DNA of 64,000 nt from Affinundibacterium nitidum (GTDB taxonomy: Bacteria > Pseudomonadota > Gammaproteobacteria > Burkholderiales > Burkholderiaceae_D), in assembly GCF_014284155.1 (NCBI RefSeq), contig NZ_JACOFZ010000001.1, positions 1-64,000 on the forward strand, in the 5' to 3' direction. Shown here in pieces: positions 1-64,000 of the stretch (position 1 is the first letter of the stretch; every line of letters starts with the position of its first letter). The position numbers and the translations under genes are program-made. The notes under the pieces are model-generated. The model worked only from the letters and a program-made list of their open reading frames with translations, had not been told where the DNA came from and ran no database searches.

Positions 1-79
1 AGGACGTTGATAGGCTGGGTGTGGAAGTGCAGTAATGCATTAAGCTAACCAGTACTAATTGCCCGTACGGCTTGTCCCT
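1..79 (+). rRNA. rrl: 23S ribosomal RNA, 3' end (partial)
   Basis: The first 79 bases match the conserved 3' terminus of bacterial 23S rRNA: a GTTGATAGGC(T/C)GGGTGTG block, then a GCTAACCAGTACTAATTG block and the closing CGGCTTG segment. The gene enters from the left edge, so only its last few helices are present. The 3' end is placed by comparison with the known E. coli terminus and may be off by a few bases. The roughly 170-base spacer before the 5S gene holds no recognisable tRNA. Confidence 0.95.
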
Positions 80-247
80 ATAACTTTGGTCAGTTATAGA
101 TAACTACGACAAGTATTACAAAAGTGTTTGCCCATATTGTTTGAGCAGTCACAACCGATTATTTCTGACGATAACATCGTCTACTTCTTCCCAATTGGAT
201 TTGCTGAAAGCGACAAAACAACGCGCTCTCAACAAATCAACAAGTTA

Positions 248-362
248 TGCCTGATGACTATAGCAAGTTGGTCCCACACCTTCCCATCCCGAACAGGACA
301 GTGAAACGACTTTGCGCCGATGATAGTGCTGCAACCAGTGTGAAAGTAGGTCATCGTCAGGC
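248..362 (+). rRNA. rrf: 5S ribosomal RNA
   Basis: This is a full-length 5S rRNA of about 115 bases. The 5' TGCCTGATGAC and the 3' GTCATCGTCAGGC can pair as the terminal helix, and the internal CCATCCCGAACAGGACAGTG block is the typical proteobacterial loop. It lies about 170 bases after the 23S end in the same direction, so it is the last gene of an rrn operon in the usual 16S-23S-5S order. Confidence 0.97.
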
Positions 363-373
363 TCTTATCCCAG

Positions 374-406
374 AAAGCCCCTGATTCCAGCGAATCAGGG
401 GCTTTT
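374..406 (+). terminator. Rho-independent terminator of the rRNA operon
   Basis: A 12-bp perfect stem (AGCCCCTGATTC with GAATCAGGGGCT) closes a short loop and is followed by a T run. It begins about 12 bases after the 5S gene, as expected for the end of an rrn transcript. Confidence 0.93.
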
Positions 407-631
407 GCTTTGCGCTTACGGAAAACATCGTCAACTCAATTGGGCCTAATATCCTGCCTAAGCTCATTTTTACCTACCCAATTTGATCGTCCTAAATCTA
501 AGGAATAGAGCGAATATCAGGGGGCTGCTGTTGAACCAAGTTAATTTGTGTTTGTCCAACGACCGTTCGGTTCAAGCTTGGTCTATGATAAGTTTTGTCC
601 TTCCTTAGATAATAATTACACGGAGTTTGCT

Positions 632-3600
632 ATGCGTCTTAGCTACAGTCGAAGCCTGTTTATCGCGATGTGTTTGATTTCTGGTCTCAGTAACTCTGCT
701 GATGTACCAAAGAAGAAATGGGATGTTAATTCCCCACCTAGCGAAACAAAGACCATTAATCTCGATATTAAGTCTGGTACTTGGATCAGCGTTGACGTGA
801 GTCCTGATGGAAAACAGGTGCTGTTCGACATGCTTGGTGATATATATGTGATACCAATTGAGGGTGGTGATGCTAAAGCCTTGACGCACTCAATGGCTTG
901 GGAAATGCAGGCTCGCTATTCACCAGATGGGAAACAAATCGCCTTCATGTCTGATGCTGGTGGTGGCGATAATATTTGGGTGATGAATGTAGATGGCTCC
1001 AATCCACATCCGGTCACGAAGGAAGACTTCCGTTTATTAAACAATCCTGTGTGGCATCCGAACGGTCAGTATATTGCTGCACGCAAACATTTTTCAGGAA
1101 CACGATCCCTTGGTTCCGGCGAAATCTGGATGTATCACACGAGCGGTGGTTCCGGAGTTCAACTCAACGAAAAACCAAACTGGCAGAAAGATTTAGGCGA
1201 GCCAGCTTTTTCACCTGACGGCCGCTATGTTTACTATTCTCAAGATACGACTGGTGGTTCTTCGTTTGAATATAACAAGAATTCGAATGGACAAATTTAT
1301 CAAATCTTCCGTAAAGATTTGATCGATGGGAAAACGATTTCTTTGGTTAGTGGCCCAGGTGGTGCTGTGCGACCTACACCATCACCCGATGGTAAATATT
1401 TGGCTTTTGTGCGTCGTATTCGAAATCAAAGTACTTTGTTTTTGAAGGATTTAAAAACCGGAGAAGAGATGCCGGTTTGGGCACATTTAGAGCGTGATAT
1501 GCAAGAAGCATGGGCAGTGCATGGTGTTTATCCTGCATTCGCTTGGATGCCCGGAGCCAAAGAAATCGTGGTTTGGGCCCAAGGTAAGATCTGGCGAGTT
1601 GACCCATTTGCTAAGAGTGCCAAAGAAATACCATTTCATGTGAAAGACAGTAGGGATATTCGTTCCGCTGTTCGATTTAGTACCGAGGTCGGTGCAGATC
1701 AATTTGATGTGAAGCAATTGCGCTGGGTGAACGTGTCACCAAAAGGTGACAAGGTCTTGTATTCTGCTTTGGGACATATCTATATCCGCGATTTACCAAA
1801 CGGTACGCCTCGTCGATTAACGAAGCAAAGCGAACATTTTGAGTACTTTCCGCAGTTTTCGCGAGATGGTAAGTCTGTCGTCTACGCAACCTGGCATGAT
1901 CAAACAACGGGCTCGATTCGTACCTACGATCTGGAGAGTGACCGTGAGCAAGTGTTGACAAAAGAGCTAGGCAAATACATTGATCCTACGGTGTCCCCTG
2001 ATGGCAAGACGGTCGTTTATCGAAAGGTGCGTGGTGGCTACCTGACTACACCTTGGTTTGGCCTTGAGAACGGTGTCTACGCCGTCAGTTCTGATGGAAA
2101 GTCATCCCCGCGTTTGGTGGCAGAGGATGGTGAAAATCCGCAGTTTGGAGTCGATAATAATACCTTGTATTTAACACGGACCAAATATACGAGTGAGGTC
2201 GATTGGTCGACATCTTTGTTTCGGATTAATCTAAGCAAATCAGAAGAGTTCGCGGTCGCTCGTGGCGACTTTGCATCAAACTTTTCAGTCTCGCCAGATG
2301 GTAAATGGCTGGCTTTTACCGAGCGTTTCCATGTGTATGTGATGCCTATGCCTGCAATTGGTAAAGCAATTACTGTTGGCTCGAAATCTGATGCTGTTCC
2401 GGTCAAGCAATTAGATGTGAACGCTGGGGACTATTTGCATTGGTCTGGTGACAGCAAAAAAATACATTTCAGCCTTGGTGATCAACTATTTACAAGTCCA
2501 TTAATTGATAGCTTCGCATTCATTGATGGAGCGTCGAAAGAGTTGCCAAAGCCAGCTGAGAATGGGCTTCAAATTGGATTCCGAGCACCTTCTGATAAAC
2601 CTTCAGGCGTGACGGTTGTCTCTGGAGCGCGCGTAGTCACGATGCGTGGCGACGAGGTGATTGAAAATGCGCGCATCCTTATTCGTGATAATCGGATTGC
2701 TGCAATTGGTAAGTCGGAAGAGATTGCAATCCCTGCCGGTGCGAACGTCGTTGATGCGAAGGGGAAGACGATTATCCCTGGCCTCGTTGATGTTCACTGG
2801 CATGGCGGTATGGGGGAGTCAGAGCTTATCCCGCAGCAAAGCTGGGTCGATTATGCATCGCTCGCTTTTGGTGTGACGACGATTCATGATCCGTCGAATG
2901 ATACCTCTGAGATTTTTACTCATAGCGAGATGCAAAAGGCGGGTCAAGTGGTTGCTCCCAGAATTTTCTCGACTGGGACAATCCTTTACGGAGCAAAGGC
3001 GAATTTTAGCGCGGTCGTGAATAGTTACGAAGATGCGCTAACTCATTTAAAACGCCTCAAAGCAGCAGGGGCAATTTCAGTAAAAAGCTATAACCAACCA
3101 CGTCGTGAGCAGCGTCAGCAAATTCTCGAAGCAGCGCGCCAGACAAATATGATGGTTGTACCCGAGGGTGGTTCTCTGTTTCAGCACAATATGACGATGG
3201 TAGTCGATGGCCACACAGGCGTCGAACACTCGATTCCAGTAGCGAACGCGTACGAAGATGTGAAACAGTTATGGTCTCAAACCAAGGTCGGTTACACGCC
3301 CACATTGATCGTTGGTTATGGTGGATTAGATGGCGAACATTATTGGTATGCGAGAACAGATGTGTGGAAGCATCCGATTTTGTCTCGTTATGTGCCACGC
3401 TCTGTTCTGGAACCACGTAGCGTGCGTCGTGAGACAGCACCCGAGGAAGATTTTAATGTATTCAATATCGCCCGCACTGCGACTGAATTGCAACGAGCAG
3501 GTGTAGCTGTCAATATCGGTGCTCATGGTCAACGCGAGGGACTTGGTGCTCACTGGGAGATGTGGACGTTGGCACGTGGCGGCATGACGCCGCTCGAAGT

Positions 3601-3895
3601 GATACGTTCTGCGACACTCAATGGCGCGGCTTATCTTGGTATGGATAAGGATATCGGTTCGCTAGAGGTTGGAAAGTTGGCTGACATGGTAATTTTGAAT
3701 GGTGATGTGTTGAAGGATATTCGTAATTCGGATCAGATTTCCCACGTAATGTTGAATGGACGTTTATACGACGTAAATACGATGAACGAAATCGGCCTTC
3801 GTAATAAGACACGTAAGCCATTTTTCTTCGAGGGAAAAAATGGAGTGAATGTACCCGTCAATGTACAGACCTATGGTGATGGACACGGACACTAG
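632..3895 (+). CDS. Secreted TolB-like beta-propeller / amidohydrolase fusion protein
   Basis: This 1087-residue protein begins with an export signal (basic MRLSYSR, hydrophobic FIAMCLISGL, then SADV). The N-terminal two thirds contain repeated SPDGK motifs typical of PD40/TolB-type beta-propeller blades. From about residue 660 there is an amidohydrolase-superfamily domain with the metal-binding H-x-H (VDVHWHGG), a possible carbamylated lysine (SVKSYNQ), further histidines (GVEHS, GAHGQ) and the usual C-terminal LADMVILNGD strand. The family hydrolyses amide or ester bonds in a periplasmic or outer location; the substrate cannot be read from sequence. I start at ATG 632 rather than 548 because a GGAG lies just upstream and the signal peptide then sits at the N-terminus. 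It is monocistronic, between the rrn terminator and its own hairpin. Confidence 0.9.
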   Translation: MRLSYSRSLFIAMCLISGLSNSADVPKKKWDVNSPPSETKTINLDIKSGTWISVDVSPDGKQVLFDMLGDIYVIPIEGGDAKALTHSMAWEMQARYSPDGKQIAFMSDAGGGDNIWVMNVDGSNPHPVTKEDFRLLNNPVWHPNGQYIAARKHFSGTRSLGSGEIWMYHTSGGSGVQLNEKPNWQKDLGEPAFSPDGRYVYYSQDTTGGSSFEYNKNSNGQIYQIFRKDLIDGKTISLVSGPGGAVRPTPSPDGKYLAFVRRIRNQSTLFLKDLKTGEEMPVWAHLERDMQEAWAVHGVYPAFAWMPGAKEIVVWAQGKIWRVDPFAKSAKEIPFHVKDSRDIRSAVRFSTEVGADQFDVKQLRWVNVSPKGDKVLYSALGHIYIRDLPNGTPRRLTKQSEHFEYFPQFSRDGKSVVYATWHDQTTGSIRTYDLESDREQVLTKELGKYIDPTVSPDGKTVVYRKVRGGYLTTPWFGLENGVYAVSSDGKSSPRLVAEDGENPQFGVDNNTLYLTRTKYTSEVDWSTSLFRINLSKSEEFAVARGDFASNFSVSPDGKWLAFTERFHVYVMPMPAIGKAITVGSKSDAVPVKQLDVNAGDYLHWSGDSKKIHFSLGDQLFTSPLIDSFAFIDGASKELPKPAENGLQIGFRAPSDKPSGVTVVSGARVVTMRGDEVIENARILIRDNRIAAIGKSEEIAIPAGANVVDAKGKTIIPGLVDVHWHGGMGESELIPQQSWVDYASLAFGVTTIHDPSNDTSEIFTHSEMQKAGQVVAPRIFSTGTILYGAKANFSAVVNSYEDALTHLKRLKAAGAISVKSYNQPRREQRQQILEAARQTNMMVVPEGGSLFQHNMTMVVDGHTGVEHSIPVANAYEDVKQLWSQTKVGYTPTLIVGYGGLDGEHYWYARTDVWKHPILSRYVPRSVLEPRSVRRETAPEEDFNVFNIARTATELQRAGVAVNIGAHGQREGLGAHWEMWTLARGGMTPLEVIRSATLNGAAYLGMDKDIGSLEVGKLADMVILNGDVLKDIRNSDQISHVMLNGRLYDVNTMNEIGLRNKTRKPFFFEGKNGVNVPVNVQTYGDGHGH

Positions 3896-3927
3896 GCGAT
3901 TGATTTGAGTCGCCCACTGGGGGCGCA

Positions 3928-3965
3928 TAAAGCCATAACATTTTGCGATGTTGTGGCTTTTTCTT
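3928..3965 (+). terminator. Rho-independent terminator after the amidohydrolase gene
   Basis: AAAGCCATAACAT and ATGTTGTGGCTTT form a stem with one mismatch and a short loop, followed by a T-rich stretch. It lies about 33 bases after the stop codon. Confidence 0.85.
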
Positions 3966-4224
3966 TTTTAAATTTTGTTTCTGACCTTGCATCGACGGCA
4001 CTGTCAACATGTTGGACAGAGTAAATCTAACTGGAAGAACGAGAGTTCCTTAAGAATCCGAGCAAGCGCTCGAAAAAGCAGATAAAAATCATTATTTTGC
4101 TAATAGAAAGGCAAGATTTGTGCATTGTGTTTCTGCATCGTTGTGTAAATCCTTTAGAATAGAGGGTTACAACATTTTGTGTTCACTGAGTTCGAATTGG
4201 TGACACGTCCAAGCAAAGTACAGC
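3966..4224 (+). other. Intergenic region upstream of ribBX
   Basis: These 259 bases hold no ORF of note. I looked for an FMN riboswitch (RFN element), which often precedes ribB in proteobacteria, and do not see its conserved blocks. A promoter for the riboflavin genes presumably lies here, but I could not find a well-spaced -35/-10 pair. Confidence 0.5.
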
Positions 4225-5337
4225 ATGAATATTTCAAATACCCAAGAAATTGTCGAAGAACTGCGCGCCGGTCGTATGGTGATTTTGGTCGACGAAGAGG
4301 ATCGCGAAAATGAAGGCGACCTAGTACTTGCCGCGGAGTTCGTCACGCCAGAGGCCATCAATTTTATGGCGAAGTACGGACGAGGATTGATCTGTTTGAC
4401 CTTGACTGAAGAACGGTGCGACCAGTTGAACCTTGCGATGATGTCTAGTCGTAACGGTACTGCGTATGGTACAAATTTCACGGTCTCGATTGAAGCTGCA
4501 GAAGGGGTTACGACCGGTATTTCAGCGGCTGACCGAGCACGTACTATCCAAGTTGCTGTCGACCCGAATATGACGGCTGACGACATTGTGCAACCGGGAC
4601 ATGTGTTTCCATTAAAAGCGCAAAAAGGTGGTGTTTTGATGCGCGCTGGTCATACAGAGGCTGGGTGCGATTTAGCAGAGTTAGCTGGGCTCAATCCATC
4701 ATCTGTAATTTGTGAGATTATGAAAGATGATGGCACAATGGCACGTTTGCCAGATTTGCTTGAATTCGCGGCGACGCATGGGCTGAAGATCGGTACCATT
4801 GCAGATCTGATTCGCTATCGCAGTCAAAATGAAAGTATGGTGCAACGTGTTGCTGAGCGCCCTATGCAAACCGTACATGGCCGTTTCGATGCGATTGTCT
4901 ATCGCGATATTCCGAGTAACTCAGCTCACTTAGTCTTGGTCCATGGCGATGTCTCGGCTGATGTTGAAACGCTAGTGCGCGTGCATCAACCTGTTTCAAT
5001 TCTCGATTTGCTTGAAACACAGGTAACAACACACTCATGGAATATAGCGAGTGCCCTACAAGCAATACAAGCAGCACCAAGTGGCGTAATGGTGCTGCTC
5101 AATTGCGAAGAGACCGCCGAACAGCTTTTCTCACAGTTTAATGCGTTGAATACACCAGAGAAAAAGCCTCAGGGGCGTGCAGCCCGGATGGATTTGCGCA
5201 CTTATGGCATTGGAGCGCAGATTTTACGTGATGTTGGAGTGGGCAAGATGCGTTTGCTGGCTAATCCACGTAAGATGCCATCAATGACAGGTTTCAATTT
5301 GGAAGTGACAGGCTATCTCGATTGCCCAACAAAATAG
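4225..5337 (+). CDS. ribBX: RibBX: 3,4-dihydroxy-2-butanone-4-phosphate synthase with degenerate GTP cyclohydrolase II-like domain
   Basis: Residues 1-205 form a complete RibB domain, which converts ribulose 5-phosphate to 3,4-dihydroxy-2-butanone 4-phosphate for riboflavin synthesis. Visible motifs are the acidic [12 protein letters not shown] loop, [12 protein letters not shown], and the [11 protein letters not shown] block. Residues about 207-370 resemble GTP cyclohydrolase II, with a [16 protein letters not shown] stretch, but the three zinc cysteines and the RQEGRGIGL-type GTP loop of active RibA are absent. The protein therefore fits the RibBX type rather than a true bifunctional RibBA, and GTP cyclohydrolase II is probably encoded elsewhere. 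ribH follows 72 bases downstream. Many pipelines would label this ribBA. Confidence 0.9.
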
Positions 5338-5409
5338 TCTATGCTGTTCTGACACTGGCATTCAAGCAAAAGAAAATTTAATGCGATCTGGTCGCGAAAA
5401 GGAATAAAC

Positions 5410-5910
5410 ATGACAGTAGGACACTATGAATCAAATTTAGATGGTGCAGGCGTGCGCGTTGGGATTGTTCAAGCACGCTTCAACGAGAATATTGGCGAAG
5501 GATTGTTAAGCTCATGCTTATCGGAGTTAAAACGTCTCGGCGTGATGGATGAGGATGTCTTGCATGTCACTGTGCCAGGCGCCTTGGAAGTGCCACTAGC
5601 TTTGCAAAAGCTGGCAGCCACTCACCAGTTTGATGCTTTGATCGCTTTGGGTGCAGTCATTCGTGGTGAGACCTATCACTTTGAGTTAGTCTCAAATGAA
5701 TCAGGTGCGGGCATTACACGCGTTGGATTAGACACTGGTATTCCAATTGCAAATGCAATTTTGACGACCGAAAATGATGAGCAGGCCGAAGTGCGGATGC
5801 ATGAAAAGGGGGCAGATGCGGCACGCGTTGCGATTGAAATGGCGAATTTGACTTTAGCGCTGGAAGAACTCGCTGAAGCCACCGAAGACATTCATTACGA
5901 AGCAGATTAA
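5410..5910 (+). CDS. ribH: 6,7-dimethyl-8-ribityllumazine synthase
   Basis: The 166-residue product is a typical lumazine synthase. It condenses 5-amino-6-ribitylaminouracil with the butanone phosphate made by RibB. Visible signatures are the [10 protein letters not shown] start strand, [10 protein letters not shown], the [13 protein letters not shown] loop with its catalytic histidine, and GVLTT-like [13 protein letters not shown] near the phosphate site. An AAGGA Shine-Dalgarno precedes the ATG. It lies between ribBX and nusB, a very common proteobacterial arrangement. Confidence 0.97.
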
Positions 5911-5913
5911 TTT

Positions 5914-5931
5914 GTAGTGCATTGGCACTAC
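5914..5931 (+). other. Intercistronic hairpin between ribH and nusB
   Basis: A perfect 7-bp stem, GTAGTGC with GCACTAC, closes a 4-base loop three bases after the ribH stop codon. There is no T tract, so it is unlikely to be a strong terminator. It may stabilise the ribH message or mark a processing point. Confidence 0.55.
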
Positions 5932-5956
5932 TACGACAAAATACGAAGGCAAAACT

Positions 5957-6418
5957 ATGACTACCACTTCACAACACGCCAATCCAAATAAGAGTCGCTC
6001 ACCACGCCATCGCGCCCGTGAGTTTGCACTTCAAGGTATTTACCAATGGCTCTTAAATAATGAAGATTCTGGCGTAATTGATGCACATATTCGAGAAGCG
6101 CACGGTTTCGATAAGGCTGATCGAGAGCACTTTGATGCACTCTTGCATGGTGCGATTAATCAATCGATTGAACTTCGTCAGCAGTTCGCGCCTTTTATTG
6201 ATCGTGGCATCGCGGAACTGTCACCTATCGAACACGCTGCTTTGCTCATTGGCGCTTATGAATTGAAAAACCATTTGGAAATTCCTTATCGCGTCGTTAT
6301 TAACGAAGCGGTGGAATTGACGAAATCATTTGGTGGACAAGACGGTCATAAATATGTGAACGGTGTGCTCGATAAATTGGCGGCACAACTTCGTGTGGTT
6401 GAGGTTTCTTCGAAATAA
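5957..6418 (+). CDS. nusB: Transcription antitermination factor NusB
   Basis: A 153-residue all-helical NusB protein, which binds boxA RNA together with S10 (NusE) during rRNA transcription antitermination. The typical start ([16 protein letters not shown]) and C-terminal block ([19 protein letters not shown] followed by [11 protein letters not shown]) are both present. Length is normal, with a short basic N-terminal extension. It is the last gene of the ribBX-ribH-nusB unit and is followed at once by a strong terminator. Confidence 0.97.
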
Positions 6419-6440
6419 GGAGCAATTGACAGATTAGATG

Positions 6441-6471
6441 AAAAAGGCCCTCGATTGAGGGCCTTTTTTAT
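6441..6471 (+). terminator. Rho-independent terminator after nusB
   Basis: AAAAAGGCCCTC and GAGGGCCTTTTT pair across a four-base loop and run into T residues, 22 bases after the nusB stop. Confidence 0.95.
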
Positions 6472-6495
6472 ATATGTATTGGATCTATTTTCGTG

Positions 6496-6882
6496 CTAAT
6501 CAAAGCTATATTCTAATAGCACTTGAGAACCTTCATTACCACCCGAGCTCCAAGTCGTACGTCCGTGTCCGCGAATTCCTTCAAAATCGCCTGTACCTGA
6601 ACCTGTGATCACGTTAAGTGTGCTGATCGATTGCCCCGATTTGACCGAACCAACATGTTGCAAAATAAAGCCACCACGGCGATCACCAATTTTCCCGTTC
6701 AAGTATTCGAGCCCCACGAAACTCGAGACCCCTCCATTCCCAGCGAATGCTAAACACTCAAAGCGCGATTCTGCCTGTATATCACCTAAATAATGGTGTG
6801 TGAGTTTAGACCTGCGTAGCCCAGTCTCTAGATCGAGTTTTTCGTCTAGACCAAAAAGTTTAACAGTTCCGCATGCAAGCAT
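6496..6882 (-). CDS. DUF3224 family protein
   Basis: A 128-residue soluble protein without signal peptide or membrane segment. The C-terminal GTGDFEGIRGHGR motif and the alternating beta-strand pattern fit the DUF3224 family, small beta-barrel proteins related in fold to allene oxide cyclase; their function is not established. A very strong Shine-Dalgarno (GGGGGAGGA) precedes the ATG. It is divergent from the LysR regulator at 7201 across an AT-rich gap, so that regulator may control it; this is inference. Confidence 0.8.
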   Translation of the reverse strand: MLACGTVKLFGLDEKLDLETGLRRSKLTHHYLGDIQAESRFECLAFAGNGGVSSFVGLEYLNGKIGDRRGGFILQHVGSVKSGQSISTLNVITGSGTGDFEGIRGHGRTTWSSGGNEGSQVLLEYSFD

Positions 6883-7200
6883 CTTTATTCCTCCCCCTAA
6901 GAATACGATTCAAAAAGACTAGTGAAATAAATAAGGACTTCACCACAACTGATAATTGTGACTATTCGGAAATGACCTTTTGAGTAATATACCGCTTTAA
7001 TTTTTATTGTATTTCTTCCACTTGATTGTTCTTTCGATATAAATCAGCGTGGTTTTTTACCTTTTTTGCATCTAAAAGTAGAGTATTTCAAATTTTACGT
7101 ATCATGTCTAATCGTAAAATCACATACTCTATGCGATTTTGTTATAAGCTCGGGGCCGGTCATAATATAAAGATTATTCTAATAAAAAACTTATATAAAA
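6883..7200. promoter_or_regulatory. AT-rich divergent intergenic region
   Basis: These 318 bases separate the DUF3224 gene (minus) from the LysR gene (plus) and are visibly much richer in A and T than the flanks, with several TATA-like stretches near 7165-7200. A LysR-type regulator commonly binds such a divergent region. I could not define one operator with confidence. A 62-codon open frame inside (7026-7214) overlaps the LysR start and looks spurious. Confidence 0.5.
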
Positions 7201-8172
7201 ATGATGAAATTTAGACAAATCGAGGCATTTCGTTGTTTGATGGTCGCTGGTACGAGTTTGGGGGCAGCTAGAAAGATGAACATTTCTCAGCCCGCAATTA
7301 GCCGTCTGGTTGCAGATCTTGAGGATAGCCTTGGATTCCGGTTGTTCAATCGCTCTAAAGGCCGTTTAGAGCCGACTACGGCTGGAGTTCGATTCTATCG
7401 GGCCGTAGAAGAGAATTTTCTTGGTCTTGAGAGATTGACTCAAGTTGCGGCCAATATACGTGCTGATGCACCTGAAGGTATATCGGTCGCTTGTCTATTT
7501 GTACTTTCGACTACATTAATGCCCTTAGTCTTGAAAGAATTCTTTAAATATCATCCAAACGTGCCTGTAACGGTCGATACCTGCAATGGCCCTGAGATCT
7601 TAGTACGATTGCAAGATATGAAAGTCGATATGGCTATCGCACTTGAGTTCCCAGCGTTTGCTGGCATTGAGATTGAAAAGATACTAAAGGTGAATGTGTC
7701 TTGTGCTTTGCCCGAGGGGCATAGACTTGTCGAGAAGGATATGATCTTTCCGGAGGATATCGACGGTGAAAATATGATCGGTTGGGTACCTATCATTTCA
7801 CAGAATTATGAAAAGGAACTCGAAAGTTTGCAGGCCGCAAAGAGTGTACCTAGAAATGTTATTAAGACCCACACTTCACATACACGTTATGCGATGGTGG
7901 CACATGGGTTAGGGCTCTCTTTGGTTGAACCATTCGCTGCCAAAATTTGGCGTAAAAATGGAGTGGTGGTGAAGCCATTTGCGGGTGAGATTAGTTATGA
8001 TTATGTTTTAGCTTATCCGAGTGGCGGCATTCGATCTCAGATCATGCATGATTTTCGTGACGCAGTAATTAAGGTGGCTAATGAATATGATTTTGGCTTC
8101 GATTGTCGGACTAAAGCGGCATTAGTAAACGGTCTTTCAGAGAAGTCTTCAAGCAAAAAAAGCCCGAATTAA
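7201..8172 (+). CDS. LysR-family transcriptional regulator
   Basis: The 323-residue product has an N-terminal winged helix-turn-helix at about residues 4-62 (FRQIEAFRCLMVAG, then NISQPAISRLVADLE) and a periplasmic-binding-like effector domain from about residue 92. The ligand is not readable from sequence. The start may be the ATG at 7201 or the next one at 7204; no clear Shine-Dalgarno decides. Its 3' end runs into the terminator shared with the convergent transglycosylase gene. Divergent placement makes the DUF3224 gene a candidate target. Confidence 0.92.
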   Translation: MMKFRQIEAFRCLMVAGTSLGAARKMNISQPAISRLVADLEDSLGFRLFNRSKGRLEPTTAGVRFYRAVEENFLGLERLTQVAANIRADAPEGISVACLFVLSTTLMPLVLKEFFKYHPNVPVTVDTCNGPEILVRLQDMKVDMAIALEFPAFAGIEIEKILKVNVSCALPEGHRLVEKDMIFPEDIDGENMIGWVPIISQNYEKELESLQAAKSVPRNVIKTHTSHTRYAMVAHGLGLSLVEPFAAKIWRKNGVVVKPFAGEISYDYVLAYPSGGIRSQIMHDFRDAVIKVANEYDFGFDCRTKAALVNGLSEKSSSKKSPN

Positions 8173-8187
8173 TCGGGCTTTTTTTAT
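8156..8187. terminator. Bidirectional terminator between convergent genes
   Basis: AAAAAAAGCCCGAATT and AATCGGGCTTTTTTT form a stem with A and T tracts on either side, so it can work on both strands. It overlaps the end of the LysR gene and lies 19 bases past the end of the convergent transglycosylase gene. Confidence 0.93.
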
Positions 8188-8205
8188 ATGTTTGTCGTTG
8201 ATGAA

Positions 8206-9150
8206 TTAAATCCCCGCAACGATCTCATTGTGATCTTTTGGCGTAACTTTCTCATTTGTAAGTTCGTCAATTGTTTTATCACCTGGCGTTTCTTGAGGGC
8301 GAACAATGTTTGCTGGCTTGTTGGTAGAGAATATTGAAACTGGCTTGCCAGCCGCGACGTCTTTAAGGCGTTTGTACTCGGCTAAGACCAAGTTGCCATA
8401 GCCGCCGTCTGTTTCATTGTCGGTTGCACCTACATATCGTTTAAGGCCACCTTCGATAGAGCCGGCAGCTTTTACGCAATCGCGCAGAATCATTGCACCA
8501 ACTTTGATATTAGCCACTGGGTTCAACGCCGCTTTAACACCGCCCAATTCATTAAAACGATCCTTATGCACCTTGGACATGACCTGCATTAGTCCTTGTG
8601 CCCCTACTGGACTTTCGGAAAAAGGGTTGAAGCGTGATTCAATCGCGATGACCGACAAAATAAGTAGTGGATCTAACTTGGTTTCTTTGGCAGTGAGATA
8701 GCTCGCAGAAACTAGCATATCGATTGCGTCATTGGCTACACGGTAACGTTTCGAGAGCCAATTTGTGACGAGCAATTGCTGGCGTTGGTCGCCTAGTAAT
8801 TTCGTGTTACTCACCGCGATTGTATCGACTGTCGATTCTTGCTCGGTGCTTTGAGAAATCATTTCAGGTGTTGCCATAATCATTGATAGATCCGGCGTGC
8901 TCGTACTTTCCAGGGCAGTATTTTCACTATTGGCAAATGGCGAGAGCGATCTGAACTTAGTCGCCAATTCTGGATTGAAAAACATGCATGCCAGAATAAC
9001 GATAGCAAGCATGCCAAGCGCAGCCGTTGTGTGTAATACGGTGGTCAAAACATCGACCTTGCGTTTCTTCGCAAGCAAACGCTGCATTTCTTTTTGCGCA
9101 GAGCGAGAATGGCTCGGCGTATGAGCTGTTAAAATTAGGTTTTGAATCAT
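8206..9150 (-). CDS. Membrane-anchored lytic transglycosylase (SLT domain)
   Basis: A 314-residue protein with one transmembrane anchor near residues 37-56 and a C-terminal SLT/lysozyme-like domain. The catalytic glutamate is in the IAIESRFNPFS motif, followed by the family's GAQGLMQVM motif. Such enzymes cleave peptidoglycan glycan strands in the periplasm and form 1,6-anhydromuramic ends. I start at the ATG at 9150, which follows an AGGAGGTAG Shine-Dalgarno, not at the upstream ATG at 9186. The gene stands alone, and its natural partner is not evident from the neighbours. Confidence 0.9.
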   Translation of the reverse strand: MIQNLILTAHTPSHSRSAQKEMQRLLAKKRKVDVLTTVLHTTAALGMLAIVILACMFFNPELATKFRSLSPFANSENTALESTSTPDLSMIMATPEMISQSTEQESTVDTIAVSNTKLLGDQRQQLLVTNWLSKRYRVANDAIDMLVSASYLTAKETKLDPLLILSVIAIESRFNPFSESPVGAQGLMQVMSKVHKDRFNELGGVKAALNPVANIKVGAMILRDCVKAAGSIEGGLKRYVGATDNETDGGYGNLVLAEYKRLKDVAAGKPVSIFSTNKPANIVRPQETPGDKTIDELTNEKVTPKDHNEIVAGI

Positions 9151-9308
9151 TACTACCTCCTGAGTGCTCGAGCCACCCTCAAACAAAAGCCTTTGGCATT
9201 TATTTGATTGCGGAACGAATCAGAAACATCGCGCAAGCCCAACCTGATGGAGCAGGCATAAGAGCAAGAGCGCCGGAGTTACTCATCCTTTTGTGTCGTG
9301 TCATATGC

Positions 9309-9455
9309 ATGGCAAAAAAGGATAAACAACGTTTTCGGGATGAATTTAAGGATTTCCTTAATCCGACATGGGAACCCGAATCCCAAGGTTTAGTGATACT
9401 GTTTGTTGCGTTGTTTTTAGACTTGGCTAAAAATTACTGTAAATCAAATCAGTAG
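9309..9455 (+). CDS. Possible small hypothetical protein, low confidence
   Basis: A 48-codon frame beginning MAKKDKQRFRDEFKDFLNP has a basic, amphipathic start and a hydrophobic C-terminal half, so it looks protein-like. The same frame stays open far upstream, into the opposite-strand transglycosylase gene, without a good start or Shine-Dalgarno. It may be a real small gene, a remnant of a longer one, or chance. The rest of the 9151-9633 gap shows nothing else apart from presumed ubiD promoter sequence. Confidence 0.25.
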   Translation: MAKKDKQRFRDEFKDFLNPTWEPESQGLVILFVALFLDLAKNYCKSNQ

Positions 9456-9633
9456 TTTTTGAATTTTGGCGAATTGTATGGGCGCATTTATATCGAGTCA
9501 ATACTATAGAAATCAGTTTTAATTACTTTTAGATCTTACTTTTCGTGCTGCGATGCAGCAAAACTGAATGAAATCAATCACTTGGAGCATATTTTTTGCC
9601 CAAAACATTGAACCAAAAAAAGCGTAAAAAAAT

Positions 9634-11118
9634 ATGAAATATACGGATTTGCGGGATTTTATTTTTCAATTAGAGAAACAAAATGAATTAAAACAAGTAG
9701 TTACACCTGTATCCCCATTTTTGGAGATGACGGAAATCTGCGATCGCACTTTGCGTAATGAAGGTCCAGCACTTTTGTTCACTAATCCTACTGGGCACCA
9801 AATACCCGTATTAGGAAATTTGTTTGGTACGCCAAAGCGGGTAGCGATGGGTATGGGGGCTGCCGATATTTCTGAATTGCGTCAGATTGGTCATGTCCTG
9901 TCTTCGCTTAAAGAACCTGAACCACCTAAAGGATTCAAAGACGTGCTCGGTATGGGGTCTCTGATTAAGGCGGTCTGGGATATGGCACCAAAAGAATTAA
10001 GGTCGGCCCCATGCCAGCAAATTGTGTGGGAAGGAAATGATGTGGATTTGGCTCGTCTTCCAATACAGCACTGCTGGCCGGGTGATATTGCGCCGCTTAT
10101 CACTTGGGGATTGGTGATAACCAAGGGCCCTCATAAAAAACGTCAGAATCTTGGAATTTATCGTCAGCAGGTATTGGGTCGCAACAAGGTCATCATGCGA
10201 TGGTTGGCTCATCGTGGTGGAGCCTTGGATTTTCGTGAACACACTATCGCTCATAAAGGTAAGCCATATCCGATCGCAGTAGCTTTGGGTGCAGATCCTG
10301 CGACAATACTTGGTGCTGTCACGCCAGTGCCAGATACGCTCTCAGAATACCAGTTTGCTGGCCTCCTTCGCGGCAGTCGTACTGAACTTGTGAAGGCAAT
10401 CGGCAGTGAGTTGAGAGTGCCAGCCTCTGCTGAAATCGTTCTTGAGGGGCATATTTATCCGGACGATTCTCATCCTACTGGCTTTGAACATGCGCTTGAG
10501 GGCCCCTATGGTGATCATACTGGCTACTATAATGAGCAAGATAGTTTTCCCGTGTTTACCATCGATAGAATCACGATGCGTGAAAATCCAATCTATCATT
10601 CAACATACACCGGAAAACCGCCCGATGAACCTGCAGTCTTAGGCGTCGCATTAAACGAGGTATTCATTCCACTTTTGCAAAAGCAGTTTCCGGAAATTAC
10701 GGACTTCTATTTGCCGCCCGAGGGATGTAGTTACCGTATGGCGGTGGTCCAGATGAAGAAGTCTTATGCAGGTCATGCGAAGCGGATCATGTTTGGTGTT
10801 TGGAGCTTTTTGCGCCAATTTATGTACACGAAATTTATTATTGTTGTCGATGAGGATGTCAATATTCGAGATTGGAAAGAGGTGATCTGGGCGATCACCA
10901 CGCGTGTTGACCCTTTGCGCGACACCACAATGGTCGATAACACTCCTATCGATTATCTAGACTTCGCCTCTCCAATTAGTGGCCTTGGAAGTAAGATGGG
11001 TCTTGATGCTACCAATAAATGGCCAGGTGAAACCAGTCGTGAGTGGGGGCGCACGATAGAGATGACGCCAGAGGTAAAGAAGAGGGTGGATTCGATTTGG
11101 CAGGAGCTCGGCCTATAA
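9634..11118 (+). CDS. ubiD: 4-hydroxy-3-polyprenylbenzoate decarboxylase UbiD
   Basis: The 494-residue product matches the full length of UbiD, the prenylated-FMN-dependent decarboxylase of ubiquinone synthesis. Typical blocks are the [10 protein letters not shown] start, the [12 protein letters not shown] motif, the [11 protein letters not shown] motif carrying active-site acidic residues, and the C-terminal TRVDPLRD and [10 protein letters not shown] stretches. The flavin prenyltransferase UbiX that supplies its cofactor is not in the window. It lies just upstream of the SRP RNA gene. Confidence 0.97.
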
Positions 11119-11146
11119 TGCTTGAGTTGATTTGCGTTGGGGATTT

Positions 11147-11176
11147 TTGCCACTCATTGGTATTGTGCGATATAAT
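11147..11176 (+). promoter_or_regulatory. Sigma-70 promoter of the SRP RNA gene
   Basis: TTGCCA at 11147-11152 and a perfect TATAAT at 11171-11176 are 18 bases apart. The RNA would start about six bases later, at the edge of the folded SRP RNA. Confidence 0.75.
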
Positions 11177-11181
11177 TGAGG

Positions 11182-11282
11182 TTGGCGGGCCCCTGCGCAT
11201 TACGGCGTGATCAATCTGGTCAGGTCGGGAACGAAGCAGCCACAGTCATTTCCCGTAAGTGCCGTAGATCAGGCTCGCCTCT
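11182..11282 (+). ncRNA. ffs: Signal recognition particle 4.5S RNA
   Basis: About 100 bases contain the hallmark SRP apical domain: GGTCAGGTCGGGAACGAAGC, then AGCCACAG. The outer segments GGCGGGC and GCTCGCC pair to give the long hairpin expected of the small bacterial SRP RNA. This RNA forms the particle with Ffh that targets inner-membrane proteins. Placement just before dnaX is common in proteobacteria. Exact ends are estimated from pairing and from the promoter. Confidence 0.93.
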
Positions 11283-11486
11283 TTCAAACATCTTCGTTTC
11301 GCCCTTTCTCTTACTTGTCTGAACTTGCGCTATAACAAACTTATGAAAGTTTGGATTCGATTTTGTCGGATTACGATTTTGCGCAATTGCATACTTAAGT
11401 AGCTTATGTCACAGTCAATGTTGGTTCATTAATTTGATGTTGGGATGACCAGCTTTTAAAATTGTCATGGGCGCGGAGTACACAAA

Positions 11487-12308
11487 TTGAGACAGCATAA
11501 AGTTGATGCAAATGGCATTGTAGAACTTGAATATGGTTTGAGCGCCAACTTCTTTACTTGGTTTTCTCGCCCAATTTTGTTATTTGGTCTGCTGTTATCA
11601 ATTCCAGCGTTCTATTTATTGTTAGCGCAGGAAAATGCGCAGGGACGAATGATTGGCCATGTCCTTTATGGCGTCGTTGCTCTTATTTTGTTTGCAGACA
11701 CACTCTGGCAATGGCAGGCGCATCGTAAGCAAAAAACTCGACACGGTAAGCTGATTCTCGATGTGGTAATCATACTAGGTTGTATCGCCAGTATTATTCC
11801 GACCGAAGTGCAATGGGGCATGTTGGAATGGTTATTTCGACTTGGCCTTTGTGCCGTGATCCTCTTACGTATCGCCACCTTAATTTTGCAACACATGCAG
11901 CCTAGCCATTTGGTGCAGGTGATCGTTCTCGCGATTATAATGCTGAGTACGGCTGGGGCCGGATTTTATTGGCTTGAGCCAAGAGTAGGAAATTACGCTG
12001 ATGGAGTGTGGTTGGCGTTCACTACTGTCGCCACGGTGGGTTATGGAGATATCGTCCCGTCGACCCCCGCGTCAAAAATCTTCGCGGTTTTCATCGTTTT
12101 GTTGGGGTATGCGATGTTTTCGATCGTGACCGCAAATATCGCAGCTCTATTTGTTGGTGAAGAAGAAGAGGAGTTTGAGCGCCAATTGCACGATGATATT
12201 CGAGCTTTGCATCAAGAAGTATCCGCTTTGCGAGAAGAGTTGCGGCTTCAGGACCAACTACTCAATGCCTATCTACAACGGGCCGACAAAGAAAATCATT
12301 CTCCGTAG
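11487..12308 (+). CDS. Potassium channel protein (Ion_trans_2 type)
   Basis: A 273-residue membrane protein with about six hydrophobic segments (near residues 26-47, 57-75, 88-106, 115-135, 143-163 and 198-221). The K+ selectivity filter TVGYGD is at about residues 183-188, between the last two segments. No arginine-rich S4 helix is obvious, so voltage gating is not supported. The C-terminus is a charged, probable coiled coil (about 225-265) rather than an RCK nucleotide-binding domain. The start is TTG at 11487 with a GGAG about nine bases upstream; the nearby ATG at 11467 is out of frame and closes at once. Confidence 0.88.
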   Translation: MRQHKVDANGIVELEYGLSANFFTWFSRPILLFGLLLSIPAFYLLLAQENAQGRMIGHVLYGVVALILFADTLWQWQAHRKQKTRHGKLILDVVIILGCIASIIPTEVQWGMLEWLFRLGLCAVILLRIATLILQHMQPSHLVQVIVLAIIMLSTAGAGFYWLEPRVGNYADGVWLAFTTVATVGYGDIVPSTPASKIFAVFIVLLGYAMFSIVTANIAALFVGEEEEEFERQLHDDIRALHQEVSALREELRLQDQLLNAYLQRADKENHSP

Positions 12309-12384
12309 TACTTTTGCACGTACTTACTTCGATTTGTCTTTCATAAGTTGCGAAATTCCCTGATTTTCTTCGTCCAGTCGAGGC

Positions 12385-12390
12385 TATAAT
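12385..12390 (+). promoter_or_regulatory. Possible -10 element before dnaX
   Basis: A perfect TATAAT lies about 46 bases before the dnaX start. I do not see a convincing -35 at 16-18 bases, so only the -10 hexamer is called. Confidence 0.35.
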
Positions 12391-12435
12391 CGATAACCCT
12401 GAAATAGGTGGCAAAGAATAAGGTAAAATTGTCGT

Positions 12436-14730
12436 ATGTCCTATCAAGTCCTCGCCCGAAAATATCGCCCTAAGAGTTTTGAGACTTTAGTTGGTCAAGA
12501 ACACGTTGTTCGTGCCTTGACGCATGCGCTTGAACAGCAGCGGCTGCATCACGCATATTTGTTCACTGGTACGCGCGGTGTTGGTAAAACGACCTTGTCG
12601 CGAATCTTGGCAAAGTCATTCAACTGCGAAAAGGGAATCACAGCCCAAGCTTGCGGCATATGCGATGCATGTACTGCGATCGATGCAGGGCGATTTGTCG
12701 ATTACATTGAGATGGACGCCGCTTCAAACCGCGGTGTTGATGAGATGGCCTCGTTGTTAGAGCAAGCGATTTATGCGCCTTCCAATGCACGATTTAAAGT
12801 GTATATGATCGACGAGGTGCACATGCTGACTAACCATGCTTTCAACTCGATGTTGAAGACTTTGGAAGAACCACCGCCGCATGTCAAATTCATTCTCGCA
12901 ACGACGGACCCACAAAAAATTCCTGTTACCGTCCTTTCTCGGTGTTTGCAGTTTAATTTGAAGCAAATGCCACCTGGTCATATTGTCGGGCACTTGGAAA
13001 ATATTCTCGGTCAAGAACATATCGATTTTGAAGTTCCTGCGTTACGTTTGTTGGCGCAAGGTGCGCATGGCTCGATGCGCGATGCTTTGTCCTTAACTGA
13101 CCAAGCAATCGCATATGCTGCTGGTAAGGTAAGTCTAGATGCAGTACAAAATATGCTTGGAGCACTCGATCAATCTTATTTGATTCGATTATTGGACGCA
13201 TTAGCGGTCGAAGATGGCGCTGCATTGTTGTCCGTTGCAGACGAAATGGCGGCTCGTAGCTTGTCGTATAAGTCGGCCTTGCAGGATTTAGGAACCTTGC
13301 TGCATCAGATTTCAATCGCGCAATTGGTGCCAGCGGCACTGGCAGATGATTTGCCAGAGCGTGCCGAATTGATCAGATTAGCTCAGTTGTTTAGTAAAGA
13401 GGAAGTGCAACTTTTTTACCAGATCGCGGTACATGGACGTAATGAAATCGGCTTGGCGCCGGATGAGTATGCTGGTTTCTCGATGACCTTGCTAAGGATG
13501 CTCGCATTTCGCCCCGGAAATTTGCCACCTGCTGGCGGAGCAGGCGGTGGCGGTCAAACTGGAGTAAGACCTTCTCCCGTAACGCCTAATCGCTCGGCTG
13601 CAGTTTCCCAGGCAAGTTCCGGTAATCCTGCGACACGCTCGGCAACTGTTGGGCTAATGCCAAACGGGGTACCTGCTCAAACGCCTTCGTCATCGATATC
13701 AACGGTTACTCAATCTTCAGAGGCAGAAAGCAAATCAGAAAATAAGCCAGATATTGAGCAAGAGACGATTGAAGACAAAGCGCTAGCAGGAATTCGCTTG
13801 CCACCTCCTGCACCTAAGGCCGACAATTCTTTAGCGGTAGCTGCACCGACAACCAATTCCGGTAAGTTAAGTCCTGCAATGGCAGCATTGGCAGCAGCAC
13901 GTGCCGCGAGTGGTCGAAATCAAGGAGCTGCAGTTAGGTCATCTAACGTCGTAGTGGCGCCTACAGCACCAGCCCAAGTCAAGGCTGAAGCGATGCAAGA
14001 GCCACCAAAGGTAACGCCTATTGCGCCAAGGGTTCCAGAACATCGAGATGTGAGCTCTACCAACTTGCAAGATGGTGAAATGCCTCCACCTTGGGATGAT
14101 GCTGAGTTTGCTTCAGTTGCTCTGCAGTCAGGGCCACCATTGAAGCAAAAAGATCTTAACGATAGTGATTATTTTGTCGAGGCTGGTCAAACGATTGATT
14201 CTCAACACAGTAGAAATGGAGAAGTTTCTGAGGCAGGTGCTTTGGTTGAACTCGCTCCACCAGTAGCGGTTGTACCGAAGGTCGAAGCGTCAAAACTTAC
14301 AGTAAAGCCCCTTCAATTAATACCCATTGCTGAAATCAGCTGGGACGGCCACTGGCCGAATCTCGCGGCTTCTTTGCCTGTGCGTGGTGTCACACATCAA
14401 TTGGCTCAGCAAAGTGAGCTTCGTCAATGCTTTGTGAACGGTAATGCCGTGGTTTTTCGGTTGTGTGTGCCTGTGCAAACTTTATTGTCGGCAGGAAGTC
14501 TCGAAAAACTATCGGCAGCATTAAACGAGCGATTTGCTAAATCTGGTCATGAGATTCGCATCGAAACCGAGATCGGAGCCGTTGAACAGACTGCTAATGC
14601 GCAAGCGCTGGCCGAAAGAGCGGAGCGTCAAGATTTCGCGGAACGAGCGATTCAAGAAGATGGCTTTGTCCAAACTTTGATGCGTGAGTTTGGTGCGACG
14701 ATATTGACAGGTAGTGTACGGCCAATTTAA
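12436..14730 (+). CDS. dnaX: DNA polymerase III subunits gamma and tau
   Basis: The 764-residue clamp-loader subunit starts MSYQVLARKYRPKSF as DnaX proteins do. It has the Walker A GTRGVGKTTLSR (about residue 45), the four zinc cysteines (CEKGITAQACGICDAC), the Walker B IDEVHML and the sensor region with the SRC motif (VTVLSRCLQF). Residues about 365-610 are a long Ala/Pro/Ser-rich linker, and the remainder is the tau-specific tail that contacts the polymerase and helicase. I did not find an E. coli-like A-AAA-AAG slippery site, so separate production of gamma is not supported. It starts the dnaX-ybaB-recR cluster. Confidence 0.97.
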   Translation: MSYQVLARKYRPKSFETLVGQEHVVRALTHALEQQRLHHAYLFTGTRGVGKTTLSRILAKSFNCEKGITAQACGICDACTAIDAGRFVDYIEMDAASNRGVDEMASLLEQAIYAPSNARFKVYMIDEVHMLTNHAFNSMLKTLEEPPPHVKFILATTDPQKIPVTVLSRCLQFNLKQMPPGHIVGHLENILGQEHIDFEVPALRLLAQGAHGSMRDALSLTDQAIAYAAGKVSLDAVQNMLGALDQSYLIRLLDALAVEDGAALLSVADEMAARSLSYKSALQDLGTLLHQISIAQLVPAALADDLPERAELIRLAQLFSKEEVQLFYQIAVHGRNEIGLAPDEYAGFSMTLLRMLAFRPGNLPPAGGAGGGGQTGVRPSPVTPNRSAAVSQASSGNPATRSATVGLMPNGVPAQTPSSSISTVTQSSEAESKSENKPDIEQETIEDKALAGIRLPPPAPKADNSLAVAAPTTNSGKLSPAMAALAAARAASGRNQGAAVRSSNVVVAPTAPAQVKAEAMQEPPKVTPIAPRVPEHRDVSSTNLQDGEMPPPWDDAEFASVALQSGPPLKQKDLNDSDYFVEAGQTIDSQHSRNGEVSEAGALVELAPPVAVVPKVEASKLTVKPLQLIPIAEISWDGHWPNLAASLPVRGVTHQLAQQSELRQCFVNGNAVVFRLCVPVQTLLSAGSLEKLSAALNERFAKSGHEIRIETEIGAVEQTANAQALAERAERQDFAERAIQEDGFVQTLMREFGATILTGSVRPI

Positions 14731-14805
14731 GAAATAAGTTATGCTGGACGAAGCTGTCGCAGCTACAGAGAATGTATTAGTATTTTTGTTGAGGAGTATT
14801 TGAGT

Positions 14806-15132
14806 ATGATGAAAAATCAATTGGCAGGCCTGATGAAGCAAGCCCAAGCAATGCAAGACAATATGAAGAAAGCTCAAGATCAACTGGCATTGGTTGAGGT
14901 TGAAGGGCAGTCAGGAGCTGGTCTTGTGAAAGTCGTGATGACTTGTAAAAACGACGTGAAACGGGTTTCTATCGATCCTTCATTGCTGGCGGATGATAAA
15001 GATATGTTGGAAGATTTGGTCGCTGCTGCATTTAATGACGCAGTGCGTAAAGCTGAAGCAACTAGCCAAGAAAAAATGTCGGCATTGACAGCAGGTATGC
15101 CATTGCCACCAGGTTTCAAAATGCCGTTCTAA
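14806..15132 (+). CDS. ybaB: YbaB/EbfC family nucleoid-associated protein
   Basis: A 108-residue protein with the usual [14 protein letters not shown] start, an N-terminal coiled coil and the C-terminal [11 protein letters not shown]. Family members are small dimeric DNA-binding proteins encoded between dnaX and recR. I start at ATG 14806 behind GAGGAG (14791-14796); the frame also offers a TTG at 14800 and an ATG at 14809. Confidence 0.95.
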
Positions 15133-15224
15133 TTTCGGTGAGTTGAGTCATTCCTTATATTTGGCGCATCAATCGGAATTCCATTTTCCGTGCGATGCGC
15201 CAATTTCATTTTTGAGATCGCATT

Positions 15225-15821
15225 GTGAAATCACTCAGTAGTTTGGAGCAAATGATTGAGGCTTTACGCCGCCTTCCTGGTGTGGGGCCGAAATCGGCAA
15301 CGCGGATGGCTTACCATTTATTGCAGCACGACCGCGAGGGCGCACAAATGATTGGGCAGGCGATGATAAATGGCCTGAACATGATTCATAACTGTGGCTC
15401 TTGTAATACCTTCACGGAAAATACATTGTGCGATACATGTCAAGATTCTGAGCGTGATACCAGTTTATTGTGTGTGGTCGAATCGCCGAGCGACCAACTC
15501 ATGATAGAGCAAACGATGACCTACAAAGGACTGTACTTTGTTTTGATGGGGCGTTTGTCTCCATTGGATGGTGTTGGTCCACAGGATATTCATCTCGATA
15601 AATTGATTCGCCGCGCTACTGATGGTGTGGTAAAGGAAGTCGTGTTGGCAACCAATTTTAATAATGAAGGCGAAGCTACAGCGCACTACATAAGCGAAAC
15701 GCTAAAGGTGCGTGGACTTCATGTGAGTCGATTGGCGCGTGGTGTGCCCGTTGGTGGTGAACTTGAATATGTGGATCCGGGGACGATTGCACGCGCCATG
15801 CTGGATCGCCGAAATACTTGA
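15225..15821 (+). CDS. recR: Recombination mediator RecR
   Basis: A 198-residue RecR with the helix-hairpin-helix region ([19 protein letters not shown]), a four-cysteine zinc finger (CGSC then CDTC at about residues 57-72) and a Toprim domain ([10 protein letters not shown]). It acts with RecF/RecO to load RecA at gaps. The start is GTG. The next gene begins within ten bases, so the two are probably co-transcribed. Confidence 0.96.
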
Positions 15822-15827
15822 TTGATC

Positions 15828-17069
15828 ATGGCAAATAAAAGTTTTGGACCTCTCGCCGGAATAAGGGTGCTCGAATTAGGTACGCTTATAGCCGGACCTT
15901 TTTGCTCGCGCATGTTGGCCGAATTTGGTGCTGAAGTGATAAAAGTGGAGGCTCCTGACGGCGGAGACCCTTTGCGTCAGTGGAGAGTGCTGAAAGATGG
16001 AACTTCGCTGTGGTGGAGTGTTCAAGCACGAAATAAAAAAAGCATTTGCCTCAATCTAAAGACGCCTGAGGGGCGTGAAGTTGCGCGGGATTTAGCTTTG
16101 CAAGCAGATGTTATCATTGAGAATTATCGGCCAGGTGTTCTCGAAAAGTGGCAGCTTGGTTATGAAGAATTAAGCACCGTTAATCCTGCTTTGATTATGG
16201 TTCGGCTTTCCGGTTATGGACAAACGGGGCCAATGCGAGACTTGCCTGGCTTTGGTGCGATTGGCGAATCAATGGGTGGCCTACGTTATGTGTCAGGGCA
16301 TCCCGACCGGCCGCCGGTACGCGTTGGAATCTCCATTGGTGATTCTGTTGCAGCTCTACATGGTGTCATTGGTGCGATGATGGCTCTGCGTCACCGTGAT
16401 GTGACTGGTGGTCGTTGGAATGGTAAGACGGGTTCAGAGTGTATTGCTGGGCGAGGCCAGATGGTGGATGTCGCTCTATACGAATCAGTATTCAACTTGA
16501 TGGAGTCGTTGGTTCCTGAGTTTGATTATGCTGGTGTCATTCGTGAACGTACTGGAGGTGCCCTACCGGGTATCGTCCCTTCAAACACCTACACGACTAG
16601 CGATCAAGAAAATATTGTAATCGCTGGCAATGGTGATGCAATTTTTCATCGCTTAATGCTCGCCATCGGGCGCGATGACTTAGCTCATGATTCAGGCCTT
16701 GTCCGAAACGATGGGCGTGTGCCTAGAACTGCAGAAATCGACCAAGCGATTCAAGATTGGTGTGCAACACAAACGATTGATACAGCATTAGCTCGCCTGC
16801 GAGTTGCGGATGTTCCAGTTGGAAAAATTTATAGTGTCAAAGATATGATGCAAGATCCCCAGTTTCAAGCAAGGGGGATGTTCGAGCAGCATCAATTTGG
16901 CGATGGGCAGTCAGTGAAATTGCCTGCGATTTCGCCAAAATTGTCTGAGACCCCTGGTGAAACACAATGGTTAGGTCCTAAATTGGGCGAGCACACAGAA
17001 GAGATTCTCAAGTCACTTGGTTACGATGCAGAGAAGATTGCGCAATTACGTGGTTGCGAGGCAATCTAG
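15828..17069 (+). CDS. CaiB/BaiF-type (class III) CoA-transferase
   Basis: The 413-residue protein is a full-length class III CoA-transferase. It has the N-terminal GIRVLELGTLIAGPF, the EFGAEVIKVEAP motif and the VDVALYES segment that carries the catalytic aspartate. The acyl substrates cannot be told from sequence. Compared with my recollection of close relatives, about 15 extra residues (around 16405-16455, containing WNGKTGSECIA) sit just before the catalytic strand. I prefer ATG 15828 over the TTG at 15822. It follows recR by six bases, although the functions seem unrelated. Confidence 0.92.
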   Translation: MANKSFGPLAGIRVLELGTLIAGPFCSRMLAEFGAEVIKVEAPDGGDPLRQWRVLKDGTSLWWSVQARNKKSICLNLKTPEGREVARDLALQADVIIENYRPGVLEKWQLGYEELSTVNPALIMVRLSGYGQTGPMRDLPGFGAIGESMGGLRYVSGHPDRPPVRVGISIGDSVAALHGVIGAMMALRHRDVTGGRWNGKTGSECIAGRGQMVDVALYESVFNLMESLVPEFDYAGVIRERTGGALPGIVPSNTYTTSDQENIVIAGNGDAIFHRLMLAIGRDDLAHDSGLVRNDGRVPRTAEIDQAIQDWCATQTIDTALARLRVADVPVGKIYSVKDMMQDPQFQARGMFEQHQFGDGQSVKLPAISPKLSETPGETQWLGPKLGEHTEEILKSLGYDAEKIAQLRGCEAI

Positions 17070-17097
17070 CTCCGCTATTTATTTCAGGGGTAGTTGA

Positions 17098-17700
17098 TCA
17101 ACCCAATGTTTTGAGATAGTCACGTATTCCAGCAAGCAACATCTCGACAGCCATTGCGGTCAAAATCAATCCCATCAACCGCTCGACCGCGGTCATAGTT
17201 CGCTCTCCGAGTGCTCTTTGCATGCGTTCTGCGCTCAGCAATACGATTAGCCAGACAACCGCGACAGCAGTCAGTGCTGCGACGTGGATCGCAACATCCA
17301 TTCTGCTGTCGGATGAGAATAAGAGAACGGTTGCGAGGGAAGACGGGCCGGCTAACGCTGGGATTGCCAGTGGTACGATAAAAGGTTCGTTGTCACCGTC
17401 TGTGTCGCCGAAGACGCCGCCTTCTTGTGGAAATACCATTCGTAAAGCGATCAAAAACAATATCACACCGCCGCCTATCCTTAGTGATACTTCGGAAAGT
17501 TGAAGTGCCTCTAAAAAATGCTTGCCAAAGAACATGAACAGCAGCAGTAAGACAAACGCGATCGCGCATTCACGTACCACTACTCGCCATCTCCTTTCAG
17601 GGGCGACATGCGATAATGCACTTACAAAAATTGGTATATTGCCGAAGGGGTCAGTCACTAAGATTAAAAGTATCAGAGATTGAATGAAATCTTTGGTCAT
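17098..17700 (-). CDS. MarC family integral membrane protein
   Basis: A 200-residue protein with six predicted transmembrane helices, starting MTKDFIQSLILLILVTDPFGNIPIF, where DPxGNxP is a family signature. A conserved central block (IPLAIPALAGPSS-like, here FIVPLAIPALAGP) and the GERTMTAVERLMGLIL repeat are also present. The family (MarC/YhgN) is widespread and its transport function is unsettled. The gene is convergent with the CoA-transferase gene, with only 28 bases between stop codons. Confidence 0.92.
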   Translation of the reverse strand: MTKDFIQSLILLILVTDPFGNIPIFVSALSHVAPERRWRVVVRECAIAFVLLLLFMFFGKHFLEALQLSEVSLRIGGGVILFLIALRMVFPQEGGVFGDTDGDNEPFIVPLAIPALAGPSSLATVLLFSSDSRMDVAIHVAALTAVAVVWLIVLLSAERMQRALGERTMTAVERLMGLILTAMAVEMLLAGIRDYLKTLG

Positions 17701-17921
17701 CGCCGATCTCCTTTGCTTGAAGGCGCTTAGTTACTGATTGAAATGGCATTGGTTTTGTAATATCAGCATGATTCTCTCGTGGTTTGAATCTTGCTGTCAA
17801 TAAAGATTGTGCAAGCAAGGGCAAAAGTGTTTGCTGGTAGGTCGAATACGGTTTGTTTCCTGACTTTTTTATCGTATGTCGTGTTGCCCGCAAATGGGAA
17901 TAAATTGAAATTGGAGTTTAG

Positions 17922-18107
17922 ATGGAAGATAAAAAACACCGCCCGGATACACCTTGTGTAGCAGTTTGTTCGACAACTTTCGATGAGGTTTGTCGCGGTT
18001 GTGGGAGAACTGTGGCTGAGGTCGCAGATTGGGTGTTTATGACGCAAGAACAGAAAGACGCAGTGTGGGAAAGAATTCTTGCAGAGGGCTATCCTCGCCG
18101 TAACTAG
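17922..18107 (+). CDS. DUF1289 family small cysteine protein
   Basis: A 61-residue protein with TPCVAVC near the start and CRGCGRT in the middle, the four-cysteine pattern of DUF1289 proteins, plausibly a small metal-binding fold. Function is unknown. It has a good Shine-Dalgarno (TGGAG) and is divergent from marC. Confidence 0.9.
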   Translation: MEDKKHRPDTPCVAVCSTTFDEVCRGCGRTVAEVADWVFMTQEQKDAVWERILAEGYPRRN

Positions 18108-18388
18108 GTTCGGTAACGTTTGACGCAGGTGGTGGAGTCAAGCAAATGCTATGGGATTTGCTATTAATGTCATGTCTTGTATAGGATTTGTAAGAATTTT
18201 TGCAGGGTAGCGTATTCGGTCAAAACGCAAGTTACAATTAGTCGTGCAGTTCGAACTTTTGTTGTCTTTTTTGCGCGTATTCGTGTTAGGATTTCCTTCG
18301 CGTTATTTTGTCAATTTTTCATGGTCTGTATGTTTGTTGATAGAAGATACACTATGAAAATGATTCTGGTTTTGTTAGAACGAATTAA
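18108..18388 (+). promoter_or_regulatory. Leader region of the type II secretion operon
   Basis: The 281 bases before gspG contain no credible gene. A 7-bp inverted repeat (AGCAAAT at 18141, ATTTGCT at 18156) with an 8-base loop and no T tract could be an operator or hairpin. The remainder is T-rich. The operon promoter must lie here or upstream, but I cannot place it firmly. Confidence 0.4.
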
Positions 18389-18865
18389 ATGAGTTTAATG
18401 ATGATGAATAAGATTAATTCAGTGAGTGGGATTCTCCACAAATCACGAAAAATGGCTGGCTTTACCTTGATCGAAATTATGATCGTGCTTGTGATTATGG
18501 GCATTCTAGCGAGTTTGGTTGTTCCGAAGTTGATGGGGCGGACCGATGATGCTCGCGTCCTTCAAGCGAAGCAGGACATCTCGACCATGCTTGGTGCACT
18601 GAAAATGTATAAGCTTGATAATCTTCGTTACCCAACAACTGAACAAGGATTGCAGGCCTTGGTCGCAAAGCCAACAGCTGGTCCTGCGGCAAATGGATAC
18701 AAACCAGAGGGCTACATCTCGAAGCTGCCAAAAGACCCTTGGGGTAATTCATATCAATACATGTCTCCAGGCTTGAAGGCTGATGTTGAGATTTTCTCTT
18801 ATGGTCAGGATGGGCAGCCTGGTGGTGCGGGCTATGATGCTGACATCGGTTCCTGGGATTTGTGA
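18389..18865 (+). CDS. gspG: Type II secretion major pseudopilin GspG
   Basis: A 158-residue type IV-pilin-like protein with a prepilin cleavage site (KMAG before FTLIEIMIV), the +5 glutamate and the hydrophobic N-terminal helix. The C-terminal block (YPTTEQGLQAL, LPKDPWGNSYQY and FSYGQDGQPGG) is diagnostic for GspG, which forms the shaft of the T2SS pseudopilus. The leader of about 22 residues is long, and several nearby ATGs (18398, 18401, 18404) are alternative starts. It is the first gene of the twelve-gene operon. Confidence 0.96.
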   Translation: MSLMMMNKINSVSGILHKSRKMAGFTLIEIMIVLVIMGILASLVVPKLMGRTDDARVLQAKQDISTMLGALKMYKLDNLRYPTTEQGLQALVAKPTAGPAANGYKPEGYISKLPKDPWGNSYQYMSPGLKADVEIFSYGQDGQPGGAGYDADIGSWDL

Positions 18866-18913
18866 TTTTTTTTTGCCTTAAAAATTCGTACATGAAATTG
18901 ACTGGGCGTTGAT

Positions 18914-19381
18914 GTGAAACATAAGCGTAGTCGTGGCTTCACTCTTCTGGAATTACTCGTGGTGTTGGTCATCATGGGAATTATGTTGGGGGCTGTATCA
19001 CTCAATGCAATGCAAAGTACGCGTCAGCGTTTGCAGACGGATGCTCAACGCATTTCTTTATTGCTGCAATTGGCTCGTGAAGAAGCGATTGTACGTAACC
19101 GTCCGACCGCGTTTGAAGCGAATCAAGCGGGTTATCGTTTCTTGGTTCTCAATGATAATCGCTGGGAGCAAATCCTTGATCTTGATACTTTACGCGGCCG
19201 AGAATTCACCTTCCCAAATACGAAGTTGGAAATTATTCCGAATATCGATCAGAACACAGATAGTTTGAAAATCATTTTTGGTCGTGAGCCGGTTAGTCGC
19301 CCATTTGTTTTCAATTTACGTGTCGCCGAGGACTCGGTCTCTATTCGTGCCGATGGCGTAGGCCATTTTGTGGTGGAGTAA
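18914..19381 (+). CDS. gspH: Type II secretion minor pseudopilin GspH
   Basis: A 155-residue pseudopilin with a short basic leader (KHKRSRG) cut before FTLLELLVVLVIMG. The following region (RISLLLQLAREEAIVRNRP) is typical for GspH/FimT-like proteins. It begins with GTG, since the overlapping ATG runs straight into a stop. The position between gspG and gspI supports the call. Confidence 0.93.
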   Translation: MKHKRSRGFTLLELLVVLVIMGIMLGAVSLNAMQSTRQRLQTDAQRISLLLQLAREEAIVRNRPTAFEANQAGYRFLVLNDNRWEQILDLDTLRGREFTFPNTKLEIIPNIDQNTDSLKIIFGREPVSRPFVFNLRVAEDSVSIRADGVGHFVVE

Positions 19382-19384
19382 AGA

Positions 19385-19786
19385 ATGGCAACTTCAAGCA
19401 GTAATTTGATTCGGCGAACGCAAGCGCAGTTTGGTTTTACCCTGTTAGAGGTGCTGGTTGCTTTAGTCATTGTTGGCACTGTACTTGGGGCAAGTCTTCG
19501 AGCCGTAGCAAGTCTAGCTCAAAATAGTAGTGGATTGCGTGCGACTATGATGGCGAACTGGTCTGCGGAAAATAGACTTGCACAAATTCGTCTCGGACAT
19601 GAATGGCCAGAGTTGGGGGAACGGAGTTTTCCCTGCCCACAGGGCGAGCTTGCTCTGCTATGTGAAGAACATGTCATTGGAACGCCTAACCCTTCTTTTC
19701 GACGTGTTGAGGTTTTGGTCTTTGAACCAAGTAACTTGCAACGACGTTTGGCAAAACTGACACAGGTGGTGCCAAATGCTCCATAG
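19385..19786 (+). CDS. gspI: Type II secretion minor pseudopilin GspI
   Basis: A 133-residue pseudopilin with leader cleavage before FTLLEVLVALVIVG and the NWSAENRLAQIRL segment characteristic of GspI. GspI nucleates the pseudopilus tip together with GspJ and GspK. Its end overlaps gspJ by 11 bases, indicating translational coupling. Confidence 0.94.
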   Translation: MATSSSNLIRRTQAQFGFTLLEVLVALVIVGTVLGASLRAVASLAQNSSGLRATMMANWSAENRLAQIRLGHEWPELGERSFPCPQGELALLCEEHVIGTPNPSFRRVEVLVFEPSNLQRRLAKLTQVVPNAP

Positions 19787-20432
19787 ATCGCCCAGCAAAA
19801 ACTCAGGCTTTACCTTGATTGAATTGCTCGTGGCTGTGGCGATTCTAGCGATCATAGCGGTAATGGGGTGGCGCGGCTTGGATAGCATCATTCGAGCTCG
19901 TGTTGGTTTGAATCAGGAATTAGAACACAGTCGAGGTGCTCAAATTAGCTTTGTGCAGTTGGAAAACGATTGCGCACATTTGGTGAGCGAGGCAATGCTG
20001 CCTCGTCGGGAAAACATTCGGGCTTTTGATCAACAATTGATCTTGATTCGAACCGTCTACGAAGACAATCAAGCGACCCGCCTGCAAGTTGTGGCTTATC
20101 GCATGAAGGATGGGATCTTTAGTCGACGTGAGTCAATTCCTACGCGTGAGTTGGCGATACTGGATAGCTACTGGCAGCGCGCGATCAGCGGTGTCGATGA
20201 TATGCCAGTCGTAAATTTGCAAACGGACGTTTCGGCCTTTCAAATGCGCACTTGGAATTACGAAGAGAATACATGGCGTGTTGCCGGTACTGATATCGCT
20301 GTTCCTCAAGCGGCAGACCCCACGGGTAGACAGGGTAAAGGCGTCCCACGTAAGACAGGACTTGAGGTCATGATGCAGGTCAAAGGACAAGAGTTTCCCT
20401 TGATGAAGATTTTCCTCTTGGGGGCAGCATGA
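19776..20432 (+). CDS. gspJ: Type II secretion minor pseudopilin GspJ
   Basis: A 218-residue pseudopilin, cut before FTLIELLVAVAILA, with the GWRGLDSIIRAR segment common to GspJ. It forms part of the I-J-K tip complex. The start lies inside the end of gspI and the stop overlaps the gspK start by 4 bases. Confidence 0.94.
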   Translation: MLHRSPSKNSGFTLIELLVAVAILAIIAVMGWRGLDSIIRARVGLNQELEHSRGAQISFVQLENDCAHLVSEAMLPRRENIRAFDQQLILIRTVYEDNQATRLQVVAYRMKDGIFSRRESIPTRELAILDSYWQRAISGVDDMPVVNLQTDVSAFQMRTWNYEENTWRVAGTDIAVPQAADPTGRQGKGVPRKTGLEVMMQVKGQEFPLMKIFLLGAA

Positions 20433-21505
20433 TGCGTGCTAGTCACAGACGATTGCAAGCGGGGGTAGCGGTTGTTACTGCGCTCTTGCTAACGACATTG
20501 GCAATCACTATTGTCGCTAGTCTTTTTTGGCAGCAACAAGTGCAGGTACGTTCGATCGAAAACCAACGATATCAATTGCAGAAGAAGTGGGTTTTACGTG
20601 GCGCACTAGATTGGGCTAGTTTGATTTTGCGTGAGGACGCTCGAACGAGTAATGAGCTTGATCACCTTGGTGAGCCTTGGGCGGTGAGTTTGGGTGACAC
20701 CCGACTCGATCAATATGTGGAAAATGGGAAGACAGAGGTTGAAGACAGCGATGCAACCTTGTCGGGTCAGATTAGCGATGCTCAAGCCAAATTTAATCTG
20801 ACAAATTTGGCGACTGACGGCGTTGTTGATGAGCGCGAACTAATGGCTTTCGGGAAGTTGTTAAGTAATCTTAAGCTTGACTCTAGTTTGGCTGCAGCTG
20901 TGGCTATTCAGGTGGCACAAACTCAGGATAAAGTAATCAAGCCAGACAAGCCGACCGAAGGTGGTGGAGGAAATCCGTCGGGGCCAAGTATGCCAGCAAG
21001 CACACCTGTAGGTTCGCAGAGCGAATCTACAACGAAATCTGCAAGTGAAAAGGCTGATTCATCAGTTAATGTATCGATAACAGCGAATTCCGCAGTACAA
21101 TTTCTAAAATTTAGTCAGGTAGAAGATCTATTGGCCGTTCCTGGTTTTTCGCCAGAAATGATTTTGCGCTTGAAAAACTTTGTGACTGTGCTCCCAGTTC
21201 GTACAAGCATTAACGTTAATACGACCACTGCTGAGGTACTTTCAGCGAGGCTTGAAAACGTCAGTATGACGGATGCTGCTCTCATGATCGCAACCCGTGA
21301 TCGAAGTTTTTTCCGTGATTTTGCGCAATTCCAATTAAATTTTCCCGATAAGCTAAATGAGGCGGCGAAGAAGGACGTTTCTTTTTCTACGCATTATTTT
21401 GTCGTGAACGGCAAGGTCCGCCTTAATCGTTCGAACTTGGAAGTGAATTCGTTGATTGAGCGACTTGGTCAACGAACGCAAATTTTGTGGGTAAAAGAAA
21501 ATTGA
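20429..21505 (+). CDS. gspK: Type II secretion minor pseudopilin GspK
   Basis: A 358-residue GspK with a basic leader ending in QAG before VAVVTALLLTTLAITIVASL. As in other GspK proteins the +5 position is not glutamate, consistent with capping the pseudopilus tip. The FNLTNLA and SINVNTTTAEVLSA motifs belong to this family. A Gly/Ser/Thr/Lys-rich insertion at about residues 170-210 is low complexity and probably a flexible loop. Confidence 0.94.
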   Translation: MMRASHRRLQAGVAVVTALLLTTLAITIVASLFWQQQVQVRSIENQRYQLQKKWVLRGALDWASLILREDARTSNELDHLGEPWAVSLGDTRLDQYVENGKTEVEDSDATLSGQISDAQAKFNLTNLATDGVVDERELMAFGKLLSNLKLDSSLAAAVAIQVAQTQDKVIKPDKPTEGGGGNPSGPSMPASTPVGSQSESTTKSASEKADSSVNVSITANSAVQFLKFSQVEDLLAVPGFSPEMILRLKNFVTVLPVRTSINVNTTTAEVLSARLENVSMTDAALMIATRDRSFFRDFAQFQLNFPDKLNEAAKKDVSFSTHYFVVNGKVRLNRSNLEVNSLIERLGQRTQILWVKEN

Positions 21506-21549
21506 GTCTCGACGTAAGAACTCATTTAAGCAAAAGGGTGTAGAGGAAC

Positions 21550-22824
21550 ATGGCAAGTACGCTTTATATACAAATGCCTCCAAAATCGGTGGCTGATACC
21601 ACCGTTGGCTGGCAAGATCATGCATTCCCATTTTGCTTGGCTTCTGCTGATAAACGGCCCATGCAACACGGTCGTCAGAATCTGAATGACCTCAAGGAAT
21701 TAGCGCGTTCCGCAAATCAAACCATTCTTTTAGTGGCCTCATCGGATGTCAGTTTTTTTGACATTGAAGTGCCTCCGATGCCTATACAAAAACTACGTGC
21801 GGCGTTACCTAATTTATTGGAGGAGCAGCTATTAGTTGATCCGTCGGAATTGTTGTTTGTCTGCGGAAATCCTGTAAATTCCCGTTGTACGGTTGCGGTA
21901 GTCGGGCGCATCTGGACCGAGGCTTTGTTAGCAGCGGCTCAAGTGCTTGATGCACGAAAATTAAGCGCTTATCCATTGGCTCTTAGCTTGCCACAAGATC
22001 CAGATACCGCTTCGGTTGCGATTGAGCACGTGTTAGGCGCTGAAGATCAAATAATGCTTTCCGTTAAGCTCTCATCGCAGTCGTGTGCTGGTCTCACTCT
22101 CTCCTTGGGGCGAAGCGAGAGCGCTAATGTAGGTACTGCATTATCTTCAATCGGTCTATTTTGTCGTGGTCGAAATCTAAAGCTGTTTGTCGAGAATAGC
22201 ATGCTGTTGCCAACACAAAAAGCAGTTGAGGCTAATTCTCTAGACGTAAATATCATCCAGGTTGAAGTTCTAGATTGGTCACATAAGATTGCGGCGGATT
22301 TGCCACCATTGCTTAATTTGTTTTCCTTATTAGTTCAGGAAAACCAAGCGTCATTTGATTGGCCGAAATGGCGTTGGACTGTGGCACTCACAGCTTGTAT
22401 CGGATTAGTTTCAGTTTTTGGTCTCAATTTTGAGTGGTTTAGACTGAAGTCAGAGGCAAGCGCGCTCAATGGTTCGTTACTGGCAACCTATAAAAATCTT
22501 TTTCCTCAAGAAAATAGCTTGAGAGATCCTCTTTTGCAATTGCAACAAAAAATTGAGCAATCCAAGAGGATGGCAGGGCAGTCAACCGAAGAAGATTTTT
22601 TGGTAATGAGTGGTCAATTAGCGCAAGCATGGCAGACTGCTCATCCGCAAGGTATTCAGTTGGCTAATCTCGAATACAAAGATAGGAGTTTGATCGCGAA
22701 GCCAAAAAACGTCGGTGAGGTTCAAGTCGATAATTTGCGTTCGGCCTTGCGTGAATACAGCCTTAAACTTGAAGTTAAAGACGGCAATTATAAAATCTGG
22801 CGTGACGATGGGAGTGGCAAATGA
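21550..22824 (+). CDS. gspL: Type II secretion inner-membrane platform protein GspL
   Basis: A 424-residue protein with a cytoplasmic actin-like N-terminal domain (to about residue 250), one transmembrane helix near residues 273-293 (WTVALTACIGLVSVFGLNF) and a periplasmic ferredoxin-like tail. GspL links the ATPase GspE to the inner-membrane platform and pairs with GspM. The family is sequence-divergent, so the operon position carries part of the assignment. Its stop overlaps gspM by four bases. Confidence 0.9.
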   Translation: MASTLYIQMPPKSVADTTVGWQDHAFPFCLASADKRPMQHGRQNLNDLKELARSANQTILLVASSDVSFFDIEVPPMPIQKLRAALPNLLEEQLLVDPSELLFVCGNPVNSRCTVAVVGRIWTEALLAAAQVLDARKLSAYPLALSLPQDPDTASVAIEHVLGAEDQIMLSVKLSSQSCAGLTLSLGRSESANVGTALSSIGLFCRGRNLKLFVENSMLLPTQKAVEANSLDVNIIQVEVLDWSHKIAADLPPLLNLFSLLVQENQASFDWPKWRWTVALTACIGLVSVFGLNFEWFRLKSEASALNGSLLATYKNLFPQENSLRDPLLQLQQKIEQSKRMAGQSTEEDFLVMSGQLAQAWQTAHPQGIQLANLEYKDRSLIAKPKNVGEVQVDNLRSALREYSLKLEVKDGNYKIWRDDGSGK

Positions 22825-23318
22825 TTGCGCAAGAGTTGATCGAAGAGATAAAGAGTTCTTGGACAAAACGCGAATTGCGTGAAAGACGCATTCTTAGTTT
22901 TATCGGGTTAATTACCTTAGTGAGTATTGTTTATCTAGTTGGGGTTGAGCCCGCGCTTAGAAATCGAAGTAACTTAGAAAAAAGCATTCCACAACTCAAG
23001 CAGAATGCAGCAAAAATGACTGATCTCGCTGCTCAATACTCGGCATTGTCAAAGACTCTGTCTGAGGGGGTAGCTCCTATTTCAAGGGAGTTAATTGAGT
23101 CGACACTGGCGCGGCGCAATATCAAGACGCAGTCCCTTTCGGTTAGTAATGAGATTGTACGTTTTCAAGTGAATGTGGTGGCCTATTCAAATATGATGGA
23201 GTGGCTATTGGAAATGCAAAGAGTCGCTCGCCTAACTGTTGAAGAGATCAAGGTTACATCTTTAACGGAGCCAGGGCAGGTGAGTGTCGTGGTCACCTTG
23301 AAGCAACAGCGAGCGTAA
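22821..23318 (+). CDS. gspM: Type II secretion inner-membrane platform protein GspM
   Basis: A 165-residue protein with a short cytoplasmic start (SSWTKRELRERR), one transmembrane segment (about residues 29-48) and a periplasmic domain ending VSVVVTLKQQRA, as in GspM. It stabilises GspL. Assignment rests on topology, size and position. Confidence 0.9.
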   Translation: MIAQELIEEIKSSWTKRELRERRILSFIGLITLVSIVYLVGVEPALRNRSNLEKSIPQLKQNAAKMTDLAAQYSALSKTLSEGVAPISRELIESTLARRNIKTQSLSVSNEIVRFQVNVVAYSNMMEWLLEMQRVARLTVEEIKVTSLTEPGQVSVVVTLKQQRA

Positions 23319-23321
23319 GTT

Positions 23322-24113
23322 ATGTGGCGTGAATTGTCGCTAAAGGCGCGCTTTTTTTTCGTTGTATTCGCTTGTTTGTGTATTTTGTTAACGGTGATAG
23401 CGTTTTTGCCTGCGAGTTGGCTGGGAAGTATTCTTGAGAAGCAAACGAATGGCCGGGTTAGTTTGGGAGATGTGCAAGGAAGTTTCTGGCAAGGATCAGC
23501 GTTTATCGGTGTTGCGGCAGACCAAAAAAGTGCGGTCACGGCTTTATTTCCTGGTCGCTTTAGTTGGAAAATTTCACCGAAGTTGTTATTGGGTCAGATT
23601 GATGTTGAGATCTCAAATAATGATGTACTGACGGCGCCTGTGCAAGTGAGTGGAAGTTTTACACAATGGCGTCTGAGTCCCGCGAGTTTGCGTTTGCCTC
23701 CTGAACGCCTCGAGGGCTTGGGTGCGCCATTAAACACAATTGGTCCGAGCGGGAAGATTTGGCTTCGTTGGGACGGAATTGAAATGACTCGAGTCGATGG
23801 ACAGTTGCAAGTGACTGGTCGCGCGGAACTTGAGTTGAATGACATGGCATCTCGAGCATCGTTGATAAAGCCTTTAGGAAGTTATGTTTTAAGTTTTCAA
23901 TTGATGGGACAGACCAGCAATATGGTGCTGACAACATCTCGAGGGCCAATGATGTTGGAAGGCAGTGGTTCGCTTTCAAATGGAAAATTTCAGTTTTCTG
24001 GGAAGGCGTATGCGCAGGTCGGGCAAGAAGAAAAATTAGCAAATCTCTTGAATTTGCTGGGGAGACGTCGCCAAGAGGGTGACAAACAAATAATCGCTTT
24101 AGAATATAGATGA
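23322..24113 (+). CDS. gspN: Type II secretion protein GspN
   Basis: A 263-residue protein with one N-terminal membrane anchor (about residues 11-33) followed by a beta-rich periplasmic domain with the GDVQGSFWQGSA motif typical of GspN. GspN is present in only some T2SS systems and its exact role is unclear. It follows gspM by three bases and precedes gspD by ten. Confidence 0.9.
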   Translation: MWRELSLKARFFFVVFACLCILLTVIAFLPASWLGSILEKQTNGRVSLGDVQGSFWQGSAFIGVAADQKSAVTALFPGRFSWKISPKLLLGQIDVEISNNDVLTAPVQVSGSFTQWRLSPASLRLPPERLEGLGAPLNTIGPSGKIWLRWDGIEMTRVDGQLQVTGRAELELNDMASRASLIKPLGSYVLSFQLMGQTSNMVLTTSRGPMMLEGSGSLSNGKFQFSGKAYAQVGQEEKLANLLNLLGRRRQEGDKQIIALEYR

Positions 24114-24123
24114 GACGATAAGT

Positions 24124-26271
24124 ATGAATAACGAGCGTAATCAAGTTGAAGGTGTTAAAGCAATGAATTCAAGCAAACAATGGCGCAAAATGGCTGCCCT
24201 CAGCACCTTAGCGAGTGCCCTTATGTTAGGAGGCGTGGTTTTGCAGAGCGCCGCGACCGCTCAAGAGTCGAGTCAAAATGCCGCAACTTTGAATTTTGTG
24301 AACGCCGATATTGAGTCTGTTGTAAAAGCGATTGGTCATTACACAGGCACCACATTTGTGATTGACCCAAGAGTAAAGGGGCAGCTCACATTGGTGTCGG
24401 AGAAACCCCTGAGTAAAGAACAAGCGTTTAAATTGTTGACCTCGAATTTGCGTATGCAAGGTTTTGCTGTTGTGACTTCTGATGGATTTTCAAAAGTTGT
24501 GCCAGAAGCAGATGCCAAATTGCAAGGTGGACCAACTCAAGCTAAAAGCGTGAAGGGCGATCAAATTGTCACGCAAGTTTTTAGAATTAATTATGAGGCG
24601 GCAAATAATATTGTTACGGCCTTGCGTCCCTTGATTTCCCCAAATAATGTGATCAACGTAACTCCTGGCAATAACTCAGTTGTTATCACGGATTATGCAG
24701 ATAACATGCGTCGCATGGCTGAAGTGATTGCCTTGTTAGATGTGCCTGCTAACCCCGACCTTGAAATCATTCCGATTAAACACGCCATTGCAAGTGACAT
24801 CGCCACAATGGCAACACGTTTGACAGAAGGGGGACAGGCAGCTGGTGACTCTGGTCGTACGGTCATTATGGCTGATTCACGAACAAATTCAGTGCTAGTG
24901 AAGGCACCTTCCGCAGCACGTAGTAATTTGGTGAAATCTCTAGTAGCTAAGCTCGATCAGCCCACCGATCTGCCAGGCAATGTTCACGTCGTCTACCTAA
25001 AAAATGCTGAGGCAGTGAAGTTGGCTTCCACGCTGCGTTCAATAATTACGGGTGAGGGCAGCTCAGCGAATGGTACTGGTCAAAGTGGCGGCGGACTCTC
25101 GACGCAAAGCGTTGGTGTCAACAATTTGGGGCAGCCTCAAGCCGGAAATAATTCTGCATTAAGCAGCACAGGCTCTAATTTGAGTTTGCCGATCAGTAGT
25201 TCAGCTAATGGCCAGTCGCAGGCGGGGGGCTCAGGCTTCATTCAAGCCGATCAAGCTACCAACACTTTAATCATTACTGCAAGTGATACGGTCTATCGGA
25301 ATTTGAGAGCAGTCATTGATCAACTCGATGCGCGTCGCGCGCAGGTGTACATTGAAACTTTGATCGTTGAAGTTTCGAATGAAAAGGCCAGTGAGTTGGG
25401 TGTTGAATGGTTGGGAGCGACTGGCGATTCGAATAGCAAATATCGCTTAGGCGGTATTACTTCGTATCCTAGTGATACTGGTTTAGTGGCGCTTGGTGGC
25501 AATACAGCAGCCCAAGTCGGTGCGGTCACTGGAAAAGGTTTAACGGTAGGTCTCTTTAGACAGGTCGGTGGCCAATTAGGTCTTGGCGCTTTAGCACATG
25601 CTTTAGCGACGGATGGCAATACAAATGTTCTATCAGTTCCTAACTTAGTCACACTCGACAACGAAGAGGCGAGCATCGTTGATGGCAAGACTGTTGGCGT
25701 CGTCACTGGTCAATATACGTCGAATACAGGTAGTGCGGGGCAAAATCCTTTTCAGACTATCGAGCGAAAAGAAATTGGTATCAAGTTGAAGGTTAAACCG
25801 CAAATATCAGAAGGTGGAACGGTTCGTTTGGCAATCGCTCAGGAAGTTTCTAGTATAGGTCAGCCTGTGGCCGGTGGCGTAGGGATTACCACAATTGTTC
25901 GTTCAATCGCGACCAATGTTTTGGCGGAAGATGGGCAAATCATTGCGCTTGGTGGACTGATTCGTGACACGAACGATGATGCGGTTGAGAAAGTTAATTT
26001 CCTAGGTGATATTCCTATTATTGGTAACCTGTTTAAGTACAAAAAACGTACGAACGGAAAAGCGAATCTAATGGTGTTCTTGCGTCCTACGGTAATTCGC
26101 AGCGCGGAACAAAGTAGTAGTGTTTCTCTCGATCGTTACGATTACTTGAGGACACAGTATCTTCAGTCTTTAGATAAAGATACCAATGGCGATATGTTGA
26201 AATTGGAAAAAGGAAAACTGATTGTTCCGGCGGGTGCAGAACAACCAAAAAATAAACCAGAATCCAAATAA
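24124..26271 (+). CDS. gspD: Type II secretion outer-membrane secretin GspD
   Basis: A 715-residue secretin with an N-terminal export signal (start at 24124 or at the internal ATG 24163), then N0 (LNFVNADIESVVKAIG), the N1-N3 repeats, and the secretin core with VPNLVTLDNEEASI and GKTVGVVTGQY. A Gly/Ser/Asn-rich stretch of about 70 residues (near residues 310-385) interrupts N3. The extreme C-terminus is charged and Pro/Lys-rich, with no obvious pilotin-binding S domain. It forms the outer-membrane exit channel. Unusually, gspD comes after gspN here rather than at the head of the operon. Confidence 0.96.
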   Translation: MNNERNQVEGVKAMNSSKQWRKMAALSTLASALMLGGVVLQSAATAQESSQNAATLNFVNADIESVVKAIGHYTGTTFVIDPRVKGQLTLVSEKPLSKEQAFKLLTSNLRMQGFAVVTSDGFSKVVPEADAKLQGGPTQAKSVKGDQIVTQVFRINYEAANNIVTALRPLISPNNVINVTPGNNSVVITDYADNMRRMAEVIALLDVPANPDLEIIPIKHAIASDIATMATRLTEGGQAAGDSGRTVIMADSRTNSVLVKAPSAARSNLVKSLVAKLDQPTDLPGNVHVVYLKNAEAVKLASTLRSIITGEGSSANGTGQSGGGLSTQSVGVNNLGQPQAGNNSALSSTGSNLSLPISSSANGQSQAGGSGFIQADQATNTLIITASDTVYRNLRAVIDQLDARRAQVYIETLIVEVSNEKASELGVEWLGATGDSNSKYRLGGITSYPSDTGLVALGGNTAAQVGAVTGKGLTVGLFRQVGGQLGLGALAHALATDGNTNVLSVPNLVTLDNEEASIVDGKTVGVVTGQYTSNTGSAGQNPFQTIERKEIGIKLKVKPQISEGGTVRLAIAQEVSSIGQPVAGGVGITTIVRSIATNVLAEDGQIIALGGLIRDTNDDAVEKVNFLGDIPIIGNLFKYKKRTNGKANLMVFLRPTVIRSAEQSSSVSLDRYDYLRTQYLQSLDKDTNGDMLKLEKGKLIVPAGAEQPKNKPESK

Positions 26272-26285
26272 GGTAATACATTCGT

Positions 26286-27716
26286 ATGTCAGAAAATCGA
26301 TTATTACCATTTGCGTTTGCCCGAGATTTTTCTATTCTTGCGCATCGTCGTGATGATTTAGAGGGCGCACCAATCGAATTAAAGGTGTCAGATCAAACGC
26401 GTCAAGCCGCGATCCTTGAAGCGGGGCGCCGGTTTGGTCGCATTCAACTCGACCTTATGCCTCACGACGTTCTCCTTCAGGAAATCGCGCGTGCATATGC
26501 AGGCTCTGGTGGAGATGCTGCCGATGTCGTTGGTGAAGTCGAGTCCGACATGGACTTGGCGAAACTAATGCAAGACATGCCAGCGATAGAAGATCTTCTC
26601 GAGTCTGCAGACGACGCGCCAGTGATTCGTATGATTAATGCACTTCTCACGCAAGCTTTGCGCGAGGGAGCATCCGATATCCATATCGAACCTTTTGAGC
26701 AAATTTCCGTTGTTCGATTTCGAGTCGATGGTGCTTTGCGTGATGTGATTCGCCCTAAGAAAGCGATTCACGCCTCCTTAGTCTCCCGCATTAAAATTAT
26801 GGCGCAATTGGACATTGCCGAGAAACGCCTGCCTCAAGATGGACGAATCACCCTTCGGATTGGTGGCAAACCTGTCGATGTTCGTGTATCAACGTTGCCG
26901 ACCGGACATGGAGAGCGTGCTGTTTTACGTCTCCTAGATAAAGAAGCTGGTAAGCTCGATTTAACGCATCTGGGAATGAGCCCCGATGTGTTAGTGCAAT
27001 TCGATCAGTTAATTGCGCAACCGCATGGTATTGTTTTGGTGACCGGGCCGACGGGCTCTGGCAAAACCACCACACTTTACGCTGCGCTGTCGCGTGTTAA
27101 TGCGGGGACTACCAATATCCTTACCGTTGAAGATCCAATTGAGTATGAGCTAGCTGGGATTGGCCAGACACAAGTGAACGCGAAGATTGATATGACCTTC
27201 GCTAAAGCATTGCGGGCGATTTTGCGTCAAGATCCAGATGTCATCATGATTGGTGAGATTCGAGATTTAGAGACGGCGCAGATTGCGGTTCAAGCATCTC
27301 TCACTGGTCATTTAGTATTGGCGACCTTGCATACGAATGATTCTGCTGCAGCCGTTACTCGTTTGCTGGATATGGGAATTGAACCATTCCTGTTGTCGTC
27401 TTCGTTATTGGGTGTTGTCGCGCAACGCTTGGTACGTAAGTTATGCGGCCATTGCAAACAGAATGAAAATGGTACTTGGAAGGCTATCGGATGTGATCAT
27501 TGTGGGCACACAGGATACCAAGGCCGGGTTGGTGTTTATGAGCTACTTCTCACCACGGAAGCAATTTCAGCACAAATTCATCATCAAGCCTCAGAAGCAG
27601 AGATTCGCACTGCCGCGCAAGGTGACGGTATGAAAACAATGCGCGAAGATGGGCAACGTTGGTTGGATGCAGGGGTGACGACCAAAGAAGAGCTTTTACG
27701 CGTAACTAAAGAATAG
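26286..27716 (+). CDS. gspE: Type II secretion ATPase GspE
   Basis: A 476-residue secretion ATPase that powers pseudopilus assembly from the cytoplasm. It has Walker A GPTGSGKTTT (about residue 255), the Asp box (ILTVEDPIE), Walker B (VIMIGEIRDLETA), the His box (HLVLATLHTND) and the tetracysteine zinc motif (CGHC, then CDHC). The N-terminal domain is short but complete enough to bind GspL. Confidence 0.97.
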   Translation: MSENRLLPFAFARDFSILAHRRDDLEGAPIELKVSDQTRQAAILEAGRRFGRIQLDLMPHDVLLQEIARAYAGSGGDAADVVGEVESDMDLAKLMQDMPAIEDLLESADDAPVIRMINALLTQALREGASDIHIEPFEQISVVRFRVDGALRDVIRPKKAIHASLVSRIKIMAQLDIAEKRLPQDGRITLRIGGKPVDVRVSTLPTGHGERAVLRLLDKEAGKLDLTHLGMSPDVLVQFDQLIAQPHGIVLVTGPTGSGKTTTLYAALSRVNAGTTNILTVEDPIEYELAGIGQTQVNAKIDMTFAKALRAILRQDPDVIMIGEIRDLETAQIAVQASLTGHLVLATLHTNDSAAAVTRLLDMGIEPFLLSSSLLGVVAQRLVRKLCGHCKQNENGTWKAIGCDHCGHTGYQGRVGVYELLLTTEAISAQIHHQASEAEIRTAAQGDGMKTMREDGQRWLDAGVTTKEELLRVTKE

Positions 27717-27735
27717 TTGGAAAGAGAAGACTACC

Positions 27736-28956
27736 GTGCCAGCATTTAGATATGAAGCCGTCGATTCCAACGGATCAACTAAGAAGGGTGTAATCACCGC
27801 GGATAGTGCACGTGCGGCACGTTCAGATCTACGCGACCAAAAGTTAGTGCCAGTACTCGTCGAGCAGATTGCAACTCAAAATGCCGATGGCAGCAATAAA
27901 GGGCGCGGTTTTTTTTCAGAGAAACTGTCGAATACCGAACTGGCCTTATTCACACGTCAGTTAGCAAGTCTCCTAGAAGCAGGCTTACCATTAGAGCAGG
28001 CTTTTTCTGCGTTGTTAGATCAGGCAGAGCGAGTTTATATTCGAGACTTGGTGGCTTCTATTCGTTCTGAGATCCTGGCTGGGTCAGCATTGTCGGACGC
28101 ACTAAAACAACATCAAAATGATTTTGCAGATATTTATATCGCGTTGGTGGCGTCGGGCGAGCAGATTGGACAGTTGTCTAGAGTCTTATCACGCCTCGCC
28201 GACTACATCGAACGACGTAATGCATTGGTGCAGAAAGTTAAATTAGCCTTTACCTATCCTGCAATTGTGACCGTAGTTGCCTTCGCGATTGTCATTTTCT
28301 TGCTAACCTATGTGGTGCCACAGATTGTTTCTGTATTTGCAAATACAAAGCAAAAATTGCCTTTGCTAACTGTAATTATGTTGGCGATTTCTGATTTTGT
28401 AAGGGCTTATGGCTGGTTGGTCGCCATCGTTGTGATTGGGATTGGTTTTGCTTGCCGTCACGCGTTGAAGAATCCGAACATTAAACTGCGTTGGCATACT
28501 TGGCTTTTGGATGCCCCGATGTATGGAAAGTTCGAGCGTAGTCTAAATACCGCACGTTTCTCAAGTACTTTGTCGATCACTACAGGTTCTGGCGTGCCAA
28601 TCTTAAAGGCATTGCAAACAAGCAAAGAGACTCTGTCCAACGTTGCTATGCGCCAGCAGGTTGAGGATGCGACGAACAGCGTGAGAGAAGGCGTTAGTTT
28701 GGCGCGATCTTTGTCGGCCCATAAGCATTTCCCCCCGATGCTCATTCACATGATTCGAGCAGGTGAAGTGACTGGAGAATTGCCAGCGATGCTAGAGAGG
28801 GCTGCATCTGCACAAGAGCAAGACCTCGAACGCCGAGCATTAACAATGGCAGGACTTTTGGAACCACTTTTGATCTTGGCGATGGGTGTGGTGGTGTTAT
28901 TGATTGTATTGGCTGTGCTGATGCCAATCATTGAAATCAATCAGTTGGTTCGTTAG
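27736..28956 (+). CDS. gspF: Type II secretion inner-membrane protein GspF
   Basis: The 406-residue platform protein has two T2SSF helical domains and three transmembrane segments (near residues 170-190, 220-238 and 375-395). It opens PAFRYEAVDSNGSTKKG and ends MPIIEINQLVR, both typical. The start is GTG at 27736. Confidence 0.96.
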   Translation: MPAFRYEAVDSNGSTKKGVITADSARAARSDLRDQKLVPVLVEQIATQNADGSNKGRGFFSEKLSNTELALFTRQLASLLEAGLPLEQAFSALLDQAERVYIRDLVASIRSEILAGSALSDALKQHQNDFADIYIALVASGEQIGQLSRVLSRLADYIERRNALVQKVKLAFTYPAIVTVVAFAIVIFLLTYVVPQIVSVFANTKQKLPLLTVIMLAISDFVRAYGWLVAIVVIGIGFACRHALKNPNIKLRWHTWLLDAPMYGKFERSLNTARFSSTLSITTGSGVPILKALQTSKETLSNVAMRQQVEDATNSVREGVSLARSLSAHKHFPPMLIHMIRAGEVTGELPAMLERAASAQEQDLERRALTMAGLLEPLLILAMGVVVLLIVLAVLMPIIEINQLVR

Positions 28957-28982
28957 ACGTATATTAAAAAAATGAGTAAAAA

Positions 28983-29483
28983 ATGAAACGCCTTCCATTA
29001 ATCGTAAATTTGCTTCTGACTCTTGCGTTGTGTTCTGTGCTTGCTTTTTGGGGATTGCGTTTGTTTACACCAAAACTTCGCCCTGTAGCGGCACCGGTCT
29101 CGGTTGCCAGCTACGAGCCTGGAGTTGGGCAATGGGGAACCTTGTTTGGTCAATCGGCAGTTGCCGAAGCTGCACCAAGCAGTTATCAAGTAAAAGGTGT
29201 GATCGTTGCTCCACGGGCCAACGATAGTGCAGCGATTATCGTTGTGGAAGGAAAGCCTACATTTACCATTGGGGTTGGAAAAACCTTGAGTCCTGGAGTT
29301 GTTTTGAGTGAAGTACATGTAGACCATGTCATTGTGACCGAGGCAGGATTACCTAGGCGAATTGATTTGCCACCACCACCGCCCGCTGCTGCGGGCTTAA
29401 ACGCAGTGACAAATGCCGGTAATAATTTAAATCAACCTGCTGCTCCTGTTTCGCAACCAATTCCACCTACTCAATCAAATTAA
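28983..29483 (+). CDS. gspC: Short GspC-like type II secretion protein
   Basis: A 166-residue protein with an N-terminal transmembrane helix (about residues 8-27) and a homology-region domain (YQVKGVIVAPRANDSAAIIVVEGK) that in GspC contacts GspD. It then ends in a Pro/Ala/Asn-rich tail. The C-terminal PDZ or coiled-coil domain of longer GspC proteins is absent. It is the last gsp gene of this operon. No T-rich terminator follows before the next gene. Confidence 0.88.
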   Translation: MKRLPLIVNLLLTLALCSVLAFWGLRLFTPKLRPVAAPVSVASYEPGVGQWGTLFGQSAVAEAAPSSYQVKGVIVAPRANDSAAIIVVEGKPTFTIGVGKTLSPGVVLSEVHVDHVIVTEAGLPRRIDLPPPPPAAAGLNAVTNAGNNLNQPAAPVSQPIPPTQSN

Positions 29484-29521
29484 TCTATTTTTGAATTTTG
29501 AGACCTACTGGAGGGGCTTTT

Positions 29522-30322
29522 TTGGCTACCTACCCCGATGACTTTGAGCCTATGCTCGAATCAGCACATTCAAGTTGGCGAGCGATTTTGCGAGAGGGAC
29601 TGCAGGCGATCGAGCAGCAATCTCCCAATTATCTTACGGATCTAATTGCAACGGGCTTTTTGCCGAGGCAAACAAGTCTGTTTGCCGCTTTCTCGCAACC
29701 ACTTCAACGCGTTAGTTACGTTCTCGTGGGAGAAGGCCCTTATCCTCGCTCGGAGAGTGCCAATGGCTATTGTTTTATGGATGGCGCAGTGAATAGCCTT
29801 TGGTCTAGTGATACAAAGTTTGGATTAAGTAAGCAGGTGAATCGTGCGACGTCCTTACGCAACTTCATGAAGATGCTGTTTGTGGCGGAAAATCATATTG
29901 GCCTATCCGATTTGGATTCAAACTCAATTGCAGAGTTTGTTCGGAAGGCGAGGTCAGATTCTTCGCCTTATATTCAGACGATGGCAGATCTTCAAACAAA
30001 CTTTCTGCAGCGTGGCTTCTTGCTATTAAACGCCTCGCTCGTTTTTCGCTCTGATGTGGCTCCTGCTAAAGATGCAAAAGCTTGGTCTCCTTTTCTTAAT
30101 GTTATTTTTCAGAGCCTGTCTCAAGAGTCTGGGCCTCAACAAAAAATTAAAATCATTTTATGGGGGAAAATTGCGGATCGTTTGCTTGCTTTGAAAAGCG
30201 TTCAAGCTCCGACAAACCTATCATTTGTGAGGGCTGAGCACCCTTATAATCTCAGTTTCATTTCAAATCCGGAGATGCATTCGTTGTTTCAGCCACTTCA
30301 GCTGCTTTCATTGCCTCATTGA
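29522..30322 (+). CDS. Divergent uracil-DNA glycosylase-like protein
   Basis: A 266-residue protein whose layout recalls family 1 uracil-DNA glycosylase: VLVGEGPYPR at about residues 68-76 (compare GQDPYH), GFLLLNASLVFR (compare GVLLLNTVLTV), KIILWGKIADR (compare FLLWGSHAQ) and EHPYNLS (compare HPSPLS). The catalytic aspartate position of GQDPYH is not kept, so classical UNG chemistry is doubtful. I start at TTG 29522 because GGAGGGG ends six bases upstream; an upstream TTG at 29498 is less likely. It follows gspC closely and is probably on the same transcript. No function can be assigned beyond fold similarity. Confidence 0.65.
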   Translation: MATYPDDFEPMLESAHSSWRAILREGLQAIEQQSPNYLTDLIATGFLPRQTSLFAAFSQPLQRVSYVLVGEGPYPRSESANGYCFMDGAVNSLWSSDTKFGLSKQVNRATSLRNFMKMLFVAENHIGLSDLDSNSIAEFVRKARSDSSPYIQTMADLQTNFLQRGFLLLNASLVFRSDVAPAKDAKAWSPFLNVIFQSLSQESGPQQKIKIILWGKIADRLLALKSVQAPTNLSFVRAEHPYNLSFISNPEMHSLFQPLQLLSLPH

Positions 30323-30545
30323 ATTAAGTAAAAGTTAAGTGCAAGCCTCTAAATCTTTGCGGCTTCTTTCATTCTCACTCGTTGCGTAACTTCGTTGTTG
30401 TTTTTGTGCGATGTCCAAGCCAGCATCTGTAGTCGTCATGAAAAATTTGCCTCAAATCAACAAAAAATCTGTGGGTTTACATGCCCGAACACCAACTCTA
30501 CTGTAGAATATTTCCACTAGGATCATTTGCTTAGGAAACGGTCAG

Positions 30546-30567
30546 AAACCATTCTCCGAGATGGTTT
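30546..30567 (+). other. Hairpin upstream of the HD-GYP gene
   Basis: AAACCAT and ATGGTTT pair around an 8-base loop about 30 bases before the start codon. The 30323-30598 gap shows nothing else I can name; in particular the conserved blocks of a cyclic-di-GMP riboswitch are not visible. Confidence 0.4.
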
Positions 30568-30598
30568 AGTAATAGTTAAGATCTTTTGATTACCAATT

Positions 30599-31849
30599 AT
30601 GATTAAGAAAATCAGCTTCGAACAGATCCGAAAAGGGATGTATATCCATGAACTTTGTGCTTCGTGGATGAGTTCACCTTTTTGGCAAAAATCGTTTCTG
30701 ATCGAAAATCAAGCTACGATAGATAAGATTCGCAAAGCGGGTATTCAAGAAGCATGGATCGACACGACCAAAGGTTGCGACGTCCTCGTTGTAGCTGAAA
30801 ACATTGTAGTTGCCGAGGTTGATCCTGAGCCAGAAGTTGAAGTCTTCGCAGAACCCGAACCACGTGTTCCTTATGACACCATCACTCCAATTTCCATGGA
30901 CGCTGAGATGGGGCGGGCTGCACAAATTGTCGGTAAGTCAAAGACTGCTGTGTTCTCGATGTTTACTGAAGCTCGAATGGGTAAGGCAATCGAAGCGGAG
31001 CAAGCGATGCCTTTGGTTGAGGAAATCGCTAATTCGGTCATGAGAAACCCTGGCGCTTTAATTGGCTTGGCGAGACTCAAAACTGCGGATGACTACACTT
31101 ATATGCATTCAGTTGCAGTGTGTGCTTTGATGATTGCCTTGGCTCGTCAACTTAAACTCAGTGACAATGAAACTCGTGAAGCAGGATTAGCCGGACTTTT
31201 GCACGACATCGGCAAGATGGCTGTGCCATCCGACATTCTGAATAAACCTGGTAAGTTGACGGATGAAGAATTTGTGTCAATTAAGGAACATCCAGGCGCA
31301 GGCTATGAAATGCTTTTGGAAGCAAAGGGCGTAGGCCAGATTGCGCTTGATGTTTGTTTGCACCACCACGAAAAGATGGATGGAACAGGATATCCTAAAG
31401 GCTTGAAGGGCGACCAGATTAGCCTGTATGCAAAAATGGGGGCGGTGTGTGACGTTTATGATGCTATTACATCCAATCGTCCCTATAAGGCAGGCTGGTG
31501 TCCTGCCGAATCTTTGAAAAAAATGTCTGAGTGGGCCCGTGGCCATTTTGACGAAACCGTGTTTCAAGCATTCGTAAGAAGTATTGGCATTTATCCAGTC
31601 GGGACGCTTGTCAAATTGCAGTCTGGGCGGCTTGGTGTGGTTGTTGAGCAGCAGATGGGGAAATCGTTACTCTTACCAAAAGTAAGGGCGTTCTTTTCTA
31701 CCCAATCAATGGCTTATATTTCCCCGGTGCTGTTGGATCTAAGTGCGCCGGGTAATCGAGATAAAATTGTTTCTCGTGAGGATGCTATTACTTGGGGGTT
31801 GAAGGAAATTGATCGCTTTTGGCTTGGTGATGCCGCAGGTCCTCAGTAG
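30599..31849 (+). CDS. HD-GYP domain cyclic-di-GMP phosphodiesterase
   Basis: The 416-residue cytoplasmic protein has an N-terminal DUF3391 domain (KISFEQIRKGMYIHEL) and a full HD-GYP domain. The metal ligands are present: H170 (YMHS), H202-D203 (LLHDIGKMAVP), HHHE at 255-258 and the GYP signature DGTGYPKGL at 261-269. Such proteins break down cyclic-di-GMP to pGpG or GMP and favour motility over biofilm. An acidic Glu/Pro-rich linker sits at about residues 72-92. No signal-receiver domain is attached. Confidence 0.95.
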   Translation: MIKKISFEQIRKGMYIHELCASWMSSPFWQKSFLIENQATIDKIRKAGIQEAWIDTTKGCDVLVVAENIVVAEVDPEPEVEVFAEPEPRVPYDTITPISMDAEMGRAAQIVGKSKTAVFSMFTEARMGKAIEAEQAMPLVEEIANSVMRNPGALIGLARLKTADDYTYMHSVAVCALMIALARQLKLSDNETREAGLAGLLHDIGKMAVPSDILNKPGKLTDEEFVSIKEHPGAGYEMLLEAKGVGQIALDVCLHHHEKMDGTGYPKGLKGDQISLYAKMGAVCDVYDAITSNRPYKAGWCPAESLKKMSEWARGHFDETVFQAFVRSIGIYPVGTLVKLQSGRLGVVVEQQMGKSLLLPKVRAFFSTQSMAYISPVLLDLSAPGNRDKIVSREDAITWGLKEIDRFWLGDAAGPQ

Positions 31850-31941
31850 CTTGCAGTTGGATATATTTCACCACTATTTTCGACCTGAAATAAATTTCTT
31901 GTCCGATGAAAATCATGGAATGCATCGGTTAAAATGCTTCT

Positions 31942-32688
31942 ATGAAAATTTTGATCAGTAATGACGACGGATATCAAGCACCAGGCATTCATGCTTTAGC
32001 TGAAGCGCTACGCACTATTGCCGACATCACGGTGGTAGCGCCGGAATGCAATCGCTCTGGAACTTCCAATGCACTAACTCTTGATCGGGCGCTTCGTCTG
32101 CATCAATCCGATAATGGATATTATTTTGTCGACGGAACGCCGACTGATTGTGTTCATATTGCGCTCACAGCCTTAATGGATTCGCCTCCAGATTTGATCG
32201 TCTCCGGTATTAATCAAGGTCAGAACATGGGTGATGACACACTCTATTCAGGTACCGTTGCTGCCGCCACTGAAGCTTATTTGTTCGGAATTCCAGCGAT
32301 CGCATTTTCTCAAGTTGATAAGGGGTGGCAGAACCTCGAAAGTGCGGCTAAGTTTGCTCGCTCGTTGGTCTTGAACGGACTTCCAGGTCTACCGAAACCT
32401 TATTTGCTCAATGTGAATATTCCCAATCTTCCAGAGCACGAGTTGAAAGGTACTCGGCTCGCCCGTCTTGGGAAGCGACATGTTTCCGAGCCAGTTATTC
32501 GAGAGCTTGATGCAGATGGTAAGCCTCGCTATTGGATTGGACCCCCAGGTGCTGCGAAAGATGCTGGAGAGGGTACCGACTTTTTTTATACTTCGCAGGG
32601 TTATGTAACGCTAACACCATTACAAATTGATCTTACGAATTACCGTCAATTGCAAGTTCTTGAACAATTGGAATTAGGATCGCTATGA
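31942..32688 (+). CDS. surE: 5'/3'-nucleotidase SurE
   Basis: A 248-residue SurE with the metal-binding [16 protein letters not shown] start, the [14 protein letters not shown] loop, [11 protein letters not shown] and [22 protein letters not shown]. It dephosphorylates nucleoside monophosphates and is linked to stress survival. The stop overlaps pcm by four bases, giving the well-known surE-pcm-nlpD-rpoS order. Confidence 0.97.
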
Positions 32689-33575
32689 GTGACAAAGAGC
32701 GCCGATTTCCATTAAGTTTGTCTTCAGTTGTGGACTCTACTAAGAACTCCCGTTCTGTCAAAGTAGCAATGCCACAAACTGCGGTGCAGAATGCAGCAAA
32801 CCATCAGAAAAGCTCGCTCAAATCTTCGTCGGAGAAAACGACGTTTTTTGGTGGCACGAAGACAGCTCAGGCAAAGGTAGTAGACAAACCGGTGCCCAAT
32901 GTTGGCGGTGAACAAACCAGTTCGAGGTCTAATTCAAGCTTTATGGTGTCGGACAGGATTCGTCAAGCAATGGTTGCACGCGTCGCTCAACAAGGTGTGA
33001 AAGATGCTCTGGTGTTAGCTTCAATGGAAGCGATTCCTCGCCATCTTTTTATTGAGTCTGGGTTGTCGGGACAAGCTTATATCGATGCTTCACTTCCAAT
33101 CGGTCATCATCAAACAATTTCTCAGCCATACATTGTGGCGCGAATGATAGAGATTATGCGAAATGGGAAAGTGCTCGATAAAGTTTTAGAAATTGGTACC
33201 GGCTGCGGTTATCAAGCGGCCGTGCTGTCGCTCGTCGCAAAAGATGTGTATTCGATTGAACGCATTAAGGCCTTACACGAATTGGCGAAAGAAAATTTGC
33301 GCCCGATGAGAATTGCCAACATTCGTCTGCATTATGGGGATGGCATGCTAGGATTGCCACAAGTGGCGCCATTTGACGGTATTATATTGGCTGCAGCAGG
33401 CATGGAAGTGCCTCAAGCATTACTCGAACAACTTGCGGTTGGGGGGCGGCTTATAGCGCCGGTCGGTGGCCGAAATCAGGTACTGCAATTAATTGAAAGA
33501 TTGAGCGCAAAAGAGTGGCGAAGTTCGGTTTTAGAGCAATGCCATTTTGTACCTCTGCATCAAGGTGTAATTTAG
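32685..33575 (+). CDS. pcm: Protein-L-isoaspartate O-methyltransferase
   Basis: Residues about 85-296 form a standard Pcm with the SAM-binding [15 protein letters not shown] and the substrate loop [19 protein letters not shown]. It repairs isoaspartyl damage in aged proteins. The first 85 or so residues are a Ser/Lys/Thr-rich extension not found in E. coli Pcm and probably disordered; I keep the ATG at 32685 because it overlaps the surE stop. Confidence 0.95.
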
Positions 33576-33612
33576 GTTGTGTAGACCCTGTCGTAATTTA
33601 AAGAAGTTGAAC

Positions 33613-34551
33613 ATGATAAACCGAAATTTGAATGCGAAAGACAATGTGTTTAGAATTGGACTAGTATCTCTCCTATTCTTGTTATCCGCATGTGCAAGCA
33701 GCTTGCATCAAGCACCAGTGGTGGAACGAAGTCATGAAACGGTAAAAGAGGAGCGGAATCCTGCCCCCGAAACGCCGACCGTGAAACCAGTGGTCGACAA
33801 TCGACCAACGTACACAGTAAAGCGTGGCGATACTCTGTTGCGTATCGCGTTTGATTTAGGTCTCAATTATCGTGATATCGTCGCTTGGAATAGCTTGAGC
33901 AATCCAAACGATATTAAGGTCGACCAAGTTCTGTTCGTGGGGCCGCCTGATTCAAGTGGAGTTGCCAAGGCTACGCCAATCAACCCTAACCAAAACGTCG
34001 AAGTAAGAAATTTGACGCCAATAAATCCATCGACCAATAAGACCTCACCACGTGGTGACAAAAAGGCGTATTCAGAGACTGCACTTGCAGAAATGCAAAA
34101 AGCAGATTCAGGTCCTAGCACGCCAATTCAGACGGCCAAGGTCGAGACGCCAGCAGTAAAACCCGTAGAGAAAGTTGTCACAGAAACGATTGAGTGGATG
34201 TGGCCAACTGAAGGGAAAGCATTGTCGACGTTTGATGAGCAGCGTGGAAAAGGTATTGATATCTCAGGTAAGTTGGGACAAGACGTGTTTGCAGTAGCCC
34301 CTGGTAAAGTAATTTATGAGGGCAATGCAATGCGTGGATATGGCAATATCATCATCGTCAAACATGCCAACAATTACTTGTCTGCTTATGCGCATAACAA
34401 AACGAATTTAGTAAAAGAAGGCCAGCCTGTCGCCCGAGGACAAAAAATTGCGGAGATGGGGAATACTGATGCTGAAAGTGTGAAATTGCATTTTGAAATT
34501 CGTCAGACTGGCAAGCCTGTGGACCCGCTCAAGCTACTGCCTCAACGGTAA
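33613..34551 (+). CDS. nlpD: NlpD-like lipoprotein with LysM and M23 domains
   Basis: This outer-membrane lipoprotein has a lipobox (LLSAC), a LysM peptidoglycan-binding motif (YTVKRGDTLLRIAFDLGL) and a C-terminal M23 peptidase fold (GIDISGKLGQDVFAV, GYGNIIIVKHANNYLSAYAHN). In the visible M23 domain the first zinc ligands are not in the canonical H-x-x-x-D form, as is usual for NlpD, which activates the amidase AmiC instead of cutting peptidoglycan itself. I choose the ATG at 33613, which places the signal peptide properly. In E. coli the rpoS promoter lies within nlpD; the same may hold here. Confidence 0.93.
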   Translation: MINRNLNAKDNVFRIGLVSLLFLLSACASSLHQAPVVERSHETVKEERNPAPETPTVKPVVDNRPTYTVKRGDTLLRIAFDLGLNYRDIVAWNSLSNPNDIKVDQVLFVGPPDSSGVAKATPINPNQNVEVRNLTPINPSTNKTSPRGDKKAYSETALAEMQKADSGPSTPIQTAKVETPAVKPVEKVVTETIEWMWPTEGKALSTFDEQRGKGIDISGKLGQDVFAVAPGKVIYEGNAMRGYGNIIIVKHANNYLSAYAHNKTNLVKEGQPVARGQKIAEMGNTDAESVKLHFEIRQTGKPVDPLKLLPQR

Positions 34552-34609
34552 AGCGCAATTTTTTGTTTAAGTGGGTGTCAACCAATCTGTTTGATTTACT
34601 AACTAAACT

Positions 34610-35653
34610 ATGTCAAAAAAATCGAAGCATGAGTCATCCGTCTTAGATGAAATCGTTCAGCCAAATGATGGGCGCAACGACTTGCGAAGTGAGGCCGCAT
34701 CCATTGAAGATGAACTTGATGACGAAGCGGAATTAGATGCATCAGAAGAGGCGGTTGATGCTCCGGCTGTTGCATTGGCACCGATAGATGAAATTAAAAA
34801 CATTTTGGCGGCAGAGTTATCAACCGATACTACCCAGCACTATCTGAATCAAATCGGCACTCGGCCACTATTTGTGGCGGCCGAAGAATTGCATTATGCA
34901 ACCTTGGCAAAGCAAGGTGATTTTGCAGCACGTCAAAAAATGATCGAGCACAACTTGCGTTTGGTCGTTTCTATCGCCAAGCATTATATTAATCGCGGGG
35001 TTGCCTTACTCGACATGATCGAGGAAGGAAATCTCGGCCTCATGCATGCGATAGATAAATTTGAGCCTGAGCGCGGATTCAGATTTTCGACCTATGCCAC
35101 ATGGTGGATACGTCAAAGTATCGAGCGGGCGATCATGAATCAGGCTAGAACCATCCGCTTACCGGTGCATGTGGTCCGTGAACTCAATCAAATTTTGCGT
35201 GCAAAGTATCATCTCGAGTCTCAACAGCATGATGGCAAAGACGCGACAGTGGACGATATCGCCCATTTGGTTAGCAGGCCTATTGACGAAGTGCAGGATA
35301 TTCTTGCGTTGTCTGAACATGCGATGTCGTTAGATACCCCACTCGACGGCGATCCTCAAAGTAGTTTGCTTGACATGTTGCCTGGTGATAGTGACCATGC
35401 CCCTGATACCCAAGCAGAACACCATGAAGTGACCGTGCTCGTGAGAGATTGGCTCTCAAAGCTGCCCGAAAAACAGAGGATCGTCATCATGCGCCGTTTC
35501 GGTCTGGATAACGATGATCCTGTGACCCTAGAAACTTTGGCGGATGAAATGGGTATTACCCGCGAACGGGTACGTCAAATTCAACAGGAAGCATTGATTA
35601 AGTTGAAACGTACCTTTATCTCCCGTGGTGTAGGGCGCGACGCCTTACTCTGA
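34610..35653 (+). CDS. rpoS: RNA polymerase sigma factor RpoS
   Basis: A 347-residue sigma-70 family protein with region 1.2 ([14 protein letters not shown]), region 2 ([35 protein letters not shown]), region 3 and region 4.2 ([16 protein letters not shown]). Length, lack of the sigma-70 1.1/non-conserved block, and position after nlpD identify it as the general stress sigma factor. The acidic N-terminus (to about residue 65) is typical of betaproteobacterial RpoS. Confidence 0.96.
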
Positions 35654-35700
35654 TTGCTTCAAGCGACCGCGTGGTCGACAGGTTTTAGGCATTAAGCCTG

Positions 35701-35706
35701 TATAAT
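35701..35706 (+). promoter_or_regulatory. Possible -10 element before rlmD
   Basis: A perfect TATAAT lies 75 bases before the rlmD start, directly after an imperfect inverted repeat (ACAGGTTTTA, TTAAGCCTGT at 35678-35700) that could act as the rpoS terminator-like hairpin or an operator. No strong -35 is seen. Confidence 0.4.
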
Positions 35707-35780
35707 GTCGGCTTATTTACTCCTGCTTTCTGGGAAAAACGTCTCTCGGCGCCTTTTTGCGCGTCGCTCCTTTGATTATC

Positions 35781-37115
35781 ATGAATACAATTAATATCCG
35801 TTCTTTAGACATGGACGCGCGTGGCGTCGGGCATTTGGAAAATGAAGATGGCACCCCAGGAAAAGTCATTTTCGTCGAGGGTGCTTTACCGGGTGAAACG
35901 GTTGGCTTTAATCCTTACAAGAAAAAAGCCAGTTGGGAAGCAGCGACCATGGGCGCATTGGTAAAAGAATCTTCACAGCGTATCAAACCGAAATGCCCTC
36001 ACTTTGGTGTGTGTGGTGGATGTTCTATGCAACATCTTGAGCCAAATGCCCAAGTCGCAATGAAGCAGCGTGTCTTAGAGGATAACTTAGGGCACATCGG
36101 CAAAGTAAAACCTGAAATGGTGATGCGACCCATTTATGGTCCAACTTGGGGTTATCGTTATCGCGCCCGTTTGTCGGTGCGGAATGTGCACAAGAAAGGC
36201 ATCGTTCTCGTTGGTTTTCATGAGAAAAAATCGCGATACGTGGCCAATATGGAGACCTGCGAGATCTTGCCTCCGCATATATCGGCGATGCTCATGCCGT
36301 TGCGTGATTTGATTTCTTCGTTGACGATTATCGAAGCTATGCCGCAGATCGAATTGGCCATAGGCGAAGGGGTGACGGCAATGGTGCTGCGGATCATGCA
36401 GCCATTGGGTGATGGCGATGCTGAAAAACTAAAGTCTTTCGCTGATCAACATCAAGTGCAATGGTGGTTGCAAACTGCCGGGCCAGATAGTGCTGAACCT
36501 TATTATCCAGCGATTTCAGATCTGCATTATTCGCTACCAGAATTTGGTGTGAAAATGCCGTTTAAACCGACTGATTTTACTCAAGTCAATCATCATATTA
36601 ATCGGGTATTAGTTGCTCGCGCTTTAGGCCTTCTTGATGTTCAAAAAGATGAGCGTATTCTCGATCTCTTCTGTGGTCTTGGAAATTTTACTTTGCCGAT
36701 CGCAACTCAAGCACGTGAAGTAGTTGGGATTGAGGGAAGTACTGCTTTAACGGAGCGCGCTTTGGAGAATGCGAAAGCGAATGGTCTAGATCACAAAACC
36801 TCTTTTGCGACTCGCAATTTGTTTGAGGCAAAAGCCGAAGACTTCGTCGCTTTAGGTAAGTTTGATCGTTTTTTAATTGACCCACCTCGAGATGGTGCAA
36901 TGGCGGTATGCCAAGCTTTAATTGACTTGGGTAAATTGGCGCCAGAACTTCGTCCAAAGCGTATAGTGTACGTCTCTTGTAGCCCATCTACATTGGCGCG
37001 CGATGCGGGTATGCTGGTCAACGAGGCGGGTTATATTATGTCGAAAGCGGGTGTGGTGAATATGTTTCCACATACCTCCCATGTGGAATCGATGGCAGTA
37101 TTTAATCTACCTTGA
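35781..37115 (+). CDS. rlmD: 23S rRNA (uracil-1939-C5) methyltransferase RlmD
   Basis: The 444-residue enzyme has a TRAM domain at the start, the iron-sulfur cysteines (CPHFGVCGGC plus a later ETCEIL), the SAM site (ILDLFCGLGNFTLP) and the catalytic cysteine in YVSCSPSTLARD. This set defines RlmD. I begin at ATG 35781 since the upstream TTG at 35757 adds only eight unlikely residues. It ends just before a strong terminator. Confidence 0.95.
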   Translation: MNTINIRSLDMDARGVGHLENEDGTPGKVIFVEGALPGETVGFNPYKKKASWEAATMGALVKESSQRIKPKCPHFGVCGGCSMQHLEPNAQVAMKQRVLEDNLGHIGKVKPEMVMRPIYGPTWGYRYRARLSVRNVHKKGIVLVGFHEKKSRYVANMETCEILPPHISAMLMPLRDLISSLTIIEAMPQIELAIGEGVTAMVLRIMQPLGDGDAEKLKSFADQHQVQWWLQTAGPDSAEPYYPAISDLHYSLPEFGVKMPFKPTDFTQVNHHINRVLVARALGLLDVQKDERILDLFCGLGNFTLPIATQAREVVGIEGSTALTERALENAKANGLDHKTSFATRNLFEAKAEDFVALGKFDRFLIDPPRDGAMAVCQALIDLGKLAPELRPKRIVYVSCSPSTLARDAGMLVNEAGYIMSKAGVVNMFPHTSHVESMAVFNLP

Positions 37116-37141
37116 AAATTATGTGGTAGTATGTAATTCAA

Positions 37142-37170
37142 CAGCCGGCTCTCGAAGCCGGCTTTTTTTT
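37142..37170 (+). terminator. Rho-independent terminator after rlmD
   Basis: AGCCGGCT and AGCCGGCT pair around TCTCGA-centred loop bases and are followed by eight T residues, 26 bases after the rlmD stop. Confidence 0.93.
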
Positions 37171-37314
37171 GGGGAGTGCGATTTCGTATAAACATGATTG
37201 CGCATTTGTTGTAAGCGTGACATATCTCTCCTGTTGTCAGCTTGCAAGATTTGAATTGAGCGCGGATACTCAAATTGCAAGTGAAAGAGAAAATAAGATA
37301 AAGGAAAAAAATAT

Positions 37315-38685
37315 ATGGAATATGAAGTAATTGACACAGAAATTGCACCAGAAGGACGTTTGGAAGTTCTGTCAAAAGCCGAAGTAGCAAGATTATGGGA
37401 TACCAGCCATAGTGGCTTGTATCAACTGTTTAGAAATTGTGCGTTAGCGGTATTGAATTGCGGTAGCGGCCTGGATGATGGCAAAGAGTTGTTGGAACGT
37501 TATAAGAGTTTTGAAATCAGCATTATTCAACGTGAGCGTGGCATCAAGCTTTTTGTAAAAGGGGCACCAGCCAGCGCATTTGTGGATGGTGTGATGATCA
37601 AAGGTATTCAAGAACATTTATTCGCAGTGTTGCGAGACATCTTGTTTATCGATGGCGAAGTCTTAAAGAATTCGCAGATCGACCTGAACACGACAGAAGG
37701 TATTACTGATGCGGTATTCCACATCCTACGTAATGCGAATATCTTACAACCACAAATTAGTCCAAATTTGGTGGTGTGCTGGGGTGGTCACTCAATCTCT
37801 GGTGTCGAATATGATTACACCAAAGAAGTCGGTTATCAATTAGGTCTGCGTGGTCTCGATATTTGTACTGGCTGCGGCCCTGGCGCAATGAAAGGCCCAA
37901 TGAAAGGCGCCACGATCGCCCATGCAAAACAACGTATTCCTCGCGGACGCTATCTTGGCTTGTCCGAGCCAGGCATTATCGCTGCGGAAGCGCCGAATCC
38001 AATCGTCAATGATTTGGTGATTTTGCCCGATATCGAGAAGCGTCTGGAGGCGTTTGTTCGTGTTGCTCATTCGATTATCGTGTTCCCAGGTGGTGCGGGT
38101 ACTGCAGAAGAAATTCTCTACTTATTAGGAATTTTGTTGCATCCAGAAAATGAGAACTTGCCTTTCCCAGTGGTGTTCACAGGTCCTGCTAGTGCAGCCG
38201 CATATTTTGAACAAATCGATCAGTTTATCGCAGCGACCTTAGGCGAGAAAGCACGTTCAAAATACCAAATCATTATTGATGATCCGGTCAAAGTAGCGAA
38301 GGTCATGCAAGAAGGTATCAAAGAAGTGCGTGCCTATCGTAAGAGCCATGGTGATGCGTATTACTTCAACTGGATGCTGAAAATTGACGAGGAGTTCCAA
38401 CGTCCATTTTTGCCGACTCATGAAAATATGCGCTCACTCGCTTTACACAAAAATCAAGAAGCTCACTTGTTGGCTGCCAACCTACGCCGAGCCTTCTCAG
38501 GTGTGGTGGCGGGTAATGTGAAAGATCAGGGTATTCGTGCGATCGAGAAGCATGGTCACTTTGAAATTGTAGGTGATGCTGAGATCATGCACTCGATGGA
38601 TGCCTTGCTTCATTCTTTTGTGACTCAATCACGAATGAAATTGCCGGGTAAGGCCTATGTTCCTTGTTATAAAGTGATTAAGTAA
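37315..38685 (+). CDS. ppnN: Nucleotide 5'-monophosphate nucleosidase PpnN (LOG-fold)
   Basis: A 456-residue protein matching PpnN/YgdH: N-terminal DUF4478 region, a central lysine-decarboxylase-like (LOG) Rossmann domain with CTGCGPGAMKGPMKG and the FPGGAGTAEEILYLLG motif, and a C-terminal DUF3412 region. In E. coli PpnN hydrolyses purine and pyrimidine nucleotides to base and ribose phosphate and responds to (p)ppGpp. Length is normal. Monocistronic, about 145 bases after the rlmD terminator. Confidence 0.94.
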   Translation: MEYEVIDTEIAPEGRLEVLSKAEVARLWDTSHSGLYQLFRNCALAVLNCGSGLDDGKELLERYKSFEISIIQRERGIKLFVKGAPASAFVDGVMIKGIQEHLFAVLRDILFIDGEVLKNSQIDLNTTEGITDAVFHILRNANILQPQISPNLVVCWGGHSISGVEYDYTKEVGYQLGLRGLDICTGCGPGAMKGPMKGATIAHAKQRIPRGRYLGLSEPGIIAAEAPNPIVNDLVILPDIEKRLEAFVRVAHSIIVFPGGAGTAEEILYLLGILLHPENENLPFPVVFTGPASAAAYFEQIDQFIAATLGEKARSKYQIIIDDPVKVAKVMQEGIKEVRAYRKSHGDAYYFNWMLKIDEEFQRPFLPTHENMRSLALHKNQEAHLLAANLRRAFSGVVAGNVKDQGIRAIEKHGHFEIVGDAEIMHSMDALLHSFVTQSRMKLPGKAYVPCYKVIK

Positions 38686-38891
38686 ATCTTCGGTTCTTGA
38701 GTAATTTTTTCCTCGAAACACGAATAAAACCCAACTGCTGTGACAATTTTGTCGCGTAGATTGAAAAAGATAAATATTTCAGATGGGAAAGTAGTGTTTC
38801 CTGGAAAAAAAGTAGCATAATAAGAAAACGGTGCAATTTTAGATTGTAAGTTCTTCCTTGACCGTCTCACTAACCTATAAGGATGATAGAC

Positions 38892-39851
38892 ATGAGTACT
38901 GTACAACACGAAGTTGATGAACGTACCAATTTGATTTCCTCGAATAAGTTCGAGCTATTGTTGTTCAGACTTGGCGTTGATACCGTGAATGATCGTTCAG
39001 AATTGTTTGGGATCAATGTTTTCAAAGTTCGTGAAATCGTCGCTATGCCTGAGATCACGGCCGTCGCTGGTGCTTTACCGCACAACCTAGGTGTAGTGAA
39101 CCTGCGTGGGCAAATTATCCCCGTAATTGATCTTCCTTCTGTTGTCGGACGTACGCCTAAGTCTGGCTTGAACATCATGCTTGTCACCGAGTTCGCACGT
39201 TCGACACAAGGCTTTGCAGTTGAGTCTGTGGAAGAAATTGTACGGCTTGATTGGAGTCATGTGTTGTCAGCGGAATCTAGTGCTGCTGGTGGCGGTTTGG
39301 TTACAAGTATTGCGCGTCTAGATGGTGATGCTGAAGATACACGTTTAGCGCAAGTGCTCGACGTTGAGCAAATCCTGCGTCAAATTGCGCCTAAGGGTAA
39401 TAAAGATGTTGACTCTGAAACGATTGGGGCGAAGTTAAGGATGAAGCCAGGGTCCGTAATTATGGCTGCTGATGATTCCGCAGTTGCACGTGGCCTGATT
39501 GGTCAAGCTCTCGACGCCATTGGTGCACCTTATATCATGTCTAAAACAGGTAAGGAGTGCTGGGATAAATTACAGGCCATGCAGGCTACAGCCGTGGCTG
39601 AAGGTAAGAGTTTGAAAGACAAAGTGGCTTTGGTGTTGACTGACTTGGAAATGCCAGAAATGGATGGCTTTACTTTGACGCGGAATATCAAGCAAGATGA
39701 TCGCTTTAAAGATCTGCCGGTCATTATTCATTCTTCTTTGTCCGGTACAACGAATGAAGATCACGTGCGTAGTGTCGGTGCCGACGCTTATGTCGCCAAG
39801 TTCGTTGCTGAGGAATTGGCTGCAACGATTCGAGAAGTTATCGTCAATTAA
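38892..39851 (+). CDS. cheV: CheV-type chemotaxis coupling protein
   Basis: A CheW-like domain (about residues 15-160; NVFKVREIVAMPEI, GVVNLRGQIIPVIDLP) is joined to a response-regulator receiver (about 190-318) whose phospho-acceptor aspartate lies in LTDLEMPEMDG. This is the CheV layout, which couples receptors to CheA and can adapt through phosphorylation. I start at ATG 38892 behind AAGG, not at the overlapping ATG 38883. No other chemotaxis gene is nearby, so it works with a cluster elsewhere. Confidence 0.94.
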   Translation: MSTVQHEVDERTNLISSNKFELLLFRLGVDTVNDRSELFGINVFKVREIVAMPEITAVAGALPHNLGVVNLRGQIIPVIDLPSVVGRTPKSGLNIMLVTEFARSTQGFAVESVEEIVRLDWSHVLSAESSAAGGGLVTSIARLDGDAEDTRLAQVLDVEQILRQIAPKGNKDVDSETIGAKLRMKPGSVIMAADDSAVARGLIGQALDAIGAPYIMSKTGKECWDKLQAMQATAVAEGKSLKDKVALVLTDLEMPEMDGFTLTRNIKQDDRFKDLPVIIHSSLSGTTNEDHVRSVGADAYVAKFVAEELAATIREVIVN

Positions 39852-39881
39852 GATTGCATCGTTTCATGTGTACTAACAGAG

Positions 39882-39907
39882 AGGCGCTTCATTGAAGCGC
39901 CTTTTTA
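39882..39907 (+). terminator. Rho-independent terminator after cheV
   Basis: AGGCGCTTC and GAAGCGCCT pair around a short ATT loop and are followed by a T-rich tail. Confidence 0.92.
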
Positions 39908-39988
39908 TTTCTCCACTAGGTGCGATTTCAGCGTAAGATGCGCGCCTTACGTCGTTTTACATGATTCAGTTTTTAGAAGGGAAGCAAA

Positions 39989-40225
39989 ATGGAAAAGTTT
40001 ATGACCTATGAAGAATATCTTGATGAGGTGACGACTTTACTGACAGAGATGTATAAGCTCAATGATGAAGCAGCTATTAAATATGTAATGCGTGCGCAGG
40101 CAGCCGAATACTTCAGTCCTCATGACGATCATGAAGAAATGCGTACCTTAGATCGTGCTATGAAAGATGCGAAAATTGTGTACGAGACGCGCAATAAATC
40201 ACGCCCCGAAATCTATAAAAAATAA
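39989..40225 (+). CDS. Small hypothetical protein
   Basis: A 78-residue, soluble, charged, mostly helical protein starting MEKFMTYEEYLDEVTTLL. An AGAAGGGAAG Shine-Dalgarno precedes the ATG and it stands free between the cheV terminator and a convergent gene, so I consider it real. I do not recognise the family. Confidence 0.75.
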   Translation: MEKFMTYEEYLDEVTTLLTEMYKLNDEAAIKYVMRAQAAEYFSPHDDHEEMRTLDRAMKDAKIVYETRNKSRPEIYKK

Positions 40226-40244
40226 AGAGATGCCAGGAAGGGGA

Positions 40245-40508
40245 TTAAACTTTCTCCATGTCTTCACTATCAAGCCCGATAACGTGGGTTTGTAATTGAC
40301 CACGTTCGTCGTGCCACTCCCGCATCACGCATGCAGCGCCTTCTTCAATTGCAACGACTTTGAAGAAATTCCCTATCATTGATTCGATCAAAATCCGCTC
40401 ATCTTCGGGAAAAGTCTTGATAAACTTTTTGTCGAGCGTAATTACTCGCACGATATCTCCAACCAACACTGGCTGATTTTTACAATCGATCGCTTGTTCT
40501 TCTGACAT
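40245..40508 (-). CDS. Small hypothetical protein downstream of the OPT transporter
   Basis: An 87-residue acidic protein starting MSEEQAIDCKNQPVLVGDIVRV. The beta-rich pattern and phrases such as VLVGDIVRVI suggest a small SH3/KOW-like barrel, but I cannot name a family. It follows the OPT transporter gene by ten bases on the same strand. I use ATG 40508; the longer frame to 40553 would overlap the transporter. Confidence 0.7.
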   Translation of the reverse strand: MSEEQAIDCKNQPVLVGDIVRVITLDKKFIKTFPEDERILIESMIGNFFKVVAIEEGAACVMREWHDERGQLQTHVIGLDSEDMEKV

Positions 40509-40518
40509 AGTGAGTTCT

Positions 40519-42804
40519 TTAAGGTGTGGTTGCCGTGGATCTTTCACGGCCAATCCAAAATAAAATAGCGCAAATCAATGCGAACGGCAGCAATGATAAC
40601 AGGTCTGCCTTGGCACCTTCAAAGAAAGGGTTGTTGGCAGTCGCCCAGTTAGTGATGTTGCGGTCAAAATCGGTCATAATGCCAGCGCTAAAGGCGATGA
40701 TAATGCCGGCCAAAGCACCTCCCGCGATATAACCTGAAGATAGCAGTACGCCCTCGCTGCGGTCTCCTGCTGCTTGCATTTGCTCTTCATTAAGCCCTTT
40801 GTATTTCTCGAGCTTAGCGTTACGTCGATCGACAAACCAGCGCACCATGCCACCGATGAAGAGGGGCGCGGAGGAGGCCAACGGAAGATAAACACCGACC
40901 GCAAAAGCCAGCGATGGAATGCCAGACATTTCCAATGTTAGCGCAATAATGACACCGAATAAAACGAGTGCCCATGGCAACTCGCCGTCAAGGATGCCTT
41001 TAATGATGTATGAAATCAAAACTGCTTTTGGTGCGTCATACTTCTTTACTTCTGAGCCGTCTGGGCGTTTGCTGTGGGTGCCGTTAATACCTGGATCAAC
41101 TAAATAAATAGCATTACCTTGTTGATCAACCAAGTATTTTCCAGCAGGCGCACCATGGCCATCACTCTTTTGCCAAACTAGATAGCTCTGCTGATCTTGC
41201 TCGGCTTGTGGACCGCTGAGCTGCATTTTTTCATGCAGTTCCTTAACGTCGGTATGGAGGCCTGGCGCGACTTGTGCGATCGGCACATACACTGTGCTGG
41301 CTTCATTGAGCTTTAATAGAATCGGTCCTAGTAAAAGTGCAGAGCAGAAAGCGCCGATCAAGATTGCATACTGTTGGTATTTGGGCGTCGAGCCAACTAA
41401 GTATCCTGTCTTGAGATCTTGTGATGTACATCCGGCAACGCTGGAGGCGATACATACTATGGCGCCGACGGACAATGCTGTCACATAATACTGACCACCA
41501 ACCCATCCCATTAATAGAAAAATGAGGCATGTGAACAGAAGGGTCGCGACGGTCATCCCTGAAATTGGGTTTGAAGATTGACCAATTTGTCCGGTTAGTT
41601 GCGATGAAACTGTCGCAAAAAGGAAGCCGAAGACTAGGATTAAAAGCGCTCCAAGCAAATTCATGTGGAGAGGTGTCGCGACAGTTATTATGGCAACAAT
41701 CGCCAATGATCCTATCACTACCCATTTCATATGAATACTGCGATCTGTGCTGTGGACTTGTTGATGATCATTAACGGTTTTCGCACCCGTTTTTCCGAAG
41801 CCAGACAAACCTGCAGAAAGACTGCGCCAAATTAATGGTAATGCTCGAGCCAAGCTAATTAGGCCACCGGTGGCGACGGCACCTGCACCGATGTATAAAA
41901 CGTAAGCGCCACGAATCTCATTGGGGCTCATTTCGCTAATTAACTTTGTTGCAGGTGCCAGCGGCGTCAACAGCCCATCACCAAAGAATTTGATCAGGGG
42001 AATTAAGAGCATATACGACATCACGCCACCCGCTGCCATGATGGCAGCAATTCGCGGGCCTATGATATAGCCTACACCTAGTAGTTCAGGTGATATTTCT
42101 GATCCTATAGAGCCACCTTTGAGTGGAGCCGAAAATACGAAGTCGACCGTATCCTTCCATCCTTTCAAGGCAATATTGAATACCTTATAGATCAAACCAA
42201 TGAAGAATCCACCGAATATAATTTTGGCACGTCGACTTGCATCAGCTTGCGCATTGGGATTGCTTGACTCGCCAGCTGCCGCACGTGATTCATCATTGGC
42301 TGCTGCCTTCAATACTTCAGCGCATGCAGTTCCTTCCGGATATTTTAACTCGTGATGTTTTTCGACAATCATGGTGCGTCGCATTGGGATCATCAACAAG
42401 ATCCCAAGTAAACCTCCTAACACCGCTACTAACATGACGCGATAGATCTCAAGATCAAAACCCAAGATCAAAATCGCTGGCATGGTTACCCCTAAACCAA
42501 AGGCCAGTGACTCACCTGCAGAGCCCGCTGTTTGTGCAATACTATTTTCGAGAATACTAGAATCTTTGCCACCCAGTTTGTGGGTGAGACGGAAGAGGGT
42601 AATGGCAATGACGGCGACCGGGATCGATGCACTCACCGTCAAGCCAACCTTGAGAACTAGATAGAGTGACGATGCGCCAAAAACCATTCCTAAAATGGTG
42701 CCCATCAATAAAGCACGCAGCGTAAATTCTGGTAGCGATGAATTGGCGGGAATATAGGGGTGAAATGGGGTGTTGGCTGAATTTGTTTCGTGACCTGCAG
42801 GCAT
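40519..42804 (-). CDS. OPT family oligopeptide transporter
   Basis: A 761-residue integral membrane protein with some 14-16 hydrophobic segments. The N-terminal LRALLMGTILGMVFGASSLYLVLKVGLT block and the GTACAEVLKA and GAGAVATGGLISLARALP motifs are typical of OPT/YSL-type transporters, proton-coupled carriers for peptides or metal chelates. A soluble insertion at about residues 500-590 separates membrane blocks. Substrate is unknown. Confidence 0.93.
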   Translation of the reverse strand: MPAGHETNSANTPFHPYIPANSSLPEFTLRALLMGTILGMVFGASSLYLVLKVGLTVSASIPVAVIAITLFRLTHKLGGKDSSILENSIAQTAGSAGESLAFGLGVTMPAILILGFDLEIYRVMLVAVLGGLLGILLMIPMRRTMIVEKHHELKYPEGTACAEVLKAAANDESRAAAGESSNPNAQADASRRAKIIFGGFFIGLIYKVFNIALKGWKDTVDFVFSAPLKGGSIGSEISPELLGVGYIIGPRIAAIMAAGGVMSYMLLIPLIKFFGDGLLTPLAPATKLISEMSPNEIRGAYVLYIGAGAVATGGLISLARALPLIWRSLSAGLSGFGKTGAKTVNDHQQVHSTDRSIHMKWVVIGSLAIVAIITVATPLHMNLLGALLILVFGFLFATVSSQLTGQIGQSSNPISGMTVATLLFTCLIFLLMGWVGGQYYVTALSVGAIVCIASSVAGCTSQDLKTGYLVGSTPKYQQYAILIGAFCSALLLGPILLKLNEASTVYVPIAQVAPGLHTDVKELHEKMQLSGPQAEQDQQSYLVWQKSDGHGAPAGKYLVDQQGNAIYLVDPGINGTHSKRPDGSEVKKYDAPKAVLISYIIKGILDGELPWALVLFGVIIALTLEMSGIPSLAFAVGVYLPLASSAPLFIGGMVRWFVDRRNAKLEKYKGLNEEQMQAAGDRSEGVLLSSGYIAGGALAGIIIAFSAGIMTDFDRNITNWATANNPFFEGAKADLLSLLPFALICAILFWIGRERSTATTP

Positions 42805-42972
42805 ATTGACCTCAGTTGTGTCGCATTATTATGGTTTTTTACGACGCGCAGGATCAGTTCAGCGCATCAATTACATTATCGCGGGTTTTAGCCGGAAAGT
42901 GCAAATATTGCATGTTTGCTTCATTTCCCAATTCAGCTGATCAAAAAATCTGCAGTGCCGATGCGATGTGCC

Positions 42973-44265
42973 TTAATGTGGTGTCGCTGGCAGTTGCTTG
43001 ATGGCACGAATAACCTTGTTATGCCAGGCGAGCACTCCGAGAATGAGTACGAAGATGGCGGAAAATGCCAAAGCATGTCGCAATCCGAAATTCTCGCCTA
43101 GCCACCCACCCAATAAGGCACCCGGACCGGCTGGAATAAGGATAAGCCAGCGCATGGTGCTTGTCATTCTGCCGAGTAAGGGTTCAGGTGTAACACTCTG
43201 TCGTAAAGCGAGGAAATTGATAAAGATAAAGACGCCGCCGATGGCCAAGAAGGTGAGCATAAGGGCAAAGGCCGCAATTCCCCATCCATTGGCAGGCGCT
43301 AGTGCTAATACGCCCCATCCGAAACCGCAAACGAAAATCCCAACAATCATGCATAGACCCGGGCCTAATTTCTGACTGATTCTGTTACCCACCGCGGATG
43401 CTAGGATGGTGCCTAAGCCCATGCAGACGTAGCTTAGGCCTACAGCGTGCTCTGATAGACCTAGCGTGCGCGTGGCGAACAGAATTTGTACGACAAGTGC
43501 AGCGTTATAAGCGACTTGCCACCCGCCTACAATGAGCGCAAGGTTCACTAAAATTTTATTATTCGCGACGAATTTCAATCCTGTCTTTAAATCATTTAAG
43601 AAATGTGCTTCGTCGTTTATGACACGCATCTCATTGATTTGAATTTTTCGCAAAATGGTCGCAGAAGTGAGTAGTAAAAACGCATCAGCAAATAATGCTA
43701 GAGGAGCCCCTAACAGTTTTATTAGGGCCCCCGCTGTTGCAGGACCTGCGACCTCAGCTCCGGAACTTGCTAGGGCATTTTTTGCATGGGCTTCGATCAA
43801 TCTTTCACGCGGCACGATCTGCGTCAAAACGATTTGAGCTGCTGTTCCCGCGGTTGTATTGACCGCTCCGATCATGAACCCAACTACATATAGCCAAAGC
43901 ATATTTAAGGTGTTGCACCACCAAGCGATTGGAACACTGGCGACCGCGATAGAGATTGCTATTTCACCCCAAATGTAAACGGGTAGCTTACGTACTCGAT
44001 CTAGCCAAACACCAGCGGGCAATGAAAGTAGCACATACGGGACTAATTCAAAAAATGCCAGTAAACCCATTTGGGATGGTGAGGCGTGCAAGAGAACCGC
44101 CGCCGTCAAGGGAAGGGCAAGTAAGGTGATCTGCGCACCGAAGGAGCTAATCAAAATTGATATCCAGAGGCGACTGTAGACTGGATCGCGCAGTAGATCA
44201 TTAGCTGGCAAAACCATGCTATTGCGTATTCGATTGACGATGGATTGGGCGCGGTTTTTTGACAT
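42973..44265 (-). CDS. MFS transporter
   Basis: A 430-residue major-facilitator protein with about twelve transmembrane helices and the VWLDRVRKLPVYI loop between helices 2 and 3 (a variant of the MFS motif A). General pattern resembles EntS/MdfA-like exporters of the MFS_3 type, so efflux is likely; the substrate is not evident. Divergent from the exonuclease gene, with about 120 bases in between. Confidence 0.9.
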   Translation of the reverse strand: MSKNRAQSIVNRIRNSMVLPANDLLRDPVYSRLWISILISSFGAQITLLALPLTAAVLLHASPSQMGLLAFFELVPYVLLSLPAGVWLDRVRKLPVYIWGEIAISIAVASVPIAWWCNTLNMLWLYVVGFMIGAVNTTAGTAAQIVLTQIVPRERLIEAHAKNALASSGAEVAGPATAGALIKLLGAPLALFADAFLLLTSATILRKIQINEMRVINDEAHFLNDLKTGLKFVANNKILVNLALIVGGWQVAYNAALVVQILFATRTLGLSEHAVGLSYVCMGLGTILASAVGNRISQKLGPGLCMIVGIFVCGFGWGVLALAPANGWGIAAFALMLTFLAIGGVFIFINFLALRQSVTPEPLLGRMTSTMRWLILIPAGPGALLGGWLGENFGLRHALAFSAIFVLILGVLAWHNKVIRAIKQLPATPH

Positions 44266-44419
44266 GGGGCGAGATTGTTTTGCGAGTGACTACGTCTATC
44301 GCAATTGTACGTCATCTAGTGTCTCTCCCCGCGCACGCTTTAAGCGATAAAACGGCAGCAGCATTATTGTCTCGGTATTACAATACATGATCTGGTATTT
44401 GAAGAGAGAATTGTTCGTC

Positions 44420-45286
44420 ATGTTTGCACACCCTATCGTAATGATTGACTTTGAAACTTCCGGCATGAGCCCAGGGCAGGGTGGTAGGGTGACTGAAGTT
44501 GCTGCCATACGTATCGTCGGTAACGAGATCGTTGATCGGTTTGTGTCACTTATTAATTGTGGTGTTGAGATACCACCGTTTATCACGCAGTTGACAGGGA
44601 TAACTCAGCAGATGGTGGATGGTGCACCAAGTGTAGAAAGAGTAATTCCGAAGTTGATTGAATTTATCGGTGAGGATTATTTGGCTGCGCATAACGCGAG
44701 TTTTGATGAGAAATTTTTGTTGGCTGAGGCTCAGCAATTGGGCCTGATGCCACGTCACCGTGGAGTGATTTGTTCGGTGAAGCTGGCGAGACGGCTTGCA
44801 CCTGGAATTGAGAGTTATTCTCTAGGCCCGCTTGCGATGCGTCTCGGAATTCGTTTTAAAGGTAAGGCGCATAGAGCGGAAGCGGATGCCGAAGTAGCAG
44901 CGCATCTTTTACTTAAGCTTGGAAGTGATCTGCTCGGACAGCATGCACTTGATCAAGTTGATCCAGAACTTTTGGTGCAAGTTAACCATTTAAATGCAGC
45001 TAAGGTTTCGCGCTTTTTGCAGGCGTGGGCAGAGAAACAGAAGGAAATACAAATGCAAGAAAGAGATCAGCTTAATTCATCTGGAAATAAACCGATTCGC
45101 TACCGTCACTATAAAGGGGGCATTTACGAACTGGTTTGTGAGGCCACTCAGGAATCCGATTTGAGCCCTATCATTGTCTATCGTTCTCATGACGGTAGTT
45201 GCTGGACTAGGCCTAAATCAGTTTTCTTTGAAATGATCGAAGTTAATGGTAAAGAGGTACAGCGTTTTGTGGAGATCAAAGACTAA
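44420..45286 (+). CDS. DEDD-family 3'-5' exonuclease (DnaQ-like)
   Basis: A 288-residue protein whose N-terminal 175 residues form a DnaQ-like exonuclease: D10 and E12 in VMIDFETSG, the second Asp in AAHNASFDEKFLL, and the HRAEADAEVAAHL block with the last His and Asp. The C-terminal 100 residues contain a DUF1653-like segment (YRHYKGGIYELV, VYRSHDGSCWTRPKSVFFE). It could be a proofreading or repair exonuclease; the target is unknown. I start at 44420, though ATG 44387 is also in frame. The stop overlaps the next start by one base (TAATG). Confidence 0.88.
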   Translation: MFAHPIVMIDFETSGMSPGQGGRVTEVAAIRIVGNEIVDRFVSLINCGVEIPPFITQLTGITQQMVDGAPSVERVIPKLIEFIGEDYLAAHNASFDEKFLLAEAQQLGLMPRHRGVICSVKLARRLAPGIESYSLGPLAMRLGIRFKGKAHRAEADAEVAAHLLLKLGSDLLGQHALDQVDPELLVQVNHLNAAKVSRFLQAWAEKQKEIQMQERDQLNSSGNKPIRYRHYKGGIYELVCEATQESDLSPIIVYRSHDGSCWTRPKSVFFEMIEVNGKEVQRFVEIKD

Positions 45287-46278
45287 TGGATAGCGTTGAT
45301 CTTGAAGTACTTAAGACTTGTGCACTTTGGTTGTCCGACGGAAAACAATGTGAACTAATCACTGTGGTGAAGACCTGGGGCTCGAGCCCACGTCCAGAAG
45401 GTTCCATGTTAGCGATTGGAGAAGGGGGACTGGTTGTGGGGTCAGTCTCCGGCGGATGTATTGAGGACGACCTAATTCAACAAGTTCAAGAGCACGGTTT
45501 CCAGCGAAAGCTGCCTGAGCTACTAACGTATGGCATTACCGCAGATCAAGCCCATCGTTTCGGTCTACCTTGCGGTGGCACAATACAGTTGGCTGTTGAA
45601 CCTTTGGCTCCAGAGAGTCGTGTCGCCGATCTACTGCAAATGTTAGCGCAGCACCGTTTGGTCCGACGCACACTTGAATTAGCTTCTGGTTCAGTGAGCT
45701 TGATTGAAGTTACGACCGATCATGGCCTGAGCTTGACATCAACCCATTTGAGTACGACGCACGGGCCACGTTGGCGCCTACTCGTCATTGGTGCCGGTCA
45801 GATGTCCCGATTTCTTGCTAGCATCGCTTTGGGCCTCGAATTTGAAGTAACGATTTGCGATCCTCGTGAAGAATACACAGAGACCTGGCACTTGCCTGGT
45901 GTCCGTTTAGTCCACGAAATGCCAGATGATGTGGTGGTAGCAATGCAGTTGGATAGCCGAAGTGCTGTAGTCGCTTTAACCCACGATCCTAAGCTTGATG
46001 ATATGGCTCTGCTGGAAGCATTGAAGACCGATGCATTCTATGTTGGAGCAATTGGATCCCGCTTGAACAACACAAAACGTCGAGAACGGCTCGCTTTGTT
46101 TGATTTAACTGCGGAACAGATCGCGCGTTTACATGGCCCTGTCGGGATTTACATCGGCAGCAAGACTCCACCTGAAATTGCTGTATCTATCATGGCCGAA
46201 ATCATTGCAATAAAAAATCAGGTGCCACAGGCTTCGGTTATGAGCGTGCTTCATGCTAAACAATCGCAGTTAACATAG
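45286..46278 (+). CDS. XdhC/CoxI family protein
   Basis: A 330-residue protein with the XdhC_CoxI domain (VVKTWGSSPRPEGSML, GSVSGGCIEDDL) and a C-terminal Rossmann domain (LLVIGAGQMSRFLA, YVGAIGSRLNN). XdhC proteins carry and sulfurate molybdenum cofactor for xanthine dehydrogenase-type enzymes. No molybdoenzyme gene is present here, so its client lies elsewhere. It is translationally coupled to the upstream exonuclease, an odd partner. Confidence 0.92.
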   Translation: MDSVDLEVLKTCALWLSDGKQCELITVVKTWGSSPRPEGSMLAIGEGGLVVGSVSGGCIEDDLIQQVQEHGFQRKLPELLTYGITADQAHRFGLPCGGTIQLAVEPLAPESRVADLLQMLAQHRLVRRTLELASGSVSLIEVTTDHGLSLTSTHLSTTHGPRWRLLVIGAGQMSRFLASIALGLEFEVTICDPREEYTETWHLPGVRLVHEMPDDVVVAMQLDSRSAVVALTHDPKLDDMALLEALKTDAFYVGAIGSRLNNTKRRERLALFDLTAEQIARLHGPVGIYIGSKTPPEIAVSIMAEIIAIKNQVPQASVMSVLHAKQSQLT

Positions 46279-46449
46279 TGGTTCCAATGTATTAGGCGGT
46301 ACATCCGTTGTGATATGTTGGAGTGAAGCACCGGTAAACGCTTCAAATTCGCCTAATTTGCATGCTTTTCACCCATAAAAAACAACTTTTGAGCGACCTT
46401 TTCGCGTAAAATTTCGCCTTATTACAGTATTTTCCTTCTAGGACGAAAG

Positions 46450-47016
46450 ATGAGTATTAAGTCAGACAAATGGATACGCCGTATGGCCGAACAGCATGGC
46501 ATGATCGAACCATTTGAGCCAGGTCAAGTGCGTCAAGCTAATGGTCAGAAGATCGTCAGTTATGGTACTTCTTCTTATGGTTACGATATCCGCTGTGCAG
46601 ACGAGTTTAAGATTTTCACGAACATTAATAGCACAATCGTCGATCCAAAAAATTTCGATGAAAAATCCTTCGTTGATTTCAAGGGGGATGTTTGTATTAT
46701 TCCGCCAAATTCGTTTGCATTAGCTCGTACGGTCGAGTATTTCCGTATTCCACGCAGTGTTTTGACGATTTGTCTTGGGAAGTCGACGTACGCGCGTTGC
46801 GGCATTATTGTGAATGTGACTCCGTTCGAACCGGAATGGGAAGGCTATGTGACACTTGAGTTTTCCAATACGACACCACTGCCCGCCAAAATCTATGCGG
46901 GCGAGGGATGCGCGCAAGTACTTTTCCTTGAGAGCGATGAATTGTGTGAGACATCATACAAAGATAGAGGCGGCAAGTATCAAGGTCAAGTTGGTGTAAC
47001 TTTGCCGAAAACTTGA
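46450..47016 (+). CDS. dcd: dCTP deaminase
   Basis: A 188-residue dCTP deaminase, which produces dUTP for thymidylate synthesis. It shows the [19 protein letters not shown] start, SSYGYDIRC, the [11 protein letters not shown] motif and the [14 protein letters not shown] active-site block. An AGGA lies shortly before the ATG, and the gene ends at a strong terminator. Confidence 0.97.
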
Positions 47017-47054
47017 TTGCGATAGATGTCTCTTTGAGTCACCTCAGATCCTAT

Positions 47055-47094
47055 AAAAAAAGCCCCGCGTACTTTTGACCGCGGGGCTTTTTTA
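47055..47094. terminator. Terminator after dcd, possibly bidirectional
   Basis: AAAAAAAGCCCCGCG and CGCGGGGCTTTTTT (with a short loop) make a strong stem with A and T tracts on both sides. It serves dcd and overlaps the end of the convergent YciI gene, so it may also end that transcript. Confidence 0.93.
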
Positions 47095-47388
47095 TACCAA
47101 TGTATGCCTGTCTGTGAAGGCTTTGGACCAATGTAAGATTTCAACAGAATCTCTTAGTCCAACAAGCCAGAAAGGATCGGTTTCAATTAAAGCCACGACT
47201 TCTTCACGGCTCTTTGCCTCAACTATCCAGAGGCCTCCAACGGGAGCGTGTTCTGGAGCATGGCGTAAAGAGCCAGCAATCAGAATCGTATCCCGATGTT
47301 TGTCTAACCAAGAAATATGGCTAGAGAGATTTTCTTCCCGGCATTTCGATGTATCTTGTTTATCTCTAAAACGAACCGCAAACAGCAT
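47092..47388 (-). CDS. YciI family protein
   Basis: A 98-residue ferredoxin-like small protein starting MLFAVRFRDKQ with H-x-x-W (SHISWL) and GGLWIVEAKSREE, typical of YciI/YCII-related proteins. Its ATG overlaps the stop of the DUF1501 gene by one base, so both are co-translated. Function of the family is not settled. Confidence 0.88.
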   Translation of the reverse strand: MLFAVRFRDKQDTSKCREENLSSHISWLDKHRDTILIAGSLRHAPEHAPVGGLWIVEAKSREEVVALIETDPFWLVGLRDSVEILHWSKAFTDRHTLV

Positions 47389-48833
47389 TAGATAAATCCT
47401 AGATTTCGATTAGTGAAGTTGTTTATGTTGGGGAAAACATCACTGATCTGAGTTGGTGTTAGTCCAAACCAAGTTGCGAGCGTCGCTCCATATTGATCGA
47501 CCGAAAACTGCGGTAGGAGGCTACCTGAACCAACGTCTTCTGCATGCTTTAGTCCAGTGACAGGAAAATTCCCATAGATGTTTCCACCTTTGACCGCACC
47601 ACCCACAATGAAATGGTGTGACCCCCAGCCATGATCGGTGCCATCACCATTGCTAGTGAAGGTGCGCCCGAAATCCGATGCGGTAAAAAGGGTCACCTGA
47701 TTGCGTAAATTTGTCCCCATCAGATTTCCCATTACACTATCAAAATAATTGATTGCGTGCGACAGCTTCGCAAGTAAATCCGCTTGTGCAGTTTTTTGGA
47801 AGTCATGCGTGTCAAAGCCGCCCATACTGACGAAAAATACTTGGCGTTTTGCGCCTAAGGCACTGCGACCTGCAATTATCCGAGCAACAGTTTGCAATTG
47901 CGTCGCAAGCGAATTGTTTGCTAACGCTCCCGTATTTGGATTGGTATATTGACTCGGATTTGGAACGCCGGTAGCTCCTGCTGGTGCCATCGAAGGCCCC
48001 AACAAAGCCTGAGCATTGATTGAGCGGCTAGTCACGGCGGCATGCTCTTTTTGGAAATAGTTCGCAGTGTCACCAGTGACAATCGAACGCAGTGTACTGC
48101 CAGCTGTCGACGAACCAAATAAAGTGCCCGAAAGACCGTTGATTGGAGTTGCACCCGATCCACTGACTTGGTATTGAATGATGTTCCGTCCCGACAGAAA
48201 AACTGCATTGCCCGAGGCTGAAATTGCGGTAAAAATTGGATTGCTATTGTTGGCGGCTAAAAGATCACCCATGCGACCGCCCCACCCGTAAGCGGCACCT
48301 TCCGGCGCGTAGGCTTGCCATAAACTTTGCTGATCATTGTGTGAAAAAAGTTTTGGTGGCAGTGGTACTGTCGCTTTTTGGTACTGCGTTAATGTCGTTG
48401 GGACGATGAGGGGGCCGACATTGCTGATGATCGCCGCTCTGCCACTATCGAATAGTGTTTTGAGCTCAGGCATATTGGGGTGTAGCGCAAATGTTCGGCC
48501 ATTTTGTACTGTACTGGGTGTTATTGGTAATACACCGCCTGTTGCGCCCAAGCCTGGCAGAGCGATTGATCCCGCTTCAGCAGTCGTTCGAACTGTTGTG
48601 TATTGAGTCCACGAAGTACTGTCAGTCGCCAGTACAGTATTTGCATGGTCGTTCGCCCCGTAGAGGAAAAGGCAGACAATTGCCTTGTAGTCGCTTACCG
48701 CTCCTTGGGCAGCTGCACTTCCCATAGTGGCGAGATTGAGTGCGAACGGCGTTGCGGCACCCAGTGCACTGGCGGAGCCTAAAAGACTACCTAATCGCAA
48801 AAATTCACGGCGTGATGCATTTAATTTGCTCAT
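47388..48833 (-). CDS. Tat-exported DUF1501 family protein
   Basis: A 481-residue protein beginning with a twin-arginine signal (SRREFLRLGSLLG, then a hydrophobic Ala-rich stretch). The body shows DUF1501 features such as the GANDHANTVL loop, GGFDTHDFQK and SDFGRTFTSNGDGTDHGWGSHHF, a family I place in the alkaline-phosphatase-like superfamily. Function is unknown. A GGAG lies just upstream of the paired ATGs at 48836 and 48833. It sits directly after the DUF1800 gene, a pairing seen widely in bacteria. Confidence 0.92.
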   Translation of the reverse strand: MSKLNASRREFLRLGSLLGSASALGAATPFALNLATMGSAAAQGAVSDYKAIVCLFLYGANDHANTVLATDSTSWTQYTTVRTTAEAGSIALPGLGATGGVLPITPSTVQNGRTFALHPNMPELKTLFDSGRAAIISNVGPLIVPTTLTQYQKATVPLPPKLFSHNDQQSLWQAYAPEGAAYGWGGRMGDLLAANNSNPIFTAISASGNAVFLSGRNIIQYQVSGSGATPINGLSGTLFGSSTAGSTLRSIVTGDTANYFQKEHAAVTSRSINAQALLGPSMAPAGATGVPNPSQYTNPNTGALANNSLATQLQTVARIIAGRSALGAKRQVFFVSMGGFDTHDFQKTAQADLLAKLSHAINYFDSVMGNLMGTNLRNQVTLFTASDFGRTFTSNGDGTDHGWGSHHFIVGGAVKGGNIYGNFPVTGLKHAEDVGSGSLLPQFSVDQYGATLATWFGLTPTQISDVFPNINNFTNRNLGFI

Positions 48834-48843
48834 CATGATCTCC

Positions 48844-51315
48844 TTATTTTTGTACCAGATATTCTGGAGATGCCATCGTTAGGTAGATTGCCATGTACAC
48901 ACGATTCTTCTTGGCGTTATCGATGTTGGTGGTATTTGTGGCTGGGATTGTGATTGAATTAACCGCACCGACAATTTGATTGCGCAAGGTTGAACTCATT
49001 TGATTAGCCATCAAAAGCAAATTGACCTGATCAACCAATTGATCTGGGGTGGTGGAAAGGGCGATCAGATTTGTGTAATCAGCTTTGACGTCGCGAGAAC
49101 TGCCAACGCCATTCGGAATAATGTCACGCATGAAGTTGAGATAGCCTACAACGGAAGGTTCCGCCACGATTTGCATTTCGGGTGCGACCAGTTTGGCATT
49201 GGCAATTTCTGAGTTAGGCGGTACGTAACCAGGTCGATAGAAATTAAAAACGGTTGGCGAACGCATAGGTGATTGTGCGAGGCTTGTTAAGGGGTCATCT
49301 AGACTAGTTAACTTAAAAAATGTCGACGTGGATTTGGCACCAAAGGCGCGCATCCAATTGGCGAGTCGGATGACTGGTTCACGTAGTTTTCCCGTACCTG
49401 CATTGGCGAGCTTCGGTTCGTTTCTAGCTTCAGTATCCGTCAAGATAGCTTTAAAGACGGCTCGCATATCGCCACGAATTCCTTTGCCGTTGTCATTAAA
49501 TGCGGCAGCTACGCGAGCCACGTATTGGGGACTCGGATTGCTGGTAACCATGCGTTGAATCAATTGTTTTCCAATAAATGGCCCAACATTCGGATGATTA
49601 AATAAGGTATCCAAAGCTACTTTAAGGCTAGCCTCTGGGTTTGCAGGGGATTGCGCTGAAATGGTCACACCTAAAAACTTCTTCTCAGATGTCGAATGGT
49701 AAGCCGGATAGCTTTGCATTGGCAACACATCACGATTGACGTCAGCATTGCCACCAAAGAAGCGAGTATTGGATTTGTCGGGACCAGCCCAGCTCCAACC
49801 GGTAAATACTTTGGCTAGCCCTTGAATGTCAGCGCTACTATAAGTTTCAACTGGCTTGCCGTTGACGATAACTTGACTACCATCTGGATTGAGTTGATAT
49901 AAACCAATTGTGAATAATTGCATGACTTCGCGAGCATAATTTTCGTCGGGTACCCGTGTGCCAGATTCTTTTTGGTTGCGCATCGAGGTGAGATATATAC
50001 CCATCATCGGGTGTAAACTGACGTTTTCTAATAAGGTTCTAAAATTTCCAAAAGCGCCGGTCGCTAGCGTGTCATAGTAGGATGCAACTCCACGTGGATA
50101 ATTGGCGACTCCACTGTCTTGAAAAGAAATGACAAAGATTTCAGATAGCGCGAATGTCGCTCGCTGCCTTAACTGATCTTCACCTGTTGCTGCTTGCTGC
50201 CAAAATGATTCGAAAAAATTATTCTGGCTTAAACCAGAAATGCCGTTGAGCATGCCAGCTGCCGTCGTATCCATATAGGCCTTGTGCGAGCTTTGGTTTT
50301 TCGTAAATTGAGCATCAATCCAATTGGAGATGCCAGTGGACATCAAGAGATTGACGTCGTTGCTTGTTGCACCAAAGCTTGCTTGCCCCAAGAAGCGTGA
50401 TGCTTGTCCAATTGTTGGGAGGTCTTTCGTATTAGGTGCGGTACCAATGAGCGAGCTGATGAGCCCATTGGCAACCGTAGTATCGAGTGGGGTGACTGTT
50501 GCTGCAATCGCCATTCCTTTTGAAATAGAGTCTGTCTCGCTGACATAACTTAGTCCTTGAGTAACAGCAAATTCGCGAGAAACGAGGTTTTTATTGTCCA
50601 AAAGTTTCGCCACCCAACCATAGGTAGGATCACCGTTGAACGTGTGCGCGGCACCCAGCATTTTATGAATCAAGGTTCCTCGGGTTTCCGTTCCGTTTGC
50701 TAGGGCGTTAGTCCAATAATCAAGCCCTTCTTTATCTGGTGTTGGGCGACCTAGGACGTTTTTATATACGATGGTGACAAAGTCAGCATTGCTCATGCTT
50801 GAGCTGTAGCCTGTTTGCGTCGAATAGATAAGTGCAGCAGCGTAGAAAGACTCACCAATCTTATCGATGCTGACACCCGCTTTAAATTGATCGATCCAGT
50901 AGGCTAGTCCATTCGCATCAGGCACCCGATTAAAGTAAGCAATATAGAGCTCGATGATAGAGTTAAGATCGCTGCTACTAATTAAATTTGCTTTGCTTGA
51001 AATCTCTAAATTGATTGAGACGTCATTAAAGATTAGGGACTTGATGTTTGCACTGACAATCGTTGTGCCGTCACTACCTACTTTGTCTGCTACGCTTAAA
51101 CCCGAGGGGGTGCTAGAGACTGTATAGTTTGATCGTAGGCCATTGAATACAATGCTTGACGCACCAACTGTAGGTGGTCCTGAATACGCCACTTTCGCTT
51201 GTGTTTCTGCACTATCGTTCTGTTGACCACAGGCTGTCACAACGCAAAGCAATGCGCAAATGCCGAGGCGCTTCAATGCACGCCAAGATGCTGAAGTAAA
51301 GTATGTCGATCCCAT
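48844..51315 (-). CDS. DUF1800 lipoprotein with DUF4214 domain
   Basis: An 823-residue protein with a lipobox (VVTAC, Cys at residue 29), so it is likely membrane-anchored outside the cytoplasm. Residues about 110-215 carry DUF4214-type repeats (LYIAYFNRVPDANGLAYWIDQF), which occur in surface and secreted proteins. The remainder is DUF1800 (RFLGQASFGAT, NYAREVMQLFTIGLYQLN, VFTGWSW). Neither part has a known enzyme activity. It is the first gene of DUF1800-DUF1501-YciI. Confidence 0.92.
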   Translation of the reverse strand: MGSTYFTSASWRALKRLGICALLCVVTACGQQNDSAETQAKVAYSGPPTVGASSIVFNGLRSNYTVSSTPSGLSVADKVGSDGTTIVSANIKSLIFNDVSINLEISSKANLISSSDLNSIIELYIAYFNRVPDANGLAYWIDQFKAGVSIDKIGESFYAAALIYSTQTGYSSSMSNADFVTIVYKNVLGRPTPDKEGLDYWTNALANGTETRGTLIHKMLGAAHTFNGDPTYGWVAKLLDNKNLVSREFAVTQGLSYVSETDSISKGMAIAATVTPLDTTVANGLISSLIGTAPNTKDLPTIGQASRFLGQASFGATSNDVNLLMSTGISNWIDAQFTKNQSSHKAYMDTTAAGMLNGISGLSQNNFFESFWQQAATGEDQLRQRATFALSEIFVISFQDSGVANYPRGVASYYDTLATGAFGNFRTLLENVSLHPMMGIYLTSMRNQKESGTRVPDENYAREVMQLFTIGLYQLNPDGSQVIVNGKPVETYSSADIQGLAKVFTGWSWAGPDKSNTRFFGGNADVNRDVLPMQSYPAYHSTSEKKFLGVTISAQSPANPEASLKVALDTLFNHPNVGPFIGKQLIQRMVTSNPSPQYVARVAAAFNDNGKGIRGDMRAVFKAILTDTEARNEPKLANAGTGKLREPVIRLANWMRAFGAKSTSTFFKLTSLDDPLTSLAQSPMRSPTVFNFYRPGYVPPNSEIANAKLVAPEMQIVAEPSVVGYLNFMRDIIPNGVGSSRDVKADYTNLIALSTTPDQLVDQVNLLLMANQMSSTLRNQIVGAVNSITIPATNTTNIDNAKKNRVYMAIYLTMASPEYLVQK

Positions 51316-51362
51316 TAAGCGCTCCTTTGCTATTTGCTCAAACTGTAGAGCACTATGACAAG

Positions 51363-52331
51363 TTATTCGGTCTCAGCCAAAGTTTGGTGAACGAACGAAG
51401 ATAAAATTAATTTTGACTGCGTTGGCATATCAACGAACTCAAAGCCATAACGAAACTCACCTTCATTCTCTGTTTCAACGATCGAACGAACAATGATAGG
51501 AAGCGTCAAATAGGCATCTTCCCCAGCCGTGGTGACTTTGAATTTAATGACACCACTATCGTTTTTTTTACCGATCTGCCGTTTGATAATTCCTGAAGTA
51601 CCACCCATACTAATGTCACTCAATGTTGCTGCCGCCGTTTGTTCGGGTTCTCCTGCTGTGACCGAAGCGATAATTTTTACGCTGGCGCGTGAGTTTTGGC
51701 GAATTGCGGTGCATCGCACTATTTTGGGATAGGAGAGGTGCAAATAAGCATGTGGTGTGTAAACCGACTTTAAAGCTGACGCAGTAAATGCATAGGCTTT
51801 TTTTCCGGGGAATGCCCTCACAATGAAGGTTTGACCGTCACGGATGATGGCACCACGCCCATCGATGCGAGGCGCTGTTACTAAGATGGATTGATTCTTG
51901 ACGTAACCAATCAATTTGACTGTGTAACGAACCGCAGCATTGTCGTGCACCTGGAGGAAAAACGTTTCGCCAACATGCCATCGCACGCTGTCGAGATCTA
52001 GCATGACGGATTCTTTGTTCAAATCCGTCGTATTTGTGCTTGCAGGTGCGATGATAGGGTCGAGCGCAACGTTTACTTTTGGTGCGGGCTGCGAGAATGT
52101 GCTCGCTTGTGTCGCCACTGGTAGCGGTGTTTGATCATTCGCAACGGGATCTCCAAGAGAGTCTTCGAAATACCCATCTTCGATGACTAAATTGAATTCA
52201 TCTTGGTCTGTGATGACCGTCCCCGCCTCATGTAGGGTGTTGCCCCAGGCATCAAAAACTGCCCATGGTAGTGGTTTGCCAAGAGCGATCTGTTCTTTAT
52301 CTATGGGTGTGAGGGCACCGAGCTGGCTCAT
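51363..52331 (-). CDS. PilZ domain protein (YcgR-like, cyclic-di-GMP binding)
   Basis: A 322-residue cytoplasmic protein. Residues about 100-200 form a YcgR_N-like domain (VGETFFLQVHD), and residues about 215-315 a PilZ domain with both cyclic-di-GMP motifs: RQNSR (R-x3-R) and SDISMGG (D-x-S-x2-G). It probably responds to cyclic-di-GMP and could slow motility or control secretion. I use ATG 52331; the 66 codons upstream lack protein character. No flagellar gene is nearby. Confidence 0.87.
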   Translation of the reverse strand: MSQLGALTPIDKEQIALGKPLPWAVFDAWGNTLHEAGTVITDQDEFNLVIEDGYFEDSLGDPVANDQTPLPVATQASTFSQPAPKVNVALDPIIAPASTNTTDLNKESVMLDLDSVRWHVGETFFLQVHDNAAVRYTVKLIGYVKNQSILVTAPRIDGRGAIIRDGQTFIVRAFPGKKAYAFTASALKSVYTPHAYLHLSYPKIVRCTAIRQNSRASVKIIASVTAGEPEQTAAATLSDISMGGTSGIIKRQIGKKNDSGVIKFKVTTAGEDAYLTLPIIVRSIVETENEGEFRYGFEFVDMPTQSKLILSSFVHQTLAETE

Positions 52332-52396
52332 GTTGATTTTCTTAGTGAGTTGAGAACGGAGCTTATTGTATATCGGAAACTGTGTTGTTGAAGGGG

Positions 52397-52432
52397 TAAA
52401 AAAAGCCGTAGACTCGCGCCTACAGCTTTTTG
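52397..52432 (-). terminator. Terminator of the decarboxylase gene
   Basis: On the minus strand AAAAAGCTGTAGGCG pairs with the CTACGGCTTTTTTT side, with a T tract following. It lies about 40 bases after the decarboxylase stop codon. Confidence 0.85.
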
Positions 52433-52470
52433 TTGGAATTACAGCAAATTTTGACCCGAAAACGATCGCT

Positions 52471-54741
52471 TTAAGCGGCGTTTTCCCCATCTTGTCTGAC
52501 GCAGTCAACAAAGTAGCCAATCTTGCCATTTACTTCTGCTTTCACCAAACCGTGGCAATCTGTCTCGAAGCCAGGGAATTGCTCATTGAAGGCACGAACA
52601 AATTTCAAATAGTCGACGATCGTTTTGTTGAAACGTTCACCAGGGATTAACAGTGGAATACCTGGTGGATATGGCGTCAACAAGATCGCTGTAACACGAC
52701 CCTCGAGATCATCAATCGAAACACGCTCTATCTCGCGGTGCGCCATCATCGCAAATGCATCAGATGGCTTCATCGCTGGTTGCATATCAGACAAATACAT
52801 CTCTGTCGTTAATCGCGCAACGTCATGAGATTTATATACCTCATGGATGCGTTGGCAAAGGTCGCGCAGACCAGCGCCTTCATAACGCGGATTAGCGGCG
52901 GCAAACTCCGGTAGGATCCGCCACATTGGTTGATTTTTATCGTAGTCATCTTTGAACTGCTGCAAGGCAGTCAATAATGTATTCCAACGACCTTTGGTAA
53001 TGCCGATGGTGAACATGATAAAGAACGAATACAGACCGCACTTCTCAATGATGACGCCGTGTTCAGCTAAGTACTTGGTAACAATTGAAGCAGGGATGCC
53101 AGTTTCGCCAAACTTACCTTCGAGAGAGAGCCCAGGTGTGACGATAGTTGCCTTGATTGGATCGAGCATATTAAAGCCCGGTGCCAATTTGCCAAAACCA
53201 TGCCAATCATCTTCAGCATGAATCATCCAATCATCTTGCGTGCCAACACCATCTTCGGATAAGTGGTCAGGGCCCCATACTTGGAACCACCAGTCTTGAC
53301 CCCATTCTTGGTCGACCTTGCGCATTGCACGACGGAAGTCGAGTGCTTCCAGAATGGACTCTTCTACCAATGCAGTACCACCAGGAGCTTCCATCATGGC
53401 CGCTGCGATATCGCATGAAGCGATAATCGAATATTGAGGTGATGTCGACGTATGCATCAAGTAAGCTTCGTTGAAGCTGTCCTTGTCGAGCTTCACTGTC
53501 TCAGATTCGCGTACCAAAATCTGTGAGGCTTGTGAAATACCCGCCAACAGTTTGTGCGTTGACTGAGTGGAGAAAATCATTGATTTCTTTGCACGTGGGC
53601 GTTCTTTGCCGATCGCATGCATGTCTTGGTAGAAGTTATGGAAGGTCGCGTGCGGTAACCAAGCTTCGTCAAAGTGCAAAGTATCGATCTCGCCGTCGAG
53701 CATCTCTTTGAGAGTTTCAACGTTATACAACACACCGTCATAAGTCGATTGAGTAATCGTCAAAATGCGCGGTTTTTTATTCTTTGCCATGCGTGCGAAC
53801 GGATTCGCTTCGATCTTTTTCATAATGCTTTCCATGGAGAACTCTTCCAATGGAATTGGGCCGATAATACCGAGGTGATTACGGGTAGGCATCAGGAAAA
53901 CAGGGATGGCACCACACATGATGATGGAGTGCAAAATTGATTTGTGACAGTTACGGTCAACGACGACGATATCTCCTGGCGCAACGGTAGAGTGCCATAC
54001 CATCTTGTTAGAGGTTGAAGTGCCGTTAGTCACGAAGTAGCAATGATCCGCGTTGAAGATACGTGCAGCATTGCGCTCAGACGCGGCAACTGGGCCAGTA
54101 TGATCTAATAACTGACCGAGCTCTTCAACCGCATTGCAAACGTCTGCACGCAACATGTTCTCGCCAAAAAACTGGTGGAACATTTGACCGATAGGCGATT
54201 TCAAGAAAGCGACGCCACCCGAGTGTCCAGGACAGTGCCAAGAGTAGGAGCCGTCATTCGCATAGTGGACCAAGGCTCGAAAGAAGGGCGGCGCTAAGCC
54301 GTCAAGGTAGGACTTGGCTTCGCGAATAATATGGCGGGCCACGAATTCGGGCGTGTCTTCGAACATATGAATGAAGCCATGCAATTCACGCAAAATATCG
54401 TTTGGAATGTGGCGTGATGTGCGTGTTTCACCATACAGATAAATTGGAATATCTGCATTTTTATAGCGAATCTCTTCGACGAAAGCACGCAATGGCTTTA
54501 ATGCCAAATCACTTTCTTCATCTGTGCCTTCACCGAACTCTTCATCGTCAATGGAGAGAATAAATGCCGAAGCACGTGACTGTTGTTGCGCGAACTGAGA
54601 AAGGTCACCATAGCTAGTAACGCCCAGCACTTCCATGCCTTCTTTTTCCATTGCATCGGCCAAGGCACGAATGCCCAAACCGGAGGTGTTTTCAGAACGG
54701 AAGTCTTCGTCAATGATGACGATGGGGAAGCGGAATTTCAT
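52471..54741 (-). CDS. Biodegradative-type arginine/lysine/ornithine decarboxylase
   Basis: A 756-residue fold-type I PLP decarboxylase with an N-terminal response-regulator-like wing domain (FPIVIIDEDFRSEN), the PLP-binding lysine 397 in STQSTHKLLAG, HCPGHSGG near the active site and a C-terminal domain (YPPGIPLLIPGE). The length and pattern are closest to AdiA-type arginine decarboxylases, but lysine decarboxylase cannot be excluded. No amino acid antiporter lies alongside, so it may serve polyamine synthesis rather than acid resistance. Confidence 0.93.
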   Translation of the reverse strand: MKFRFPIVIIDEDFRSENTSGLGIRALADAMEKEGMEVLGVTSYGDLSQFAQQQSRASAFILSIDDEEFGEGTDEESDLALKPLRAFVEEIRYKNADIPIYLYGETRTSRHIPNDILRELHGFIHMFEDTPEFVARHIIREAKSYLDGLAPPFFRALVHYANDGSYSWHCPGHSGGVAFLKSPIGQMFHQFFGENMLRADVCNAVEELGQLLDHTGPVAASERNAARIFNADHCYFVTNGTSTSNKMVWHSTVAPGDIVVVDRNCHKSILHSIIMCGAIPVFLMPTRNHLGIIGPIPLEEFSMESIMKKIEANPFARMAKNKKPRILTITQSTYDGVLYNVETLKEMLDGEIDTLHFDEAWLPHATFHNFYQDMHAIGKERPRAKKSMIFSTQSTHKLLAGISQASQILVRESETVKLDKDSFNEAYLMHTSTSPQYSIIASCDIAAAMMEAPGGTALVEESILEALDFRRAMRKVDQEWGQDWWFQVWGPDHLSEDGVGTQDDWMIHAEDDWHGFGKLAPGFNMLDPIKATIVTPGLSLEGKFGETGIPASIVTKYLAEHGVIIEKCGLYSFFIMFTIGITKGRWNTLLTALQQFKDDYDKNQPMWRILPEFAAANPRYEGAGLRDLCQRIHEVYKSHDVARLTTEMYLSDMQPAMKPSDAFAMMAHREIERVSIDDLEGRVTAILLTPYPPGIPLLIPGERFNKTIVDYLKFVRAFNEQFPGFETDCHGLVKAEVNGKIGYFVDCVRQDGENAA

Positions 54742-54964
54742 TTAGGTCTCCAAAAAGCCTGTTACGGGAGACGCCTGGGCCAGTTCGTTAAACCGCTTGC
54801 GCGCCAAAAAAATAAAGATGCGAATTTTCGCAGAAATGCAGGTTCAGATGTCAAAAAAATTGTTGAAATTTGTGCAGAATCGACATTAACACATGATATT
54901 TCACATGGCGGTCACAAAAAAGCCGGTGCGCACTCATTTTTACTGTTTTTAATGCAATATTTTT
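54742..54964. other. Intergenic region between decarboxylase and rarD
   Basis: I see no gene here. It should hold the promoter of the minus-strand decarboxylase gene; no hexamer pair is convincing. Confidence 0.4.
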
Positions 54965-55858
54965 CTACTCAAAGGGCGGACTAACTGGTCTCTGTTGCAA
55001 ACTAGTACGGAGTCCGTCGATTGAGTAAATGATCAAGCCTATCCAAATACCCAAAAATCCAAGCATGCGCTCATGACTAAATTTTTCATTGAATAACAGA
55101 ACACCGATAAGCAGTTGAATTGACGGCGATATGTACTGTAGTAAACCCAATGTCGCCATCGGAATTCGACGGGCGCCGGCTGCAAAAAGTAGTAAGGGAA
55201 TCGCCGTAATCGGACCTGCGGCAACAATCCATACTTGGGTTTGCCAGTTTGCATGGAGAAAAGCATTTTGATCTTGTAGCGCAAGGTAAATGAGATACGA
55301 AAGTGCAAATGGAAACAATAAAAGTGTCTCTAGTGACAATCCTTCTAGCGCACCTAGGCTAGCGGTTTTGCGTAGTAATCCATACATGCCAAATGTGCAC
55401 GCAAGACTCAGCGCTATGTAAGGCAAATGCCCAGCATGGAAGGTGAGCCAGGCGACACCGAGGGCTGCGGATAAGACCGCCAGCCATTGAGTAGGGCGCA
55501 AACGCTCTTTCAACATGATAAATCCGAGGAATACGTTGACCAAGGGCGTCATGAAGTAACCAAGACTGGCATCGATGATACGGTCGTTATTGACGGACCA
55601 AATGTAGATAAACCAGTTGGTTGAAAGTAAAGTTGCACTTGCGGCGAACCCTGCTAGTAACTTCGGTTGTTTCAGGACGTCTCTTAACCATGCCCATTGC
55701 TGACGGACACTCAACACCAAGGCCAGAAAGACCAAAGCCCACACCATACGGTGGAGCAGAATCTCTAACGACGGGATGTCATGGAGAGCCTTGAAATAGA
55801 GAGGGAACAAGCCCCAGACAAGATAACAAGTGGCGGCGTAGAGGATGCCTTTGCGCAT
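54965..55858 (-). CDS. rarD: RarD-like EamA family permease
   Basis: A 297-residue protein with about ten transmembrane helices in two EamA halves. The start MRKGILYAATCYLVWGLFPLYFK and SLGYFMTPLVNVFLGF are typical of RarD. The substrate is unknown; E. coli RarD was named for chloramphenicol sensitivity. Confidence 0.92.
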   Translation of the reverse strand: MRKGILYAATCYLVWGLFPLYFKALHDIPSLEILLHRMVWALVFLALVLSVRQQWAWLRDVLKQPKLLAGFAASATLLSTNWFIYIWSVNNDRIIDASLGYFMTPLVNVFLGFIMLKERLRPTQWLAVLSAALGVAWLTFHAGHLPYIALSLACTFGMYGLLRKTASLGALEGLSLETLLLFPFALSYLIYLALQDQNAFLHANWQTQVWIVAAGPITAIPLLLFAAGARRIPMATLGLLQYISPSIQLLIGVLLFNEKFSHERMLGFLGIWIGLIIYSIDGLRTSLQQRPVSPPFE

Positions 55859-56075
55859 GGGATGAGGACAGCGAACCTGATGGTGATGTGAGTAATTTTG
55901 ACATTATCGCAGTTATTGCTGCTTCATGCTTTGATCTCTTGTTCCCTTATTCCTATGGTGAGTTCAAGTTCATGCAAATTCGATCATGCTATTGAAATGT
56001 GTGTAGATGTACGCATATGCAGGTTCATGGCGGGCAAGCAACTCAGTTCGCAAACTATTTATCTGAGGTCTACCT

Positions 56076-56882
56076 ATGTTCGCTCTTGCGGTTATTGTTA
56101 CATTGCTGGTCTTGTTGTTTGTGGTTTGGCCGCGCATTCGTTTGCGCCAGGTTCTGGCCAAGGCTTTCCCAAGTAATTATGCCAAGATTTTGCGACGCAA
56201 TTTACCGCAGTACCGATATATGCCGACCGATCTTCAGTTACAGCTGAAGAAACGAATTAAGCAGTTCCTTCATGAGAAGACTTTTGTCGGTTGTGATGGA
56301 TTGAATGTAACCGATGAAATGCGCGTTACTATTGCTGGGAAGGCCTGTTTGCTGTTGCTGAACCGTGATGCCGAAGTGTATCCGGATCTCACTCATATTC
56401 TTTTATACCCAGGCGCTTTTGTCGCTCAACGCAGAGAAGTCCAGAGCGGAGGAGTTGTGACTCACACTAATCAAGGTTTAAGTGGGGAGTCATGGAGTGA
56501 CGGACGTGTCGTACTAGGGTGGGACCAAGTTCTTGCCAACGATCTTGATCAGCCACACGGACATGATCTTGTACTTCATGAGTTTGCTCATCAGCTCGAT
56601 AGCCAAACCGGTAGCACAAATGGTGCGCCGCTGCTCAAGAGTGCCGATGCCTACCAGATATGGTCAAAGGTGATGACTCATGAATTTGAACAATTGCAAG
56701 CCGATATGGAGCAAGGCTTTCAAACTATTATCGACCCGTACGGCGCGACTAATCCAGCAGAGTTTTTTGCTGTCACAACGGAGGCCTACTTTCGACGCGC
56801 TGACGCATTGGCTCAATACCATCCGGCACTTTATCAGCAACTTTATACGTTTTATCGGGTTGACCCTAGAGATTGGCGCTAA
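56076..56882 (+). CDS. mtfA: MtfA family zinc peptidase
   Basis: A 268-residue protein with an N-terminal hydrophobic anchor (about residues 2-22) and the M90/MtfA zinc motif HEFAHQLD (H168, E169, H172), plus a downstream glutamate in EFFAVTTEAYF. In E. coli MtfA interacts with the repressor Mlc and affects glucose PTS. The anchor suggests a membrane-bound form here. GAGG lies eight bases before the ATG. Confidence 0.93.
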   Translation: MFALAVIVTLLVLLFVVWPRIRLRQVLAKAFPSNYAKILRRNLPQYRYMPTDLQLQLKKRIKQFLHEKTFVGCDGLNVTDEMRVTIAGKACLLLLNRDAEVYPDLTHILLYPGAFVAQRREVQSGGVVTHTNQGLSGESWSDGRVVLGWDQVLANDLDQPHGHDLVLHEFAHQLDSQTGSTNGAPLLKSADAYQIWSKVMTHEFEQLQADMEQGFQTIIDPYGATNPAEFFAVTTEAYFRRADALAQYHPALYQQLYTFYRVDPRDWR

Positions 56883-56888
56883 GAAGAG

Positions 56889-57770
56889 TTAATTCTTATT
56901 GCGCGTTTCTTGGATTTTTTTGCATAGCATTTCAGTAGCATCAAGTACTCGAGGTCCCGCGCGGTGTAACCAATCACCAGGAATGCTATACAGATTTTGC
57001 TTTTTGACTGCAATCAGATTTGGAAAGGATACCCAGTCGTTGAGAAGTTTACTGTTATCTTTGCCGCTACTAAAGATGAATTCCGGGTTGGCATTCATGA
57101 GGGCTTCGACCGTGATTGTGGCGCTAATGTCCTTCAAGTCGGCAAAGACATTTTTTCCACCACATAACTGAATCATTTTGGAAATAAAGTGCTCACGATT
57201 AACGGTCATCAACGGTGACTTAACCATTTGATGAAACACCGCGACAGGCCTTTGTTTCTCCGTAAGTTGATAGGTCGCTGTTAAATTCTGGAGGCGTTGG
57301 CGAAATAGCTGGGCGTTCGCAAGTCCCACTTTTTCAGTGCCCGCTAGAATAGCGATTTTTTCGATCGCATTCGCTATGTCTTCGAAGTTATGTGGTTCGT
57401 TCTCAAAAACAGTCAGTTTGTTATCGCGTAGTTTGTTTGCAAGAAGTTTGGCATTGCCTGAGCCCCAAATGATCACAAGGTCAGGCTTGAGCGCTAGAAT
57501 CCGTTCTAAATCGAGTGCAAAGATACTGCCAATCGAGGCTATTTTTTTTGCGTCTTCAGGATAGTCACTATACTCACTGACTCCAACCAGAGCGTTGCTG
57601 GCCCCGGCTGCAAATACGAGTTCAGTGATGTGGGGTGCGAGACTGATAATACGCTTGGCTGGCTTTTCGAGGTGCACGACACGCTTCGAATCATCAATTA
57701 TGGAAACATCTGCCCTCGTTTGAAATGAAATGAAGGTGAGGGTGAGTAGGAAAATGATTCGCAACATCAT
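56889..57770 (-). CDS. BtuF-like periplasmic substrate-binding protein
   Basis: A 293-residue protein with a signal peptide (MMLRIIFLLTLTFISFQTRA) and a helical-backbone (class III) binding fold (RIISLAPHITELVFAAGA, LVGVSEYSDYP). It resembles BtuF, which delivers vitamin B12; iron chelates are also possible. I prefer ATG 57770 behind TGAGGA over the TTG at 57788 that overlaps panC. No permease or ATPase follows, and no cobalamin riboswitch is seen, so its partner components lie elsewhere. Confidence 0.87.
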   Translation of the reverse strand: MMLRIIFLLTLTFISFQTRADVSIIDDSKRVVHLEKPAKRIISLAPHITELVFAAGASNALVGVSEYSDYPEDAKKIASIGSIFALDLERILALKPDLVIIWGSGNAKLLANKLRDNKLTVFENEPHNFEDIANAIEKIAILAGTEKVGLANAQLFRQRLQNLTATYQLTEKQRPVAVFHQMVKSPLMTVNREHFISKMIQLCGGKNVFADLKDISATITVEALMNANPEFIFSSGKDNSKLLNDWVSFPNLIAVKKQNLYSIPGDWLHRAGPRVLDATEMLCKKIQETRNKN

Positions 57771-57784
57771 GTGGATGCGGTTCC

Positions 57785-58639
<855 letters not shown>

Positions 58640-58701
58640 TTATTTTTTACGCAGCTTGGTTCTGTTTCTACGCTGCTCAGATTTTCTTTAAGATCTTCAA
58701 C

Positions 58702-59550
58702 TCAAACGGGAGCATAGGCAAGGCGAACATAAATTGGTGCATATGATTCGGCTTGTGTAATTTCAATGAGTGTTTCTTTGGCGAGTTCAAGTAAGGCAAC
58801 GAAATTGACCACCAAAACAGGAGCGCCGCGACTGGGGTCAAACAAATCTGAAAACTCGACAAATTTGCTTGATTGCAATCTGCGTAAAATGGCACTCATG
58901 TGCTCACGTACCGACAATTCTTCTCGACTAATCTTATGGTGAGCCACCAATTTAGCGCGACCCAGCACGTCAGCCCACGCTTGCTGTAGATCGACGAGTT
59001 CAACATGTGGCCAATGTAAAATCGTATTTTGCTCGATGAAAACTTGAGCATGTAAAAAGTCGCGGCCGAGTTGTGGCATGGCGTTTAAATCGTAGGCCGC
59101 TAATTTCATTTGCTCGTACTCAAGCAGTCGTCTGACCAATGCAGCGCGGGGATCGTCAGCTTCTTCGCCTTCTTGCGTCTTATTACTTGGAACGAGCATG
59201 CGAGATTTGATCTCAATTAGCATCGCGGCCATCAACAAATATTCTGCTGCGAGTTCTAGATTGTGCTTACGGATCTGATCAACATATTGCAAGTACTGCT
59301 GCGTAACTTGCGCCATCGGAATGTCAAGAATGTTGAAGTTCTGTTTGCGGATCAAATATAACAAAAGATCAAGAGGACCCTCGAATGCTTCTAAGAAAAT
59401 TTCGAGAGCATCCGGTGGAATATAAAGATCATTTGGCAGCTTAAAGAGCGGTTCACCATAAAGTTTAGCGAACGCGAGTCCATCCACAACATCTGGTGTG
59501 GTGTCGTGACTGCCTGCTGGTGGTAGCTCGGTTGCGTTTGTGCTTGACAT
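58702..59550 (-). CDS. scpA: Segregation and condensation protein A
   Basis: A 282-residue kleisin with the N-terminal LEAFEGPLDLLLYLIRKQN and the FLEYEQMKLA-like middle region (here RLLEYEQMKLAAYDLN) of ScpA, which links the SMC dimer to ScpB for chromosome organisation. The N-terminus has about 45 extra residues. In many Burkholderiales it lies between DUF3460 and panC, as here. Confidence 0.95.
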   Translation of the reverse strand: MSSTNATELPPAGSHDTTPDVVDGLAFAKLYGEPLFKLPNDLYIPPDALEIFLEAFEGPLDLLLYLIRKQNFNILDIPMAQVTQQYLQYVDQIRKHNLELAAEYLLMAAMLIEIKSRMLVPSNKTQEGEEADDPRAALVRRLLEYEQMKLAAYDLNAMPQLGRDFLHAQVFIEQNTILHWPHVELVDLQQAWADVLGRAKLVAHHKISREELSVREHMSAILRRLQSSKFVEFSDLFDPSRGAPVLVVNFVALLELAKETLIEITQAESYAPIYVRLAYAPV

Positions 59551-59621
59551 AAGTCGACTAAGTGAATGCAGTAAGCTTACTCAAGAAACCACTTCATTAA
59601 CTTTAGCTATGTGCCTTGATC

Positions 59622-59828
59622 TTACTTTGATTGGTATACGTAGGCTTGCTGATTGATGCGTGCATCAGCCAATCGACGTTGATTGTCGAGATCAATTGGG
59701 CTTTTGTCCCACAATAAAGCACGGCCATCGCGTTGCGACTGCTCCAAATGTGGACTTGCTTCCTTTAAGCCGTTGATGAACTGCGTGGCTTCGGATTGAT
59801 AGAGAGAAAATTGTTTTGAAAATTTCAT
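59622..59828 (-). CDS. DUF3460 family small protein
   Basis: A 68-residue protein with YQSEATQFINGLKE and the GRALLWDKSPIDLDNQRR core that identifies DUF3460, a small family confined largely to betaproteobacteria. Function is unknown. Position before scpA is conserved in relatives. Confidence 0.9.
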   Translation of the reverse strand: MKFSKQFSLYQSEATQFINGLKEASPHLEQSQRDGRALLWDKSPIDLDNQRRLADARINQQAYVYQSK

Positions 59829-59998
59829 TATTTTTCAATCAAAAGGATTATCGTTGAGACTCGATTGCTTTCTATGAGTCTGAAATTCACATTTTACCCT
59901 GTTATGTCGGATTTTGACGGTCAGAACGATGGAAATGTGGAAATTGTTGTCTGTTCTTTGGAAATGGCCTGTTGTGCAGCCATCAATATGGAGTCGAC

Positions 59999-60580
59999 CT
60001 AATTTTTGGTGATCTCTGCACGATAGCCGTTGATGGCGTTTTCAAAATGCTGCATGCGTTGCAAAAGCAGGCTGCTATCAGTTTCCTTAATGAGTAGAGC
60101 GTTGTGTTCCGCTTTCATAAAACCAGCCCCGACTGCATGATCTAGGAAGCTAAGTAAATGATCATAGTAGCCGTCGATATTCAGTAGACCAAGAGGTTTA
60201 TGGTGAAAGCCTAGCTGTAACCAGGTGAACATTTCAAATAATTCTTCGAGTGTCCCCAAGCCACCTGGCATTGCGATGAAACCATCTGAGAGCTCTGCCA
60301 TTAATGCTTTTCTCTCATGCATATTGTTCACGACATGAAGTTTACTTAAGGCTGGATGCCCAACTTCACGATCAAATAGAGCTTGAGGAATGACCCCAGT
60401 GACATGTCCACCTAATCGCATCACTTCATCTGCGATGACTTTCATAAGGCCAACATCGCCACCGCCATAGACGAGGTCTAATTTATGCTCAACTAATTGC
60501 GCGGCAAGGTTTCTCGCGAGGGAGGCAAAAGCGGGCGAATTGCCCGATGCTGAGCCACAGTAAACGCAGACTGATTTCAT
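59999..60580 (-). CDS. LOG family protein (TIGR00730-type)
   Basis: A 193-residue Rossmann-fold protein: MKSVCVYCGSASGNSPAF, the VYGGGDVGLM loop and PGGLGTLEELFEMFTW with the catalytic Arg/Glu neighbourhood (HERKALM). Relatives are nucleotide 5'-monophosphate phosphoribohydrolases that can release cytokinin-type bases. I begin at ATG 60580; the longer frame to 60715 would run into the upstream TetR gene. Confidence 0.93.
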   Translation of the reverse strand: MKSVCVYCGSASGNSPAFASLARNLAAQLVEHKLDLVYGGGDVGLMKVIADEVMRLGGHVTGVIPQALFDREVGHPALSKLHVVNNMHERKALMAELSDGFIAMPGGLGTLEELFEMFTWLQLGFHHKPLGLLNIDGYYDHLLSFLDHAVGAGFMKAEHNALLIKETDSSLLLQRMQHFENAINGYRAEITKN

Positions 60581-60606
60581 AAATTGATAACGTCGAATTT
60601 GATCGA

Positions 60607-61281
60607 TTAAGACTGTTGTTTGATTTTTATAAGATAGTCTTGCGAAAGCTTCTCGAATACAACTTTGGTATTGCCGCGCAAATAGGGACTGATCTGCACG
60701 ATCACTTGATAGCAACCGCGAGCCAAGGACTCGGACATAGTCTGCAGTTCCGTATATTTGCGTGGGTTACGTACATATTCATACGATAACCAGTAAGTCG
60801 CAACCACGACCATGTTGGTTGCCAGCGCTTCGATCGTAATGTCGTCCGCTTCAAATTCACCATCCGCACGCAAACCTATGCAAAGCTCTGTCGCCACTTT
60901 GATTTTGTGATTCAAAATCTGCTTGAAAGTGAGTTCAAGTTTTCGATTGCGGGTTAAGAGATCATTGAGATCGCGGTAAAAGAAGCGATAACGCCAGATT
61001 AACTCGAAGGTGAGATGCAAGTATGTCCAAATATCTTGGATGTTGGCTTTTCGCCCTTGGGGGAAAGCCAGTTTCTTGTTGATCTCTTCCTCGAACTGTA
61101 GGAACAGTGAGTTGACGATATCTTCCTTGTTTCGGAAGTGATAATACAGATTGCCCGGAGAGATGCTCATCTCTTCAGCAATAATTGTCGTTGTGATGTT
61201 CGGTTCACCAAAGTCATTGAATAACTTCAGTGAAAGATCAAGAATTCTGTCTCTGGTACGTCTTGGTGTCTTATTTTGCAT
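60607..61281 (-). CDS. TetR-family transcriptional regulator
   Basis: A 224-residue regulator with the TetR helix-turn-helix at about residues 8-55 (RDRILDLSLKLFNDFGE, then SPGNLYYHFRNKEDIV) and a longer helical ligand/dimer domain. It lies 26 bases before the LOG-family gene on the same strand, so they may be co-transcribed. The regulated genes and ligand are unknown. Confidence 0.92.
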   Translation of the reverse strand: MQNKTPRRTRDRILDLSLKLFNDFGEPNITTTIIAEEMSISPGNLYYHFRNKEDIVNSLFLQFEEEINKKLAFPQGRKANIQDIWTYLHLTFELIWRYRFFYRDLNDLLTRNRKLELTFKQILNHKIKVATELCIGLRADGEFEADDITIEALATNMVVVATYWLSYEYVRNPRKYTELQTMSESLARGCYQVIVQISPYLRGNTKVVFEKLSQDYLIKIKQQS

Positions 61282-61446
61282 AGGGAATGCCTATTGATCT
61301 TGTCAATCGTAAATATCGATCATTTGGCAATAGAATATCATTGATTGAGGGAATCCCCCAAACATGTGCATGCAAAATTGTGTCAAAACAAAATCTTATT
61401 AATTGATTTGAGTTTGTCATCGCAGCTTGATTGTGCGACGCGAAAT
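61282..61446. other. Intergenic region between TetR and RDD genes
   Basis: This gap should hold the TetR promoter and possibly its own operator. No clear terminator for the RDD gene was found. Confidence 0.3.
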
Positions 61447-61974
61447 TCAGTTTTGCTTCGGATTGGTTTCGGGAAGGGGTAATTGGATTAGGCGTGTTTT
61501 CGCTAATTTATCGTGCAAGAATTGCTTATCTTTGTCGAAAATCGCGGTTGTTGCCCATGCCATAAAACCCAGTGCTACAGGAATAAGGAGTTGAGCATTT
61601 TTTAGGCCTAACTGATGGGCTACAATTAGTCCTGGAATGCACCAGCACCATGCTAGAAAATATCGCAGTATTGCCTTTATTAGCGGTACTTTTTGACCAT
61701 TATTGTCAACAAGCTTGATGCGCCAAGTTTGCATAGCAAGGGTTTGCCCGCTGCGACGCCAAAAGAAGACAAAGTATGTACCAATTACGAGAAATAAGAA
61801 TGCTTCACGTACGTGTCTAAGCATTAAGGCATGCTTGCTTTGGGTTGCGACATCAAAAATAAAACTAGCGAAGAAAATGACGCCAAAAACCAAAAGCGCC
61901 TCGTAGATCATACATACGAGGCGACGTTTAAGATTTGGTGTTGGGATGGGGGCGAGAGAGTTCTGTTCAGTCAC
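61447..61974 (-). CDS. RDD family membrane protein
   Basis: A 175-residue membrane protein with three to four hydrophobic segments. NLKRRLVCMIYEALLVFG and SGQTLAMQTWRIKLVD are hallmarks of the RDD family, whose function is largely unknown (some members may exchange ions). Its start overlaps the DUF3106 stop by four bases (ATGA), and it is the last gene of the sigma-factor operon. Confidence 0.92.
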   Translation of the reverse strand: MTEQNSLAPIPTPNLKRRLVCMIYEALLVFGVIFFASFIFDVATQSKHALMLRHVREAFLFLVIGTYFVFFWRRSGQTLAMQTWRIKLVDNNGQKVPLIKAILRYFLAWCWCIPGLIVAHQLGLKNAQLLIPVALGFMAWATTAIFDKDKQFLHDKLAKTRLIQLPLPETNPKQN

Positions 61975-62573
61975 TGTTTGGATGCTGTAGGTTGTGAAAT
62001 TGCTGCGGCCTCAACTTTACTTGCTGGGACCTTTTTTAAAGGTTCGATGATTGCGCCAGTTCGTTTTGATTCTGGTTGAATCGCAGTCACCGACTTTTTG
62101 GTCTTGGCCTCGGCCGCGAGTTTTTGTTTTTCTTCATCGCTCAGTTGTTGGTATTGCTGCCATTGAGCGGATTTTTGTTCGGGAGTTTTCTTTGCGGTAT
62201 TGGTAAAATTCTCGCGCGCCATCATTCGTTGCTCAGGCGTCAATTTCACCCAAGCCGCTACTCGTTCTTGAATGCGTTTTTGTTCTTCTGGCTTCATTGT
62301 GGAATATTTATCCGCGATGCCGAGCCATTTCTTTTGTCGTAAGGAATCCATCGCATCCCATTCGCCGGCTAAGGGGGATAGCGCTGCTTTTTGATCCGCA
62401 CTAAGATTGACCCATTTGACATTCGCACCCGCGGAAGTGGTTGTGGGACCAGTTGGCGCAGTGGCGTGGGCGCTCGGCGCCGACGCCACCGAAATGTAAG
62501 CAGCGATTACACCGAATGCGCCCAAGATGAAGCTATTCTTGATAATTGATGACTTGCCTCGAAGCACGTTCAT
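61971..62573 (-). CDS. DUF3106 family exported protein
   Basis: A 200-residue protein with an N-terminal signal or anchor (about residues 12-32) followed by an all-helical, charged body. Short repeats such as WVNLSADQKAAL, WVKLTPEQRMMA and YQQLSDEEKQKL recur about every 25-40 residues, which recalls the LTxxQ motifs of CpxP/ZraP-type periplasmic proteins. DUF3106 has no established function. Both ends overlap neighbouring genes by four bases. Confidence 0.88.
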   Translation of the reverse strand: MNVLRGKSSIIKNSFILGAFGVIAAYISVASAPSAHATAPTGPTTTSAGANVKWVNLSADQKAALSPLAGEWDAMDSLRQKKWLGIADKYSTMKPEEQKRIQERVAAWVKLTPEQRMMARENFTNTAKKTPEQKSAQWQQYQQLSDEEKQKLAAEAKTKKSVTAIQPESKRTGAIIEPLKKVPASKVEAAAISQPTASKQ

Positions 62574-63010
62574 TCCTCAGTTTTTTGTTCCGCTGGTTTA
62601 TTGTTGTCTTTATTTAAGTAGGCATTGAAACCATTGTCTACATAGGCGTCTGGTGGCAGTTCGTCCACTAATACAGCCGCATCAATTTCGGCAAGATCGT
62701 TAATTTGTTGCTGCTGTTCATACTCAAAAATTCCATAGAGTCCAACAGCCAGTACAATTAATGGTAGCGAAAACGCAAGTTTCTTAACCCAAGATTTCTG
62801 CGAGAATGAGGCGCCGTTATTGCCCGCTAAGATGCCGCCAAATGCCAAAGCTGCTGTAGGGCTAGACTGTTTTTGACGCGACAACGCAAGTTCACGTGCT
62901 TTCGCCAGACGCTCCAATGTTGGCTCAGAAATGCTTTCTGCAGACTCTGTCATGGCACGACGAACTTTGTAGGCAAAGTCGATATCTGCTTTTTCTTTTG
63001 CGTAAGTCAT
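62570..63010 (-). CDS. DUF3619 family single-pass membrane protein
   Basis: A 146-residue protein with a cytoplasmic, charged N-terminal region (about residues 1-74), one transmembrane helix at about 78-95 (LAFSLPLIVLAVGLYGIF) and a short acidic periplasmic tail with DELPPDAYVDNGF. This topology, together with its position directly after an ECF sigma gene, is that of an anti-sigma factor; this is inference. The start overlaps the sigma stop by four bases. Confidence 0.87.
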   Translation of the reverse strand: MTYAKEKADIDFAYKVRRAMTESAESISEPTLERLAKARELALSRQKQSSPTAALAFGGILAGNNGASFSQKSWVKKLAFSLPLIVLAVGLYGIFEYEQQQQINDLAEIDAAVLVDELPPDAYVDNGFNAYLNKDNNKPAEQKTEE

Positions 63011-63576
63011 AAGTGAACTCCTAAGGCTTTAAGTGCGGCGGCTAATGCGTGTGTTGCTCGAGAGCAATGGGTTTTGACGCTACCTTCAGAGCAACCCATG
63101 GCTAATGCTGTCTCGGCGACATCCATGTCTTCCCAATAACGCATGAGGAAGGCTTCGCGTTGACGCGTTGGAAGTTTTTTTATTTCTTCGTCGATGATGT
63201 TGAGAACTTGTTCTCTTTCTAACTTATTCTCGGTTGACTCTGCTGCTTCACTGCCTTCTTCTGGTGCGTAACTTTCCAATAAATCAAAATTGTCATCTTC
63301 TTGATTGGATGGTGTGATGTTAGAAAATAAACTCACCCAATTGTTTCTTACTTTTTCTCGGCGGAAAAAATCAAGAATAGTGTTTTGAAGGATTCTTTGA
63401 AAGAGCAAGGGAAGTTCGTCTGCAGGCTTGTCACCATATTTTTCAGATAACTTAATCATTGAATCCTGCACGATGTCGAGTGCAGATTCCTCATTGCGCA
63501 CCATGTACACGGCATGCTTGAAAGCACGACGTTCTACGCCTTCGAGAAAGTTAGATAGTTCTTTTTTTGTAGCCAT
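63007..63576 (-). CDS. ECF-type RNA polymerase sigma factor
   Basis: A 189-residue sigma factor with region 2 at about residues 10-80 (ALDIVQDSMIKLSEKYG) and region 4 at about 125-180 (LPTRQREAFLMRYWEDMD, then GCSEGSVKTHCSRA). An acidic linker of about 40 residues joins them. It heads a four-gene unit with three consecutive ATGA overlaps. Target promoters are unknown. Confidence 0.93.
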   Translation of the reverse strand: MATKKELSNFLEGVERRAFKHAVYMVRNEESALDIVQDSMIKLSEKYGDKPADELPLLFQRILQNTILDFFRREKVRNNWVSLFSNITPSNQEDDNFDLLESYAPEEGSEAAESTENKLEREQVLNIIDEEIKKLPTRQREAFLMRYWEDMDVAETALAMGCSEGSVKTHCSRATHALAAALKALGVHL

Positions 63577-64000
63577 TCGGAGGGTAGATTCTCAATGCCT
63601 TAATAAACGTCTTTCGCTTCGCAAAGATTGAGTCCTATACAGTTTTGCTGAATATGTAATAACGATAAACGCAAAAGGCAGGTATATGGTTGACTTTTCT
63701 GTATGCATGGGCAAGTTAATATCTGCATGCAAATTGGCGAAGCACCAAAAGTGCGCACATGCTAACAAAAAAAGCTCATCGTGTCCTGCGCTTTCTGGTG
63801 AAACGAACCTTTATCATCATTTTTTATTAAGTTTTCACAGAAAGTCTAACAAATATACTTGACCAAATTGTTGCATCGCAGTACTGTAGAGGCTCGTCCC
63901 AAAATCTCGGGGCACACACACTTATTGATTTGGCCCACAATGCCTTTGTCAATAAGTCACTATCAGTAAATTGTTAGTAGCTGTTTGTTCTAACCCATGC
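63577..64000. promoter_or_regulatory. Region upstream of the ECF sigma operon
   Basis: The last 424 bases hold no convincing gene. They presumably include the sigma-operon promoter. A 9-bp inverted repeat, ACTTATTGA (63920-63928) and TCAATAAGT (63949-63957), could be an operator or a hairpin. The next gene to the right is not visible. Confidence 0.45.

Follow-up and report, generated by a model that had tools for sequence, protein, structure and literature searches.

A conserved operon of an ECF sigma factor, a DUF3619 membrane protein, and an exported DUF3106 repeat protein: a candidate transmembrane sigma-factor switch

The window, i.e. the whole stretch of DNA analysed here, is 64,000 nucleotides long and is part of a 1.79 Mb contig in an assembly of 4.38 Mb. 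Its minus strand carries four consecutive open reading frames (ORFs), each adjacent pair of which shares 4 bases; they encode an ECF sigma factor, a DUF3619 protein, a DUF3106 protein, and an RDD-family protein (Table 1). All four proteins score above the curated cut-offs of their families. The sigma factor matches NF006550 (PRK09047) over residues 1–187 with 280.9 bits (curated cut-off 173) and is hence a member of that family, whereas the family name, ‘RNA polymerase sigma factor’, tells neither its regulator nor its signal. The remaining matches are DUF3619 to PF12279 (131.4 bits; gathering cut-off 22.2), DUF3106 to PF11304 (101.1 bits; gathering cut-off 24.3), and RDD to PF06271 (56.7 bits; gathering cut-off 24.1). 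The four-gene ECF sigma operon that a sequence-only reading of this DNA had described is therefore present, with the genes in the places assigned to them. That reading had also described three ATGA overlaps. Three 4-base overlaps can indeed be read from the window DNA, but only those of sigma/DUF3619 and DUF3619/DUF3106 are ATGA, the third, of DUF3106/RDD, being GTGA.

In the collection of named genomes, the top matches of the sigma factor were a metagenome-assembled Oxalobacteraceae bacterium (99%), Undibacterium species (83–87%), and an unclassified Burkholderiales bin (86%). The operon is also present in Undibacterium pigrum (locus L172). From these relatives and their taxonomy, we take the order to be Burkholderiales and the class to be Gammaproteobacteria (in the GTDB sense).

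Table 1. Features of the operon and its upstream region (positions in the window; residues in the numbering of the window proteins).
Feature	Position	Strand	Length	Basis or remark
Probable -35 element AGGACA, 17 bases upstream of the -10 hexamer	63782..63787	minus		Read by eye
Extended -10 element TGTTAGCAT, probable operon promoter (conserved motif TGNTAGSAT)	63759..63767	minus		Motif conservation
ECF sigma factor, NF006550 (PRK09047) family	63007..63576	minus	189 aa	
DUF3619 (PF12279) membrane protein with one transmembrane segment; candidate anti-sigma factor	62570..63010	minus	146 aa	
DUF3619 residues 2–49, helix pair predicted in the cytosol, with L35, A38, R39, and A42 conserved; putative sigma-binding region	62864..63007	minus		Conservation; low-confidence model
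DUF3619 residues 75–97, transmembrane segment, positive-inside, N-in/C-out	62720..62788	minus		Limits by eye
DUF3619 residues 110–132, conserved acidic periplasmic tail motif D..LL.(D/E)(D/E)LP..AY.D.GF..(Y/W)L; proposed DUF3106 docking site	62615..62683	minus		Conservation
DUF3106 (PF11304) exported protein of helical repeats; candidate sensor or co-regulator in the periplasm	61971..62573	minus	200 aa	
DUF3106 residues 1–38, N-terminal hydrophobic export signal	62460..62573	minus		Cleavage site by eye
DUF3106 residues 57–161, 18-residue helical repeats	62091..62405	minus		Pattern matches at 57, 93, 111, 144
RDD-family membrane protein, accessory member	61447..61974	minus	175 aa	GTG start

To place the operon among its relatives, we surveyed 200 genomes of the order by profile matches to the sigma factor, Pfam DUF3619, and DUF3106. 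The sigma factor is found in 148 of these genomes, Pfam DUF3619 in 146, and DUF3106 in 147; among the 148 sigma-bearing genomes, 145 have a Pfam DUF3619 match and 145 a DUF3106 match. Three genomes have the sigma factor without a Pfam DUF3619 match (G001, G004, and G096, with loci L169, L168, and L170, respectively), yet all three are matched by an iterated DUF3619 profile. The 52 genomes without the sigma factor yielded a sub-threshold DUF3619 match in G123 (19.7 bits) and DUF3106 matches in G043 (E 6.8e-5) and G134. By Fisher’s test, the sigma factor co-occurs with Pfam DUF3619 at p ~1e-42 (200 genomes) and with DUF3106 at 2e-45 (the 274 genomes of the class survey described below), both values being inflated because related genomes were counted as independent.

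The surroundings of the sigma gene were retrieved for 140 of the 148 loci (G024, G031, G087, G114, G140, G174, G175, and G188 were left out). Downstream of it, on the same strand, lie DUF3619 in all 140 loci, DUF3106 in 137, and RDD in 116. An exact 4-base overlap is possible at the sigma–DUF3619 junction in 108/140 loci (86 ATGA, 22 GTGA) versus 15/137 and 28/115 at the next two junctions; the rule applied picks the start codon nearest the 4-base position, which makes the counts meaningful mainly relative to each other. Among the 80 best-scoring named loci, the 4-base sigma–DUF3619 overlap occurs in every one, none has an in-frame junction of these two genes, and the stretch covered includes DUF3106 in 79 and RDD in 76. 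The arrangement is far beyond chance; the sigma factor, DUF3619, and DUF3106 are a conserved module, in which DUF3619 is the invariant partner of the sigma factor and the sigma–DUF3619 junction is the tightest. The expectation that DUF3619 and DUF3106 would keep company was borne out in this neighbourhood survey: they do not occur mostly apart but form a conserved unit with this sigma factor.

Some loci are exceptional. At L148 (genome G064), DUF3619 and then DUF3106 are found within one protein of 319 residues, and two further genomes of that genus, G108 and G184, have both matches on the same strand in open frames of equal length (383 and 335, respectively), pointing to fusion by a shared frame. 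The fusion places DUF3106 and the tail of DUF3619 on one side of the membrane. Sigma and DUF3619 are kept without DUF3106 and RDD at L147 and L156, and at L168, DUF3106 is missing and RDD is present, with sigma and DUF3619 again kept. In genome G134, where no sigma factor is recognisable nearby, DUF3106 and RDD are accompanied by a protein that has just the C-terminal half of DUF3619. The N-terminal half of this protein resembled a degenerate sigma factor by eye; as a sigma–DUF3619 fusion it was rejected, the sigma profile scoring -1.1 bits on that half and -1.5 bits on the whole, compared with 4.2 for the best of 200 shuffles.

The module extends beyond the order. Among 274 genomes sampled from the class, at least two of them from the same order, 69 have the sigma factor, 74 have DUF3106, and 64 have both, leaving 5/69 sigma genomes without a DUF3106 match and 10/74 DUF3106 genomes without a sigma match. 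We retrieved 19 sigma loci from the class, mainly from the top-scoring ones, and all 19 encode the sigma factor, a short protein with one transmembrane segment (assigned by eye), and DUF3106, in that order and on the same strand. Of the 19 middle proteins, 17 are hit by the iterated DUF3619 profile at E < 0.01 (the exceptions are L261 and L279), and a profile of all 19 aligns with DUF3619 over 107 columns (probability 99, E 1.5e-18). Additionally, Pfam DUF3619 scores above its cut-off in all three middle proteins tested with it, the match being limited in two of them to the cytosolic N-terminus. Judged by these profile comparisons, the class loci carry a diverged version of the module, and their middle gene is a remote homologue of DUF3619. 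Many class loci also encode an extra small exported protein between the middle gene and DUF3106, with a motif like LEFLGxWE (read by eye); the one tested had no Pfam match.

The RDD gene is less tightly bound to the module, since it is present in 116/140 loci of the order and the RDD profile finds no match in the 19 class loci. As to the neighbourhood at large, an ORF cluster on the opposite strand, presumably of the acetolactate-synthase type, is centred upstream of the sigma gene in 106/140 stretches, and the copy of this ORF in the window genome has three TPP-enzyme domains. In 77/137 loci, the operon is followed by a convergent gene; these genes belong to one cluster, whose single tested member is LptF/LptG. 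A TetR gene downstream in the window (60607–61281) was considered as a member of the system and discarded: its profile matches 1 of the 140 loci, namely the window’s own.

Upstream regions were obtained for 183 of 220 loci and thinned to 153. The motif TGNTAGSAT, which we defined after inspecting these sequences, occurs in 61 of the 153 regions versus a mean of 0.33 in 30 shuffles, and the looser TGNTANNNT in 107 versus 14.9. In the same regions, enrichment was found neither for TATAAT (4 versus 4.0) nor for an ECF-like promoter pattern (1 versus 1.9); a stricter ECF-like pattern occurs once, versus 0.03. The T-rich form of the motif has one match in the whole of the window’s own genome (and one in the reversed control, too), and a single genomic match suggests a promoter of this operon and not the signature of a regulon. 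A search with Rfam returned no family at gathering score within 61300–64000. Many ECF systems autoregulate; this operon, going by its upstream motifs, seems to have a promoter of the housekeeping type and shows no trace of ECF-type autoregulation.

DUF3619 has the build of a small membrane-bound regulator. Net charge before the transmembrane segment exceeds that after it in 136/136 DUF3619 proteins of at most 200 residues (medians +3 and -6), an asymmetry that indicates an N-in, C-out topology. The segment exceeds a hydropathy of 1.3 in 128 of these 136; under a strict hydropathy rule applied to 140 DUF3619 proteins, one transmembrane segment is called in 105, two in 1, and none in 34. Conservation has two peaks, separated by a poorly conserved linker: one in the cytosolic helices (M20, L35, A38, R39, and A42 in window numbering) and the other in the periplasmic tail (D110, L114, L118, P119, A122, Y123, D125, and F128). 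A low-confidence AlphaFold2 model (pLDDT 66, pTM 0.25) consists of helices 2–24 and 29–49, a disordered linker, a long helix that includes the transmembrane segment, and a short C-terminal helix. The window protein contains no cysteine and no histidine that could form a zinc site.

Contact between the sigma factor and DUF3619 was sought by mean-field coevolution, in which 6 of the top 20 pairs fell in the cytosolic part versus 7.1 expected, an underpowered comparison (221 rows, with the window pair entered twice, as window and as L031; effective number 142; 312 columns). The top inter-protein pairs were scattered over the cytosolic, linker, and transmembrane/periplasmic parts, as expected from their areas. 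Searched against PDB sequences, the DUF3619 profile found no anti-sigma factor, its weak matches being to unrelated molecules (best E 0.026). Four features, namely the topology, the pair of helices predicted in the cytosol, the 4-base overlap, and the natural fusion, mark DUF3619 as a likely anti-sigma factor with DUF3106 as its likely partner in the periplasm. We hold it highly probable that DUF3619 is an anti-sigma factor and infer its contact with the sigma factor. This role had been proposed in the sequence-only reading; its topology, its size, and its short two-helix cytosolic domain are as expected, whereas the coevolution test of contact brought no enrichment.

DUF3106 is an exported, basic protein built of helical repeats. 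An N-terminal hydrophobic stretch is present in 115 of 137 DUF3106 proteins, and the short repeats previously remarked in the window protein proved real: an 18-residue period is prominent in DUF3106 proteins both of the order (213) and of the rest of the class (18), with 3–8 matches to the repeat motif per protein in 178/213 and 17/18, respectively. The consensus unit was built from 50 units, almost all of them taken from class loci that do not belong to the order; it reads L-[PST]-P-E-[QE]-R-x-R-[LI]-R-x-R-[FAY]-x-R-[WF]-x-x, and LTxxQ-like motifs are visible directly in the DUF3106 sequence. The core is positively charged in 213/214 rows (median +8; the window is entered twice), and whole DUF3106 proteins from class loci (n = 15) have a median charge of +22. 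In the structural model (pLDDT 83, pTM 0.56), helices start at 12, 30, 48, 66, 84, and 99, and all but the last keep the 18-residue period. Against PDB, the DUF3106 profile yielded weak matches to unrelated molecules only (best E 0.15), and a fold search yielded no match (best E 2.5), the latter being a weak test at the model’s pTM of 0.56. We consider it fairly likely that DUF3106 is a regulator that acts through DUF3619.

RseA–RseB and other class I anti-sigma systems likewise combine a membrane anti-sigma factor with a periplasmic partner. One paper (PMC7406223) describes CnrY as a two-helix anti-sigma factor that wraps its sigma factor, gives class I anti-sigma domains an average of 101 residues, and puts aside domains of fewer than 50 residues as possibly class II. 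DUF3619 differs from the class I pattern in that its predicted cytosolic helices end near residue 49 and the window protein offers no Cys or His for zinc. The class II pattern of two short cytosolic helices before a transmembrane segment is what the low-confidence model (pLDDT 66) predicts, with helices 2–24 and 29–49. A class II system that resembles the operon is CnrY–CnrX–CnrH of Cupriavidus metallidurans, which shares an ECF sigma factor, a membrane protein whose cytosolic part is short, and a separate helical protein on the envelope side. The gene orders differ (cnrY, cnrX, cnrH in C. metallidurans; sigma factor, transmembrane protein, exported protein here), and the window sigma factor is related to CnrH at the ECF level only. 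No similarity is detectable between DUF3619 and CnrY (hhalign probability 1.7 over 17 columns, CnrY being one sequence) or between DUF3106 and CnrX (hhalign probability 0.8). The assignment of the operon to the CnrH–CnrY–CnrX type, made in the earlier reading, therefore fails: by the sequence features tested, the operon would work like CnrYXH but is not a member of that group.

We consider it likely that the operon as a whole encodes a transmembrane sigma-factor switch, composed of the sigma factor, DUF3619 as anti-sigma factor, and DUF3106 as sensor. The two cytosolic helices of DUF3619 would bind the sigma factor and keep it off RNA polymerase, and DUF3106 would dock onto DUF3619 at its acidic tail in the periplasm. 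A signal in the envelope would remove or alter DUF3106; such a signal would most likely be bound by the basic repeats and could be, for example, anionic lipopolysaccharide intermediates or misfolded envelope proteins. DUF3619 would then be remodelled or cut, releasing the sigma factor. The housekeeping-type promoter would provide a constant pool of inhibited complex, and RDD would be an accessory membrane component.

Other explanations concern either the origin of the sensor or the roles of the partners. DUF3106 could be a CnrX/CpxP/ZraP-type sensor, with cnrYXH-like sensing of metals or misfolding inherited by descent. Like DUF3106, the LTXXQ-type proteins Spy, CpxP, and ZraP are exported, helical, and endowed with LTxxQ-like motifs, and the E. 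coli control genome has one sub-cut-off DUF3106 match, which is not Spy, CpxP, or ZraP by our own profiles, as distinct from the Pfam model. Direct comparisons speak against such descent: DUF3106 aligned with Spy, CpxP, and ZraP at hhalign probabilities of 1.6–3.2 and hmmsearch E of 21–83 (CnrX being absent from the hmmsearch listing), its Pfam matches at E up to 0.1 comprise PF11304 only and no LTXXQ family, and the (weak) fold search of PDB gave no match. Moreover, the 18-residue tandem repeat with its 3–8 motif matches differs from the two matches in Spy and CpxP, the one in ZraP, and the none in CnrX, and the gene order is different from that of cnrYXH. Descent from these sensors is thus very improbable, and the CpxP-like nature that had been suggested for DUF3106 finds no support in profile or fold similarity to CpxP, Spy, or ZraP. 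Of the sensor role itself, the tie to DUF3619 stands, by virtue of the natural fusion; the resemblance to CnrX, CpxP, or ZraP does not.

A different division of labour would leave DUF3619 as the anti-sigma factor and make DUF3106 a periplasmic chaperone or envelope-binding effector that simply shares the operon, the signal acting directly on DUF3619 by regulated proteolysis, as is the case for RseA-type factors. Such independence would fit the 3/140 loci that keep sigma and DUF3619 without DUF3106, and a basic repeat protein could bind many anionic partners; still, DUF3106 is present in 137/140 loci, comes after a sigma–DUF3619-type pair in the class loci examined, and in one genus is joined to DUF3619 by fusion, and we regard this alternative as unlikely. 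Less probable again is that the four conserved genes serve the envelope in some way unrelated to sigma control; DUF3619 would then anchor DUF3106 and RDD at the membrane and make no contact with the sigma factor. The tightness of the sigma–DUF3619 junction, its persistence where DUF3106 is lost, and the restriction of the Pfam match to the cytosolic N-terminus in 2/3 diverged proteins tested all argue against an anchor, even though DUF3106, RDD, and a DUF3619 cut down to its C-terminal half persist in G134, where no sigma factor is recognisable, and coevolution gave no signal of sigma–DUF3619 contact.

The locus is, in sum, a well-supported conserved module spanning sigma factor, membrane, and periplasm, with an unusual periplasmic partner, and most likely a sigma/anti-sigma/sensor switch. 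A literature search found no paper that names DUF3619 or DUF3106 and none on the operon, the main ECF classification, which possibly lists this group, lying outside the search. A bolder reading, which we put forward tentatively and with some doubt, is that DUF3619 defines a widespread and as yet unnamed lineage of minimal anti-sigma factors of two helices each, and that DUF3106 is a sensor of a new kind, a basic solenoid of 18-residue helices that docks on the acidic tail and is titrated by anionic envelope polymers (e.g. lipopolysaccharide in transit). If true, an undescribed envelope-stress pathway would be present in about three quarters of the order (148/200) and a quarter of the sampled class (69/274).

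If the sigma-factor switch is right, two families without a known function would gain a role together. The 18-residue repeat marks DUF3106 as a distinct sensor candidate, without a solved relative in the sequence and fold searches made here, and the natural fusion and the conserved tail motif single out residues and fragments for testing. The sigma factor, which about three quarters of the order genomes carry (148/200), would also become part of a testable envelope-sensing pathway.

The module, comprising the genes for the ECF sigma factor, the DUF3619 membrane protein and the DUF3106 exported protein, is often flanked by two further genes: a divergent acetolactate-synthase-type gene (beside it in 106 of 140 loci) and, on the other side, a convergent gene of the LptF/LptG type (77 of 137 loci). 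Two other genes lie downstream of the accessory RDD gene in the window; the first encodes a TetR-family regulator, whose profile matched only the window's own locus among the 140 searched and none of the remaining 139.

Genes neighbouring or interrupting the module
Feature	Location	Coordinates	Position
TetR-family regulator	window	60607-61281	same direction as RDD, downstream of it
TIGR00730-family Rossmann-fold protein (LOG/cytokinin riboside phosphate hydrolase type)	window	59999-60715	after TetR gene
Acetolactate-synthase-type gene	L031 (the window's own locus)	6142-7980 (64142-65980 in window numbering)	beyond window end
LptF/LptG-type gene	L062	5651-7021	
Additional small exported protein	L262, L264-L268, L270-L272 and others		between DUF3619-like and DUF3106 genes

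Many module loci outside Burkholderiales encode an additional small exported protein; by eye, these proteins carry a motif resembling LEFLGxWE...DP, and the one member tested, from a locus outside the order, had no Pfam match. The Escherichia coli control genome yielded a single DUF3106 family match, below the family cut-off.

Variant forms of DUF3619 were also encountered. That of locus L156 has 239 residues, with a long tail after the transmembrane segment that is strongly acidic (by eye), and this locus lacks both DUF3106 and RDD. At locus L280 (genome G134), which has no recognisable sigma gene, DUF3106 and RDD accompany a protein in which the C-terminal half of DUF3619 is joined to an N-terminus either unrelated or very degenerate, suggesting a remnant or rewired module.
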